In this document: positions 1 to 64,000 of the stretch, piece by piece
Layout: each line of letters begins with the position of its first letter
Position numbering within the stretch: the stretch's first letter is position 1
From: Unio delphinus
Taxonomy: Eukaryota > Mollusca > Bivalvia > Unionida > Unionidae
DNA length: 64,000 bases
Assembly: GCA_029339505.1 (NCBI GenBank)
Contig: JAQISU010000096.1
Span: 1,946,501 to 2,010,500, forward strand
Direction: 5' to 3'
Notes under the pieces: generated by a model
Database searches by the model: none
What the model saw: the letters and a program-made list of their open reading frames with translations, nothing else
What the model was told of the DNA's origin: nothing
Program-made: the position numbers and the translations under genes

Positions 1-589
1 TTGTATATACTCACTTACAAGTCTGGTCAAACTTCAAACTGCAAAGACCTCTGTTAATTAATACACTGACAGATCTGGGTTGATGCAGTTTGTTAGGAGT
101 AATCAGTCAAACAAACAACATAGACATTGATCTGCTAGCACAGTTTGTGAAAGTGAATCATGTACTGGGTTGTTTCAGTTAGACTCAACTTATAAGTCAG
201 TATATTTGGTAGCTAGATGTTAAGTTCATGACACAAAAAAAAGCAATTGCCAAAATCCTGGGTATGAAGGTGAATGTTTACAATAGTTCATAGGTATTTT
301 CAGGTAATGCATTGTACAGAAAATAATATTTGCATATGAGCAGTTTTATTTATATACATGTTTGTGTTTGTGAATGTTTCTCTATGATGCTATCTTTGCA
401 TTACTGAGCCTCAGGAAAGGATATTTGACATTTTTTTTCCATTGAAAGTTCACAAGCCACAATGCAGTCATGTTCTTAAGACTCACAAAGACAGCAGTAT
501 GTTTATAAACAGATGTTACATTGTCATGTAAAACCTCAATGTTTAGTCAAGTGTACTCCAAGGGCTTGAACACAGTGTTTAGTCAAATT

Positions 590-835
590 TAATTCATTTT
601 CAGTGTCTAGTCAAATGAAGCCCACCCGGCTGTACATTTTCCAAGGTTTCCTAGGAAACCTTGGACAGATGTTCCTATGAAAAACCTTGGAGTATTGGTT
701 ACTGTCTGAGGTAAAAGTCCAAGGTTTTTATACTTAGATGTCCGAGCTTGTTCTAGGATTAGTGTCTGAGGTGTCTTTGGACGTATTGTCCTCGGACATA
801 GTCTGAGTTTTCCTAGGACACCCTCTAGCATAAAG
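590..835. repeat. CCTTGGA/TCCTAGG-rich repeat block, left copy
   Basis: The block is dense in the self-complementary words CCAAGGTTT, AAACCTTGG and TCCTAGGA. It is preceded by a segment ending TCTAGTCAAATGAAGCC that is repeated at about 4675-4692. The related block at 3850-4110 has the same vocabulary. The pair flanks about 3.3 kb, so they may be parts of one element or independent insertions of one family. Confidence 0.5.
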
Positions 836-3800
836 AAAAATCAGATGAACAATTTATATCATGAAGCAAATGAAGACTTTAAAATTTTAAATTTTGTTCA
901 TCATAAATGAAATTTTCAAAAATATCCAGAATGCCTTTTTTTAAAATGCTAAATTTTACATTTTAGTTTGAAATATTCATTCATTTCCATACTTACTAAC
1001 CCCCAAGAGGTACAATTACTTATTGCTATTATAAATGACAAAAAAGTGTAAACTATATATTATATGCCTGTATTACAGCTCAGTGTGCTGTATATCATAA
1101 CTCTTTTATTCCTTGAAAGTTTGTAATGCAGTGTTGATTTGTCCTGTCTCCTGATTAAACATGTTTTTAAGTTTGAAAAGAACCATTTGCTGTAATAGGC
1201 CATATAACATCCACAAATCAAACCGTAAAGTGTTTCTCTCTCTCTTCTTTAAAAAAATATACTGGTTTTCAAACTGACTAGCTCATGAATAAAATGAATC
1301 AGTGCTTAAGGCAAAGTTCTCTTAGGAAGTAAGCCATGTTTTCTTGGAAATGGGTTGTATAAAGTTGCTAATAGCTAACAAGGAAGGTATTCTTGTGCTA
1401 TTATTATGCAGCAGTCACCTTTTGAAGAATGTTCTCAATTTTTTAAAATGGAAATAAAGAGATGATAATGAAAATGACAATTTTATTTATTGCTTTATGT
1501 TAAGTTTATTTTTAATTTAGCAAAAAAGTGTAATCCATTAGAGTCTAGCAGCACACATAATTTGCTGGAAAAAAGCACAATGATAGCATCTATGCATTTT
1601 AATCCCCGTTTCTTGAAGGCTTTCAGTACTTCGCTGATTTTATTGTTAATCATTGCATCCTTTACATATTGCCATTTCTTTTGGATCAATTCTGTAAATA
1701 AAAAAATAAATATATATAATGTGATGAATTGATAAAATAATTAGTACACATATAACACTATTGTAACTGTTGTAGCCTTCAATTTATAAATCATGTTCAG
1801 AATCTTTTAGTTTTGAATTTAATTTTTAAAAAAAGAAAACAAGGTATTAACCCTTAAAACACTATTATTAAAAAGTCTACTTTTGGCATTTTGGAAAATC
1901 ATTTAAAATTGTTGATAACAAATATACTCAAGGTTATATTCTGTACCTGGCTAAATGCCTTACAAGTTCATCTCAAAATTACAATTCAGAACACAATTAC
2001 TTCTTATAACTGTTTAAAGTTGGAAAGCTGGAAAATAGAAGAATGATGCACTATATATTTGTATAATTATTGTAGACAGAGCCCGGATGTAGACTATTAG
2101 AAAAGGCTTATTAAAATGCACCTTCTTTTTCACGTACATTAGGATGGTAGACAATATATGAAAGCCAATACAAGTACATGTCTGTGTCTAATTTAATGTA
2201 ATACAATAAAACAGAAATTAACTTACCCCTCAATCTTTCTAATGATCCCTTCTGTTATTCCAAAAGTTGGCAACTTCGCCGACACCAAATCCCCAACTTT
2301 GTTACGTTTTGTATTCTTCTATTGCTTTTCTTGGCTCAACAGTATTGTGAAGGCTGAGTACATGTCCGGTAATTGGATTGTCATTTTTTCCATATGAATA
2401 ACCCAAACAACTTCATGGCAAATCTACTCAACGCAAATTATAACTCGTAAGCTTTGAATGGATTGCTTTCAAATTTATATGAAGACGCGAATGAGATTTT
2501 TTATTTGGTGAATCGACTGCTGTGATTGTTCCAGCCCCTGCAACCAATCAAAGACTGTGAAAGAAATATTTCCAGGAAATTTCCACAACTTCCTATTAAT
2601 ATTTTAAAATTTAAAACCAGTAAGTAGATAAGAACTTGCTGTGAGTATTAAATGGGGTCCTTATAATAATCTCAATATCAATGTTATAAAGTTATCTCCT
2701 AGCTTCCGATCGCTGCAGACGGAAAGTGCCATATCGCGAGCATGTAAACAAAGAAGACCTTTAACAGAGTACAGACATTTTGCGTGTAAGTACACTAACA
2801 CAAGATCGCATTAATAACTTTATCCATTACTACTCACAACTTAGCTATCACTCACAAACAATTTAACTACTGACGTTCAGTTTCACTTGCTCACAAAAAG
2901 GATATATGTGGCTTTGCAAAACTTAAATGAAAGGTGTAAATCCAAATGTTCAACATTATGTTGCAATTTTACTTGGAAAATACCATTTACAGCACATTAT
3001 TTGTCTACATTTGATGAATACCTAAGTTTTATTATAATTTAATTAATTAATTTTAAATAAAAAAATCTTATACAGGTTTAAACTCTGAGTGAAAACATGT
3101 CATTGTTCAAATTTATGTTGTCAATAACTTGGGTAATTTTTCATTTTATTTTAGCATAAAAGCAGTAACATCATTGAAATATTTACTATTCTTAAACTCC
3201 CAAATGTATTTTATGTTTTTCAGAGATGGAATCTGTGTTGTACTAGCAGAGTACTTAAAAGAACTTCTTTTTGTTGTCAGAAAACAGGATAAAGTGTTTG
3301 GTGCATTCTTCCCAAATCATTTTGAAAGGGATTAAATTTCACTGTAACTGCATATTATCAGATGTGATATGAAAAATGACTATTAAAAATGGTGTCATGC
3401 CAATTCCATGGAATTTTACGTATTTTTCATTTTTTTTCTTAACACTAATGTGTCCGATAAACAATGACATACCATAATTTATTATCTATTTCCACTAGTA
3501 TTTTCAATTATCCCTGATGTAACTCACATACAAATGCACTGTCAGATAAATGACGTATGTACTTTTAAGCATTGAAGACTTTACTTTAGATTCATTTGCT
3601 GGAAAATATATTTTTACAATCGTCCAGTGTGGTTACAGGACATTGGAATTCAAGGACCACTGTGTTATACTAACATAATTGTTAGTGAAGTGATTAAAAG
3701 TCTATGAATGGGTAGAATTTATCTAACTTTAGGATCCCAGAATGTGTGTACGATTTGGTTTTGGGATGATATACATCATTCATTTTAATAAACTGTAAAA

Positions 3801-3849
3801 AAAAAAAATCTGAATAAATATTCAGAAATCTCTAAATACACAGTTAAAA

Positions 3850-4110
3850 CACACCAAGTCTATGTCCAAGCTGAAAAATTTCTAAGTCCACAGTTCTCAG
3901 CTATGTCTGAGATAAACAATGACTAAGTTCTTATTTCCTAGGTTTTTCCGAGCTAAAAATTTACTAAGTTCTCATGTCCAAGGTTTTGTCCAAGGTATTT
4001 CCTAGGTGTCTTTATAATGTACGAGATCATGTCTGAAGTTGTTTATAAAACCTTGGACAAAATATCAGCAAAACCTTGGACGTCCAAGGTTTTTCCAAGG
4101 TCTTCCTAGG
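3850..4110. repeat. CCTTGGA/TCCTAGG-rich repeat block, right copy
   Basis: Repeated words of the type CCAAGGTTTTTCC and ACCTTGGAC and their complements can form multiple hairpins. The block runs directly into the 40-bp tandem array that follows, as the left block is preceded by one unit of the same array type. Confidence 0.5.
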
Positions 4111-4760
4111 AACATACTCAGTGTTCAGTCAAATTTAAACCATTGGCTTGCATGTACTCAATGTCTAGTCAGATTTAATCAATTGGCTTGAACATACTCA
4201 ATGTTTAGTCAGTTTTAACCCATATGCTTCAATGTACTCAGTGTTTAGTCAAGTTTAAACCATTGGCTTGCACATACTCAATGTCTAATCAAGTTTAAAC
4301 CATTGGCTTGAACATAATGTTTAGTCAAATTTAAACCATTGGATTTAACATACTCAATGTCTAGTCAAGTTTAAACCATTGGCTTGAACATACTCAATGT
4401 TTAGTCAAATTTAAACCATTGGATTTAACATACTCAATGTCTAGTCAAGTTTAAACCATTGGCTTTAACATACTCAATGTTTAGTCAAATTTAAACCATT
4501 GGATTTATACTCAATATCTAGTCAAGTTTAAACCATTGGCTTGAACATACTCAATGTTTAGTCAAATTTAAACCATTGGATTTATACTCAATGTCTAGTC
4601 AAGTTTAACCCATTGGTTTGAACATACTCGATATCTAGTAAAATTTAACTCATTGGTCTAAACATTTTCAGTGTCTAGTCAAATGAAGCCGATTGGCTTG
4701 CACATACTCAATGACTATTCAAGTTTAAACCATTGGTTTTAACATACTATGACTACTTCT
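4110..4760 (+). repeat. 40-bp tandem repeat array (about 16 units)
   Basis: The unit reads approximately accattggcttgaacatact followed by caatgtttagtcaaatttaa, 40 bp in all. Two main variants differ in 'ggcttgaac/ggatttaac' and 'tgtctag/tgtttag', and they alternate in places. A single related unit sits at 560-620. No coding potential is seen. Confidence 0.85.
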
Positions 4761-5182
4761 CTTTGATGTTCATCATTCCATATATACTCTTTAAGATGGA
4801 TATAACTATGACTAAGATAGACTCCTGTGCTGTTGAATAATGCACTGGTAGATCATGGTTTACATTGTTTGACTACTGATTACTCAGTAGCAAACTACAT
4901 AGGCCCAGATCTGTGCTGGCAGATCTGTGACTGTTCAGTTTGCAGTTGACAATTTATTTTTGGTAGTGATGTTTGTGGTTTGCAGCAAACACAAAAAGAT
5001 AAATATGCAAGGACTAAACATGAAGTGATTTGAAACATATATAGGAAAAAACATGCAGACATACATTTTTGTATTATGTATTATGAGGCAGGTTTTTGGG
5101 ATAAAACTTTAAAAAAATGTTTAATAATTTGCCAAAAAAAGTATTATTACCTTTAATAATTTTGTCATTGTCCAAATTTCAG

Positions 5183-5246
5183 TCAGAAGAGCCGTTCTTG
5201 TCTTGCTGGTAACCATGGATACGACAACATCTACAAGAGCATGCAT
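5183..5246 (+). CDS. ENPP exon 1 of those visible: end of catalytic domain, unit 1
   Basis: The exon has an acceptor TTTCAG before 5183 and a donor GTTAGT after 5246. It reads (after one carried base) QKSRSCLAGNHGYDNIYKSMH. The GNHGYDN core corresponds to the GTHGSDN segment near the end of the ENPP phosphodiesterase domain, whose His is a zinc ligand in the family. It ends in phase 0 and continues sensibly into the exon at 10329. The exon upstream of it is not found, so the first catalytic domain is only partly represented in the window. Confidence 0.85.
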
Positions 5247-8200
5247 GTTAGTACAGTCAATGACATCTGAACACATTTTTCATCTGTACTTTCTTTTAGC
5301 AAACTGAAGTTCTTTGTAATAGATTTTTACTTTAATTAATTATTTAATCATCAACTGTTGTTGCTAATTCACATATACCAGGTATTCTTTTTTTTTCTTA
5401 GCAATTTTTATCAGCTCAGAACATGTGTGGAAAAATCATGTTTGGTACAACAATGCAGATGCTGTAAGTTAATTAGCATATGCATCATGTTCTGCATTGG
5501 TTTTGGACTGTACATGGTGGCCATTATATTTGGTGCAGGAAGAACATAGTAAAAGACATTGAAGAACCACTAACCAGTTAAAGCTACTGGCATGCTTTCT
5601 CAAATCCAGACTGCCTTGCCTGAGCATTTGTTAATCAGGTTCTTGTTTCTACCCACCAAATTATGCTTGGGAGTATTCCAAAAATGGCTGCATGGCACAA
5701 AATCAGAAGAACATAGATTTGTAGTTAAGAGCACAGAAATGCATTACTTTTATGATTATTTGCTCAGATGGGATTGTCATAGTTGTTCCCATATTTGGAT
5801 GCATGAGTATGCTATTTTAACCAGCTTTTTCTTCATCTGCATTACATTTGAAATGTGTCAGACACAGCACTCCCATCATGCTCTTTGGTTACCTGAGTAA
5901 CATAGCTTGAGGCTGCATTATGCGTGTGTTCAGATATACCCTTTGCACTTGAAGCACTGGCGTTACTTAGATCATTTGTTTTGATACAAAAATGTCATTC
6001 AGCTTGATGCAGCTCTTTACAAAATTGAACATTCAGACCATTTGGGTTGCATTATTCATTGGTGCAGAGATTTTGATCATCTGCACAACATTGTACAGTT
6101 TTGTTCTGACATCTGCTTGATTATGCCATAACTTCGCACTCAGAATAATGGTTGTTTGGAGCATGCATTTTGCTAAAAGAAATTATGTTTGAGAACTTAG
6201 AAAATTGCCTCTCCAGTCATCTGCTTGGTCATATAATGAAAATATTAATTAAGAGCATACATGTTGAGTTAACACATGATGATCACAAATTGTAATAGGA
6301 AGGAGAGAGAGAACCTTTTATCGGTGCAAAATATGTTAGTTCAGTTTTAGCAAATGAACACATCTCAGCAGTACAGTCAGACAGTTAATTTAGCTTATTA
6401 AAACTCTAAGCTCATGTTTTCAACAGCTCCACCAGTTAACAGACTGATAATTTAAAAAAATGTATAAACCTACAATTCTGAGATAATGTTGATGAGAGAA
6501 AATCAGGGAATTTGATTTTGAGGCTTCAGAGTCAAGTGCTTGATCAGCAGGAATTGACCTGGCAAAGTTGTGTTCTGCAAGAAAACTGGTAACAATTCTT
6601 TTTGCCTACTCCTATTAGGTTAAAGAGCATATATTTGGCTGCCATTTCTGATTAAAGAGAGCTTGCTTCATTTGTCCTTGAAATAATCTTGGATCATTTG
6701 GATAGAATGACCTTATATACCAAATGCATGATGAGAGCATCAAAGAAGTGATTGATTCTAAGTATATATTATAAAGTTAAGGAGTTTTTGTTTAACGATC
6801 ATTTCTCAGGTGGGAGAGAGCATTCTTCATTTGTGCAAAAAATGACTTGGGACATAAGTGCAAAACAAATAAAAAGGGGAATTAAACATATTCTCAAAGT
6901 AGCCTAATTATTACCTGCTCCTGAATTCATATTTTGAAGTTTGAGGAAAATATGTTTTGATGACATTTCAGACAAGAGAGACAATGCTTCATTTATCCAA
7001 ATAATGATTTTGGATGATTGGTACAGAATGGCTGAAACACATGCTCTAAGTGGTTAAATTTCTACCTGCATCTGGACATGTACTCTAAAGTTTGAGAGGA
7101 AATGCATGGCTGCCATTTCTATAAACAGAGCATGTTCCATTTGTCTAATAAACCGTATCATGACATTTGTGCAGAGCTGACATTCAGGATTAATTAATTA
7201 ATTATTATTAATATTATTAATATTAATTATTGCATGATTTGAGGAATTATATCTGATGCAATAACAGAGATCCAAGTACATGTGTATTTATATGTTACCT
7301 GTGACTATTCATACTCTATGTTGTGTCCCTCTTTCCATGTATGTTCTGTATCCCCATCCCATGTATGCCAATCGAGCAAATATTCTTTACATCTGTCATC
7401 AATTTCACATCAGTTTAATCAATCTTAAATTGACTCCATGAATGAAATCAATATCTGGTATGAAGCTTTATATTAAAAACGTCTTAGTCGAGTTCAGTTT
7501 TCAAGTTTTCCCCCCAAAATATGATGATGTTATAGCCATTGTTTGATTTAGAATGTTGCCCCTCAATTCAAACCAAGTTTTCATCAGTGGCACCATATTG
7601 AGTCAATTATTTATAATTTTTGACAAAACTTTTTTAGGGGTTGAAAGTTATAAGACGTATGTATTTGGAAATCTGTTCTGGAAAGTCAAGTTTTGGAATG
7701 TTTCTCCTGAGCTAAATTCTCTAGGTACAGACTAAAATAAATGCTGATAAAACAATCTTTGTGCCTTGATTTGGCAGTACTTGTAACTTTATTGTAGTCA
7801 TTATTTTGAAAGTAGTACATGTACCATGTATGCTCACTTATAATTGAGGCCAACTGCTAACAGATAGACCCAGACCTGTCATGTCTTGATGTATGTTTTA
7901 AACAAATGCCAGTTGCATTGCCAAATTGTAGTGCCATCTGATGGGAATATTCCTTATAGTAAAGTAGATCTTCTGAAATTTTCTGTGATATCCCAATCAG
8001 GTGTCAGGGTATCAGGTAAATACTAATTAACCATATCAGGATAAGGTTACACTTGAAATTACCTCAAGATTCAAATGGCTGTCGCTGTCTCTGCAAGTGG
8101 CAGCATTAAATCTGGAATCAGATTTTTGAGGATTAAATTTCTCTCGGGTTTATGTAATCATGAATAAATGTTTAAATAAAAAAAGAACACAACCAGGCAA

Positions 8201-8569
8201 ACAGGCAAAAAATGCATAATAATGACAGTGATTTCATATTGTGATGCCCACAATTGAGTGGAATCTATTTATAGTACACTAGCGGACTTGATGTGCAAGA
8301 AAGTGAAAATGTTTACGCTTAAGATTGCATACCTTAAAAAGAAACATTAAACACTTACTGTAGCATTTAAAAGATATAAATATGCATAGATCATTGTGTA
8401 GATTTTCCATTAAATTTCCCATAATAAAAAAGGAGCCATGTCTAAAAAGTTTGCTGAAAATTAGTGGATGGTCTAATTATCATACTAAGATATTTTTTTG
8501 TAAATAGTTTCTCCAGTTTTTTAAAAATGGGTGTGGGCTTATAATTAAGCATAGGATCATTCTGAGATA

Positions 8570-8830
8570 AATACAGTATAAAATATGAGATAAATACACT
8601 TTAAAACATGTGATAAATATAGTATAAAATATGAGATAATCACAGTATAAAACATGAGATAGATAATATAAAATGAGATAAATACACTTTAAAACATTTG
8701 ATTAATGCAGTATAAAATATGAGATAAACAGTATAAAATGAGATAGATATAGTATAAAAAAATGAGATAAATATACTTTAAAATGTGAGATAAATGCAGT
8801 ATAAAATGTGAGATAAATACAGTATAAAGC
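8570..8830 (+). repeat. About 23-bp tandem array (GAGATAAATACAGTATAAAATAT)
   Basis: About ten imperfect copies are present, with small length changes (20-24 bp). It is a simple AT-rich minisatellite in the intron. Confidence 0.8.
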
Positions 8831-9654
8831 ATAGCCTGGGTATTTCTTTTGTGTTCAGTGTGATATTTAAATAGCATATGCACTGCAGACTACACAATAC
8901 TTGGATCTGCCATCCCATGATGTGCTGGCAAATCTGGGTCTCTGCAGATTGTTATGAGTACTCAGTAGAAAAATTATATATGTTGCTTGGTGTAGGACTC
9001 AGTTTTAAGTGACTTTATATGTCACATCATTGAAATAATTTTGAATGCCTAAGATTTTTTTAAAAATATACCTTTTTTATCTTTGTTTGCATGACATAGG
9101 AACATTTTGTCTGAATTTTACAACATTAGTGGTGGTAGTAACATACGAAATCCCACTTACATAAAACATTACTTTTCAATATTTCCTTTACTAAAATTTC
9201 AGAACCTTTTGTTTTGAGTGCATGATAGATGCAATGTGATGTTTTCTGTACATTTTACACAGAAAGCAAAATTTAAATTAAGGATGATTCAATTGATAAC
9301 GTAAGAAACAGACATCATAAAACTAATCTCATGTTGATCTCATATGCGGGCAAAAAGATGTTTGTTTCCCTTCCAGGTAGTTTCAAACTGCTTTGTATCA
9401 TTGGCATTGGCATAAATTTGTATTACTATATTTACAGATAAGTTAATCCATATATCCCCATCATAAGTAGCAAAGTTCTCATGAATGAATCTCAACCGAT
9501 AGTTGGTCTTGTAGAGTTTTGTGGAGATAATCTTTATGCCAGCTTGATTAAAGGTCATTTATTTACATAAATATTCATGGATTTTGGAAGGGGCCAATTA
9601 TCTTTGCAGAAAAATCATTATTCTTTAGGTTCTTAAATTCATAGTTTGTAGCAA

Positions 9655-9920
9655 CCACAAAATCCATGAAAATTGGTACCCCATAATAATTGGTATCCTA
9701 TGAACATTGGTACCCCATGAAAATTGGCACTGGTATTCAATGAATATTGATATCTCATGAAAGATACCATGAAACTTTGTACCACATGATAATTGGTATC
9801 CTATGAAAATTAGTATTTCATGAAAATTGGTACCCTATGAAAGATACCATGAAAATTGTTACTACATGAAGATTGCTGTCCCATGAACATTGGTACCAAA
9901 GGAACACTGATATCTCACCA
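9655..9920 (+). repeat. Short imperfect tandem array (CATGAAAATTGGTACCC type)
   Basis: About 14 imperfect 16-18-bp words built on CATGAAAATTGGTACC are seen, partly degraded by substitutions. Confidence 0.7.
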
Positions 9921-10328
9921 GAAATATAGAATTCACAGTATTTGTGAAAGTTTTTCAGTTGGCCATCTACTTTTCAAAGCATAGGTTTTTAATGACAGCA
10001 GATGTCAGCAGATTTGAATCTTTGTAGTTTGTTGGGACTAATCAGTATAAAAACCAACATGGGTCTTGACCTACTGGTTCATTATGGAACAGTAGATTTG
10101 GGTCTATGCTATTTTGCAGTTGAATCTGTCTTATAAGAGAGCATATCACTTTCAGTTATATATTTTAATTATACATGTTTGCCCAAAATGCATTTAATTG
10201 GTTTCAGCAAAACTGTATTGAAATGGTTTAGTTAACACAATGTTATATCAGCTTTATGCCCCCCTCCCTCTTCTTCATAAAATGTCTCTGTTTGCATCCT
10301 TCTGAGTTTCAAATAATTCTTTCTACAG

Positions 10329-10416
10329 GCATTATTCTTGGCATATGGACCAGATTTCAAGAAGAATTTTAGCACAGCACCATTTGAAAATATTGAATTG
10401 TACAACATGATGTCAG
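10329..10416 (+). CDS. ENPP exon 2: catalytic-domain end, unit 1
   Basis: The exon lies between acceptor TTCTACAG and donor GTAAAA and enters in phase 0. It translates to ALFLAYGPDFKKNFSTAPF followed by ENIELYNMMS, matching the ENPP family segment ALFVGYGP-F ... FENIELYNLMCDLL. It leaves in phase 1, and the missing two bases of the next Glu codon come from the exon at 14747. Match and phasing together make this a secure exon. Confidence 0.95.
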
Positions 10417-10774
10417 GTAAAATATTATATGACAGCATTCTCAAATACAATTCTAAATTGCAACTATGGATGACTACTCCAAACTGAAAGTGCCTTCCCT
10501 GGGTCCCAAGTAAATTATGAACAGATAGCTCCTCTTAAATCTTGAGTAGGTCAGTCAGGTAAAAAGGAGGACAGATTTAAAAACACTTTGAAGCTTACTC
10601 TAATGGAATTATAAAGATATACTCAGGCATGTACATTTTATAATTTTTAAATTTAAATTTAAATTAGTTTATTGCTGTCACTTTTATATGCACCAAATAC
10701 AACTGGTTTTTCATATGATATGAGCTGTCCATTTATGTAGGTGATTGGTGCAGATTAACTGCAAGATACTAATA

Positions 10775-13033
10775 CAGTGCAACCCTGCTATAACGCACTC
10801 CGCTATAACGCGAATTCGGATATAATACAGTTGTGGCGTGGCTCCCAAAATTTCGTATATTCATTCGCACCTGAAAAAAATATTTTTGAGTTCAATGTTT
10901 ATTATCATTATGGGAGGAGATCGCATATGAATTCAAATTTAATAAGATCATGGCATGGTCCCTGCAATTTCTTTTTTTAAGTACAAGAAATAGTGTGTAA
11001 AACGTTTATTATCATTTTTGGGGAGGAGTTCTAGTATGAATTTGAATATAATACAATCGTGGCATAGCTTATGAAATTTAACAATTTCACCAGGTTCATG
11101 AAGTGTTATGCCAAAATCAACATTATCGGAAACGTTACTTGTTACTGATCCATGAGTATAGCCAGTAAGTCGTCTTTGTGATTGTCTTCAATTAATTCTG
11201 TATACAATCGTTGCACAAACAATAACTGACACGTTTTTTTTCTTTCTTCCACTGCATACATATACACAACCAAGCAGAAAGTATGAAAAATAAAGTGCAA
11301 AACATTTATTCTAGGATTGTGCAGGGCTTCGCCAATGTCACAAACTGCGATTCTATTATCCTTATTGGCAGTAAAATATACCATTTGGCGACTTTTTTAT
11401 TGGTGACATTGTTGGCTGTTTAAACTTGTTTATACAACCATTGGTTTGGAGTGGAGAAATTCAGATTCCCCATGAAAGGTAGCCGCACACTTGATATAAA
11501 ATGCACTGAAATTTATCTATTGTTACATAAACAATTTCTTTGTCTATACTGACAAATCATCTTAACAGTGTATTGTTACATCATAATTCGCTTGTGCTGA
11601 CATCATGCATGAGTACTGTATGTTTTTAGATATCTGCTTTTTTTGTTGTTGACATTTCTGGTAGCAGAGATCAACCGGACAAAGCATTATCTCGTAATCT
11701 GTCTTTGTCGGATTTTCAGCCGCTCGCTAGTAATTAATAATATACTTTATTTGTATGTGGATGGTAGGTAAAATTCCTCTTCTTTCCATTCAGAATTAAA
11801 TCCTTCAGAACAACCATATTTTTTGTAATAATCCTTGTCATCAGACCAGAGCACATGCGTCTCTATCATATGTTGACCCTTTGTTAAATTTCAGACACAT
11901 GAGTGCAAGGCAGCATCACTCCACTACCACAAATGTAAAAAATAAAAATAATAAAAAAAACATCTTGTGATCTATTCAGTAGGCAGGAGAAACTGTATCT
12001 AGAATCGACCAAATGACGGCCACTTCATTTTTAAAAATGCACCCAGCTAAAATAGTTTGCTGAAATTTCAAAGGAAACAGATTACCTTTGAAGCACTGAT
12101 TGTTATGAAAACATACTCAGCAAATAGAAAAAAATCGTCTCAATCATGCAATACAATTATTTGATGTTGCTGCCACAATAAGAAATGGGCATTTGTTAGG
12201 TTCTCCAAAGCTATCCTTTAGCAGTGGCTTCAATAACCCATGCACCCATCATCAAAGAAAGCCGACTACAATCTTTCAATAAAAACAAAGAGATTTTATT
12301 CAAAGGAAGTCAGTACCAAAATTAAATAAAAATGATGGAATCTGATGGATTTATTTATTTTCCAACAAGACTGGAACATGTTAACTGTGCTGTGAAAGTT
12401 TCCTTTCTGTTTTTGGAAAACGTTTATGCTTATGAACGCTACCAACGGCGGCTTTAAGCACAAACTAACTTTTACTGACTTGGGACGTACTGGAAAGTAA
12501 ATGTGCTTTGTCATTCGTTACGTGAGTGTGCTATGTTTTTCCACTGAATTCAGACTAATATGACCTGTGACAAAATTATTGAATATTTTAAAGCTCTGTG
12601 TGTGTGTGTGTGTGTGTGTGCATATTTTCGATGGAATAACTTGTATTGTGGATTCAGTGTAAATGATGAGGTTCGTAGGCAAATACATGGTTTTGATACT
12701 CTATTCATGCTATACATTAAACATGTATATATAAACAGTATTCACATATATGTACCAATTCGTGGTTCTCTAAATAAAGTAAAATATTATAAATGTCTTC
12801 ACTAAAGGTGTATTTCTCATTTAATATACATCGATTTAAGATGGTAACTGTGCCAATGAAGCATGTATGTTACTTCCCACATTTATAATATACACCCCCC
12901 CCACACACATTTTTTATGGGTACATGAATCATTTTCTTCAGCTAACTGACCTGGTTGCTTATAACACGGTTCGGTCTATAATGCGGTCGGGTTCTTTGGC
13001 TCCCAACTACCATGTTATAGTGGGGTCACACTG
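10775..13033. mobile_element. Pogo/Tigger-type non-autonomous DNA transposon, 2.26 kb
   Basis: The left end CAGTGCAACCCTGCTATAAC (10775 on) and the complement of the right end, CAGTGTGACCCCACTATAAC (to 13033), form terminal inverted repeats typical of the pogo group. Each is flanked by a TA target duplication (10773-10774 and 13034-13035). The first 300 bases hold a degenerate internal duplication ('ataatacagttgtggcgtgg' and 'ataatacaatcgtggcatag'). I find no transposase-like ORF inside; a (TG)n tract sits at 12598-12620. It lies wholly within ENPP intron 2. Confidence 0.85.
12598..12620. repeat. (TG)n microsatellite
   Basis: An uninterrupted TG dinucleotide run lies within the pogo-type element. 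Confidence 0.95.
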
Positions 13034-14746
13034 TACTAGGTTGATATGACTGACATTCATACTTCAGTTACTTGAATTTTCAGCTATTTTTTGCATGAGC
13101 TCCCTCTGTACACTGGACCCATTTTACTCATGAAATTTGGTATTTGGTTGCATTTCTAGGAGCGTAACTGAATTATATGGAATTAAGATCATTGATCAAA
13201 TTTTCATTCTTTAATGGTACAGGTATTTTTGAGCTATCAGTTAAAAGCATCCTCATATTGTTTTGACAATTTCATAGAAAATTAGTATGTTTATACATCT
13301 CAGGAAGAGTGAGTCCAAAACTTGGTCATATTAACTCACTTTTATGCATAAATGAATTACATATATTTACCTGTTTGTTCATTGCGCCCTTAAGAAAACC
13401 CATTACCATGCCATGGATTACATTATCATGTTGTGGCTGAGAAGGTCTTGAATAGAGTGTGGATTACATGTGTGATGTTAATATGTTAATTATGTGATGG
13501 TCCTGACCACTGAGTAAATGGACTTCTGTCAATTACCTGCATGTCTGCAAACCAATTGGCTGATCATCATCAGTGTCACTTGTTTCTGAATTTACATTTC
13601 AGTGTCAACATCTGACAACATTTGTCATTAAAGGCTGTGTTGTTTATAAAATCTGGAATCCAGAAAACTCATTTTCACTTCCAGACAAATAACTAATAAA
13701 CAGGATTATATCTACATAAGAAAAGTAGGGAATTCCTTTCATAAATACCAAATTTCACTTCCAGTACTATCTGTTATATGATTTGATTGAAACTTTGCAT
13801 ATTGAAATGAAAAGAAATTAATAACACAAACATTCTTAATTTTTGTTATTTTATTTTATATGCCCTGCAGTTCTGGCGGATTTCATGTTTTAATCTCATT
13901 AAAGCTACATTATACAATACAGCGTATGGAAGTAGACTTGACATATTTGCCACACATTCTAAGAATGTGATTTTCCACATAAAGAACATGATAACATTAT
14001 GAATTTTTACTACAAATATAAAATTCAGCATCATATTTTTAAAAATTACAATTATGAGTAAATATATGTGTTGAAAAGGCCATAATATTTACATCAAATT
14101 TAGGTAATACAGTCGGCTAATGACACCATTTTGGATGCGGCCCTAGACCCCCCCTACTTATAATTGGTCAGTTAACTTGAGATTTATATGTTCTAATGTT
14201 ATGAAATACGTGAATAAAATTAGATGTTAGTAAAGAGGTTTTTCTTTTTTTAAACCAGAATTTTGTTACCTTTCAGCAAATCAACATTTAACTGGTAGAT
14301 GTAACTTATTTATAGTAGATATTGTGTAATGCATAGAAATTCATAGAAAGGTAAAGACATAGAAAAACATACCAGGGGAGTAATGGGTTAATTAAAAGTC
14401 TAGTTACCTTGTATCATTGATACAAAATTAAAAGCATTGTTTTTATATGCTTTAACAAAATAAAATTATTCATTTTTGTTACTCTTCAACTGTAAATTTC
14501 ATTACATTGCTGCAAATTTAGGTAGTGCACTCTTAAGGTTAACATTTGCAGCAGGAATACTTAATTATTACTCACCTAATTTTCCATTCATTATATATTT
14601 TAGGTGCATTATTATCACAGAATTACTCACATTTACATATATATGCTATTTTAGGTGTTTCCTAAGTGTGACTTGACTACCTTGTGGTTTCTTTAAAATG
14701 GTAGTTAATGTTTTAAATTTGTTTTTGTTTTTTTATATCCTTTTAG

Positions 14747-14925
14747 AATTGTTGGGAATCGATCCTGCTCCAAACAATGGCACACTCGGATCCTTACACC
14801 ACATTCTGAGTTCACCCTCCCCACTTCATAAAGAACCTGATCCAAAGCAGTATAGCATATGTTCTGGGCCAAGAGAAACCTCAAGGGAGATAACTGATAC
14901 GAACTGTACCTGTACAAATCCTCCG
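14747..14925 (+). CDS. ENPP exon 3: catalytic/nuclease-like linker, unit 1
   Basis: Acceptor TTTTAG and donor GTAATG bound the exon. It encodes ELLGIDPAPNNGTLGSLHHI and continues to NCTCTNPP. The LLG-xPAPNNGTxGSLxHLL block is one of the most conserved stretches of ENPP1-3. The downstream Cys-rich TNCTC segment matches the LGCSC region that leads into the nuclease-like domain. It enters in phase 1 from exon 2 and leaves in phase 0. NGT and NCT are potential N-glycosylation sites, as expected for an extracellular domain. Confidence 0.97.
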
Positions 14926-17199
14926 GTAATGTCTGTAATAGAATAACCTTGAGAAGTGAATTTATTAAACATTTATCATTTTATTTTCCTACCTTTTAAT
15001 AATTGGCAAGATGTCTATTTTACAGATTTCTTTTTTCCCCATGCCTGTTAATAGGCATGATTTATATGTAACTTTACCAACAACATTGTTACCATTGTTG
15101 ATCAGAAATATGTATAAAGCTCATACTTCCGATATTGTTGCATTCAGGAAATTTCAGAGGCACATTTGTCTTAAACAAATTACTCACTGCTTGCAGAATT
15201 TGGTCACAAGGGCCAAGGTTTCCAGTTGTGACTGATTTAAATTCTTGCATTAATCTCCATTTTTTTAAAAACTGACTGTATGTAAAGGTGAGGACATCGT
15301 ATTGTTCCTGCATTAAGCATGATTCATCCATTCTGTCATGCATCAGGTGTCATGTATTGTCCATCATTTGTCAACATCTGCTATTTACATTCACAAAATC
15401 CATGATAACTACTCCAACCAAATTTTGAAGAAATTATTCTGATGTGAAAGACTTAATTTGTACAAAATGATTTGAGGTTAGATATGACCACATTGCTAAT
15501 ACAAAAAAAATATCTTACACAACTTCTTAAAAAAATATACTTAACCAAAGTTGACAGAAAGCATCCTTACATGATGGGATTTCAGATTGGTACAAAAATG
15601 ATGCTGATTAACCATTTAAACATGGTTGCCATTGTTAAAAAATGGAAGACCTACTTTTAATTAAACAATTTCTAACAAGGTACTAAATAGAATGGGGCTA
15701 AATTTGAGAGAAAGCATTCTGATTTATATTATTAATCCTAATCTGCCATCAAATATTATAAAATAATTTAACAAAATTAAATTTTGGAAACTTTTAAATG
15801 AACTTCTAGAAAATGACATAGTGTCAATTTGCCCAAAACTGACAGATGATACTGTCCTTTGTGATATGAAGGGCTTTCAGTCTTATATAAGTGATCCCAA
15901 TTTGCTCTCAAGAATAGTGCTTTCATTATAAAAATTGAAAAGACAATTAAACAACTTGCTTTCAAAGGCCATTTAATAGAATTTGACTAAATTCGACAGG
16001 AAACATTCTGGTTTTAAAGTTTGTGCAAATAATGCCAATCTGCCAGTAAATATGGCCACTGCTACAAAAAATACAAACCTCCAAATACCATCTTTTAAAA
16101 AACCATTTAACAGAATTCAACCAAATTTAACAGAAAGTATACTGCCTTGAAGAACTTTAGGGTTTATATAAATGATGATGATCTACCATCATAAATGGCT
16201 GCTGTTACCACTAAAAGAAAAAATAATAACATTTAAATGACTTACTCAGAAGAACTATTGTGCAGAATTTTACCAAAATTTTATAGAGAGCATCATAGAA
16301 AGGGTGTTGAAATGTCATCAAAAATAGCTGCTGTTATTTAAAAGAGAAAACTATTTAAACAACTTCATTTAAATATTCCATGGAACAGAATTTAACTAAT
16401 TTTGACAAAGTATTCTAGCATAAAAACCTTTAAATATCGGATAAATGGTGATGATGATGTGCCATCACATATGAATGAAGATGCAGAAAAGTGAAAATTG
16501 AAAGAATTGTTGTCTTTATTGGATTTTAGTTAGAGGTCAGCCAGGCAGGCAAACTTAGACCCATTTGTGATAATATTGCATTTTCAGTCCTCACATTTGG
16601 TTAAATTCATTCATTATAAAGACTAATCACACTGTTTGTTTATGACCATATTCATTTTGCAAGGTTAGTGGTAAGCACATAATCCAGTTCTTGAACCCTG
16701 GATTATTGTTCTTGGCAAGTAAAAAAGTTACAAAAATGGGTCTGATATATGTATTTAATTTATTGTTGACATGTGCTCATAAATTCTTTTTGAGCTATGT
16801 ATTTTTGGGTATGTAAAGACCATGGGATGTCTGATTGGAATGTGAGAATTAAGCCAAGGTGTAGAAATCATTAATTTATGATGGCCCAATATGATTGATA
16901 TTTGCATTTATAATTATTAATTTCCTTCAAACACACATTACCTGCATTATGTCACCTAAATAATGATAAAAAAATGTGTGTAAGAACATGTGATGCAATT
17001 TTCAATTTTTTTTTCCCCCACAATCTTTTAGAGATTTGTTCAGGTTGTTTAGAAATAAAGAATTCTTTCCATTATACTATAATATTTCAATGAATTATCT
17101 CATACTGTATAGATCTCTAGTTGATTTATTCGTTCAAACACTGATAAAAGATCATCATGTTAACACTAACCATATTTTTACATTTTTATCAACCACTCC

Positions 17200-17480
17200 A
17201 GTGGCCTAGTGGTTAGAGTGTCTGCATCGGAAGCGGGAGGTCGTGGGTTTGAGCCCTGGCTGAGTCATACCAATGACTTAAAAAAAATGGTACTAACAAC
17301 TACCTCACTTGGCGTTCAGCATTAAGAGGGTAGTGTTAGGACTGGTCGGCCTGGTGTCTGTGACTGGGTGGGACATCATGCTACACGTCTGCAGCATGAT
17401 GCCCCAGTGCTAGACATCGCTGTAAACTGTCTCACTGCAGATATCATAGGGATATGACTGAAAAATTGTTAAAGTTATGT
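17200..17480 (+). mobile_element. tRNA-derived SINE (family A), near full length
   Basis: The head contains a pol III A box (TGGCCTAGTGG) and B box (GGGTTTGAGCC) with tRNA-like spacing. The body has 'ctcacttggcgttcagcattaagagg' and '(ga)catcatgctacacgtctgcagcatgatgcccc'. Three further copies of the same body occur in the window (near 21190-21380 on the minus strand, 23575-23815 plus, and 46490-46780 minus), which defines the family. Confidence 0.85.
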
Positions 17481-18205
17481 TAAAATTCCCTATCACACAC
17501 ACAGACATTTGTGTCATGGTTTTCCAGCTAATAGTAAGGAAAACCAACATGTGAGCAGCATCGCTGGCATAAACATTATCCATTATCACAAATTGAAGAC
17601 AAATATGTTCGATGTTAGTAAAGCTGAATATTTTCATGGTGATTTCTTTGAATTGTATTTAAATCTTAACTACATAGAATATTTCTTAATCTGCAAATAT
17701 TGTCACTGTCGGTAAAAGCTTAACCCATTTGATGACATCAGGATCTTAAAAAACAACCACATGAGGTTGCAAGAAACATGATACATGACTGAAGGATGTG
17801 CATGAAGATAAGATTGCCAACAAAAGATTATTTTTATAGAGTTTCTAATGCATAGTTTATCACTAAATAAACCATTTTTTCTGTTTGATTGAAAATAAAA
17901 TAGATATCAAACTCTATATTAAGCATATCTGAACTAAAAGTTGATTCCTTTTAGTTAATTTCTTGTCCCATAATTTTGAAATTGTTGATCCCCACCCCCA
18001 TTCCATTCTAGGTTAGAGAACTTGAGTGAAAATATAATATCATTGATGCACTTTTGAACTAATTCATTTCTTTTGCTATAATTATATTTATTACACAAGT
18101 GCTTTTGTGATGAACATGAACAGTAAAACAGATCAGATTTGATTTATGTAGAGTTGGCAACGTACTTCATATCTTTATTTTTACTCTACCGAACTAGTTT
18201 CTGAT

Positions 18206-18614
18206 TCAAGGGCAAGGTCAGTTTACCATACGATACATGGGCAAAGGGCTCTTTAGCATGAGAAAGGTCAGTTTACTATGAGATACAAGGGCAAAGTCAG
18301 TTTACCATGAGATACAAGGGCAAAGTCAATTTACCATGAGATACAAGGGCAAAGTCAGTTTACCATGAGATACAAGGGCAAAGTCAGTTTACCATGAGAT
18401 ACAAGGGCAAGGTCAGTTTACCATGAGATACAAGGGCAAAGTGAGTTTACCATGAGATACAAGGGCACGGTCAGTTTATCACATTATTCAAGGACAAGGC
18501 AAGTTTACCATGAGATTCAAATGGCAAGGTCAGTTTACCATGAGATACAAAGAGCACGATCAGTTTACCATGAGATACAAAGGTCAAGGCCATTTTACCA
18601 TGAGATACAAAGGG
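18206..18614 (+). repeat. 29-bp tandem array (about 14 units)
   Basis: The unit is caagggcaaagtcagtttac followed by catgagata. The central copies are almost identical and the outer ones diverged. The array lies 130 bp upstream of the next ENPP exon. Confidence 0.9.
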
Positions 18615-18741
18615 GTATATAGCAATGTGATGCTAGGTAATATTAGGTGCATTGTTGTTTATTGTTTTTTAATGACAACAAGATATATTTTGTTTTCTCA
18701 TTATTTATTAATTAAGCCATTTTTTTCCTTCTTCTTACTAG

Positions 18742-18909
18742 GTTTATGTCCCACCCAGTGAAAACCAGACATATACCCCACCTTTTAACAAGCCAGCTCT
18801 GGAAGTTTCCATGCCAACCTGTGTGTTGCCACAACGACAGTTTTTGACTGGTTTTAGTCAGACACAAAAGATGCCAGTCTGGATATCATATACTGTGACA
18901 CAACAGCAG
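18742..18909 (+). CDS. ENPP exon 4: start of nuclease-like domain, unit 1
   Basis: The acceptor is CTTACTAG and the donor GTATCT. The 56 codons are exact, phase 0 on both sides. The exon carries MPTCVLPQRQFLTGFSQ and then KMPVWISYTV. This is the family's CLL-xQ-x-FxSGYSQ ... MPLWTSYTV block that opens the DNA/RNA non-specific-nuclease-like domain of ENPPs. The nuclease-like domain of ENPPs is not itself catalytic; it packs against and stabilises the phosphodiesterase domain. Confidence 0.97.
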
Positions 18910-20725
18910 GTATCTACATGTATAGAAAAGGTCATGCAAGAAATGTAAATAATTGTGTCCATTTTTGTGTTGTACTTAAAATGGTAAGTGAATTTACCAA
19001 TTACTCACATAGTTTGAAGCTTACCAGTTTTCGTTTTTAAGAAAATTATGTTCTGTCCAGAAAAAAATGCAGCTTTGTTCATTGAAATTTAAGTCCATAC
19101 TTTCTACTTCAACTTTGATGAAGATACTCAGAGAAACTGCTAAGACATTTACTTTTTTAAGAAATAAAAAAAATCAAAATTTTCGAGCTGTTAAAAATTT
19201 CAGTCACTATTAGCTGACTTGTCACCTTGTCTGATAGCTGGATTAACAACATCACAGAAAAAGGCATTTACTGTTTTCACTGTTGAAGAGCTTTCCTCTG
19301 TAGCACTAGAGAACAACAGATATTGTTGTGTAAGACAAGAAATTGCTCAATTTATATGATTTCCAAAATATACTGTGTTTGTCATCCATCCACTGAAAAA
19401 GGTCAGATATGACATTCCTGGAAGTCATTTTTTTACACATGTCTAATCTTGGTGTGAACATGGATATGGTGGTGCATACAAAGTTAAATCTTGTTGTGGC
19501 AAGCCAATTGTTTTTGGTTAGTTTTTCCTACACATTGATATTTTTGATTGTCAAGCATCTTACATTGTGCATTTGTAACAAATATTTGTTTATGTAAGTG
19601 TGTGCTCTGTAGGCAAATCAATCTGCCACACACCTGTAATGATATTGATGTGTTTCAAGGGCTGATTTTGCTCATTCATTGAAACCTGCAAAAGAACTGC
19701 AGACATCTTTGTCATCAAATAAAGTGTACAGTTTATACAATGACTGATATTTCTTGTGGCTGTTAATACTACCATTGGATTAATTGTTCATTTGGTGATG
19801 TTTGTATAATATTTTTGGATCAAATCCTATGTTTGGTGGTTTTTAAATCCATGTGGAGTAGCACAACCCTCTGTCGTTGGACCCTCTGTCCTTTGATCAT
19901 TTTGAATTTCGTGCTAGATATGACTGTTACCAAATACAAGTAAGTGTCTAAACTGTATGCAAGTGTGCTCTAGAAAGATTGGTATGCAGCAAAATTGCAC
20001 ATTTTAATAAACAGGTGACATAAAAGCCACATATCATCCATCAGTATCAACACAGTCTTCAGTAGTGTTGTTTTATCATACTACATGCTGTGAGTATACA
20101 AGAAATATCTGGCAGCCTGTGATAAGTTGTTTAATTTGCTGGGCAGTAAAATTGTCTGTCCCTTGCTCAGAGCTATGTAAAGTTTATGAAAGAACAAATC
20201 CAGATTTAGAATATTTTCAGCCATGCACACTGCATCATACATGTTTCTTCTCCAGATCATACTACATTAACAATACATCCTCTACTATCATAAATTGAGC
20301 CTTTCAAGCAAATAATACATTTACCATATCTTTTTGGCTTGTTTTTGTAACACAAGATGCTACAAAAATAATCATACTATTGCTGAAACAGAAGTCAGAC
20401 AGGAGTAGTCTCCCCTTGAATAGAGGGATTGATGCCAAATCCCATCAGTCATAAGTTACTAATACTGACTATACCTGGTCATTTCCACAAGGCCTTGCAC
20501 ATAAATCTCTCCTCTGTTATAATACACTCTTTAAAAATATGATTCTGGTTCAGTACTGATATAGACCCTTGGGACAAAAATCATACCAATGTATAACAGT
20601 AATAATTAAAAGAAAAGAAGGTGAAACTTAGTTTTACATCATCAGTTCTTTTCAAAACATCATTATTTAACAAAGTTTGACTGCTATACCACAGATCTGT
20701 ATATAATGTTATTCTCAATTAATCG

Positions 20726-20965
20726 TGGGGCCCCCGAGTGGCTGGTCTAAAGCACTCACCTTTATGAATCACTGCCATTTGATCTCTGCCTGTGTTCGTT
20801 CAAGTCTCAGGTTTGGCCAATGCAGGTGTGTGAGAAAGCTTGCCTGTAGTTTCTTATGGGCCGGTGGTTCTTTCTGGGTTTACCGGGTTCTTCCTTCACC
20901 ATTTATACTGGCAGCCATTAATAGCCTATCTTGTGCTGAAAAACGGTGTTAAACCCACAATAACA
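20726..20965 (+). mobile_element. tRNA-derived SINE (family B)
   Basis: The head has an A-box-like GAGTGGCTGGTCTAAAGCAC and a B-box-like GTTCAAGTCTC. The central segment is 'ttctgggtttaccgggttcttcctt' and the tail 'cggtgttaaacccacaataacaac'. This layout (tRNA head, conserved central domain, ..TTAAACCCA tail) is common in mollusc and other invertebrate SINEs. It is distinct from family A. Confidence 0.7.
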
Positions 20966-21189
20966 ACATCATGGTTCCATAAATATTGCTGTTTTCAGTA
21001 TAACACATCTTGGTACAAAATGTTGTTGGCAGTAATGGACGCTTACTACAACCTTGTCACAAGGGAGGGCTGTACAGTACACTTTGTAACTTTTAATCAC
21101 TTGGCGCAATTCTATCCCACCTTAGGAAAGCGAACTTCAGCCATTTGTTTCTGTCTGAATCTTAGTATATCTTCATCATCATGCTATAG

Positions 21190-21380
21190 ACATGTCACAT
21201 TATCCTGACACCAGGCTGACCAGTCCTTACACTAACCTCTTAATGCTGAGTGCCTAATGTGGCAGCAGTTAGTACCATTTCTTTTTTCTTTTGTTGGTAT
21301 GACTCAGCCAGTGTTAAAACCGGCTCCCGCATCTGAGGCAGATGCTCCAGCCACATAAACCACTGGAACAGTCCCCAATT
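21190..21380 (-). mobile_element. SINE family A, minus-strand copy
   Basis: On the complement it reads a tRNA-like head with an A box (GTGGTTTATGTGGCTGGAG region) and a degenerate B box. Then come 'ggtactaactgctgccaca', 'gcattaagaggttagtgtaagg' and 'ggtgtcaggata', collinear with the copy at 17200. Confidence 0.75.
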
Positions 21381-21827
21381 CTTCTTGCATATTATTTTTG
21401 TGCAGTGTGTCTTAAAAAGAATTAGAAAATTTTAATTTTTGTATTACTTACCTGATAAACCCCTCAAGTCCTTCCACATTTACATTACTGGAACAGCATG
21501 TACATTCACTCTAGTAGTAACTAATGATTGACAGGATTTGGTACCTGAGTCTTAATCTATGCAGAAACAATTGTTTGACTTCCATCTCGGCAAGTAGTCG
21601 AGTTTTTAGCACTTTTACTTTGGTTAGCTTGTTTAGCTTAGGTTTTTTTTAGGTAGAGGACATGCTCCTACTGTAATGTGATCAAGTGTGATTGAAGAAA
21701 CTTATTGTGTTAAAAAATCTTTGGGATTTTTTTGTTTTTATCATTGTGTTCATTAGTTGTTGCGTTAATATCTCTAATACTGACTATACATTGGTTGGAT
21801 GATGTATGACATTGCTTCTTTTTTCAG

Positions 21828-21960
21828 GTTGGAAACATAAAAAACCAGAGTAAGCCTTGTTTAATTTATGACAATCGTTTGTCAATAGAGGAGAATCCTG
21901 TTTGTGACAGTTATCAGAATTATGAGAAAAACATATCATTCTGTCACCTGTATGACCCAG
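21828..21960 (+). CDS. ENPP exon 5: nuclease-like domain, unit 1
   Basis: The acceptor is TTTTCAG and the donor GTAAGT. The exon enters in phase 0 and leaves in phase 1. It encodes VGNIKNQSKPCLIYDNRLSI then EENPVCDSYQNY and ISFCHLYDPG. The Cys pattern (C-LxxD-RL/I ... C-x-Y-x-N) matches the NCLYQDFRIP ... CSFYKNN region of ENPPs. The segment is less conserved than its neighbours, and its identity rests on position, Cys spacing and phase. Confidence 0.9.
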
Positions 21961-23957
21961 GTAAGTTGTATCACACCTGTATGATCCATATAAGTTTTGT
22001 TACACCTGTTGCAAGATATAGGTATTACTTGTCTAGTACTAAAGGTGGGTGCCAGTATTATTACTAATATTAAGATATATATTTAAGTTGCAAGTTGGAT
22101 GCATAGAATATATCATTGTGCAGGTCAGAGGAAATGTATCACATTTCTTGGAACCCATATATCACTCATGTATGCTCAAGATATAAACTATTACAGGTGT
22201 TTTTCCATGATAATGTTGTTATGCAGAAATGTCAGAGTAATAAACAAGACATTCATTTATCCAAAAGGATACTGTATTCTATTTGTGAAGTAAAAATAAG
22301 CAGATGCTAAGTTTGTTGCTACTAAAACAGCATTGGACAATCTCTAAAAGAGGTTTACATTGATAATTGGCTGCCATTTTTGCTGTTTCACAGACTGCTT
22401 TAATTTTAATCCTCATTCAAATCATAATAGAATTCAAAGCTTGGTTATAGTTCAAAAACATGTATGGAACCAGTCTAGGAAGATTTATACTGTAAAAATG
22501 CTGACCCATGGTAAAACCTGGTGTAGACTATCAAAAACTATTTCAGTAGTACTAAACTTTTTTAGGCACATTTTTACTTCACAGACAGAAAATGGTAACA
22601 TGCTTCATCAATGCATATCTTGTTTATTACTTAAATGTTTATTAATTATACATGGAATTAGTGTGGAAATTACTGGTATGTGTAATCTTGGTTTACTGGA
22701 ATTTCTGTTGTAATAACAGAGGCATACTTAATAACCGTAAATAAGCTTTCACTTCTTATAATCCCTTGAAGTTTGTTGCTAATGAAAAGTTTTGAAACAT
22801 TTGACATAATCAAGTGAAAGTGAAAACATGAGGTTAGCTGTTTATGTAGATTAAAAAATCTCTGAAAATTAGATATTTGTTTGATGACAAATGGAGAATT
22901 TTGAGAAAGCCTTTAATGGTATTGTCTCAAGATTTTGAATGGTCAAATTTCATGAACCTTCTCATAATAAATTAAGTACAACTCATGAGTTTTTAATAAA
23001 GATTTCTAGTGACTGTATAACCTTTTAATTTCATCAGAAGATGGGATCAGTGAAAACTTGTATGGTAGTGCAAATGAATTTGTAATCCAAAGGTTGCAGG
23101 TCTGATACCTACCTAGGTCAGCCTCCTTAGTATGTCTTTGGAAAATGCATATAGCTACCATTTGCCATTTCCTGTCATGATATAGCCAGTGTGTTAAACT
23201 AACTAAAGCAAAATCATCAGAGGTTAACAGAATGAAAAATTATTGTAATTATTGTATCTTCAGTTCAATATAACAAAATAAATAATAATAGATGTACCCT
23301 CTATGGGTTTTGGTAATTAACTCCATTTTTTTAAAACTTTTCCAATTTTGCTGGAGTTATGGTTCATGTTGATCAACTTCATCTCTTTGCATATTAGGAT
23401 GATGCTTTTGCAACGGAGACTGGATGAATTTGATTTCAAACATTCCACATTGTCATTTAGAAGAGTCTTGACCCCAGAATACCCATCTTTGAACTTGGGT
23501 TACCCTTGACATATTCCTTGGGTTAAGGCTCTCTGGGTCAAATTTTAGTGTACATAGCTCTTTACAATGCACTGACCACTCCTGTGACCTTGTGACTAGA
23601 GTGTTTGCCTCAGATGCACGAGGTCGTGGTTCAAACCCTTGCCAAGTCATACTAAAGACTTATAAAAATAGTACTAAGGGATGCCTCACTAGGTACTCAG
23701 CATTAAGAGGACATGATTCTACATTTCTTTGGCATTATACCACAGTACTAGACATCACTATAAACTACCAAATTGCAGACAATGTAGCAATATGACTGAA
23801 AAAAATTTAAAACTATGGTAAAAATCCAAATCACACATCCACATTACAATGCACCAGTTAATAATATCTCTAGTTTTTTGTATCAGTTAACAGTAAACGA
23901 TGTTGATAATTCCGTGTATGTTTGGTTATTATATACTTTGAAATTTTATGTATTTAG
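21961..23957. other. ENPP intron 5
   Basis: No exon is seen. It holds a degenerate tRNA-like/SINE fragment around 23040-23225 and a family-A SINE at 23575-23815. An ORF of 117 codons at 22360-22713 has no recognisable domain or codon signature and is taken as chance. Confidence 0.5.
23575..23815 (+). mobile_element. SINE family A, plus-strand copy
   Basis: The tRNA-like head (ACTAGAGTGTTTGCCTCAGATGC, then GAGGTCGTGGTTCAAACCC as B box) is followed by 'gtcatactaaagacttataaa', 'gatgcctcactaggtactcagcattaagagg' and 'catt(a)taccacagtactagacatcactataaact', as in the 17200 copy, with an internal deletion. Confidence 0.8.
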
Positions 23958-24038
23958 GCTATGCTGGGAGTAATGAAGAATTTCAAGAAGCCAGTCTGTC
24001 TTCTACTATTGTGCCTGTATACAATGGATTCAGAGATG
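23958..24038 (+). CDS. ENPP exon 6: nuclease-like domain, unit 1
   Basis: The acceptor is TATTTAG and the donor GTAAAG. It carries phase 1 in and phase 1 out. It reads YAGSNEEFQEASLSSTIVP and VYNGFRDG, equivalent to the family's Y-SEALL-TNIVPMYQSF segment. Confidence 0.93.
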
Positions 24039-24301
24039 GTAAAGATTCGCATTTAAACAATATTAGAAATATAACAAAATGACAGTCTTATCTGGTGTTT
24101 ATGAAAAATTATTTGTAACTGAAAAAATGAAATTATGCTGATAAAAAATGTACTCAATTCCTGGTGCTTCTTGATTCTAGAGTGTTATGAGATAGTTTAT
24201 CTGTCTTCATCACATTTCCACAAAATGCTTACCACAGTAATTATTGTTGCGAATTGGCTAATCCATTGTACCAGGTAAGAGCAATGTCCAGAACATAATT
24301 T

Positions 24302-25940
24302 TTTTGTCCATTATGCAAAGGGCTGTCATCTATTGTCCATTAGGCTTATACAAAGGGATGTCATCTTTTTCCATTATGCTTATGCACAGGACTGTCATCC
24401 ATTGTCCATTAGGCTTATCCAAAGGGCTATCATCTATTGTCCATTAGGGTTATGCAAAGGGTTGTCATCTATTGTCCATTAGGGTTATGCAAAGGGATGT
24501 CATCCATTGTCCATTAGGCTTATCCAAAGGGCTATCATCTATTGTCCATTAGGGTTATCCAAAGGGCTATCATCTATTGTCCATTAGGGTTATGCAAAGG
24601 GTTGTCATCTATTGTCCATTAGGCTTATCCAAAGGGCTATCATCTATTGTCCATTAGGGTTATCCAAAGGGCTATCATCTATTGTCCATTAGGGTTATGC
24701 AAAGGGTTGTCATCTATTGTCCATTAGGGTTATCCAAAGGGCTGTCATCCATTGTCCATTAGGCTTATCCAAAGGGCTATCATCTATTGTCCATTAGGGT
24801 TATCCAAAGGGCTATCATCTATTGTCCATTAGGGTTATGCAAAGGGCTGTCATCCATTGTCCATTAGGCTTATCCAAAGGGATGTCATCTATTGTCCATT
24901 AGGCTTATACAAAGGGCTATCATCCATTGTCCATTAGGCTTATCCAAAGGGCTATCATCTATTGTCCATTAGGGTTATCCAAAGGGCTATCATCTATTGT
25001 CCATTAGGGTTATGCAAAGGGCTGTCATCCATTGTCCATTAGACTTATCCAAAGGGCTATCATCTATTGTCCATTAGGGTTATCCAAAGGGCTATCATCT
25101 ATTGTCCATTAGGGTTATGCAAAGGGTTGTCATCTATTGTCCATTAGGCTTATCCAAAGGGCTATCATCTATTGTCCATTAGGGTTATCCAAAGGGCTAT
25201 CATCTATTGTCCATTAGGGTTATGCAAAGGGTTGTCATCTATTGTCCATTAGGCTTATCCAAAGGGATGTCATCTATTGTCCATTAGGCTTATACAAAGG
25301 GCTGTCATCTATTGTCCATTAGGGTTATGCAAAGGGCTGTCATCCATTGTCCATTAGGCTTATCCAAAGGGCTATCATCTATTGTCCATTAGGCTTATCC
25401 AAAGGGATGTCATCTATTGTCCATTAGGGTTATGCAAAGGGCTATCATTCATTGTCCATTAGGCTTATCCAAAGGGCTATCATCTATTGTCCATTAGGGT
25501 TATGCAAAGGGCTGTCATCCATTGTCCATTAGGCTTATCCAAAGGGCTGTCATCTATTGTCCATTAGGCTTATACAAAGGGCTGTCATCTATTGTCCATT
25601 AGGGTTATGCAAAGGGCTATCATCCATTGTCCATTAGGCTTATCCAAAGGGCTATCATCTATTGTCCATTAGGGTTATCCAAAGGGCTATCATCTATTGT
25701 CCATTAGGCTTATACAAAGGGCTGTCATCTATTGTCCATTAGGGTTATGCAAAGGGCTGTCATCCATTGTCCATTAGGCTTATCCAAAGGGCTATCATCC
25801 ATTGTCCATTAGGCTTATTGATAGGACTGTCAGCTATCATCCATTAGGCTTATGCAAAGGGCTGTCATCCATTGCCATTAGGGTTATGCAAATGGATGTC
25901 ATCTATTGTCCATTTGGGTTATGTAAAGGGCTGTCATCTA
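24302..25940 (+). repeat. 35-bp minisatellite, about 46 units, with higher-order structure
   Basis: The unit is ggttatccaaagggctatca followed by tctattgtccattag (35 bp). Variants differ at the first base pair after the G (GC or GG), TCC or TGC or TAC, and CTATC/TTGTC/CTGTC/ATGTC. Through much of 24400-25250 the variants recur as a three-unit cycle (about 105 bp). Edges are degenerate on both sides, the usual sign of unequal exchange within the array. Confidence 0.97.
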
Positions 25941-25959
25941 ATTCTCTTTTCTCCACTTG

Positions 25960-26405
25960 AATTTATTAATGTGCCAAAAATGTTGACAGTTTGTACAGTG
26001 TTGCCAGTATAAATTATGAAAAGATATGTTTAGTATGTCTCAAATGTTGACAGTAATTTGTTGGCAGTACAGATTATGAAGTGATATATTTAATATGCCT
26101 AAAATATGGACAGTTTGTACAGTGTTGTTGTACAGATCATGAAGTGATATATTGACTATGCCTAAAAGTGTTGCAGTACAGATTATGAAATGATAATTTT
26201 AATATGTCTCAAATGTTGACAGTAATGTGTTTGCAGTACAGATTATGAAGTGATATTTTTTTCTGTGCTGAAATTGTTGACAATTTGTATTGTTGGCAGT
26301 ACAGATTGAAGTGACATATTTAGTACATGTATGCCTAAAATATGGACAGTTTGTACAGTGTTGCAAAACAGATTATGAAATGATATATTTACTTTGCCTA
26401 AAATG
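25960..26405 (+). repeat. Degenerate 65-80-bp tandem repeat
   Basis: About six copies of a unit built from 'atgttgacagtttgtacagtgttg', 'cagtacagattatgaagtgatat' and 'tttaatatgcctaaa' fill the gap between the minisatellite and the acceptor of exon 7. Confidence 0.8.
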
Positions 26406-26412
26406 TTAACAG

Positions 26413-26542
26413 GCATCTGGAGTTACATGCTGAAGGCCCTCAGAGATTTTGTCAGCAACCATGGAGATGTACATGTTACCATGGGACCTGTGTTTGATTA
26501 TGATGGTGATGGATTGTGGAGCAACAACCAGAATGCAACAGA
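26413..26542 (+). CDS. ENPP exon 7: nuclease-like domain with calcium loop, unit 1
   Basis: The acceptor is TTAACAG and the donor GTGAGA. It runs phase 1 in, phase 2 out. It encodes GIWSYMLKALRDFVSNHG and then VTMGPVFDYDGDGLW. This matches the ENPP block W-YF...L-KYA ... NVVSGPVFDFDYDG. The DYDGDG run fits the EF-hand-like calcium-binding loop of the nuclease-like domain. Confidence 0.97.
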
Positions 26543-28058
26543 GTGAGACAACCAACTTCTGCTAACATTTACTCTTCATTATTTAGGTTTAGCCAAGAGT
26601 CTAATAATGTATACAGTGATTCATTTTTGGGAGGGGTATGGCATAATTGGTGAACTTTCCTTTATACTTGATTATATTACTACTCATAGAAGTGGTTATG
26701 GTTTATAGGTGAGCTTTTCATATACTGGGGTATCTTATTGCTTACAGAAGTGGGTATGGGATTATAAATGGTCTTTGCCTTATACGAGGGTATGTTACTG
26801 GTTATATTAGGGGTATGGCATTACCAGTGAGCTATTCCTTATCTGACATTAGCGGCGAGTTTTGTCTTATACGAGGGTATATTACAGTTTATATGACGGG
26901 TTATGGTAAAATTGACACTAATTTTTTATATTGATAAATTTTCTATCAACTTGTAATGTTTATATTGCAATAAATTTCTTTGTCAACCAAATTAAACCTT
27001 TATAAAGTCTCAAACTTATATACATATCAGCATTGTTTTACATTGGACAAGTTTGTGATCATTGTTTAAATTAGAATTTAAAGACAATTTTTGTCTTAGC
27101 ACAATATCTTTGTCAGATATTGAGAAAATTTGACATATTTTTATATGTAAGTTTTGTTTGAGATTCTTTGGAATGTTTTCTTCTAACATTTCATTAAATG
27201 TTGAACATGATTTAATTATCGGTGAAATGGTTTTGATTTAAAGAAGTATATTTAATGAATTGATTGTTTGATTACAACCACATTTTGGGTGTAATTTTGC
27301 CATTAATATGGAGCATAAAACTGAGTGTGTAATTATGTCATTATTATGGAGCATGAAATTGAGTGTGTAATTATGCCATTAATATGGAGCATGAAATTGA
27401 GTGTGTAATTATGCCATTAATATGGAGCATGAATTTGAGTGTGTAATTTTGCCAATACAGGTGACACTCAGTTCATGCCACAAATGTATTTCTGAGATTA
27501 GGGCAAAAATCAAATTAAAGTAATTGTGCTCTCAGTGTGCATTGAGATGCACATGCATGTATATACATGAGCTGCATGTGAGTCAGAACAGATGGGGCCA
27601 GTGATGGCATAAAAACAAGCACAGTAGTGTAAACTGAACTTTATTTTTTCAATATAAATGGCATTAAAATGAAAGCCCATAAATGAACTGGCGTATAGTG
27701 AGCATCACCTGTAATATGGAGTATGAAATTTGATGTCTAATATTTCAAGTTTAATGGAGCAGACAGTGTAAATTTTTAATAATTATGGAGAATGAAGTGT
27801 AATTTCACCCATTATATGAAGCATTAAGCAGGGTATTATGCTTAAAAATTAGTGATATAAACAGTAAAACTTCTCCAGTTTGGATACTGCACCAGAATTT
27901 TGGCCATTAAAGAAAGTGGTCAGTATGAATAAATGTATTAAGTATTTGAATAGCATTATTGGATCCAAAATGTATGCAGCTAATTTAAATAACAAACTAT
28001 TGCAGCGGGGCCTGCATATGGAAGCTTAATTCACTACTGGTTATAATCTTTCTTTCAG
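26543..28058. other. ENPP intron 7 with two short repeat arrays
   Basis: No exon is seen. Around 26620-26890 a degenerate 60-65-bp repeat ('ggtatggcattaccagtgagcttt.cttatac') occurs about five times. At 27290-27450 a 40-bp unit ('gtgtaattatgccattaatatggagcatgaaattga') occurs four times. The rest is plain AT-rich intron. Confidence 0.6.
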
Positions 28059-28218
28059 GTTTGTGGATGAACAAGGGAAAGTGCCCATCCCCACACATTT
28101 CTATGCCATATTCATTCGATGCACAGCGACTGGAATCTTGTTATCTAATTGTCACACAGAGACCTTGGAAACTCAGACTTTTATTCTGCCACACCAACCC
28201 ACAATACATAACTGCTTG
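28059..28218 (+). CDS. ENPP exon 8: nuclease-like domain, unit 1
   Basis: The acceptor is TCTTTCAG and the donor GTATGC. It runs phase 2 in, phase 0 out. It encodes VPIPTHFYAIFIRC and TLETQTFILPHQPTIHNCL, corresponding to IPIPTHYYSVLTSC ... SFILPHRPDN-ESC of ENPP1-3. Cysteines are retained at the family positions. Confidence 0.97.
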
Positions 28219-29215
28219 GTATGCAGCATTTTGTTATTCAAAATAAAGAAAAATCTGCTTGGTTTAATTGTCTCACCTTTGTGATTATGTTTAGACATTA
28301 TAATCATTTTTCTGATGGTGATGTCATTTTTGTGAACCTTGAAATTCCACATTCAAGCTTTTTCAAGCCATGTATGGGGATGATGCATCATGGGGTAGGT
28401 TACAGGTGAGACAACTGTATATTGCAGAACTCTTGTTTGTTCAGAATGGTTTATACATTTCTCTCACCTGTTCTGAAGAATAAATCAGGACTACAGGTAC
28501 CTCAATGATGATACATCAGTAATATTACAGAATGTTTGACAAAGTATTGACTTTAATCCAGATATTAGGAAAATAATTGATTTATGCAATTTTTAAATAA
28601 AGGTTGGTACTAATTAAATTTGAATTACTATATAATGTATTTTACCCATTTTATTTTCACCTCACAAAAGTGCAGGAGACCTTTTTGTATATCTGCAATG
28701 TTATAGTCGTCAGAGTCACTGTAGACGTTAACAATGTACACCTTTGTATTTAGGTCTGTTTCTCAGTCACTATTGCTAATATGGTCATGAAACTTAATAT
28801 ATACATACCTATTGAGTCTACTGACAGAAACTGGATTCACATTTTCATACAATCAAGTCATTGAAAAAAGACTAATAGCACTTCATTATCTGTAATAACC
28901 GATATTACACAATACTGTTTGTTTTATGTAGCATTCATTTTTGGGGTGAAAGGTTTATTTCCTTTTTATATTTGTAAACTGCATACTTTTTGAGAGAAAA
29001 ATTTCACCTTTTTTACAGATTGCTGAATTAAACATCAGATACGAGCAGTTATGCGTGGAATTAACTCGTATCTTTGAAAGCTGTTATAGTTTAATGCATT
29101 CTCAGATTATACAAGACCTTAATGCTGAGTTGTTTTGTTTTTGAATAGTGAAACATTAACTCTTAAAGTGGTAGTCACAACATTAGTCATGCTGTTGATC
29201 GATGTTTAGTGCTTG

Positions 29216-29628
29216 TCACAACTTGAGTCATTTTCTAGGTAAGCAACAATGTACGTATCCTATTCAACTAGCCATGACTGCTTACGACTTGAGTCGTTTT
29301 CTAGGTAAGCAACAATGTACGTATCCTATTCAACTAGCCATGACTGCTTACGACTTAAGTCGTTTTCTAGGTAAGCAACAATGTATGCATCCTATTACTT
29401 CAACTAGCCATGACTGCTTACGACTTAAGTCGTTTTCTAGGTAAGCAGCAATGAACGCATCCTATTCAACTAGCCATGACTGCTTACGACATAAGTAATT
29501 TTTTAGGTAAGCAACAATGTACCCATCCTATTACTTCAACTAGCCATGACTGCTTATGACTTGAGTCATTTTCTAGGTAAGCAACAATGTACGCATCCTA
29601 TTACTTCAACTAGCCATGACCGCTTGTA
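29216..29628 (+). repeat. 66-71-bp tandem array (6 units)
   Basis: The unit contains gacttgagtcgttttctagg, taagcaacaatgtacgtatc and ctattcaactagccatgact. Some units carry a 5-bp insertion (TTACTTCAAC versus TTCAAC). It is adjacent to the PiggyBac relic. Confidence 0.9.
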
Positions 29629-29739
29629 AAACTATATTTGACTGATTTATAAGGGCATTCCATTTTACTTTACTATGCATTTGGCAAAGTTTTATAAATA
29701 CTTTCTTTTGAGCATGTGGTACCTGGAAAACATTAATGG

Positions 29740-30440
29740 CTGATACTGAATAGAATGGTGATTTCTTGCAACAAATACTGGATTCTGATAGTGATGATAA
29801 TAATGATTTTGAAGAATTTGAGGAGGAAATTATTTGAGTTGCCAAAGTGTTGATGGAAATATCTATGAGTGATTTTGAGCAAGGAATTGATGTGGAACTG
29901 GATTCTGATATACATGCTCACTTGACGTGAGAAGATGGGATGCCAGTCAACACCCAGCCCCCCTTCGCTTGATATTCAAAATTAAATGTCGAGATGGTGA
30001 ATAATGAACCGGTGGACTATTTAAAACTATTTTTGTTGACGTGTTATTGCATCTGATAGCATATCAAACAAATCGTTATGCAGATCAGAAAGTTCATGGG
30101 GCAGACTTGAAGGAGAAGTCACATGAAGAAATGGCAGCCTGTCACACCTGAGCATCTAAAACTTTTTCACATTGATTATCACAATGGGTTTGGTACATAA
30201 ATTTGATTATCGATTCCCACAGGGCTACTGATGATGTGATACCAACCACATACTTCAGCAAACGATGGGTATATGAAAGATTTCTAGCTATTCTATGCAA
30301 TTTACACCTGGCAGACAACAAGAACGATCAAGGTGACCCTTTACACAAGATCGGCCCAATGGTTAAAAAAAAAGAAGCATTTGCTGAGGTTTATTCACCA
30401 GATACGAACCTCAGTTTTGTTGATATTAAAAATAAATAAC
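29740..30440 (+). pseudogene. PiggyBac-like transposase relic
   Basis: The first part is an acidic segment (LDSDSDDNNDFEEFEEE), as in PiggyBac transposase N-termini. After several stops and frame changes comes a readable piece at 30203-30439 with TTYFSKRWVYERFLAILCNL, HLADN and DPLHKIGPMV. This is the PiggyBac (DDE_Tnp_1_7) signature M-RxRFE-IL-xLHLxDN ... D-L-KI-P. The catalytic core beyond it is absent. It is a dead 5' fragment. Confidence 0.75.
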
Positions 30441-31093
30441 AGGTGAAAAATTTTCATGAACATTTATTACTCACTCTGGGGGTCTAAATGTACCTATGAC
30501 ATTCATGGAGTGGATATTTACAAAACTATTACCTTTTCTTTACCTGTGATTTTCACAGTTTAGATACTATAACCTTGTGACAGACCTTACATGTACATGG
30601 TTAAACTACTAAAGAATATAATATTTTTTATATACATTTTGAACTTTTCCATTATGAACAAAAACCAAACACAGATGAATAATAGCTGTAACTTATCATT
30701 TTACCTGTATTTGCACCTGTACAAATGTGTCTTGATGCTGATCTTATAGTTTAGACATAATTTTTCCTATAGGGTTTGTGTATATATTGTGTTTATTTAT
30801 TGAAATACATGCACTTTAAAAACGGTGCATTTTTTTTTTTTTTTTCTCAAACAATTCAGCATTGAGGGGTCTTGTATTGCAAAACAATATAGCACTTTAA
30901 GGGTTAAGATGTTTAAATACAAGGAGACTATTGGATCACAGTAAGACTAGAACTTGCTGTAAGAAAATAAATTGACTCGTGTTTTAAAATTTAAAAAAAA
31001 ACAAAGTAACAGCAATTCCAAAATAGATATGATATCTATTTGACAAGATTCAGGATGCTTGACATCCAGCATTTGCACAATATATTTACCTTT

Positions 31094-32713
31094 TATACTC
31101 GCGTATACGCCAAATAATTTTAGAAAACAAATAAAGCTTGGAAGAAAGGGAGTTGGTATATATGTGGGCCAAGGTATAAGTATGAAAATTGTTAAGCTTT
31201 TTTTTCTCGATTACTTGTATTTATTGTTACTATCGATTGCCAAAGATGAAATCAACATCCCTAATGATGCCACATGGCTCGTATGATATGTGCTGTTGCA
31301 AAGTGAAACAAATATTGTTTTTAATTTAACTGGTAGGATAATAAATGAAAAACAAAGCAGCATTAGAAGAAATTCCAAGAATCAAGATGGCTTGTCAGAC
31401 TGGGATCTCCTCCTTTTCTGAATTGGAGAAAGAACTTAATTGTTTTCTAAGTGAATGTCAACAAAATGGATACATTGTCACATGAACTGCAATTCCTCTG
31501 CATGCTATGCAGATGACAAAGACAACAAATACAAGATGGCAGATTCAAAAATTGTTGCTTCAGCTGGTTGGTTATCACAAATCGGAAATATGAATGAGAT
31601 GCCTATGATTTTTGACTTACCAAGCAATAAAACAGTCAATGCTGTTGGTGAGAAAACTATTCTGATAAAATCGACTGGCAATGAAAAAACACATTTCATG
31701 GTTGTTTTGGTCTGTTTAGCTGATGGATCAAAGCTGCCTCCTGTCATCATTTTAAAAAGGAAGACACTGCCCAAAAGCATGACATTTCCTGCTGGTTTCA
31801 TTGTTTGTGCACATGAAAAGGAACTAGAGCGATGAAATTGGAATGACTGAATGGTTAAAAAAGTCCGGAACAAGAGACCTTGTGGACTTCTTCAGAAACC
31901 ATCAGTGCTTGTCTGAGACATGTTTCAAGCACACAAGACAGATGAAGTCAAGAAGGCTACAAAGAAACTAAAAACAACATTGGCTGTGATACCAAGAGGT
32001 TTAACATCAGTATTACAACCTCTTGATGTCTGCCTTAACAAACCATTTAAGGACAAGTTATAAAAGATGTGGTCTGAATGGGTTTGTTCAGGTGCTATGA
32101 AGATGACAAAAAGTAGGAATTTAATGAGGCCGGACATTAACTTGACTGCCAATTAGGTCAAAGACACATGGGACTCGGTTTCATCAGAAATGGTTGCAAA
32201 ATCATGTTGAAAGTGCTGTATCAGCAATGCCATGTATGGAACTGAGGATGATGTCATATTTGAATCTGACAATAATGAGGAGATTGAGAAGGAGAACAGC
32301 ACACTATCAGATAACTATGATGACAGTGTATACAATGACAGCCTGTCTATAACAGAAGCATAGTTTCATGAACTGTTTGGCAATTTCGATACCGAGCCTG
32401 ATTTTGAAAGATTCTAAAAGTGATAGAAATTTTATATTTCATGATTTTAGAATGAGGATTTTTAAAATTTCAATTATGACTTAACATTGAAGATAAATTG
32501 TTTTTATTTCAACATGTAAATTAGCTTTCTTACTTTGATTTTTATTAAGTTAGAAAATATCTTTTTTATGAATGTAATTTGCCTAAATAAATGTGGAACT
32601 TATTTGTGATGTAGTCTAGACTTTATGGGTCTGCTTATACATGGGTCATGCACTTTTTTACCTATTCAGCTGGGGATCATGCTTATATGTGAATGGGCTT
32701 ATATGCGAGTATA
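31094..32713 (+). mobile_element. Pogo-superfamily DNA transposon, decayed
   Basis: The left terminus TATACTCGCGTATACGCC (31094-31111) pairs with the complement of the right terminus, TATACTCGCATATAAGCCC (32695-32713). Between them lies a degenerate DDE_1-type transposase. The termini differ from those of the element at 10775, so it is a different family. Confidence 0.7.
31380..32365 (+). pseudogene. Pogo/Tigger-like DDE transposase pseudogene
   Basis: The readable core (31540-31835) has NEMPMIFDLPSNKTVNAVGE then KTILIKSTGNEKTHFMVVL and LPPVIILKRK. After a frame change come AVIPRGLTSVLQPLDVCLNK (about 31985-32045) and PDINLTAN, and at the end an acidic tail ('IFESDNNEE'). This order is that of the DDE_1 endonuclease of the pogo group (MDETPM-F-LP ... 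PGG-TS-LQPLDV-xNKPFK). Several in-frame stops and frameshifts break it, and the N-terminal CENP-B-like DNA-binding half is missing or unreadable. Confidence 0.85.
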
Positions 32714-33498
32714 TACGCTAAGTCCTAATTTCTCATGTGATAACTCACATGACAAAATCCAATTTTGAATACATTTTAAATAAGTGTTTAATCAGAATCA
32801 ATGTCTGAGTTTCTCACATGATAGCTCATATGAAAAATTAGAACTCTGTATTATTTTCAAACATGGCTATATGTAATGGAAAAAGAATTATATTTCTCAG
32901 TTCTACTTTCTCATGTGCACATTTAAATTCTCATGGGAACAAAATCTGCACATGTGAAAATTAGTTTGTTTTTCCTTGACTCACAAGATCTAACAAACTG
33001 CACACATGAGTCTGCAACATCTACCCAATTCGCATACATTTCTAACAAGGTTTTCATGTGCAGCTTATGAGCAGCATATGTGAATTTGTGAGATTTTTCT
33101 GTGTATGGAGGGGACCTTGTTTATTTACCGTAACCCTGGATATGGGCACATACTAAAAGTCTAACCTGGACTGCGCAGCAAAGAACAGAGAAAACTCCTT
33201 GGTCTAGAAGAGACATTTCAGTGGAAAAAAAACAAGGCTGCAATCAGACAAATCAAGTAGGGATTTGGCACAAACTAAGTCAAATATAAGGGCAGTACAC
33301 ACATAGTTTGGGGGTAGGGTGCTGTGCCCATATCTGCCTATCTGGAACACTGATTTATTGATATATAGTTTAAATCATTTGTATAATCAATCTCTTTCAA
33401 AATCTTGTCTTGTTTTAATTATTGTGAGAGAAGTGCATGAAAATGATTGATTTAGGTTTTGATGAAACTTAATATTTGGGTATGTGTTTATTTGTTAG

Positions 33499-33704
33499 CC
33501 TGAGAGGGACTACCTGAAGAATAACATGGCTCGAATCCGCGATGTTGAGCTTGTCACTGGTCTGCATTTCTTGACAACCTTTAAAAGAGATGTATCAGCC
33601 CAACTCCGAACCCATCTTAGCACTGAACTCTGGGAGTCTGTGTACACAGAATCTTGGGAAGACCTTCCTTGTACAGCTCCTGAGAACCAGCAATGTCCAG
33701 ATGG
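33499..33704 (+). CDS. ENPP exon 9: end of unit 1 joined to linker of unit 2
   Basis: The acceptor is TTTGTTAG and the donor GTCAGT. It runs phase 0 in, phase 2 out. The first half, PERDYLKNNMARIRDVELVT then GLHFLTTF, is the family C-terminal block (H-ARI-DVE-LTGLxF). The second half, ESWEDLPCTAPENQQCPDG, resembles the WVEETCES-D-PECP linker that precedes the catalytic domain of ENPP1/3. One uninterrupted exon thus carries the end of one ENPP unit and the beginning of the next. Reading on past the donor meets a stop near 33792, so an alternative terminal exon is possible. Confidence 0.93.
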
Positions 33705-35415
33705 GTCAGTTGTTTCTATACCAAAAAGCATTTTTATTCATGGAAATTTTTCTGTTTATTTTGAATTGGTTGAAATGCTCCCAAGGTATTGAAAATTAAT
33801 TTGTTCAAATGACTCGCATGAGGCCCAGGGAAAGCACTTTTATGGTGGGATATTTACCCACAGATGCAATTGAGATATTTCTTACCATTTTAAAATGATA
33901 GTGAAATCAAAATACCCTAGCATATATTTTCTTTAACTGCTTTCCCTGGGTACCATGTATGTTTAAATGAACAGCCCTCATGTGTTTGCAGTTGTTGGCA
34001 AGATTTAATATTAGCTTCAGAGCAGGAAGATTTAATTCAGGAGTTTTTACAACAAATTAGTATGCATTTACAGAATACTGTTTAAACTGAATCCTTTTCA
34101 GAGCTCTTGGTGGATGTCAGAACATTTTACATTTGTAAAACCAAGTATCAAGAATTGCATGACAATGTGTGCTTTTCATTTAACCTAAGTTTTATAAAGT
34201 AGAGTAATTGTGGTAGCCATCTTGAAACTCTTTGTTATCACATCTTTTAAAAACTGCACGACAAAATTAAATTGATTTTTCACTAAATAACGTATTATGT
34301 CTGCTTGATCCTGAGTGAAAATGGTGTCGATCTAATATTCAATATGGATGCCAAGAGAAGCAGTTTTAAAATATTGATATTCCTTATGAATTGATTATGG
34401 AAGTTGTGCCAGCATGGAGTTTTCACTTAAAGACTTTTTGTGTTGTTGAACAATAATAAAAATGGTTCCATTTGGGCCTCCAGCATGCTTTCTGTGATGG
34501 CCATCTCAAAATTCTGGTTATCGGAAATTCAACATGGCCTTAATAAAAGCCATCTTAAAAATCTTACAAAGAAGTTGTGATGGCATGGGGTTTTCACGAA
34601 AAGAGATCTATGTAGTTGGTCTTAAATGAATATTAGATTGTCACTAAAAGACTGCACAGACCCAGATCTGCCATTGCTTAATGCACCAGAAGATTTGATG
34701 GGTCTATGCAATTAGGAGTATTCAGTAGAATAAATAATAATAATGATAATAATAATAATGATAATAATAATAAAGACTTTATTTAGAGAAGGTAACTCAG
34801 TTAGTTACAGAACTAATCTATCTTGAGGCCTTCTATCTTTTATGTACAATATATACAATACATACAACATGATGTGAAGAGTCTGGCTCGACACTAAATA
34901 ATTAAGGAATTTAAAATTTCAAAGTATCAATAAATAAATAGTTCCAAATTTTCCTGCACATTATATGATGGTAGGTCTGGGTCTATTTCTTTGCAGATGG
35001 AAAAGACTGTATAGATTGTAATTTTTTTACTTAATTCATCATTACTTGCTTTTCAGAAAGTTATGTCAAAGACAAGATATATTTTATTGCAGCTACTGTA
35101 TTCTTTGTTAACAATTAACAGGTGTTTTGTGGCAAATGATCATTTATCGGGATATTCATTTTATTATGCAAAATTAAATTTTATCACTGCTATAATTCAT
35201 TGCTTTAAATGATGACATTTTGATGTAAACTTTTGCAGATATAAACATTTGGAACAGTTGTGACATAAAATGTCCACATTAAAGTTTATTTTTCTGCAAG
35301 ATTGTCTTTGGTATGAAAACTATTTTTTGTGGAATGCAGCTTCGATGCTATATTTATGTTAAAATTTATATTTATCAAAATATGTAATATACAGTCAAAT
35401 GCATATATTTTTCAG
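33705..35415. other. ENPP intron 9
   Basis: No exon is seen. It contains degenerate repeat text at 34250-34620, a palindromic dispersed repeat at about 34655-34735 and a minus-strand LINE 3' end at 34735-34870. Confidence 0.6.
34735..34870 (-). mobile_element. LINE 3'-end fragment, minus strand
   Basis: On the complement it reads ...ggcctcaagatagattagtt ... ttacct(tc)tctaaataaagtc followed by (TTATTA)n. This is the same 3' terminus as the LINE ending at 51671 (gcatcaaggtagattagttc ... accctctttaaataaagtca, then (TTA)n). It is a severely 5'-truncated copy of that family or a sister family. Confidence 0.85.
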
Positions 35416-35581
35416 ACCAGTTCCCCTCCTGCTTATCTCCCTTGATGGGTTTAGAGCAGAGTATCTTCTGAGAAACATAAGCCCAACTATACAGAAACTG
35501 AGTCAATGTGGTGTTCATACTCCATACATGAGGGCTGTTTACCCCACCATCACATTTCCCAACCATTACACTATTGTAACA
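35416..35581 (+). CDS. ENPP exon 10: catalytic-domain start with nucleophile, unit 2
   Basis: The acceptor is TATTTTTCAG and the donor GTAAGT. The first base completes a Gly codon begun in exon 9. It encodes [19 protein letters not shown] and [18 protein letters not shown]. These are the two opening motifs of the ENPP phosphodiesterase domain: the LISLDGFR metal-binding Asp and the TFPNHY motif with the nucleophilic Thr. Both key residues are intact, so unit 2 could be catalytic. The exon is followed within about 110 bp by a 78-bp satellite. Confidence 0.97.
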
Positions 35582-35689
35582 GTAAGTACCATGCAGTTCA
35601 GTGATGCATCCACACACATATTGGGTAGTAAGTGTATTTGTTAAAAAATGTGAGTCCAGCAAGATAAAAACTGAATGAATGTGCCATTG

Positions 35690-37010
35690 TCCATGCTCTA
35701 TGAAGGCTATCAGTATGGGTAATTTGTACCATTCATAAAGGTGATCAAGTAGGTGTGTTGTATCCTATCCATGCTCTTATGACTGAAGGCTATCAATATG
35801 GGCAATTTGTACCATTAATAAAGGTGATCAAGGAGGTGTGTTGTATCCATGCTCTTATCACTAAAGGCTATCAATATGGGCAATTTGTACCATTCATAAA
35901 GGTGATCAGGGAAGTGTGTTGTATCCATGCTCTTATCACTGAAGGCTATCAATATGGGCAATTTGTACCATTTGTAAAGGTGATCAGGGAAGTGTGTTGT
36001 ATCCATGCTCTTATCACTGAAGGCTATCAATATGGGCAATTTGTACCATTTGTAATGGTGATCAGGGAAGTGTGTTGTATCCATGCTCTTATCACTGAAG
36101 GCTATCAATATGGACAATTTGTACAATTTGTAAAGGTGATCAGGGAAGTGTGTTGTATCCATGCTCTTATCACTGAAGGCTATCAATATGGGCAGTTTGT
36201 ACCATTTGTAATGGTGATAGGGAAGTGTGTTGTATCCATGCTCTTATCACTGAAGGCTATCAATATGGGCAATTTGTACCATTTGTAAAGGTGATCAGGG
36301 AAGTGTGTTGTATCCATGCTCTTATCACTGAAGGCTATCAATATGGGCAATATGTACCATTTGTAATGGTGATCAGGGAAGTGTGTTGTATCCATGCTCT
36401 TATCACTGAAGGCTATCAATATGGGCAATGTGTACCATTTGTAATGGTGATCAGGGAAGTGTGTTGTATCCATGCTCTTATCACTGAAGGCTATCAATAT
36501 GGGCAATTTGTACCATTTGTAAAGATAATTAGAGGTAGGAGGTGCTGTGGTGCCCATGCCTTATCATTGACAGATATAAATACAGGCAATTTGTACCATT
36601 AATAAAGGTGATCAGGGAAGTGTGTTGTATCCATGCTCTTATCACTAAAGGCTATCAATATGGGCAATTTGTACCGTTCATAAAGGTGATCAAGGGGTGT
36701 GTTGTGGTGCCCATGCTCTATCATTGGAGGTTATAAATTTGGGCAGTTCGTACCATTTATAAAGGTGATCGGGGTGGGGGTGTTGTGGTGGCCATACCCA
36801 ATCATTTAAGGCTATATATATGGGCAGTTTGTACCATTTGTAAAGGAGATAAAGGTGTGTGTTGTGGTGGCCGTGTTCTTTCAATGAAGGCTGTTTATAC
36901 AGGCTATTTGTACCTATTGTGTGTGTTGTGGTGTCCATGCTCCATCTATTTAAAAACTGTTTATATGGGTAATTTGTACAATTTATAAAGGTGTTCAGGA
37001 GTTTGTGTTG
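35690..37010 (+). repeat. 78-bp satellite array
   Basis: The unit begins gtgatcagggaagtgtgttg and continues tatccatgctcttatcactg, aaggctatcaatatgggcaa and tttgtaccatttgtaaag (78 bp). About ten well-kept copies (35800-36520) are flanked by degenerate ones reaching to 37010. Because 78 is divisible by three and the unit lacks stops in several frames, long repetitive ORFs open on both strands. They are not taken as genes. Confidence 0.95.
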
Positions 37011-37765
37011 TGTTGTGGTGTTCTTAACAAAAGTGACTGTTCCAGCCAAGAATTACTCAACCAAAAAAATACTGTCATGTTTGCTCTAAGCAAAATGAAG
37101 GAGCAAAATTAGTGACATCCCTTCTTCCATCTTGTTTCTTTATATGTAATTTAACTCTATATGGCAGTCCCTACCATCCTACATCTGTCTTACTGAGTAT
37201 AAAATCTGGTTATTTTTATATGCCTGTCTTAATTTGGGATATTAAAAATGTGGTTGTCCATCCATCTGATTGCATTTGGTTGTCCAGCCCATTTGTTTTT
37301 AACAGTTTGAGAGATGTCTAAACAAATTGACCAAGGTTTATATCATGACTTTTGAGTACCTGCCTCAAGGGCAAGGTAACAGAAAGAAAAAAAGTCTCTG
37401 ACTTGTATGCTTGACTGTAGTATAACTTTTCCATTACTGAAGATATTTTAGTGAAACTTTGCCTTTGCATACATAGGTGGTGTGTGACATGACCTACTTT
37501 TAGGTAAAGGTCAAAGCAAGGGAAAGTTAAAATTCCTTGTCTTGTAGACTAGAATATAACTCATTAACCAATAATTCTGATTGTTATGATTGACTTAAAA
37601 GTATTGTGATTATGTATTTATATGGTCATGTGATAATTACTGATCTGGAATTCACAATCAGTTTCCAATGTACTTAAAAGTGAAGCTTTGTCTATTGTTA
37701 TAACTCTGTGGTCTTCAACTAAGTAACAGAAAAGAAAGAAAAAATGTGTAAGTTTAGTGAAATTC

Positions 37766-37966
37766 AGCAAAGTAATTTATTTCTCCTTTGAATACGTTCC
37801 CCGATCACATTACTTTAGGGATATTAGCCTGCTACCTCGCGAATCCAGCCCTACCAAAAGACGAAAATTCGTCTTTCCTGTCTATGTCATATAGACAAAG
37901 GGCAATAACTCTTGCCCCTTACCTCCCCTTGCTACCCGCTAGGTGTCGCTTCTTTAGTTTTTTAGC
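37766..37966 (+). repeat. DIRS left inverted terminal repeat
   Basis: It is complementary to 45211-45419. Shared segments include 'gatcacattactttagggat', 'attagcctgctacctcgcga', 'aaagacgaaaattcgtcttt' and 'ctacccgctaggtgtcgctt'. The outermost 30 bp differ slightly from the right end (GTATTCAAAGG versus GTATTCTCGG), a difference copied faithfully in the internal complementary region. Confidence 0.95.
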
Positions 37967-38189
37967 TTCGCTGTACGTGAAAACACGTACAATTAGACCT
38001 CCAATGAATCCAAGCCATCTTAGTGTAAATTCTGACCATCCGAAGTTAAATTTGGAATTACTGTGTTGGATAATCATTCCTCTACAGGTTGTATACATTA
38101 TTTTACAATATTTTCCAATTTGAGTGACTTTGTCACCTTTTCTAGACTTCGGACCAGGTTGCAACGTGGTCAAAAAGCACGCTTATGGC

Positions 38190-38870
38190 GGTACTAGCAT
38201 GTAATACATGTAGCACTCAATAATTTCGCTTAATCCGTATGTAACGTTTACGATATTAGCGACTAATAACGTGCTGCATTGATAATTTGTGCTTTATTTA
38301 TCTTCTTTGACGTTTCAGTAGACTTCAAAAAAGTCTTTGAACAACCAAGTTGCGACTATTTAATGGCGGACTTCGTGTTGTAGTCACGAGTTCACGCGAC
38401 ACTTAATCATTTCGCTTTCTCCGTTAGTTACGGTTATGGAATAGCGACTTAATAGCGTGCTGAATTGTTAATTTGTGCATTGTTTATCTTCTTTTCCGTT
38501 TCAGTAGACTTCGTCTCTGAACGACCAGTTGCGACTATTTAATGGCGGAATTCGTGTTGTAGTCACGAGTTCACGCGACACTAAATCATTTTGCTTCCTC
38601 CATTAGTTACGGTTATGGTAATAGCGACTTAATAGCGTGCTGAATTGCTAAATGTGCTTTGTTCATCATCTTTTTCGTTTCAGTAGACTTCGTCTTGAAC
38701 GACCCATTGCAACACGCTCACGGCGATAACTAGTGTGGTCATTAAGAGTTAACATGGCACGGAATAATTTGACTACTCCGTTAGTAACGGTTATAGTATT
38801 ATCGAATTAATAATATGCTGAATTTTTTAATTTGTGCTTTGTTCTCTTGTTTTGTCGTTTCAGTAGCAAA
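38190..38870 (+). repeat. About 182-bp direct repeats inside the DIRS 5' region
   Basis: Nearly four copies are present of a unit containing 'cgttagttacggttatg', 'gcgacttaatagcgtgctga', 'ttcgtttcagtagacttcgt' and 'agtcacgagttcacgcgaca'. Each carries a TTTCAG|TAG acceptor-like site. They lie between the left terminal repeat and the gag-like ORF, where promoter or leader function is plausible but unproven. Confidence 0.85.
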
Positions 38871-39953
38871 GTCGACAACGAAGGCATGAATGGCAAAATG
38901 GGTGTTGGTAATGTGAAAATGGAGGAAATTATGTTGACATGGTTTAGGCTGCCCAGTGGGTGTAAATTTCACCGCAGGTCCGTGCATGGCTTTCGGGCCT
39001 GTAAGTCCGGACGCATGGAGTCTATGCTGGATCAATTGGATCCATTTTATTATGCACTTTCGCCGGCCGTCCAGCCGACACCGTCAGTTCAGCCGGCACT
39101 TCAGCAGGCACCAACCGGCACTAGCCGTACATCCGGCACCGTCCGTTCAGTCCAAATGGCACCAGACGGCCAGCCAACCTTCCAGCCCAAATGGTACCGG
39201 ACGGCCAGCCGACCTTCCAGCTTGCATCAACAGGCACCAGCCGTTCAGCCCAAATGGCACCAGCTGGCCAGCCGACATCAACCGGCACCGGCCGTCCATC
39301 CGGCAACGACCGTTCAGCCCAAATGGCACCGGTCGTCCAGCCGACCTTCCAGCCGGCATCAACCGGCACCGGCCGTCCATCCGGCAACGACCGTTCAGCC
39401 CAAATGGCACCGGTCGTCCAGCCAACCTTCCAGCCGGCATCAACCTGCACCGGCCGGCCATCCGGCAACGACCGTTCAGCCCAAATGGCACCGGTCTTCC
39501 AGCCGGCATCAACCTGCACCGGCTGTACATCGGATTTACGGAGATTATAGTAATGTACCTGTCAGTCAATCTGTACTACTGGTTACATATCACTACCATG
39601 AGAGAGATGTTATAGATGAATCTCCGTCCAATCAGACCATTCGAGAGGCAGGTGCCGGTCATAGCCGGACCTTCGCCGACATTCCGGTCGACCATATACC
39701 AGACAAATCAGTCGGTATTGCCGGTGTACACCTCCCGTCACGTCAAATACGTGACGGTGTGATTTTAAAACAAGGGAGAATTAGTGACATTATCAGAGAT
39801 GACGGAATTGAGTTATCTATGCCACTTGGTATGCGCTACCCAGATATGGCAGCTTTACCAGAACATGACTTTCAGGCCGACCATTCGCCAGTTCAATCAG
39901 CCGTTAGTGCCGGCCGTCCATATGTTCACGGCTTCTCCACAAGGGAGATTTAG
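38832..39953 (+). CDS. DIRS gag-like ORF with 27-residue Pro/His repeats
   Basis: The open frame of 373 codons has an ordinary-looking N-terminus (KMEEIMLTWFRLPSGCKFHR at about residues 30-50). The centre is built from a 27-residue repeat (type VQPKWHRSSSRPSSRHQPAP) encoded by an 81-bp DNA repeat. The C-terminal half is non-repetitive, with SPVQSAVSAGRPYVHGFS near the end. Because 81 bp is divisible by three, neighbouring and opposite frames are also open, so this frame is only the most likely. Position just upstream of the RT region suggests a structural, gag-like protein. The true start may be further in. Confidence 0.45.
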   Translation: MCFVLLFCRFSSKVDNEGMNGKMGVGNVKMEEIMLTWFRLPSGCKFHRRSVHGFRACKSGRMESMLDQLDPFYYALSPAVQPTPSVQPALQQAPTGTSRTSGTVRSVQMAPDGQPTFQPKWYRTASRPSSLHQQAPAVQPKWHQLASRHQPAPAVHPATTVQPKWHRSSSRPSSRHQPAPAVHPATTVQPKWHRSSSQPSSRHQPAPAGHPATTVQPKWHRSSSRHQPAPAVHRIYGDYSNVPVSQSVLLVTYHYHERDVIDESPSNQTIREAGAGHSRTFADIPVDHIPDKSVGIAGVHLPSRQIRDGVILKQGRISDIIRDDGIELSMPLGMRYPDMAALPEHDFQADHSPVQSAVSAGRPYVHGFSTREI

Positions 39954-41020
39954 TGAAAGTGTCAATTATGACAGAATCGCGTCATTTAGGTCACCTGGTA
40001 TGCTGTACAGATATGCAAGCTGTACCAGAACCAACATTCCCTCTGAGCGAATGGTAGATGGGCGCGCAGTGCTGGCCGCATTACACAGTATTATCAGGTA
40101 GCCTATTTGAGAAAAGCCAAATTAATGTACAAGATATCCAATAATAGTGATCCTGAATATTTACAATCCCTATTCCAGTATAGCAAATGGCACCAGCTGG
40201 CCAGCCGACATCAACCGGCACCGGCCGTCCATCCGGCAACGACCTTTCAGCCCAAATGGCACCGGTCGTCCAGCCGACCTTCCAGCCGGCATCAACCGGC
40301 ACCGGCCGTCCATCCGGCAACGACCGTTCAGCCCAAATGGCACCGGTCGTCCAGCCAACCTTCCAGCCGGCATCAACCTGCACCGGCCGGCCATCCGGCA
40401 ACGACCGTTCAGCCCAAATGGCACCGGTCTTCCAGCCGGCATCAACCTGCACCGGCTGTACATCGGATTTACGGAGATTATAGTAATGTACCTGTCAGTC
40501 AATCTGTACTACTGGTTACATATCACTACCATGAGAGAGATGTTATAGATGAATCTCCGTCCAATCAGACCATTCGAGAGGCAGGTGCCGGTCATAGCCG
40601 GACCTTCGCCGACATTCCGGTCGACCATATACCAGACAAATCAGTCGGTATTGCCGGTGTACACCTCCCGTCACGTCAAATACGTGACGGTGTGATTTTA
40701 AAACAAGGGAGAATTAGTGACATTATCAGAGATGACGGAATTGAGTTATCTATGCCACTTGGTATGCGCTACCCAGATATGGCAGCTTTACCAGAACATG
40801 ACTTTCAGGCCGACCATTCGCCAGTTCAATCAGCCGTTAGTGCCGGCCGTCCATATGTTCACGGCTTCTCCACAAGGGAGATTTAGTGAAAGTGTCAATT
40901 ATGACAGAATCGCGTCATTTAGGTCACCTGGTATGCTGTACAGATATGCAAGCTGTACCAGAACCAACATTCCCTCTGAGCGAATGGTAGATGGGCGCGC
41001 AGTGCTGGCCGCATTACACA
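39251..41020 (+). repeat. 837-bp direct duplication split by a LINE-derived spacer
   Basis: Copy 1 (39251-40087) and copy 2 (40184-41020) are offset by 933 bp and are almost identical; the one difference I noticed is GACCGTTCAG versus GACCTTTCAG. The 96-bp spacer contains 40103-40170, which matches the 3' part of the LINE at 51286-51353 ('aagccaaattaatgtacaag' and 'atatccaataatagtgatcc' in both). The duplication repeats the gag-like C-terminal half. Confidence 0.92.
40107..40886 (+). pseudogene. Second copy of the gag-like C-terminal half
   Basis: Copy 2 of the duplication repeats the same Pro/His repeats and C-terminal region, with the same stop context. Its apparent start lies in LINE-derived sequence (KLMYKISNNSDPEYLQ), so it has no genuine N-terminus. 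It is a duplication product rather than a separate gene. Confidence 0.7.
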
Positions 41021-41389
41021 AGCATTATGGAGATTTATATTAAAAATGATGACAATTCCGCTGCGAATGGATGCTTGAGTTGACCAGAACATGACTCAGC
41101 ACACAGTGAGTGTGACGAAAACTTTTTCAGCCGTCCACAGATCAGGTCATGGACCGGACTGAGCTTAGCGCCACGGCCGCAGAATAAAAGATTTATAGGT
41201 TGTTGGGAACTTCAAAATGCCCAAAACCTCCTACTGCCACTCAAGACTACACAATTCAGGCACCTGTAGATCTTGAATGAGGAGGAAGAGACGATGTCCT
41301 TCCTGCTTCTTCGCCAGTCGGGAAAGAAAAAAAAAAAAAAAAAATTCAGGAAGCTAACTTCCAGCGACGTTCTAGTTTAACTGGTACGA

Positions 41390-42090
41390 AAACTCCATCA
41401 GACGCCTTCAGTACTGATCTCAAATGCCACGTCAAAGCTAGTCCGAAACGTAGTCGATACGTCTTCATTGTTAGACTTGACTTCACTAGCCATTTTTTAT
41501 TCCAACTCCCTAGGCAAATCCAGCCATGACCACGCTTGTCAAGTGAAGGCCTGGATTGCTAGAGTTGTTAACAGGGCAGCTCACCATTCTATGACCAATG
41601 CGTTGACTGCTTCTGCCAACTTCAACCTAATACGACGAGACGTCTGTAGGTGGTCCACGTCGCGGAGGCCCCATCGTACTCGGATTTTACGGATGTCTCA
41701 GTTTGGGACACCTTTACACTTTGGGGGAAAATTGAAAAGTTTGGAGGCAGGCAGCTCAGGAACTGCCCCTCCAACTCGTCGCCCAACTTTCGCAGGCGTT
41801 TCGAAACAATCATCCCCTGACACAGCGGAGGGATGATGGGCGGACCGGGGAAAAGGGATCCTTATAATCAAATGTGTAATATAGATCCCAACCCAATGCT
41901 GGGAGTCAACAGTCTAATCAAGCTAGACGGCAACCATACAGAGGCGGTAAGAACCAAAGTTTCTCCGCCTTCACGCCTCCTAACTCTAGACATTGACATA
42001 CCCTGCCCACCGCCAGCGGACTGCCTACCTGTGGGCAGCCGCCACCTGCAATTTCAAGACCACTGGACCACTTTATTACCTTAAAACATT
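41390..42090 (+). pseudogene. DIRS gag C-terminal / RT-leading region, decayed
   Basis: The piece at 41468 reads LLDLTSLAIFYSNSLGKS then ARVVNRAAHHSMT, a pattern known from DIRS gag/pol leaders (LLDL-SLA-YYANSL). Further on 'CPPPADCLPVGSRHLQFQDH' (about 41999-42063) resembles the AGRL-HF-xxW block immediately before the RT. Stops and frame changes separate the pieces. Confidence 0.65.
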
Positions 42091-42199
42091 TGGGTGATTC
42101 AGGTCATTTCGGAGGGACTTGGGACTTCATTTATCCATCCCCTCCTCTGTCCTCCTCTCCCCTCTTCATGGATGTATCGTCAGATCGGGAGAAGGATGC

Positions 42200-42203
<4 letters not shown>

Positions 42204-42243
<40 letters not shown>

Positions 42244-42245
42244 CT
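42204..42245. repeat. (TA)n microsatellite inside the DIRS RT region
   Basis: A TA run of about 34 bp, continuing TTTATATC, interrupts the stretch leading into the reverse transcriptase. It is presumably a late expansion in the dead element. Confidence 0.95.
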
Positions 42246-42284
42246 TAATAAACCTGCAATAGCTGGGGTTTTATTCATGGCTGT

Positions 42285-42935
42285 TTCTTATCCAGAGGCC
42301 GTTCATCGACCTGAGCCGCCTCAACCACCCTGAAAGTCATTGTGGCGATGGCGTGATCAAACCATCCGACGGGTATGCTGTCAGTCTAGATATGACCGAC
42401 GCACATTTCACGTCCCTATCCCATGAGTAGCGGACATTTCTCCGTTGTGCTTGTCGGGACTCGGTTTATCAGTTCCAGGTCATACCTTTTGGCCTCAACT
42501 TAAGCCCTTGGGCTAGTACCAAGGTTATTGATTACGTCGTCACCCTGTTCTGCTCGACTTCATCTATGGCGTCGGCAGTATATTTGGACGACATCCTCCA
42601 GAAACATCTGTCAAGTTCTACTCTGCTCAAAGGCAGAAACGATCTTATATCACTTTACATCATATTGGCTTTCTAGTGAACTGGATAAAGTCTGATCTCT
42701 GTCCAATCCGGATTTTTGGTCCATCTGGGTGTGGAGTTTCTCCCGATCTGAATCTGGTAAGGCTTCCTCGAGTTTGCGATCATCCAGATAATTGCACTCG
42801 TAGAGTCCGTTTCCAACAGGATGCGCATTTAGCAAGAGAGTTGCAGATCCTCGGATTATTCAATGTGGCAGCAGACTTGATTCCGCTCAGCCGTCCTTTT
42901 ATGCGCCCTTTACAAAGGACGTTGCTAGCGTAATT
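42285..42935 (+). pseudogene. DIRS reverse transcriptase, decayed
   Basis: The readable string RPFIDLSRLNHPE, YAVSLDMTDAHF, VYQFQVIPFGLNLSPW and AVYLDDIL follows the order of DIRS RT motifs: RPVIDL-xLN, SIDL-DAYF, YQF-VLPFGL-xAP, and the YLDD catalytic motif. Tandem stops follow the second motif and there is a frameshift after the fourth. The segment 42676-42933 continues the thumb/connection with HLARELQILGLFN. Confidence 0.88.
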
Positions 42936-42968
42936 GCGCCCTTTTCAAGTCCCTTCGATCCCACAGTC

Positions 42969-43373
42969 ATGCTCACGCCAGAGATACGATCATTCTTGAG
43001 TCAGTGGCACAACCCCTGTGGGTTGTCCACAGGGATTACTCTGGAGATACCCCAAGTGGAGATAACGGTATGTTCCGCCACTAGTACCTACGGTTGGGGT
43101 GCCCACCTGTTGCCGGACTTCGATACTGTCAGCGGCACGTGGGTGCCAGGGGCGAGCTCTTTCCACATCAACCTTTCAGAAATAACGGCTGTCATCAACG
43201 CCTTTCATTTCGGGCAGGATCAACTCTTATTACAAACTGCCCTCATTATGTCAGACAACTTTGTGGTGGTGCCTTGCCTCAAAACATGGGGACACCAATC
43301 ACCAGACCTGTGCAATCTGAGCTGGCAGTTTATACATTGGTTCGACAATCTCCACCTCAATGTACAATTCTGA
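42969..43373 (+). pseudogene. DIRS RNase H domain
   Basis: An open stretch of 134 codons starts LTPEIRSFLSQW and contains YGWGAHL, HINLSEITAVINAF, MSDNFVVVPCLKTWG and SPDLCNLSWQFIHWF. This is the DIRS RNase H layout (W-AHL ... HIN-LE-AV ... SDN-xVV-YI--GGT-SP-L). The first catalytic Asp appears replaced (TSTYGWG where the family has T-DAS-GWG), consistent with decay. Confidence 0.9.
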
Positions 43374-44480
43374 CACATTCTTGGCAGACTCAATGTCTTG
43401 GCTGACACTCTATCTAGTCATTCACATAGAATGGTCACTCCATCAATCGGACTTTCTTCCAATTGACACACTTTGGGGACGTCCGGTGATTGATCTTTTG
43501 CAACAAGGTGGAATTGCAAGTTGTCCACATTTCATCTTGCAGGTTCCAGACCCAGAAGCTTGGGTTGTGGATGCTCGATCAATCAGCTGGGAAGGGTTGT
43601 GGTCATTCTCCTACCCTCCCACGGTCTTGGTACTGAAATTAATCCAGAAGTTAAGGGGTCAGAACTGTCAGATGGTTCTGATTGCCCCTCTCAGATGGAA
43701 CAATTCCTGGGTCTCCGATCTACTCAATCTAGGCGATAGATCTACCCAGGAAGATTACAGTCAGCACAAGTATTCGCAAGCAACCGCGGCAAGGGGTGTT
43801 CCACCCCTGTCCGGACCGTCTTTATGTTCAAGCTTGGCTCTTGTCCAGACAGCCTTGCAAGACAAACAATTTAAATCTTTGATTGCGGAGAGAATCTCGA
43901 GAGCAAGAAGGCCCTCTGCTCTGAAGGTTTACGAGGGCAAGTGGCATGTTTTCAGGGACTGGTACCATATCATTCACATTGTTCCTCTGAGTGTCACAAT
44001 CCCTCAACTGGCCAACTTTTCTCTGGCTTTTCGAGGAGAAAAAGCTGGCTCCAGTTATTATCAAATGCTACCGCTCCATGATATCAGACACATTCCGCCA
44101 TTCTGGTACATGTGCTATCAGCCATGACAAAGATTTGTCAGATCTTTTAGAGACTTTAAAAATTCAATCGACTTATATCCCTCACCCTGTTTCCAAATGG
44201 AATCTGTCCTGGGTTTTAACATGACTCAATTCAGACAGTATTGAGTCTTTAACCCACGATTAGTTAAAGCTACTATCATACAAATTGGGTTTCTTGATAG
44301 TCTTAGCTTCAGCATGCAGGGTGAGCGAGTTACATGTCCTTTCTAGTGACCCGAACTCTCTTCCGTTCCGATCAGAGGGTTTGATGGTCCTCTTGACGCA
44401 GCCAGGCTTCGTAGTCCAAAATAGATTACCATACATTGGCGATCCACGAGTCGTCATTAGCTCGCTTTCTTTATAGATAA
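43360..44480 (+). pseudogene. DIRS linker domain and tyrosine recombinase, decayed
   Basis: The frame opening at 43360 has DSMSW, then WVVDARSISWEGLWSFSYPP and MVLIAPLRW, typical of the DIRS methyltransferase-like/linker region (PDP-A-AVDA-QSW). Next come the core-binding segment RISRARRPSALKVYEGKWHV and, after frame changes, IGFLIVLASACRVSELHVLS (about 44281-44341), the tyrosine-recombinase box with its first catalytic Arg. The H-x-x-R box and the Tyr are not readable. Confidence 0.88.
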
Positions 44481-45058
44481 GTCAGGATCAACAGCCATAT
44501 AAGATCCTGTTTGTGCACTCTAGCACCATTTCAATGCATTGAGGTGAGTCGGGTCACATACAAGCACCTCTTTCTTCTGGTGATAGCTGGGACATGAGAT
44601 ATCACCATTCAAGCCCTTGCTTCATGGCTGAAGTGGGTTATACGCTCGGCGTACTCTGAGGATTCGCAAATCAGTCACCTTATAGAAGCTGTTGGCTGAC
44701 ATGCAGAGTTAACCTTTCTACAATTTTATCTTCAAGTTTGTACTCGCAGAGGCAAACATTGATTCTAGTAGGTCTGGTGTTGGCAGCCCAGACGCCCACC
44801 AGACCCATGTGCAACAATCAGCACAGCCTATTAGCTTCGCTGGATTCGCCAGATAAATTTTCGTAGGTAAGAAGATTTCAATAACTATCTTCTTAACCAT
44901 ATAAAGGGGTCACATATCACGTGACCCTGGGCTGTGTTGCTGATTGAAAATTAGGAGACCGGGTTATCATTCACATGGGGAATCCAGCCATCATTCCCTA
45001 GAGGATACCCGGGGTGGAGGTCGGATGCTCCGCATTCCCTCCTCCTATTACTTATTCT

Positions 45059-45154
45059 CCTAAAGTAATGTAATCGGGGAACGTATTCAAAGGAGAAAGC
45101 AAATTTTTTAGTAAATTATGTTTCTCCGAGAATACTTACCCGATCACATTACTA
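45059..45154 (+). repeat. DIRS internal complementary region
   Basis: The first half (cctaaagtaatgtaatcggg then gaacgtattcaaaggagaaa) is complementary to the left outer end near 37775-37820. The second half (agcaaattttttagtaaatt then atgtttctccgagaatactt and acccgatcacattact) is complementary to the right outer end, 45365-45419. This element is thought to template end-joining of the circular DIRS intermediate. Confidence 0.93.
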
Positions 45155-45210
45155 AGAAACCCTCCCAACCACCCCGCCATTCGAGCATCCTCGTGTTTTA
45201 TATACCGCTC

Positions 45211-45419
45211 AGCTTAAAAACTAAAGAAGCGACACCTAGCGGGTAGCAAGGGGAGGTAAATGGCAAGAGTTATTGCCCTTTGTCTATATGACATAGACAG
45301 GAAAGACGAATTTTCGTCTTTTGGTAGGGCTGGATTCGCGAGGTAGCAGGCTAATATCCCTAAAGTAATGTGATCGGGTAAGTATTCTCGGAGAAACATA
45401 ATTTACTAAAAAATTTGCT
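45211..45419 (-). repeat. DIRS right inverted terminal repeat
   Basis: It is inverted relative to 37766-37966, with a small number of mismatches. Flanks show no clear target duplication, as expected for tyrosine-recombinase integration. Confidence 0.95.
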
Positions 45420-46489
45420 TTCCATGGCATACAGAGTTACAATTTTACAGGAACTTAAGTGTTTTGAATTAAATAACAAATAGTCCTCAAGTTCTATTAC
45501 ATTTCCAACAGTATAGAGTGTTCCAAATGAATTCCAATACTGAATGTGCTGCTGTACCAATAGCCTTCAATGATTTGATGTGCCAGAAGTCTTGATGTAT
45601 CGAGGATATAATCCAAATGTCAGTAAGCACTTTGTGATTCCAGCGAGTAATTTAAGTAAATAAATCCTTTCAAATTATATCTGAACATAACTAAACTTCT
45701 GATTCCACTTGACATATGTTTAAATAGGAGTATATAATTCTGTTGATCACAACCTTTATATTAAAACCTAAGACACAGTAAGAGGACAGGATGTAGGTCA
45801 TTTTCTCTTCAAATTTGTAAATGGATATAAGGTATTGTACTTAAATGTTTAGCAAATTATCCTAGCAGAGAACAAGTAGACTTTGTTTCTTCAAGGGAAA
45901 AATCAATGTCTGGAACTAAAATCTAAGGAAACATTTTTTTAAAATGTCATCTTGAAGTATTAATCTACAATTATGGACAAAGGTTAGCTATGTAATGTGT
46001 TACTTACAAAACAAATCACCTTACAATCTACAATCATGGACAAAAGTTAAATTCATAATATAGATATACAACCCATTACACCATAATAATAACAACAACA
46101 AGCCTCCCACCACTGTGAATTAATATTAAATTTGCAAATCAGGATTAAACTCACCAGTATTTTGATGGCAGTGTCCCCAGGTCCATACCTTATCTTTCAG
46201 CAAAGAAATCTTTGCTCAAAGGTGAAAGTCATAAGTAGGTAAAAGGTCACAAGATATGCATATCACATGCTATTTGCAGTTTAGTTGTATGAAAATGTAA
46301 TGATACATCCAGGTTCATATTTCATTTGTCAATTCTGGCTAGTACCATTACCTGCTTACCTTTCAATGCTTTGTATGCTGATAACCTGATGCCAGGGCAG
46401 TCATACAAATCTGTGTAGATATCTTGAAGGACCACAATGTATCATGTAATAATTGTGTGCTTGATTTGGGGTTTTAATGTAGCTTTAAA

Positions 46490-46780
46490 AATAATTCAGT
46501 CATATTGCTATGATGTCTCCAGTGTGGGAGTTTATAGTCATTTCTAGGACTGGGGCATCATGCTGCAGACATGTAGCAAGATGTCCCACCCAGTCTCAAT
46601 ATCCTGACACCAGGCAACCAGTCCTAACACTAACCTCTTAATACTGACCACCAAGTGAGGCTGCTGCTAGTACCATTGTTATAGGTCTTTCATATGACTC
46701 TGCCAGAGCTTGAACCTGTTACCTCCTGCATCCTGGGCTGATGATCTAACCACTTAGGCCACCTGGAGCAGTCACCTAAT
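46490..46780 (-). mobile_element. SINE family A, minus-strand copy, near full length
   Basis: The complement reads from 'ctccaggtggcctaagtggt' (A box), through a B-box-like GGTTCAAGCTC, 'cagagtcatatgaaagacct', 'ggtactagcagcagcctcac' and 'cagtattaagaggttagtgt', to 'catcatgccccagtcctaga' and 'atagcaatatgactgaatta'. It is the best match to the copy at 17200, with the same two ends. Confidence 0.85.
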
Positions 46781-48739
46781 GATTGAAAAACATCCGTGGT
46801 ATAATGCCCTGATTTGAAATCCATGACATCGTTGAAAATGCCTGTAATATTTGGATACTTCTATAGGTTCCTCTTATAAAATTAAGAAGGATGCAATTGA
46901 ATCTCCATGGTGACAGCCTCGCTATAAATTAAAAGTGTCCACCATTAAATGACACATTTTAAGCTCTACTGGTAATAAACGGAAAAAGCTTGTAGGACAG
47001 AAAGTTATCTATCATCTGTGATTTGTCCGTTAGCGCTATCATCTGAGATTTGTCTGTTAGTACAAGGTTTGTAATGGCTACTTCCCTCCTCAATGACTTG
47101 GAGGAATGCCATGAAACTATGCACACACTCATTCAAGGTCTGTTGGTGCTAAAGAAAAATGGTTCTGCTCAGATATCCAATATGGCCACCTATTGCTAAT
47201 CTTTCTAGAATGGATGGTCATATAAACCATGGTTCAAAATAGAAATGGTGCTAATCTGATATCCATGGCCACAGTGGCAGTTGTCCCAGAAATCTTTGTT
47301 TTTACTTCTGAGTTGAAAATCAAATCAGCATATGGTTTTCACTGGAAGATTTCTTGTGAAGTCTAATTGATCTTAAATACAAATTATGCCTGGTGTAATG
47401 TATACAAAATTTATCTGCATCGTAACACTTTCTTACGTTAGAGCAGATGCTGATAGGGAATATTCAATGCTCATACAAATTAAACAATCTCTTCTGAGAA
47501 GTCTGAATAACAGTATCATCCAGTCTCAAAGGAGTTCAAAGATTAACCATAATGACATGTTACCTACAAACCCGCCAATGAATTATTGATAGCAGTAAAT
47601 CAGGCATCAATAGTTAATATGATATTCCACATTTGAGTAGCTTTTAGAGCAGGAGCTCATTTATTTTTGTATTTGCCATCTTTGTGGTTTTTGTTCGGAA
47701 AAATATGAAATTCTTCAAAAAACGTTTTTAATATCCTATTACTCATAATCAGATTTGAATTTCCAGTCATTTTATATAGTATATAGACCTGTGTAAGTAG
47801 ATAACTTATTCTCATTGCTAATTTGGAGCATGCATACAAATGCCTTTTAAGACCACAAAACTCATTTTTGGGTCTCACCCACCCGAACACACACACATGC
47901 ATGCATTCACTATGAACTTGGTATTTACAAATTATGCTCTTTAGAAAAATCCTATTGTAATAGTTTTGTTTTGCTTTCAAGTATTTTTTCTTGGTGCAAT
48001 TTTAATGTGCTGTGTCAAAAATATTTAAAATTACATATCATTTACATCAGCATTCATTTGAAACTTGGTAAACTGTTAATATAGAATCTGTTTTAAGTTT
48101 GTACCCCAGCATGATAATTGATGTGGCATTGTTGAAAAAAACTGCCAGAACATGTTTAATAAACCAATCAAGGTTTGTCATAGAATTATCATTGCTGAGT
48201 CATAATAATGCATTTAACAGAAATAAACCAATAGAAACTGTTGGAAAAAATTATCTGAACCAAATTAAGTTGCACTTTATAAAGTTCCTGAAACATCATT
48301 ACCATTAACAGGCTAGAGTCTATATTCTGCAGAATACTTGTTATTAAAAATACTGTTAATAAACAGAGAGTAAAATAGCATCATAATACAAGTAAGTAAC
48401 AGAATGAGTGTTTCAGATGCCATAAGTATGGACACAAAGTCTCTGTACATCATTGTATTATACATACTAGGAAGCTGGCAAAGAGGAGAATGCCAATGCT
48501 TCATTTAGAACAACAAATCTAAATGTACCTACTGACACTCTTGTCTCTAACTATTCACTGGACACTATTGAAAATACAAAAGCTAACAGATTTTCAGGGT
48601 CTGCATGTGACTTTGTAAATGCTAATATATATGACCTTTTAAATTTAGAAATAGGATGTCAGAATGATAAAAGTAGTATGGAGACAATCTCATTGAGTGC
48701 CCCACTGCATGATAACATACATATAATCGATATGAAACT

Positions 48740-49430
48740 AAATTCAAAAGGTTATAACATAGGTCACCTAAATGTACAAGGTATATTGGGAAAAATAGAC
48801 CAGATTAAGTTAATGTTTGTTTTCTTAGGAAAATAATATACATATTTTATGACTCACTAAAACTAAATTAAATGCCTACCACAATGATAATCTATTTCAC
48901 TGTCAAGGCTACAATAAACCATTACGCAGGGACAGAGAGACAGCGGGGGGAGGTCTTGTTGTATACATTAGAGAAGGTGTAAATGCAGAAAGGCGACGAC
49001 TTGGAGTCACATGAAATTGAGAGTATCTGTGTGGAAATTTCTCAAAATAATGCAAAATCATTCCTAATTGGTTTCATTTATAGGCCATCTTCCTCCAAAG
49101 CAATCTGGAATGATAATGTTTTGAAACAAATGGAAAATATTCTTGCACAGGAGAAAGAAACATATATAATCGGTAATATAAATAAGGACCTTCTCAACAC
49201 TCAAATAAGGGACAACTAGATGGAATTTATTGAATCATTAGGCCTAGTCCAGATGGTACATGAGCCCACAAGGGTAACAGAAAAATCAAGCACTCTTATT
49301 GATCACATTTATACCAACCTACCAGACAATGTGGCTTGTGTTAATATACCAAATGTTGGTCTTAGTGATCACTATCCTACTTTTTTGACAAGAAAGGTTA
49401 AATGCAAGAGAAATAAGAAAAACACACACA
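48740..49430 (+). pseudogene. LINE apurinic-like endonuclease domain, broken
   Basis: Fragments in order are GYNIGHLNVQGILGKIDQIK (EEP opening), GGGLVVYI, IESICVEISQ, FLIGFIYRPSSSKAIWND, TYIIGNINKDLLN (family GDFN-DL, with D changed to N), then LVQMVHEPTRVTEKSSTLID and GLSDHYPTF. A stop at 48833, a stop at 49217 and frame changes break it. Confidence 0.88.
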
Positions 49431-49694
49431 AAACGATCACTTACAGATCGTTCAAACATTTTAGTGAAGAACAGTTTCTTGATGACCTATATAAAGTTCC
49501 ATGGAATATGATCCAAAATTTGGATAACATAGATGAAGCTCTGATAGTATGGACTGACTTATTTATGGATGTAGTCTCTAAGCATGCACCACTGAAAATA
49601 CATCGAGTAAAGAATGAAATCCAACCTAATAGGCTTACTACTGAAATACTAGATGCTATGAAAACACGAGACCAATTCAAGGCTAAGGGAAACC

Positions 49695-51053
49695 ATGCAA
49701 AATATAAAGTATGGAGAAATAACAAGTATGATTAAAAAAGCTAAAAAGTCGTATTATCAGTCATTGCTCGAAAACAAAAAGAGCAACACAAACTCCATTT
49801 GGAAAGTCTTCAATGAACCCACTGGAGGAACACACAACAATCAGACAAACAAATTTCACTCACTTCTGGTCAATGACACCATAGTCACTGATGAAACTAA
49901 CATTGCAAATGTTTTCAATGATTTTTTCACCAACATTACCACAAAGTTAAAAGAACCAGTCATAGAAAACAACTTTAATGAACTGAAAAAGTTCTTCAGC
50001 AGCAAAATCTCTAAGGAAATATGTTTCTGTATCCCACCAGTATCAAGAAACTTTGTTATAAAATGTCTCAGTGAACTTGATACCAAGAAAGCTACAGGAC
50101 TTGATCAGATTGGTCCAAGACTCATTAAACCTTCTGCCTCTGCTATTTTAGATAGCATAACATTCATAATCAATTTAAGTATTGCAGCCTCATCTGTCCC
50201 CAAAATATGGAAAACTGCAAAAGTAACTCCTATTCACAAATCTGGATCTAGAATGATGCTGATAACTACTGACCAATTTCAATACTACCAAACTTGTCAA
50301 AATTGATTGAAAAACATGTCCATGACTCGTTCATGTCATATTTAAACAAACACTTGCTGTTACACCCTAATCAATCAGGCTTTAGACAGAAACATTCATG
50401 TGAGACTGCCTTGATCTCCCTAACTGATAAATGGCTTCAAGCACTTGACCAACGTAAAATAATAGGATCTGTATTTGTAGATAACAGGAGAGCATTTGAC
50501 ATGGTGGATCATGAAACCCTTTTGAAGAAACTGAAAATCTACCAATGCGATGAAAAAACAGATGGTTTACTTCGTACTTAATGAGAGAATACAACTTGTT
50601 TATATAAATAACATTCTGTCTGAACCTGAAACAATTAGGTATGGAGTACCACAAGGCTCAATTCTAGGTCCATTACTATTTATTTTATTTATTAACGACC
50701 TACCACTTATTCTAAGAGACTCGATATCATCTACAGATCTCTTTGCAGATGACACAACATTGTCATACATCCAAAACACAAAGCATGAACTTGAAATTTC
50801 TTTACAGAGTGCACTAAACAAGCTGGAAAACTGGTGCACATGCAGTGGCATGGTAGTAAATACTGGTAAAACTAAAATATTACTTATATCAACAAGGAAA
50901 AACAGGAAAAATCTTGATAGCAATGTACTATGTCTGACATGGAAGGATACAAATTTGCAAATGGTCTGTCATGACAGACTACTTGGTGTTTTGGTAGATA
51001 ATAACCTATCATGGACTGATCATATCAAACATATCAGTAAAAAGGTAAATTAA
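49695..51053 (+). pseudogene. LINE reverse transcriptase, broken into three frames
   Basis: The first piece (49695-50306) contains ELDTKKATGLDQIGPRLIKP and WKTAKVTPIHKSG. The second (50294-50581) has NQSGFRQKHSCETALISLTD and VFVDNRRAFDMVDHE, where the catalytic Asp context is FVD-xRAFD. The third (50550-51053) has YGVPQGSILGPLLFILFINDL-type text and the FADDT active site, then NTGKTKILL. Frameshifts near 50260-50306 and 50550-50581 separate them. Confidence 0.92.
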
Positions 51054-51621
51054 AGTTTATGGCTTCTCAGTAGGATAAGACATTTTCTCCCTGAAAGGCA
51101 CAGAAAACCATTTTATAACAGTTACATACAACCCTATTTAGACTACTGTATGGGGTAATTCAAATGATAAAAACATAGCAAAGCTTTAACATCTTCAAAA
51201 AAGAGCATGATAGTAATATTAATCCATAAAGAAAGCAAGGAAAATTTAGCTGGTGAGTTAAAAATATTACCTATTAAAGATCAAATCTATTTGACAAAAG
51301 CCAAATTAATGTACAAGATATCCAATAATAGTGATCCTGAATATCTACAATCAACCAGTATAATACTGCGATCCACGTCTACCAAATAATTTAAAATTCC
51401 CAAACAAAATAAGGAATTATTCAAAAAAAGTTTCCAATACTCTGGAACTATGCTCTGGAATAGTATTCCAGTTGAGATTAGAAATGCCCACTCTATTTCC
51501 ATCTTCCAAACCCAATATATCCAGTGGCTTCTGAGATGCTGCTGAAATAAATAAATTCCTTGTATGAAGGCATCAAGGTAGATTAGTTCTTAGCTAATTA
51601 TGTTACCCTCTTTAAATAAAG

Positions 51622-51627
<6 letters not shown>

Positions 51628-51671
<44 letters not shown>
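51628..51671. repeat. (TTA)n microsatellite tail of the LINE
   Basis: An ATT/TTA trinucleotide run directly follows 'aaataaagtc', marking the LINE 3' terminus. Confidence 0.97.
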
Positions 51672-52077
51672 ATACTTGTGATTGTTCTCTTTGGCTAGAC
51701 TGGCACCCTGTTCAAATTGACACTGTTATTTAGAACTCATTTGGTTTAATGTGTCAGTTGTGGAACCAACATTAGATGGAATTAAGACATACCAGTTTTC
51801 CATTTTTATCATCATTGTCAACTGTTTGTTAAGGTTTTGGTTAAAGGTGTTTAGTAATGCTTTCAGCCATGACTTGACAACCAGGTCATGACCTTCTTGT
51901 TTAGAATGGGAGGTTGGTGTATTCAGGATCAGGTTTTAAATATAATGATTTTAGAAATTGTAAGATATAGCTTGACTTTATTTTTAAATAGTTTTACCAT
52001 TAATATTTAATCTGAATTATTGAAAGGGTTTAAATCATTGGAACAATAATTATGACCATAACCATTTTCTCTTTAAG

Positions 52078-52197
52078 GGTTTGTATCCTGAGTCACATGG
52101 TATTATATCTAACAGCATGTATGATGAGGAAATAAATAAAATCTTCACGCTCTCAAGCAGTACAAAGTCTGATTCTAGATGGTGGAAAGGAGAACCA
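52078..52197 (+). CDS. ENPP exon 11: catalytic domain, unit 2
   Basis: The acceptor is TCTTTAAG and the donor GTAAGC. It is forty codons, phase 0 on both sides. It encodes [20 protein letters not shown] and ends SRWWKGEP. This directly continues exon 10 exactly as in ENPP1-3 ([25 protein letters not shown] ... WW-GQP), although the two exons are 16.5 kb apart. No later exon of the gene is visible before the window end. Confidence 0.98.
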
Positions 52198-53085
52198 GTA
52201 AGCATCAAATAATCATTTTAATATGAATCCATGTTATGTCAATGTACACTGCATGAAAACAAGAATTTATTTAGCACATTTAAAAGAAGTCAGCATTAAA
52301 ATTTTGTGTGAAAGTTTGTAAAGTTAAATAAAAGGCATGGGGTGTATCCACACAAGATTTCAGAAGATCCTTGTTTATTTTACGTATGATGTCAACATGA
52401 CAAGTGATTTCTGCATAACTTAAATATCTTACATAGTTACAATGATAATATATTGGATTGATATTTTTCCTCATTACATGACAGTAATATCCTTTATTCA
52501 GCTTGAAAGAATTACATTTTTCTCTCATCATTGCAATTTCCAACAATCTGATCATTCAGGCCCTTTTGAATTTTTTTAATTCATACCTATATAAACCAAA
52601 CAATATAAAATTTACCCCCACCAACTGGCACTACTTTTTCCCCTACATTTACATTGAAATGTAATCTGTGTAAGAGATTTGCAAGCTGCATTAATGTAAC
52701 AAGGGCAAATTTTTATAGATACTGTTGGTCAAAAATAAATAAGTTTAAATTGTATGTTACCCTTTCATTTGTCATCTGTTGAGATAATTTTTTGAAAGAA
52801 CATAACTGGCTTCAATTTTTTTTAAAAAGAAATAATTCTTCATTGATAGTAATCAAGACAGTCCACTCCCTCCATTTCCAACTCTTAAGATTTTAAACAA
52901 GAGGTTTGCTAATAGATCTTTTCAGCCGGAATTGATTTGTGTGTTTTGATAACTTTTTGCATTGACGATGTCCATAAATAATGGTGATTCTCTGTGAAAA
53001 AAATAATGTGTTAAATATATTTATTTGTTATTTCCATTATACTTTAGACAATCTTGCAAAACCTAAAGAATAATACCTTTAGCAG
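52198..53085. other. ENPP intron 11 before the virus-like element
   Basis: AT-rich sequence without recognisable exons. A minus-strand ORF of 91 codons at 52280-52555 shows no domain. The change to the coding-dense element occurs near 53085. Confidence 0.6.
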
Positions 53086-53240
53086 CAGACAGGGTGAACC
53101 CTACAACGAGCGTAAAAGCGTCGAAATCATAAAAAAAGCGTCAAATCATAAAAAAAACGTCGAATCGTAAAAAAAAGCGTCGACAACCAATGCTTCCTCA
53201 TCTACGCCAGCGTCGTTGTCATCCACCCTCTCTGCTGCTA
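53085..53240. repeat. Left terminal region with AAAAGCGTCGAAATCAT repeats
   Basis: Four imperfect copies of a 20-bp word, aaaaaaagcgtcgaaatcat (variants aatcgt, acgtcg), lie at about 53110-53185. They sit between the presumed left end and the first gene. Repeated words near termini are common in Polinton inverted repeats, but the matching right end is outside the window, so this is a candidate only. Confidence 0.5.
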
Positions 53241-53264
53241 TGTGTTAATAATTTTTTTACGAGT

Positions 53265-53936
53265 TTAACCGAATATTTGATCCAGTCCGATACGATATCG
53301 TGTTCGAGGATCATGTAAATTTATTGTTATAAATCCATACGGGGTTGACAGAGCGTTACTAAAGAAATTTTTAAATTGATTGAAGTCCATATCAGAGCAC
53401 CATGTCTGCCAAATATTTCGTAACGTATGTGTATCAACGCCGTTAAACACAGCAAGAATATTACAGTTATCTCTGATCACTTTTGGAATCTGAGTGTATC
53501 GTTGAGTGACATATATCACGTCGGTGTTTTTATGCCTGCCTCTGGAAAAGATCCTAGCAGGATTTTTTTGATTGTCTAACATCACATCGTCGTATACGAC
53601 TAAATTATTAATGTTCCCATCAAGGTCATCCACGGATGGTGCCTCGTCAATATCAGTTATAAAATCAATGGCGTTCTCACCCTTAATTTCTGATGCTTTC
53701 TCGTTAAATTCCTTTAACACTTCATAACATCGTTGATCATCTACGCTAGGGGCAATTAAATACAACTTATCCCACTTCATCCATCTCATTATTAAATTGA
53801 GTAACAATTGCGTCTTGCCGGATCCAGATGGCCCGATTATAATCATCCGGATAGAGTTTGAAAGCGCTGCATGATGCTTAACCGGTTCTCTTGCTTTAGT
53901 CGCTGAAAAATCAATTATATCCATATCTCTATACAT
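53265..53936 (-). CDS. A32-like/FtsK-HerA packaging ATPase
   Basis: The protein has 223 residues. A Walker A motif GPSGSGKTQ lies near residues 34-42, a Walker B-like NLVVYDDV near 110-117, and a sensor-like VIYVTQR near 135-141. The layout and length match the genome-packaging ATPase of Polintons, adintoviruses and poxvirus A32 relatives, which drives DNA into capsids. It is the leftmost gene and reads toward the element's left end. It starts head-to-head with the zinc-ribbon gene, only five bases apart at the ATGs, so either the promoter overlaps coding sequence or the downstream Met (53924) is the real start. The frame is intact. Confidence 0.92.
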   Translation of the reverse strand: MYRDMDIIDFSATKAREPVKHHAALSNSIRMIIIGPSGSGKTQLLLNLIMRWMKWDKLYLIAPSVDDQRCYEVLKEFNEKASEIKGENAIDFITDIDEAPSVDDLDGNINNLVVYDDVMLDNQKNPARIFSRGRHKNTDVIYVTQRYTQIPKVIRDNCNILAVFNGVDTHTLRNIWQTWCSDMDFNQFKNFFSNALSTPYGFITINLHDPRTRYRIGLDQIFG

Positions 53937-53941
53937 AAATT

Positions 53942-54235
53942 ATGGATCTATATTGTGTGAAGTGTAAAACGTGTACTGGCACAGATGACTTGACGACGAT
54001 TACAACTAGAAATAACCGATCAGCGCTTTCTGGTAAATGCGTGCAATGTGGTACAAAAAAATTTAGATTTATTTCTACAAAATCAAAGATTTTACAATCC
54101 GGAGATGTTTTTAAAAAAAACGAGGAGGTGATATCGCAGCCAAATTGGCAAAACTCCCTGGAACCCCATGGGCAAAGTACCCCGGAGAAAAGCACCTTCC
54201 AGGATATAGCTACTGTGGCCCCGGAACACGATTAG
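53942..54235 (+). CDS. Zinc-ribbon ORF, 5' frame of a zinc-ribbon/PLA2 pair
   Basis: The ORF has 97 codons. The N-terminal 45 residues form a four-Cys zinc ribbon (CVKCKTCT ... GKCVQCGTKKF), similar to the DUF5679-type ribbon found beside PLA2 domains in virus-derived elements. Beyond about residue 58 the composition becomes unlike a domain. At 54115-54121, in the zero frame, lies an A-AAA-AAC heptamer; a -1 change of frame there enters the PLA2 frame, which is open to 54480. The tail from 54122 to 54235 is probably not the main product. Whether the switch is programmed or a homopolymer indel cannot be told from sequence. Confidence 0.75.
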   Translation: MDLYCVKCKTCTGTDDLTTITTRNNRSALSGKCVQCGTKKFRFISTKSKILQSGDVFKKNEEVISQPNWQNSLEPHGQSTPEKSTFQDIATVAPEHD

Positions 54236-54480
54236 ATATCAGACTTGATGATCAAAATCAACCCAGATCCGGCGAGTATCCGATAAATGCCATTGATAAG
54301 GCGTGTCACGCTCATGATGTTGCATATAAAAGCAGCAATCTGCAACACAGGCATCTCGCAGATGTGAAATTAATTCATGCGTTAAATGCTATTCCTGATA
54401 AATCTTTCAAAGAAAAATTGGCTTCGTGGTTGGTAAAATCAGCTATGAAAGGCAAATTGATGATGGGTGCTGGTAATTAA
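54121..54480 (+). CDS. Phospholipase A2-like domain (parvovirus VP1/adintovirus type)
   Basis: The open frame of 119 codons has no ATG upstream of its catalytic residues, so it depends on the upstream frame. It holds the calcium-loop motif YCGPGT and, about 40 residues on, the catalytic helix DKACHAHDVAY with its His-Asp pair. Both are intact. Such domains occur in parvovirus capsids and in adintovirus/Polinton proteins, where they are thought to breach endosomal membranes during entry. Genomic context, lack of a signal peptide and the YCGPGT type argue against a secreted digestive or venom PLA2. It ends five bases before the integrase ATG. Confidence 0.85.
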   Translation, partial: RGGDIAAKLAKLPGTPWAKYPGEKHLPGYSYCGPGTRLDIRLDDQNQPRSGEYPINAIDKACHAHDVAYKSSNLQHRHLADVKLIHALNAIPDKSFKEKLASWLVKSAMKGKLMMGAGN

Positions 54481-54484
54481 TAAT

Positions 54485-55444
54485 ATGGAATCTATTTATT
54501 ATTCTCCGAGAGGATACTGGAAGGGTAAAGCAGCAATCAGTAAGCTCGCCAGCGCCGCAAAAGTGAAAAAGGCTACTGCGGCTAATTGGTTATCCAAACA
54601 GGCACTATGGCAGATTTATCTACCACCGCCTAAACAAATCAATTTTTCGCATTTTGATGTTACCGGACCCAATGAAGTTCATCAAGCTGATTTATTGTTT
54701 TTACCACATGACAACGGTTACAAATACGCGCTAACCGTAGTTGACGTTGCGAGTCGATACAAACAAGCAGAACCGCTAAAAACAAAGTCAGCTACTGAAG
54801 TAGCTTCTGCATTTGAAAAGATTTATCGAAAGGGTCCTCTGCGTTGGCCGAATCTGTTACAAGTTGATCCTGGCAAGGAATTTCAGGGTGCAGTGTTATC
54901 AGCGATGAAACATCATAATGTCACCATCAGACGAGGGCATACTGCGCTACATCGCGATCAGGCAATTGTTGAACGATTTAATTGGACTCTTGCTGAGCGG
55001 TTATTTGGATATCAATACGCGAAGGAGTTTATTCAGGATAAAAGATCCTGTGAATGGGTTAAGAGATTACCAGCTGTGATTACCGCGCTCAATAACGAGA
55101 TTACTCGAACAATTAACATGAAACCTGTCAACGCGATTAAGAAAGCGTCCATACCAAAAATGGAAATCCATGGAATTTCACAAAAAGATTTCAAAGAACC
55201 AATTCTTGGTAGTAATGTCACTGTGAGATATTTATACGAACCAGGAGAGCTTGAAGGTGGCAGAAAAAGGGCTACTGATCCTATTTGGAGTGTTACTGCA
55301 CACAAGATATCTACTATAACACGATCAACTGGTAGACCTCCAATCTATAAACTGGATTCAACTGCCCCTCAGCGGGGTTTTACACGCGAACAATTACAAG
55401 TGATTCCTGACGATACTCAATTGCCACCTCATGGTCTTAACTAG
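54485..55444 (+). CDS. Retroviral-type DDE integrase (rve fold)
   Basis: The protein has 319 residues. I chose the ATG at 54485; an earlier alternative start would overlap the PLA2 gene. Residues 1-50 form a helical DNA-binding-like segment (YWKGKAAISKLAS ... ANWLSKQALWQIY). The catalytic core shows Asp 69 (HQADLLFL), Asp 128 (LQVDPGKEFQG) and Glu 163 (AIVERFN); the last two are 34 residues apart, the spacing of the integrase D,D-35-E signature. The C-terminal region (from about 245) is a basic SH3-like stretch. No zinc-binding HHCC motif or chromodomain is evident. It belongs to the Polinton integrase group and would insert the element. The frame is intact. It overlaps the 3' end of the polymerase gene by 8 bases, tail to tail. 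Confidence 0.95.
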   Translation: MESIYYSPRGYWKGKAAISKLASAAKVKKATAANWLSKQALWQIYLPPPKQINFSHFDVTGPNEVHQADLLFLPHDNGYKYALTVVDVASRYKQAEPLKTKSATEVASAFEKIYRKGPLRWPNLLQVDPGKEFQGAVLSAMKHHNVTIRRGHTALHRDQAIVERFNWTLAERLFGYQYAKEFIQDKRSCEWVKRLPAVITALNNEITRTINMKPVNAIKKASIPKMEIHGISQKDFKEPILGSNVTVRYLYEPGELEGGRKRATDPIWSVTAHKISTITRSTGRPPIYKLDSTAPQRGFTREQLQVIPDDTQLPPHGLN

Positions 55445-58301
55445 CACCCCTTCGTCTGTTGCACTCAAGACAAGTCAGCATAACATTATCGTTGGTATGA
55501 CCAATGCTGCTATTCTTTCTGTCTATGGTAAATTGGCGAGGATCTTTATCCGAATACTGCCAACGCATTATACAATTGCAACTCGCGCAGTGATTATTCT
55601 GTTGTTGTTTCAGCGTAATTATTAATTTAGCATCAATGTCAAATTCTCTATTATTTTTTTTATCCTGTTGTTTATAACCGGAGAGTTTTTTATTAATGAT
55701 GCTAGCATCATCCATTGTAGTGTCATCATCGTCACTAATGATTTTATCATCGAAAACAACTCTTCGAAGTTGATTTAATCTCCTCACTCTGGATACTGCA
55801 AGATAGACTAAATTCGACCATTCGATGCGATTATCTACCATCCAAACAATTGTATCCGATATAGTCAATCCCTGTGAAGAATGTATTGTCGCTGCGTATC
55901 CTAGCGTCCACGGGGATTTATTAGCACGCAATGCATCTTCAACAACGCTGATATCAACCAGCACAATATCATTTAACACGAGAATCTGCTTTTCACTCTT
56001 CCCTGGAATATCAACTTCAATATTCTGCTTTCGTGTATCCGAAGGCCTATTACACAACGGTACTGGAAGTGTTGCAAATTTTTCTTTATGCGTTTCAAAT
56101 AACTTCATCTGAAGTGTGTCTCTGACTATTTTTCTACTTGCTACTATCAAATCATTTGGTCTCCACGTTTCCCAAAAATCATTCATGGGAGTTTCTGAAA
56201 TTATTTCACGCGCTATTTCGCATTGGATTTTATCCAACTGTAATCTAATCAGTGCTTTGAACTCGCGTAATTGTTCATCAAGTGATCTATAATCAGTAGT
56301 AATTTCTTCATAGTAGTCTACAAAACCCTTTAGCCATTCATGTGGAGATGCACCGACAAATGGTGGTGGTTGGCCGTGATCACCGCACATGACGACTTTT
56401 GTGTTTTTGTTTAACAACCATTCGAGAAATGTTTGTAATACTCTCAACGATACCGTGCATATTTCATCCCAAATTATGATTTCAGGAATGAATTTATCGC
56501 CCATTCGATCAGGGGTCCATTCATCGCCTTTCCATCGAAAGAAACTGTGATAAGTACAGGCATTTACCCCTCGCTGTATCATCTCTCTGGCGAGTCTGTG
56601 AGTCGGTGTTAACACAATCATATTTGACCGACGATATAATTCAATTGCACGAGTTGTCTTTCCTGACCCACCACAACCGTTTAAATAAACTGTCTTGTAT
56701 CTACATATTGGATCAGATACCGGTGGTGCATTAGAAAATTCTGATTGAATCTTATCACACTTTAAGTACTTTTCATCCATGGTAACATCTGCCGATTCAC
56801 AATACTCATGTAGTTTTTCCTTTTTAAATTGCCAACGTCCCCACGCTTCCTCCTGGGATGTGAATTTAGCTACATCTGATTTGTATTTCTCGTGGATATA
56901 AATAGAATCAGTGGCTACTCTAACTGCGTTATTAGGAAATCTATTTATCATCGAAAATAAATTGATAGAAGCATAAGCTAGCATAGAACTTCTCAGATGT
57001 GTATATTGTTTAATATATCCATCACAATAGGTAACAACCGTACCCAATTTCTCACCATTGGATAGAAAAGCGTCTTTACGATTTACAAGTTTTCCCTGTT
57101 TCGTTAAATCCGTTACAATAAAATCGTATTCAGCGACGTCTATGATCAACCGCGAGGAATATTTTGCATTGTCGTATCTTCCACCCTGGGTAAATTTACC
57201 GATTATTCTTCGTCCAAAATCTTTTGCTTGTTCTTTTTTAATTTCAAATAACTTCTTAGAACAATTCATGACTTCTTCCTCGCTGAAATCTGGAAACTGT
57301 TTTCGCTGTTCGCTAATTATACGATCTAGATCGGGTTGTGGTAGCCAAACTTCTTTCTGAGCTCGATAGCATATAATAGCTTCGGAAACAATCAACGATT
57401 GTAACATCTCACAATCAATCATATATCGTAGTAACACTATTGGCATCCAGGCCTTTTCAGATATATGTCTACCAAGCCAAAGATAACTACACGAATGTAA
57501 CCCTGTAGCGAGTTCAAATGATATCACACAAGCGAATCCGGTTAAATCAAAATCAGGTAATGGACCATTAATCGCAACACGAGTCATTTCATGCGTGGGG
57601 TGTCCGAATCGTTTAAAGTATTCAGCGGCTTCTCCATATCCAAGAAAACTCCCTGGATAACACGCAGCTATATCAATTGAAATCATACCATCACGTGAGT
57701 ATTTTGTATTCCACAGTCCTCCATGACTAAATTCTACGCAACTCAATTTAACATCCTCGAGAAAATCACTTCGTGTTGGACGCCATGAGTTTTTTTCTCT
57801 TGCGAAGTGAGCTACCACTGATGGAATAGTAAAACTATCCGTGAGTAGTTTTTCATGGAAACTCTCCGGTGAAAAATCATTAGCGATTTTTCTCATTCTG
57901 TTATCTAATTCTTCAACGCGATATAATTCACCATTTGGTCTTACAAACTGATCAAATCCTATTTCGGGATCTTCATCACTTCTAAGTAACCACACTGACA
58001 CAGGATCATCTTTACACAATGCATGAATAGCATCGAATAATTTCTCATTATAAAAAACATCTCCGACGAACCCCCCGACGAATTCCTCGGGGATATATTT
58101 CACGGTTCTATCTCGTGGAAATATTGTTACTGCAGGTGTCCACGCGTGTTCGTTATGATCAATAATTTGTATTGGAGCTCCATTTTTGTTATATTTCGGT
58201 TCGTATAAAACTTCTCCGGTTATCGTCATTACTGATATTGGGAATCTTAATGATGTTTCTGATTTAGCTATATCAGAAATCTTTGCACTGTCAGTTCCCA
58301 T
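55437..58301 (-). CDS. DNA polymerase B - SF1 helicase - HNH fusion protein
   Basis: One intact 954-codon frame carries three enzymes. Residues 200-475 show family-B-like polymerase motifs: A (SIDIAACYP, 208-216), B (FGRRIIGKF, about 362-370) and C (ATDSIY, 463-468). No exonuclease motifs are seen. Residues 535-850 are a superfamily-1 helicase: Walker A GCGGSGKTT (542-550), Walker B IIIWDEI (608-614), motif III MCGDHGQPPPF (638-648), motif V GYAATIHSSQG and motif VI LAVSRVRR. Residues 905-954 are an HNH endonuclease with CASC and CLECN zinc knuckles. Polinton polymerases are usually separate, exonuclease-bearing protein-primed enzymes, so this arrangement is exceptional. Upstream ORFs in other frames (58268-58976) probably encode its N-terminus. 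Confidence 0.93.
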   Translation of the reverse strand: MGTDSAKISDIAKSETSLRFPISVMTITGEVLYEPKYNKNGAPIQIIDHNEHAWTPAVTIFPRDRTVKYIPEEFVGGFVGDVFYNEKLFDAIHALCKDDPVSVWLLRSDEDPEIGFDQFVRPNGELYRVEELDNRMRKIANDFSPESFHEKLLTDSFTIPSVVAHFAREKNSWRPTRSDFLEDVKLSCVEFSHGGLWNTKYSRDGMISIDIAACYPGSFLGYGEAAEYFKRFGHPTHEMTRVAINGPLPDFDLTGFACVISFELATGLHSCSYLWLGRHISEKAWMPIVLLRYMIDCEMLQSLIVSEAIICYRAQKEVWLPQPDLDRIISEQRKQFPDFSEEEVMNCSKKLFEIKKEQAKDFGRRIIGKFTQGGRYDNAKYSSRLIIDVAEYDFIVTDLTKQGKLVNRKDAFLSNGEKLGTVVTYCDGYIKQYTHLRSSMLAYASINLFSMINRFPNNAVRVATDSIYIHEKYKSDVAKFTSQEEAWGRWQFKKEKLHEYCESADVTMDEKYLKCDKIQSEFSNAPPVSDPICRYKTVYLNGCGGSGKTTRAIELYRRSNMIVLTPTHRLAREMIQRGVNACTYHSFFRWKGDEWTPDRMGDKFIPEIIIWDEICTVSLRVLQTFLEWLLNKNTKVVMCGDHGQPPPFVGASPHEWLKGFVDYYEEITTDYRSLDEQLREFKALIRLQLDKIQCEIAREIISETPMNDFWETWRPNDLIVASRKIVRDTLQMKLFETHKEKFATLPVPLCNRPSDTRKQNIEVDIPGKSEKQILVLNDIVLVDISVVEDALRANKSPWTLGYAATIHSSQGLTISDTIVWMVDNRIEWSNLVYLAVSRVRRLNQLRRVVFDDKIISDDDDTTMDDASIINKKLSGYKQQDKKNNREFDIDAKLIITLKQQQNNHCASCNCIMRWQYSDKDPRQFTIDRKNSSIGHTNDNVMLTCLECNRRRGAS

Positions 58302-58582
58302 TCGGTTATTTTCCTACGTCGCAGATCAGTTAGTTTATTTCCTCGGGATGCATTTGTGAAGTGTTCCATTACTCGTGTTGCTACACAATTCAGTGAACTA
58401 GAATATTTCATAGGAGCTAGTTTTGCGATATCGGGTTTATCATTTAGCGGGTATATCCCATATACGATTGCTGTTACAGGATAAGATCTCTCGTAGTATG
58501 GTTTGTCGATTCCAGTTAGAATTCCTGGTTTGGAATCTCTACTCACAATGACAGTTTTTTTTATCCTTGAGGATTGTTTCAA
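58268..58582 (-). CDS. Probable polymerase N-terminal segment, out of frame
   Basis: The ORF of 104 codons ends 34 bases inside the start of the 954-codon frame and lies in a different frame. It overlaps the 3' end of the next upstream ORF by 44 bases. It includes SSLNCVATRVMEHF and TDLRRRKITEWE, which look like a genuine folded segment. Continuous coding character across the two overlaps suggests one long N-terminus broken by two frame changes. The first lies at a run of eight A on the coding strand (58555-58562); the second lies in 58268-58301. A start at the Met of the long ORF would bypass the second break. Confidence 0.55.
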   Translation of the reverse strand: MKQSSRIKKTVIVSRDSKPGILTGIDKPYYERSYPVTAIVYGIYPLNDKPDIAKLAPMKYSSSLNCVATRVMEHFTNASRGNKLTDLRRRKITEWELTVQRFLI

Positions 58583-58976
58583 ATTTATCCTTGATAATCC
58601 ATTTACCTTCGACTTCGATAATGAATTTTATTCTGAAAAAATACTTCTGTTGGGAATTGCTTTGTTTGAAATCCTTTGGATTTCCATCTTTAGATTTCCA
58701 CCCCGTTGGCTCGCCAAGGTGTGAAATGATCTCAGCTGCTCTTTCATCATTCATGGTAGCATCGATGTTAGGTACATTGACATCCTCGTGTATAATTCGA
58801 AATGTCGACCAACAGTATGCTGCACCGTCTCGGTAGAATTCATTAAAACACTCCTTGATTTTACTTAGTATAGTTCTGTCACCGATTAGACGTTTTGGTG
58901 TATCAGAGACTCTATCGAGATTGAATTTAGCATTTTTCCAAGGTTCGATTTTCGATAATCTCTTGAACTCTTCCAT
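58539..58976 (-). CDS. Unknown ORF, probable 5' part of the polymerase gene
   Basis: The protein has 145 residues from the Met at 58976; a longer start at 59027 would add a hydrophobic, AT-driven leader and overlap the divergent gene, so I prefer the shorter one. I recognise no domain. It is mixed alpha/beta in character, with RDGAAYCWSTFRII and YFFRIKFIIEVEGKW. It ends shortly after an eight-A run where the downstream ORF takes over in the +1 frame. A -1 shift at that A-run would hit a stop at once, so programmed -1 shifting is not the explanation. The 42-bp gap to the next gene is A/T-rich with TATAGTATAAT, a likely divergent promoter. Confidence 0.6.
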   Translation of the reverse strand: MEEFKRLSKIEPWKNAKFNLDRVSDTPKRLIGDRTILSKIKECFNEFYRDGAAYCWSTFRIIHEDVNVPNIDATMNDERAAEIISHLGEPTGWKSKDGNPKDFKQSNSQQKYFFRIKFIIEVEGKWIIKDKFETILKDKKNCHCE

Positions 58977-59018
58977 GTTATAATTAAAACAAGTATTTAA
59001 ATAGAAAAATATAGTATA
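58977..59018. promoter_or_regulatory. Divergent A/T-rich promoter region
   Basis: A 42-bp spacer separates head-to-head genes. It contains TATTTAAATAG and ATATAGTATAAT, TATA-like on both strands. The assignment is by position and composition only. Confidence 0.4.
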
Positions 59019-59357
59019 ATGAATCACTGCAAGTGGCTTATGATTGGATCAACAACCCCGTGTAACAAATCATGCAGAAGCGAATTCTGTGGGCATCATT
59101 TACAAAGCGTTCGGCGAGGAAGTTTTGGTCCTCTCCCATGCCTCCAATGTGGGGCTGGGGTAAGGGGAAAATCACAATTATGTCTCAGTTGCGACGGCAA
59201 ACGATACAGGGAACTAAAACGCTATTATGACAAACGAATAAAAAATGCAGTCATTGACCCCAACGACCTTGATAAAATCAAGGACAAAATCATAAAAAAC
59301 CCTCAAGACTACATTGATAGACTTATAATTAAAGCATATAATAAATTAGACAAATAG
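59019..59357 (+). CDS. Cysteine-rich zinc-finger protein, unknown role
   Basis: The protein has 112 residues. The N-terminal part has C-x7-8-CN-x3-C ... FCGHH, and then a four-Cys ribbon PCLQCGAGVRGKSQLCLSCD (about residues 39-58). Both probably bind zinc. The C-terminal half is basic and helical (RELKRYYDKRIKNAV). Such small zinc proteins are common accessory genes in large DNA viruses and Polintons. I cannot name a family. The frame is intact, and it is followed after 13 bases by the HNH gene, so the two may be co-transcribed. Confidence 0.8.
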   Translation: MNHCKWLMIGSTTPCNKSCRSEFCGHHLQSVRRGSFGPLPCLQCGAGVRGKSQLCLSCDGKRYRELKRYYDKRIKNAVIDPNDLDKIKDKIIKNPQDYIDRLIIKAYNKLDK

Positions 59358-59370
59358 TATTATTATACAA

Positions 59371-59862
59371 ATGAGCCAAGATTTCAGACCTCACCCAGTG
59401 CTTGTTAATTATGAAGCATCCCGTGATGGTGTTATTAGAAATTGCAGACTAAAAGAACCGGTTGGGTATCTGAATAATATGGGGTATTTGATGTTTTCAG
59501 CTGGGAGGAAGAAGTATCTCTGTCACAGAGCCATCTATGAAGCATTTTACGGATTAATCGAAGACGGCCTTGTGATTGATCACATAAATGGCGTAAAGAC
59601 TGATAATTGTCTTGTGAATCTTCAAGCCGTCTCACAAAGTCGGAATGCAAAATTAGGTGGAACTGGCAAACATGCAAAACGCCCTAGGGGGATCAAATCG
59701 TTTGATTTAGAAAATAATCAAGAGAGAAGCTTTCAGTCGATAAATGAAGCCAGTAGATACTTTGACATTTGTGGGAATTCAATACTATTTGTTGCAGAAA
59801 ATATAATTAAAACTGCTCTGTCGAAAAAAAATAGTTATAAAATAAAATTCGTATACACCTGA
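59371..59862 (+). CDS. NUMOD4/HNH endonuclease with NUMOD1 tail
   Basis: The protein has 163 residues. Residues 8-45 resemble a NUMOD4-like head (YEASRDGVIRN ... LCHRAIYEAFYG). Residues 55-90 form an HNH core (GLVIDHINGVKTDNCLVNLQ then SQSRNAK). Residues 108-135 form a NUMOD1-like DNA-binding helix (RSFQSINEASRYFDI). This architecture belongs to free-standing homing endonucleases of phages and giant viruses. Catalytic His/Asn positions are present. The element thus carries two different HNH nucleases; this one could make the element or the gene itself mobile. Confidence 0.9.
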   Translation: MSQDFRPHPVLVNYEASRDGVIRNCRLKEPVGYLNNMGYLMFSAGRKKYLCHRAIYEAFYGLIEDGLVIDHINGVKTDNCLVNLQAVSQSRNAKLGGTGKHAKRPRGIKSFDLENNQERSFQSINEASRYFDICGNSILFVAENIIKTALSKKNSYKIKFVYT

Positions 59863-60371
59863 AACTATTCAAGGGAGATAAATCCCCATGGACAAATCCG
59901 CCGCAACTCACTAAGTTCCCTTGTATTATGACGTCAAAGGAATTTGTCGTCTGTTAACTAGGCGCGCACGTGACTGTACATAGTTTCGGTAGAATTTTAT
60001 TTTTTGCAATTTCTAAAACATTTTATTGTCGCTTGGCTACACTGAGTGCAGGATAAACCACGCGCGGAAAATAAAAGCAAATGCATCCTTCCGATTATCA
60101 AGAACCATATGTATACATCGCGAGTGGTTTCTATTCATTGAAGTAGGTGGGCGTGGTTAAAATTCCTGTATACAGCTCTTTGTGATCTTTGTGCATGCGT
60201 GACTGATAGTTACATTATATTTTAAACTGCTCCGATTTTATGTTTTCACTGTTTTCTGGATAGTTACAACAGTTAAATTATTATTCGTTTTCTTAAATAC
60301 GATAGTAAAATTGTCTATTTTAAAAATCTCTTAATCAGATATATATATTAACAATCTCTATTTTATATGAC

Positions 60372-60445
60372 GGCTCCGTGGTGTAATGGTAGCGTGTTTG
60401 TCTTGTAAACATAGCTATCAACTACTACGTGTTCGGTCCCCATAG
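60372..60445 (+). pseudogene. tRNA-Thr(TGT)-like sequence, degenerate
   Basis: The 5' end GGCTCCGTGG and the anticodon region GTCTTGTAAAC are identical in type to animal tRNA-Thr with anticodon TGT. An A box (TGGTGTAATGG) fits the pol III consensus, and a B-box-like GTTCGGTCC is present. The T stem and the 3' acceptor strand do not pair properly and the anticodon stem has a mismatch, so it is not a normal functional tRNA gene. It may be a SINE head or a captured host tRNA relic. Confidence 0.5.
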
Positions 60446-60514
60446 CAGATACATTATTTGATGGCGAAATGGAAGATGTTTTTTCTATTAATTGGGGGAG
60501 AGGGGCGGACCCCC

Positions 60515-60755
60515 TTAGCCAAACCAACATTGTAGCTCATGCTATCGCATTCTCGGTAGCGTGGGTTGGTGTTTTTTCCAACTCATGCAACCATGAATTT
60601 AATTTCATGGGTTGCCATGTTGGTTTGGTTTACCACGCCCACACGCCACATAACATCCAATAAACATATACCTTCTGAGAGATCTAATTCAGCCTTTGCT
60701 GAGTTAGACCCCTCGCCGGAGATTATGTGTTTATCAAAGTAATTGGATGTAAAAT
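60515..60755. repeat. Nested inverted repeats
   Basis: CCAAACCAACAT (about 60519) is matched by ATGTTGGTTTGG (about 60617). Further on, TCTAATTCAGC and GCTGAGTTAGA form a tight hairpin with a 4-base loop (about 60682-60707). Outside it ACATCCAATAAACATA pairs imperfectly with TATGTGTTTATCAAAGTAAT then TGGATGT. The whole could fold as two stem-loops in DNA or RNA. Confidence 0.7.
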
Positions 60756-60861
60756 AAATGGTATAAATTGATGCAAAAGCTCTACATTCACATGAGGAAC
60801 CCCACAGGGTAGCACAGAATGGGCTACCGGCTAATAGAAACGGTGTTAGGGTCACAAAAGG

Positions 60862-60952
60862 GCATCCAAATGGATAGCCAAAAGAAAAAGGCATCTGGAA
60901 TGGATAGCCAAAAGAAAAAGGCATCTGGAATGGATAGCCAAAAGAAAAGACC
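60862..60952 (+). repeat. 30-bp direct repeat, nearly three copies
   Basis: The unit is ggcatctggaatggatagcc followed by aaaagaaaaa. The first copy differs slightly (ATCCAAATGG). Confidence 0.9.
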
Positions 60953-61082
60953 CTAGCAAAGACACATAGGCCTGAATAAGGGACTCATGAATGAATAACC
61001 GCTCATAATTGATATCATTTATTTTGCATTTTTTTTAATAATTAGAGATACAGTATACTATATTTATATAAAAATATAAATA

Positions 61083-61439
61083 ATGGATATCAAAGATGTA
61101 AATGCTATAATTGCCGAAATCTCAAATTTAAAAAATAACGGGGTAGTATTATCTGAAGGTCTCGACTGTGACAGGATTGCCTCGGAATATGAAGATATTG
61201 AGTATCAGTCTAGTAAGGGTCGTTATGTTTTACCTAAAATGTACAGACTCGTGAAAGGAATTCAAAAGTCCATCTATGCTTGTTTGTACGGTAACGATAT
61301 TGATGTATTTATAACGCTATTTAGCACTGTTGAAGCAATACGTCAAAAGCTCGGCCAAGAGTATCAAAAACGAGCTGAAATTAGTTCTAAGGTTCGTGAT
61401 CTTAAAAAAATGTTAAACGAGGAAAAACCAGTATCTTAA
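61083..61439 (+). CDS. Unknown helical protein
   Basis: The protein has 118 residues, intact, preceded by an A/T-rich TATATTTATATAAAAATATA promoter-like stretch. It is predominantly helical, with a charged C-terminal coiled-coil-like segment (KRAEISSKVRDLKKMLNEE). The central part has KGIQKSIYACLYGNDIDVFI. I recognise no family. Position after the structured region and before the capsid-type genes suggests a virion or assembly role, but that is inference only. Confidence 0.65.
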   Translation: MDIKDVNAIIAEISNLKNNGVVLSEGLDCDRIASEYEDIEYQSSKGRYVLPKMYRLVKGIQKSIYACLYGNDIDVFITLFSTVEAIRQKLGQEYQKRAEISSKVRDLKKMLNEEKPVS

Positions 61440-61508
61440 CCACGTGAGTGATAGACTTTCAGTAAATAATTTAAAAAATAAATTTTTTTTTAGCGTTTTT
61501 TGTAACAC

Positions 61509-61787
61509 TCACATGGGATTTTCTCCTGAAAGGATACTCAGCAGTTTGGGCCTGCTTATGCAGTTATGTGCGTACTGGATGATCTGGTAGTGGTAGCAAG
61601 TAATCACCGCGACGCCTCCATTTTCACGCAGTTGTTGTTGTTGCCGCGTCGTTAACAAAAATCGTTCATCGCCGTTCTCAGACATTACAATTTTGAAAAC
61701 CCCAGCGATGTTATTTCTGAAACATTCGCGGATAGCGTCATACAGTTTAACCTTGTCCGAGATGGATACATTAGCTTGATGGTACAT
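61509..61787 (-). CDS. Unknown small protein on the opposite strand
   Basis: The protein has 92 residues with balanced, non-repetitive composition: KVKLYDAIRECFRNNIAGVF, TTRQQQQLRENGGVAVITCY and so on. It begins head-to-head with the 61853 gene, with a 65-bp A/T-rich gap. No family is recognised. The higher GC and lack of stops, compared with the AT-rich spacers beside it, support a real gene. Confidence 0.5.
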   Translation of the reverse strand: MYHQANVSISDKVKLYDAIRECFRNNIAGVFKIVMSENGDERFLLTTRQQQQLRENGGVAVITCYHYQIIQYAHNCISRPKLLSILSGENPM

Positions 61788-61852
61788 TATTTAATAACTC
61801 GTCTTTTAATTGTGATAGTTTCACATTTGAAAAATTAGTTCACAAACAATAT

Positions 61853-62476
61853 ATGGTAGGTGAATCGCTTACAACTAGATTAGCCCGAGAGCGGCTAGGA
61901 GCAATTAAAAAGTTTATACCGGTTCGAGACAGACTTCGTGAGAAACTTCAACAACGACAACAAGCGCAGACTGACTTTTCTGTGTCAAGTGAACAACTGT
62001 TCGCCCCGGTAACTAAGGCGACCAGCGATGTGAAAACAGCAACTGAACGAGCAATATTTGGGGATATTCCTGAGGAAGGCAAGCGACGAGAAGTGCCTGT
62101 TCTTGGTGTGTTTGAAAAAATTGCAGCAGAGACCGAACAAACAAAAAAGTCTTTAGAAACACTTCCAGTAGATATAGTAACTACTTCACGGCAACAACAA
62201 AAAAAAGAGCGAGTACTAGAAGAACTAGGTGCTACTGCAAGAAAACCAAAAGAAGAAGAAGACGTTACTATAGAAAAAATATATTCACCGCAAAATATAT
62301 TTATACACTTTATATACAACATAATTAAACATTATAATGACAATGAGTTAATTGACTTTACCGTGAAGAATTTTTCACTCGTTCAAAGAGCAGCAATGGT
62401 AAACAAAGGGTATAAAGAGTATATAAAAAACGACGAGAATTGGATTAAAAAAAATGTACCTGGCAAACCGTGGTAG
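61853..62476 (+). CDS. Unknown basic, Gln/Glu-rich protein, virion-type candidate
   Basis: The protein has 207 residues. The N-terminal 50 are strongly basic and helical (LTTRLARERLGAIKKFIPVR, then DRLREKLQQRQQAQ). The middle is low-complexity and charged (KPKEEEDVT), and the C-terminal third is a hydrophobic/aromatic helical domain (NIFIHFIYNIIKHYNDNELI). Its 3' end overlaps the next ORF by 23 bases in another frame. This compact overlap suggests a co-transcribed late block running to the capsid genes. I cannot assign a family. Confidence 0.65.
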   Translation: MVGESLTTRLARERLGAIKKFIPVRDRLREKLQQRQQAQTDFSVSSEQLFAPVTKATSDVKTATERAIFGDIPEEGKRREVPVLGVFEKIAAETEQTKKSLETLPVDIVTTSRQQQKKERVLEELGATARKPKEEEDVTIEKIYSPQNIFIHFIYNIIKHYNDNELIDFTVKNFSLVQRAAMVNKGYKEYIKNDENWIKKNVPGKPW

Positions 62477-62846
62477 ATTTAGAATCACAGACAGTAACCG
62501 TAATGATTTTGAGAGTTTTAAAGACAAAGTATTGAGTAGAATAGAAAAAATGAATCTATTTGAAGAGGATGAAGAGGAGTCAACTGGAGATGGATATTTA
62601 GGTAGCGGCATATTTGAAAACGCTAGCGTTACTTGTCCTGGTAACATTCTCAGTTATATATCACGACTGGAGGTTCTCATCGGCGGGAAGCGAGCCGGAA
62701 ACAACTCACCGGAAATAATTAATGAGGTCGCTGATATCTGTAGACGATTATTTGCCGGCGGTATCATGGACATTAATGTATATCGAGAACTCGTTGCTGA
62801 ATTAGTTGAAAATCACAAAGATACCCATGGTTATTACAGCGATTGA
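62454..62846 (+). CDS. Unknown acidic protein of the capsid block
   Basis: The protein has 130 residues. It has an acidic segment (MNLFEEDEEESTGDG) near residues 33-47, followed by a helical domain with SYISRLEVLIGGKRAG and IINEVADICRRLFAGGIMDI. It overlaps the previous gene by 23 bases and is followed after 35 bases by the minor-capsid candidate. The frame is intact. No family is recognised. Confidence 0.65.
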   Translation: MYLANRGRFRITDSNRNDFESFKDKVLSRIEKMNLFEEDEEESTGDGYLGSGIFENASVTCPGNILSYISRLEVLIGGKRAGNNSPEIINEVADICRRLFAGGIMDINVYRELVAELVENHKDTHGYYSD

Positions 62847-62881
62847 TCACTAATGGAAAAATTACTAGTTTTAATAACAAG

Positions 62882-63316
62882 ATGATTATACACTTCAACC
62901 ATGATAAACCAACCCCCGTCTATGTAGTTAATTCACGGTTTCCAGTTTATAGAGCATATTACGGAGATGGTCTCGGTGATACCATTGCGGGGTTATTTAC
63001 AAGAATGGCCCCAAAAGTGGCGCCGTTAGCTAAACAATTATCAATGAAGGCCATTGATGTTATTCGTGATAAGGGTATTGGTGCTGTTGGAGATCTCGCC
63101 GGAAAAGCGTTTTCAGCTGCGAAGAATAAAATAACATCATTAGTGAGACGAAAAAAGAAACCGTTACCGTCTACAGCGGAAATGCCTGCAAGTGTTAGTA
63201 AAATTATAAAAAACGCAGTAGATGAAAAATTAGCGCAATTGACTTCAACCTCTGACCAAAATAACATGATAGCAAACATGATAGCGGGTAGTGGCTTTAA
63301 AAAACCACGACGATGA
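62882..63316 (+). CDS. Candidate membrane-active minor capsid/core protein (adenovirus pX/pVI-like)
   Basis: The protein has 144 residues from the ATG at 62882; an earlier start would need a non-ATG codon. After a short leader comes a Gly/Ala-rich amphipathic section (GDGLGDTIAGLFTRMAPKVA, then PLAKQLSMKAIDVIRDKGIG). A basic stretch follows (SLVRRKKKPLPS, about residues 94-105), then a helical C-terminus. Adintoviruses and Polintons carry small proteins of this character next to the major capsid gene, resembling adenovirus core/membrane-lytic proteins. The assignment is by composition and location, not by a catalytic motif. Confidence 0.55.
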   Translation: MIIHFNHDKPTPVYVVNSRFPVYRAYYGDGLGDTIAGLFTRMAPKVAPLAKQLSMKAIDVIRDKGIGAVGDLAGKAFSAAKNKITSLVRRKKKPLPSTAEMPASVSKIIKNAVDEKLAQLTSTSDQNNMIANMIAGSGFKKPRR

Positions 63317-63398
63317 AATCCTGCGATTAGCAATGAAAATCTTTCGCGATGAAAATCGTTTAAGATTTCACGATTTAGACTCTGATAAATAGAATAAA

Positions 63399-64000
63399 AT
63401 GTTCAAAAGGTCACCTAATCCAGCGTTTGATATAGACGCCCCAGTTCGCACGGATGATTCTGTACGCGATTATCAATATTACGCCTATCATGCAATAGAC
63501 TCAAATAGTCGATCAAGAATTGAACTTCAAGTCCATGATACCAGTAAATACTTTTTGCCCTGTGAAGCATTTATCGAAGTAGAAGGAGAACTTGTAACAG
63601 CTGCTGATACTCCTGCTGTACCAGCACCGTATCCAGCTGGTACTCAAGTCGGGTTTGTCAATAATGGTATCATGGCGCTATTTGAGAGTGCTAGATATCT
63701 CATTGATGGAAAAGAAATTGAGTCCATAGATCGCGATGTTGATGTGGCTACAACAATAATCGGGTTAGCGAGATATTCTGATGATTATACAAGATCCGCA
63801 GGTCCTTCTATGATGTTTGCAAAAGATGTTACAAATACCGCTGGAGGAAATCCATTTGTTGTAAGACGACCAAAAAAACGTGATAATAGTGATGCTGATG
63901 TCGAGGATATGATTATAAACAAAGATGATAATTTCAATCTAGGAGCTGCAACACGTATTTCAATGTTGGGGAGGGGGCGTAAATCATTTTCATGTGCGAT
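63399..64000 (+). CDS. Candidate major capsid protein, N-terminal part, cut by window edge
   Basis: The open frame runs from the ATG at 63399 to the window end (about 200 residues). Features include DYQYYAYHAIDSNSRSRIEL, YFLPCEAFIEVEGEL, FVNNGIMALFESARYLIDGK and LARYSDDYTRSAGP. This order (a beta-rich 'LP-xA-xEVEG', then 'TNNGIM-LF', then 'GLxxYSDD') fits a family of jelly-roll capsid-like proteins that I recall from virus-derived elements in invertebrate genomes. Position at the end of the late block agrees. The family name and fold need a search or model to confirm; the C-terminus is absent. Confidence 0.7.
   Translation, partial: MFKRSPNPAFDIDAPVRTDDSVRDYQYYAYHAIDSNSRSRIELQVHDTSKYFLPCEAFIEVEGELVTAADTPAVPAPYPAGTQVGFVNNGIMALFESARYLIDGKEIESIDRDVDVATTIIGLARYSDDYTRSAGPSMMFAKDVTNTAGGNPFVVRRPKKRDNSDADVEDMIINKDDNFNLGAATRISMLGRGRKSFSCA

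Follow-up and report, generated by a model that had tools for sequence, protein, structure and literature searches.

Fusions of a protein-primed PolB with an SF1 helicase (pPolB-S1H) are already known from polinton-like viruses (PLVs), Tlr1 and transpovirons, according to the accessible parts of PMC11071308 and PMC12721341. They are described there as lacking the exonuclease, as changed at the first aspartate of polymerase motif C and as carrying, in different PLVs, a C-terminal HNH or GIY-YIG domain. The protein presented here, whose architecture the initial annotation had taken to be unprecedented, thus belongs beside described enzymes. Fusions of the Tlr1 type have been described, in the same accessible parts, from protists, algal viruses and the satellites of giant viruses.

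In Unio delphinus, a 16.5-kb integrated virus-like element begins at position 53081 of the window, the whole 64,000-nucleotide stretch of DNA analysed, and ends 5,577 bases beyond it (Table 1). Its terminal inverted repeats measure 207 bp and match at 95.7% over 207 columns. Eight copies were examined, and an exact 5-bp target-site duplication was found in six of the seven with both ends located; copy C47 has an imperfect one (4/5), and the right end of copy C15 was not found within the stretch examined. The Polinton-type gene set is present (rve integrase, A32-type ATPase, double-jelly-roll capsid, inverted repeats), with integrase and capsid scores barely above their cut-offs. The element additionally holds PLA2-like and protease-like genes, the latter scoring 16.4 bits with Peptidase_C5, under the cut-off of 21.3, and 29% against a canonical-element ORF. 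NUMOD1 (PF07453) reaches 19.5 bits in the free-standing HNH_3 ORF, slightly under the cut-off of 22.8. A Pfam search gave no match for the small basic protein, which is 83% identical to its counterpart in a second element and which we assume to be possibly adenovirus pVI/pX-like.

Table 1. Features of the element and of its replication gene (window positions; L016 positions lie beyond the window).
Feature	Position	Strand	Basis or remark
Target-site duplication CCTTT, 5 bp	53076..53080	.	Second copy directly after L016:5577
Left terminal inverted repeat	53081..53287	.	Right partner L016:5372-5577, outside window
A32-like packaging ATPase	53265..53936	-	Pfam Pox_A32, E 8.6e-13
DUF5679 ORF	53942..54235	+	Pfam PF18930, E 4.2e-12
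Phospholipase A2-like (PLA2-like) domain	54145..54480	+	Pfam PF08398, E 1.8e-11
rve (retrovirus-type) integrase	54467..55444	+	Pfam rve, E 5.4e-8, 33.5 bits vs cut-off 32.6
Main open frame, 954 codons: vOTU-like end, short linker, PolB palm, SF1B helicase, HNH-type domain	55437..58301	-	
C-terminal HNH-type domain, two CxxC pairs	55443..55649	-	
SF1B (Pif1/RecD2/Dda-like) helicase	55752..56702	-	C-terminal of palm
Protein-primed PolB-like palm/fingers, residues 171-506	56784..57791	-	Predicted structure and motifs
Polymerase motif C ATDS, first Asp of DTD replaced	56904..56915	-	32 relatives
Polymerase motif B FGRRIIGKF	57192..57218	-	
Polymerase motif A SIDIAACYP	57654..57680	-	Asp kept in 32/32 relatives
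Stretch of ~100 residues ahead of palm, residues 71-170	57792..58091	-	phi29 alignment covers model 63-506
C-terminal half of putative vOTU-like protease domain, HNEHAW, residues 1-70	58092..58301	-	Motif conservation
Second N-terminal piece, 104 aa ORF, other frame, vOTU-like Cys motif NCVA	58268..58582	-	
N-terminal piece of same gene, 162 aa ORF	58539..59027	-	
Free-standing HNH_3 endonuclease ORF	59371..59862	+	PF13392, E 8.6e-14
Small basic protein	62843..63316	+	ORF list, start codon listed as TTG
ORF running on into L016:2-808	63399..64000	+	L016 part: PF21738, 28.8 bits vs cut-off 27

As first proposed, polymerase palm, SF1 helicase and HNH-type domain are combined in a single protein, whose gene lies in a Polinton-like element next to those for an integrase and an A32-like ATPase. 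The frame had also been called intact, but the window copy is damaged close to its 5' end. Across the genome the fusion gene has 48 scored copies, 25 of them free of internal stops across residues 5-954. Among database relatives, the helicase Walker lysine is kept in 32 of the 32 aligned and the HNH core in 31, while identity to P0002 is only 40-47% for 30 of the 31 relatives compared. That an assembly error joined separate genes, or that the frame arose by chance, is hardly conceivable against these numbers; since independent genome copies and database relatives show the same fusion, an assembly artefact was rejected.

The element is very probably an integrated polinton-like virus whose replication protein falls among the pPolB-S1H fusions of the Tlr1-like-helicase type and ends in an HNH-type domain; this class is set by the published descriptions of Tlr1 and transpoviron proteins. 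As the available text of PMC11071308 describes it, the Tlr1-like helicase shares with the window protein the order palm, SF1 helicase, C-terminal nuclease-type domain, and the changed first aspartate of motif C. It has lost the exonuclease and bears a vOTU cysteine and histidine ahead of the palm, to which a Cys/His motif corresponds in the window protein; an rve integrase is likewise common to Tlr1 and the window element. The class is further characterised by TPR1 and TPR2 subdomains and by a terminal-protein-like domain towards the N-terminus. The PLV of Oxyrrhis marina also has an SF1 helicase fused to a protein-primed PolB, but in that fusion, in the portion of PMC12721341 consulted, the helicase sits at the N-terminal side and a complete exonuclease is present, whereas the window protein has its helicase at the C-terminal side and an apparently incomplete exonuclease. 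The pPolB of mavirus has mostly lost the exonuclease and, like the window protein, misses the first motif-C aspartate, while its SF3 helicase is a separate gene and not fused (PMC11071308, same text). Canonical Polintons/Mavericks and adintoviruses agree with the window element in inverted repeats, rve integrase, A32-like ATPase, capsid module and protein-primed polymerase fold. Their pPolB, however, matches Pfam PF03175, reads DTDS and has no fused helicase, in contrast to the ATDS and the fused helicase seen here, and the target-site duplication is 6 bp in Polintons (PMC10045372) against 5 bp.

In the predicted model, the N-terminal part takes the form of a polymerase palm, in line with the initial annotation: residues 63-506 align onto residues 53-500 of the phi29 polymerase. 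The pPolB of mavirus is among the structural matches, and in BFVD the full-length model matches H6WBE3 best (E 1.7e-23, 1,128 columns; rank 2 with the palm piece alone), which we take to be a transpoviron protein. By profile search, the helicase and the HNH-type domain were matched, but the palm was not. Pfam gave no PolB match for the fusion protein or its relatives, and hhalign was not significant against two single phage polymerases or against an alignment of 109 canonical pPolB sequences (score 21.2, a value reached by 9 of 150 column shuffles and, at 21.4, by the reversed profile), the fusion alignments being low in diversity (palm Neff 2.3). Motifs A, B and C stand in register within this last, non-significant alignment. 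Because the sequence-profile searches found no palm, its assignment rests on predicted structure and motifs.

Ahead of the palm, the vOTU-like motif is well kept in the 32 aligned relatives (Cys 31/32, first His 32/32, second His 29/32), and full-length relatives carry an additional N-terminal region. No OTU or terminal-protein match appeared among the structure matches listed, those lists being taken up by one or two domains. About 100 residues separate the vOTU-like part from the palm, and with the phi29 alignment starting at phi29 residue 53, residues 71-170 could be a possible exonuclease remnant.

The palm might nevertheless be a catalytically dead scaffold relic in a protein that serves as helicase only, the polymerase being borrowed, for example from the canonical Polintons of the same genome, where 75 scored places match canonical pPolB. 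Inactivation was argued in a 2016 paper, as told in the accessible part of PMC11071308, and the first motif-C aspartate is missing in all 32 aligned relatives (Ala 31/32, Thr 1/32). The palm dN/dS also lies above that of the helicase and the HNH-type domain. Still, the active PolBs of mavirus, mitochondrial plasmids and pipolins lack this aspartate too (same part of PMC11071308), the motif-A aspartate and the second motif-C aspartate are each kept in 32/32, and the palm dN/dS between subfamilies is 0.27, so we consider a dead palm improbable. Inside the larger subfamily, where dN/dS exceeds the between-subfamily values, the palm reaches 0.50. These selection data bear on the question of palm activity in pPolB-S1H fusions.

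The HNH-type domain is weakly recognised by Pfam (6 of the 32 relatives match HNH, with E 0.023 at best) and matches phrog_1035 at E 2.8e-9. Its first CxxC is present in 32/32 relatives, its second CxxC, the asparagine and the later histidine each in 31/32. At the alignment position that we take to be the site of the usual HNH general-base histidine, 31 of the 32 have an arginine and one a gap, and the nicking first attributed to this domain is putative. The domain could be a selfish homing endonuclease that was joined to the replicase and plays no part in replication. The accessible part of PMC11071308 interprets HNH and GIY-YIG domains in this position as homing endonucleases, and a free-standing HNH_3 gene also lies nearby. 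This reading is somewhat doubtful: the core is shared by nearly all aligned relatives, including Elysia and Racocetra proteins, and between subfamilies the domain has the lowest dN/dS (0.14), not the pattern of a sporadically inserted, decaying domain. The strong constraint on the domain appears new.

The likeliest mechanism is protein-primed replication in which the helicase is built into the polymerase chain. An N-terminal-proximal domain would prime synthesis at the inverted repeats, and the vOTU-like domain, judging from its motif and the literature, would split the primer part from the polymerase. The palm, whose predicted fold is matched, would copy one strand. SF1B helicases of the Pif1, RecD2 and Dda class move 5'-to-3'. 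The fused helicase would accordingly travel along the displaced strand in fork direction, unwinding on behalf of a polymerase without full exonuclease. The HNH-type domain, of putative activity, is a retained part of the protein and would perhaps resolve or cut replication or integration intermediates, or be a domesticated homing endonuclease. Three domains in one chain had suggested a self-sufficient enzyme for unwinding, copying and nicking, with nick initiation in place of protein priming. Such a different mode is unsupported and very unlikely; the terminal inverted repeats, the modelled phi29-type protein-primed fold, the extra N-terminal region of full-length relatives and the arginine noted above speak against it.

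Whereas Tlr1-type fusions come from protists, algal viruses and giant-virus satellites in the accessible literature, a sea slug and glomeromycete fungi harbour relatives of the window family. No such fusion in animals or fungi is reported among the literature matches listed, a scope that leaves aside most subscription papers. IMG/VR was also scanned with three queries, the fusion alignment, the capsid part and P0041, by a method requiring exact short peptide matches, and gave no viral relative. The host range, animals and mycorrhizal fungi, appears new, while the architecture was already known from PLVs and transpovirons. In the canonical elements read in the same genome, ATPase, integrase and protease are 25-29% identical to those of the window element, and the highest-ranking named relatives of their pPolB are from oysters (Saccostrea) and other marine invertebrates. 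At C225, a further element adjoins a canonical Polinton.

We tentatively propose that a pPolB-S1H (Tlr1-type) virus lineage has long resided in animals and mycorrhizal fungi, that it has reached dozens of copies in a genome that also holds ordinary Polintons, and that the HNH-type domain serves its replicase as a permanent functional component and not as a homing passenger. The multi-copy family found here, together with its sea slug and glomeromycete relatives, implies a wider host range for the Tlr1-type replicon. Two Polinton types that differ in their replicase share this genome, so that pPolB replication with a fused helicase can be compared directly with the ordinary kind.

The initial annotation had described an intact 954-codon frame fusing a polymerase B palm, an SF1 helicase and an HNH nuclease in a Polinton-like element. 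The three-domain replication protein was rightly spotted, being real and well supported, and the frame itself, with an ATG start, is confirmed. Pif1-type helicases are its top PDB sequence matches and RecD2 its top NCBIfam match, the latter at 38.5 bits, far under the cut-off of 500. The polymerase gave no Pfam match in the window frame, and none of the 14 Pfam families reported across 32 relatives is a polymerase family. The C-terminus matches endonuclease VII and HNH families in PHROGs (phrog_1035, E 2.8e-9), and the HNH-type core carries an Arg at the usual place of the general-base His, so that nuclease activity of this domain is only putative.

The description "intact" does not hold, since damage close to the 5' end affects the copy in the window. 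Another copy in this genome (L002) has an uninterrupted frame of 1,195 codons with a GTG start, residues 19-1195 of which align with residues 3-1168 of the database relative P0002 at 69.7% identity, whereas in the window the N-terminal part is split over two separate ORFs, one of them in a different frame. The 954-codon frame begins within a vOTU-like domain, whose Cys in the NCVA motif is kept in 31 of 32 relatives and whose second His in HNxHAW is kept in 29.

Features of the window and of the stretch directly past its end (L016)
Feature	Position	Remark
Fusion frame	55437-58301	minus strand
Polymerase motif A	residues 208-216 of the frame	
Polymerase motif B	residues 362-370 of the frame	
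Polymerase motif C	residues 463-466 of the frame	
SF1-type AAA domain	residues 534-655 of the frame	Pfam AAA_19 (E 5.2e-11) and AAA_30 (E 1.1e-8), both above cut-off
N-terminal ORFs	58539-59027; 58268-58582	the latter in the different frame
HNH_3 endonuclease gene	59371-59862	free-standing, adjoining the replicase gene; weak NUMOD1 match
Inverted repeat, 207 bp	53081-53287; L016:5372-5577	95.7% identity
A32-like ATPase		encoded by the element
DUF5679 protein		encoded by the element
PLA2-like domain		encoded by the element
rve integrase		encoded by the element
Double-jelly-roll capsid protein		encoded by the element; PF21738, 28.8 bits, cut-off 27
Adenovirus-protease match		in the element; weak, below cut-off
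Repeat-built ORFs	35755-36602; 38832-40886	proline-rich repeat stretch occurring twice
ORFs	42969-44127	resembling a DIRS-type retroelement
Fragments	49220-51053	resembling a LINE reverse transcriptase
ORF just beyond the element	L016:7463-7900	resembling a MULE transposase

The pairing of the inverted repeats delimits an element of about 16.5 kb, the final 5,577 bases of which lie past the window end, with CCTTT on each flank. Both ends were located in six of the seven other copies examined, the right end of the C15 copy not being found; 5-bp target duplications are exact in five of these six and match at 4 of 5 positions in C47. At least 48 fusion matches were scored in the genome, at 92-100% identity, and 25 of the 48 read through residues 5-954 without a stop.

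Selection was estimated on two subfamilies of 12 and 6 copies without internal stop, the window among them. Between subfamilies, dN/dS is 0.27 in the palm, 0.17 in the helicase and 0.14 in the HNH-type domain (overall 0.24), pointing to function in replicating lineages. The raised values inside the larger subfamily (0.50, 0.31 and 0.37; overall 0.42) are the pattern expected of recently integrated, decaying copies. Synonymous divergence between subfamilies climbs along the frame: it is 0.05-0.06 over residues 1-170 and reaches 0.38 in the HNH-type domain. Such a gradient suggests that the subfamilies recombined with each other.

A first search returned 68 homologues and a profile search 28, 11 of them new, from sources including Elysia crispata and the glomeromycete fungi Diversispora epigaea, Gigaspora margarita, Rhizophagus, Racocetra, Cetraspora and Ambispora. 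In a midpoint-rooted FastTree topology of 71 proteins, given without support values, the window protein clusters with P0002-P0005, the Elysia proteins lie near each other inside a single large clade and those from named fungi make up a clade of their own. In a 32-row alignment with several partial rows, the Walker lysine is present in 32 rows and the HNH core in 31; the two Elysia models are without part of the helicase. P0045 (Diversispora) stops short of the HNH core, and all three of palm, helicase and HNH core are present in P0043 (Racocetra).

The genome that carries the fusion elements also contains a large family of canonical Polinton pPolB genes. PF03175, scored at 75 candidates, gave 150 pieces above cut-off; open frames are mostly of about 1,361 residues, and the four that were read all carry DTDS and are 92-95% identical to each other. 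At one locus (G000:C225:207001-232500; L056, L052, L057), a canonical pPolB is flanked on one side by ATPase, integrase and protease-like ORFs of its own, which share 25-29% identity with those of the window. Adjoining it on the opposite side is a second element, whose capsid module is of the window's type, with identities to the window of 65 and 81% in the capsid parts and 70% in the protease-like ORF.

The analysis supports the predicted palm and helicase folds, the order of the domains, conservation of the acidic polymerase residues and purifying selection, and, for the element, an integrase, inverted repeats and target duplications. Replication would be protein-primed at the inverted repeats, with the 5'-to-3' helicase translocating along the displaced strand; the vOTU-like domain may cleave, and the HNH-type domain might act as a nuclease.

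The window protein agrees with the Tlr1-like helicases as described in PMC11071308: a protein-primed pPolB palm, predicted active, with vOTU and variable N-terminal domains, the exonuclease lost, an SF1 helicase fused and a C-terminal GIY-YIG or HNH in different polinton-like viruses (PLVs), for which the name pPolB-S1H was proposed. The fusion of PMC12721341, in contrast, has another domain order and a full exonuclease. For PLVs of cryptophytes and others, PMC12220804 reports both SF1 helicases that carry a C-terminal GIY-YIG and helicases that carry an N-terminal HNH, along with 5-6 bp duplications; PMC4642659 reports sea-anemone Polintons with PLV-type capsids. The sections available from the literature searched, including these four papers, PMC11071296, PMC7805220, PMC4409740, PMC10045372 and PMC8097293, yielded no report of the fusion in animals or glomeromycete fungi. 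The fusion is an already known kind of replication protein, and its host range appears to be new relative to that literature.
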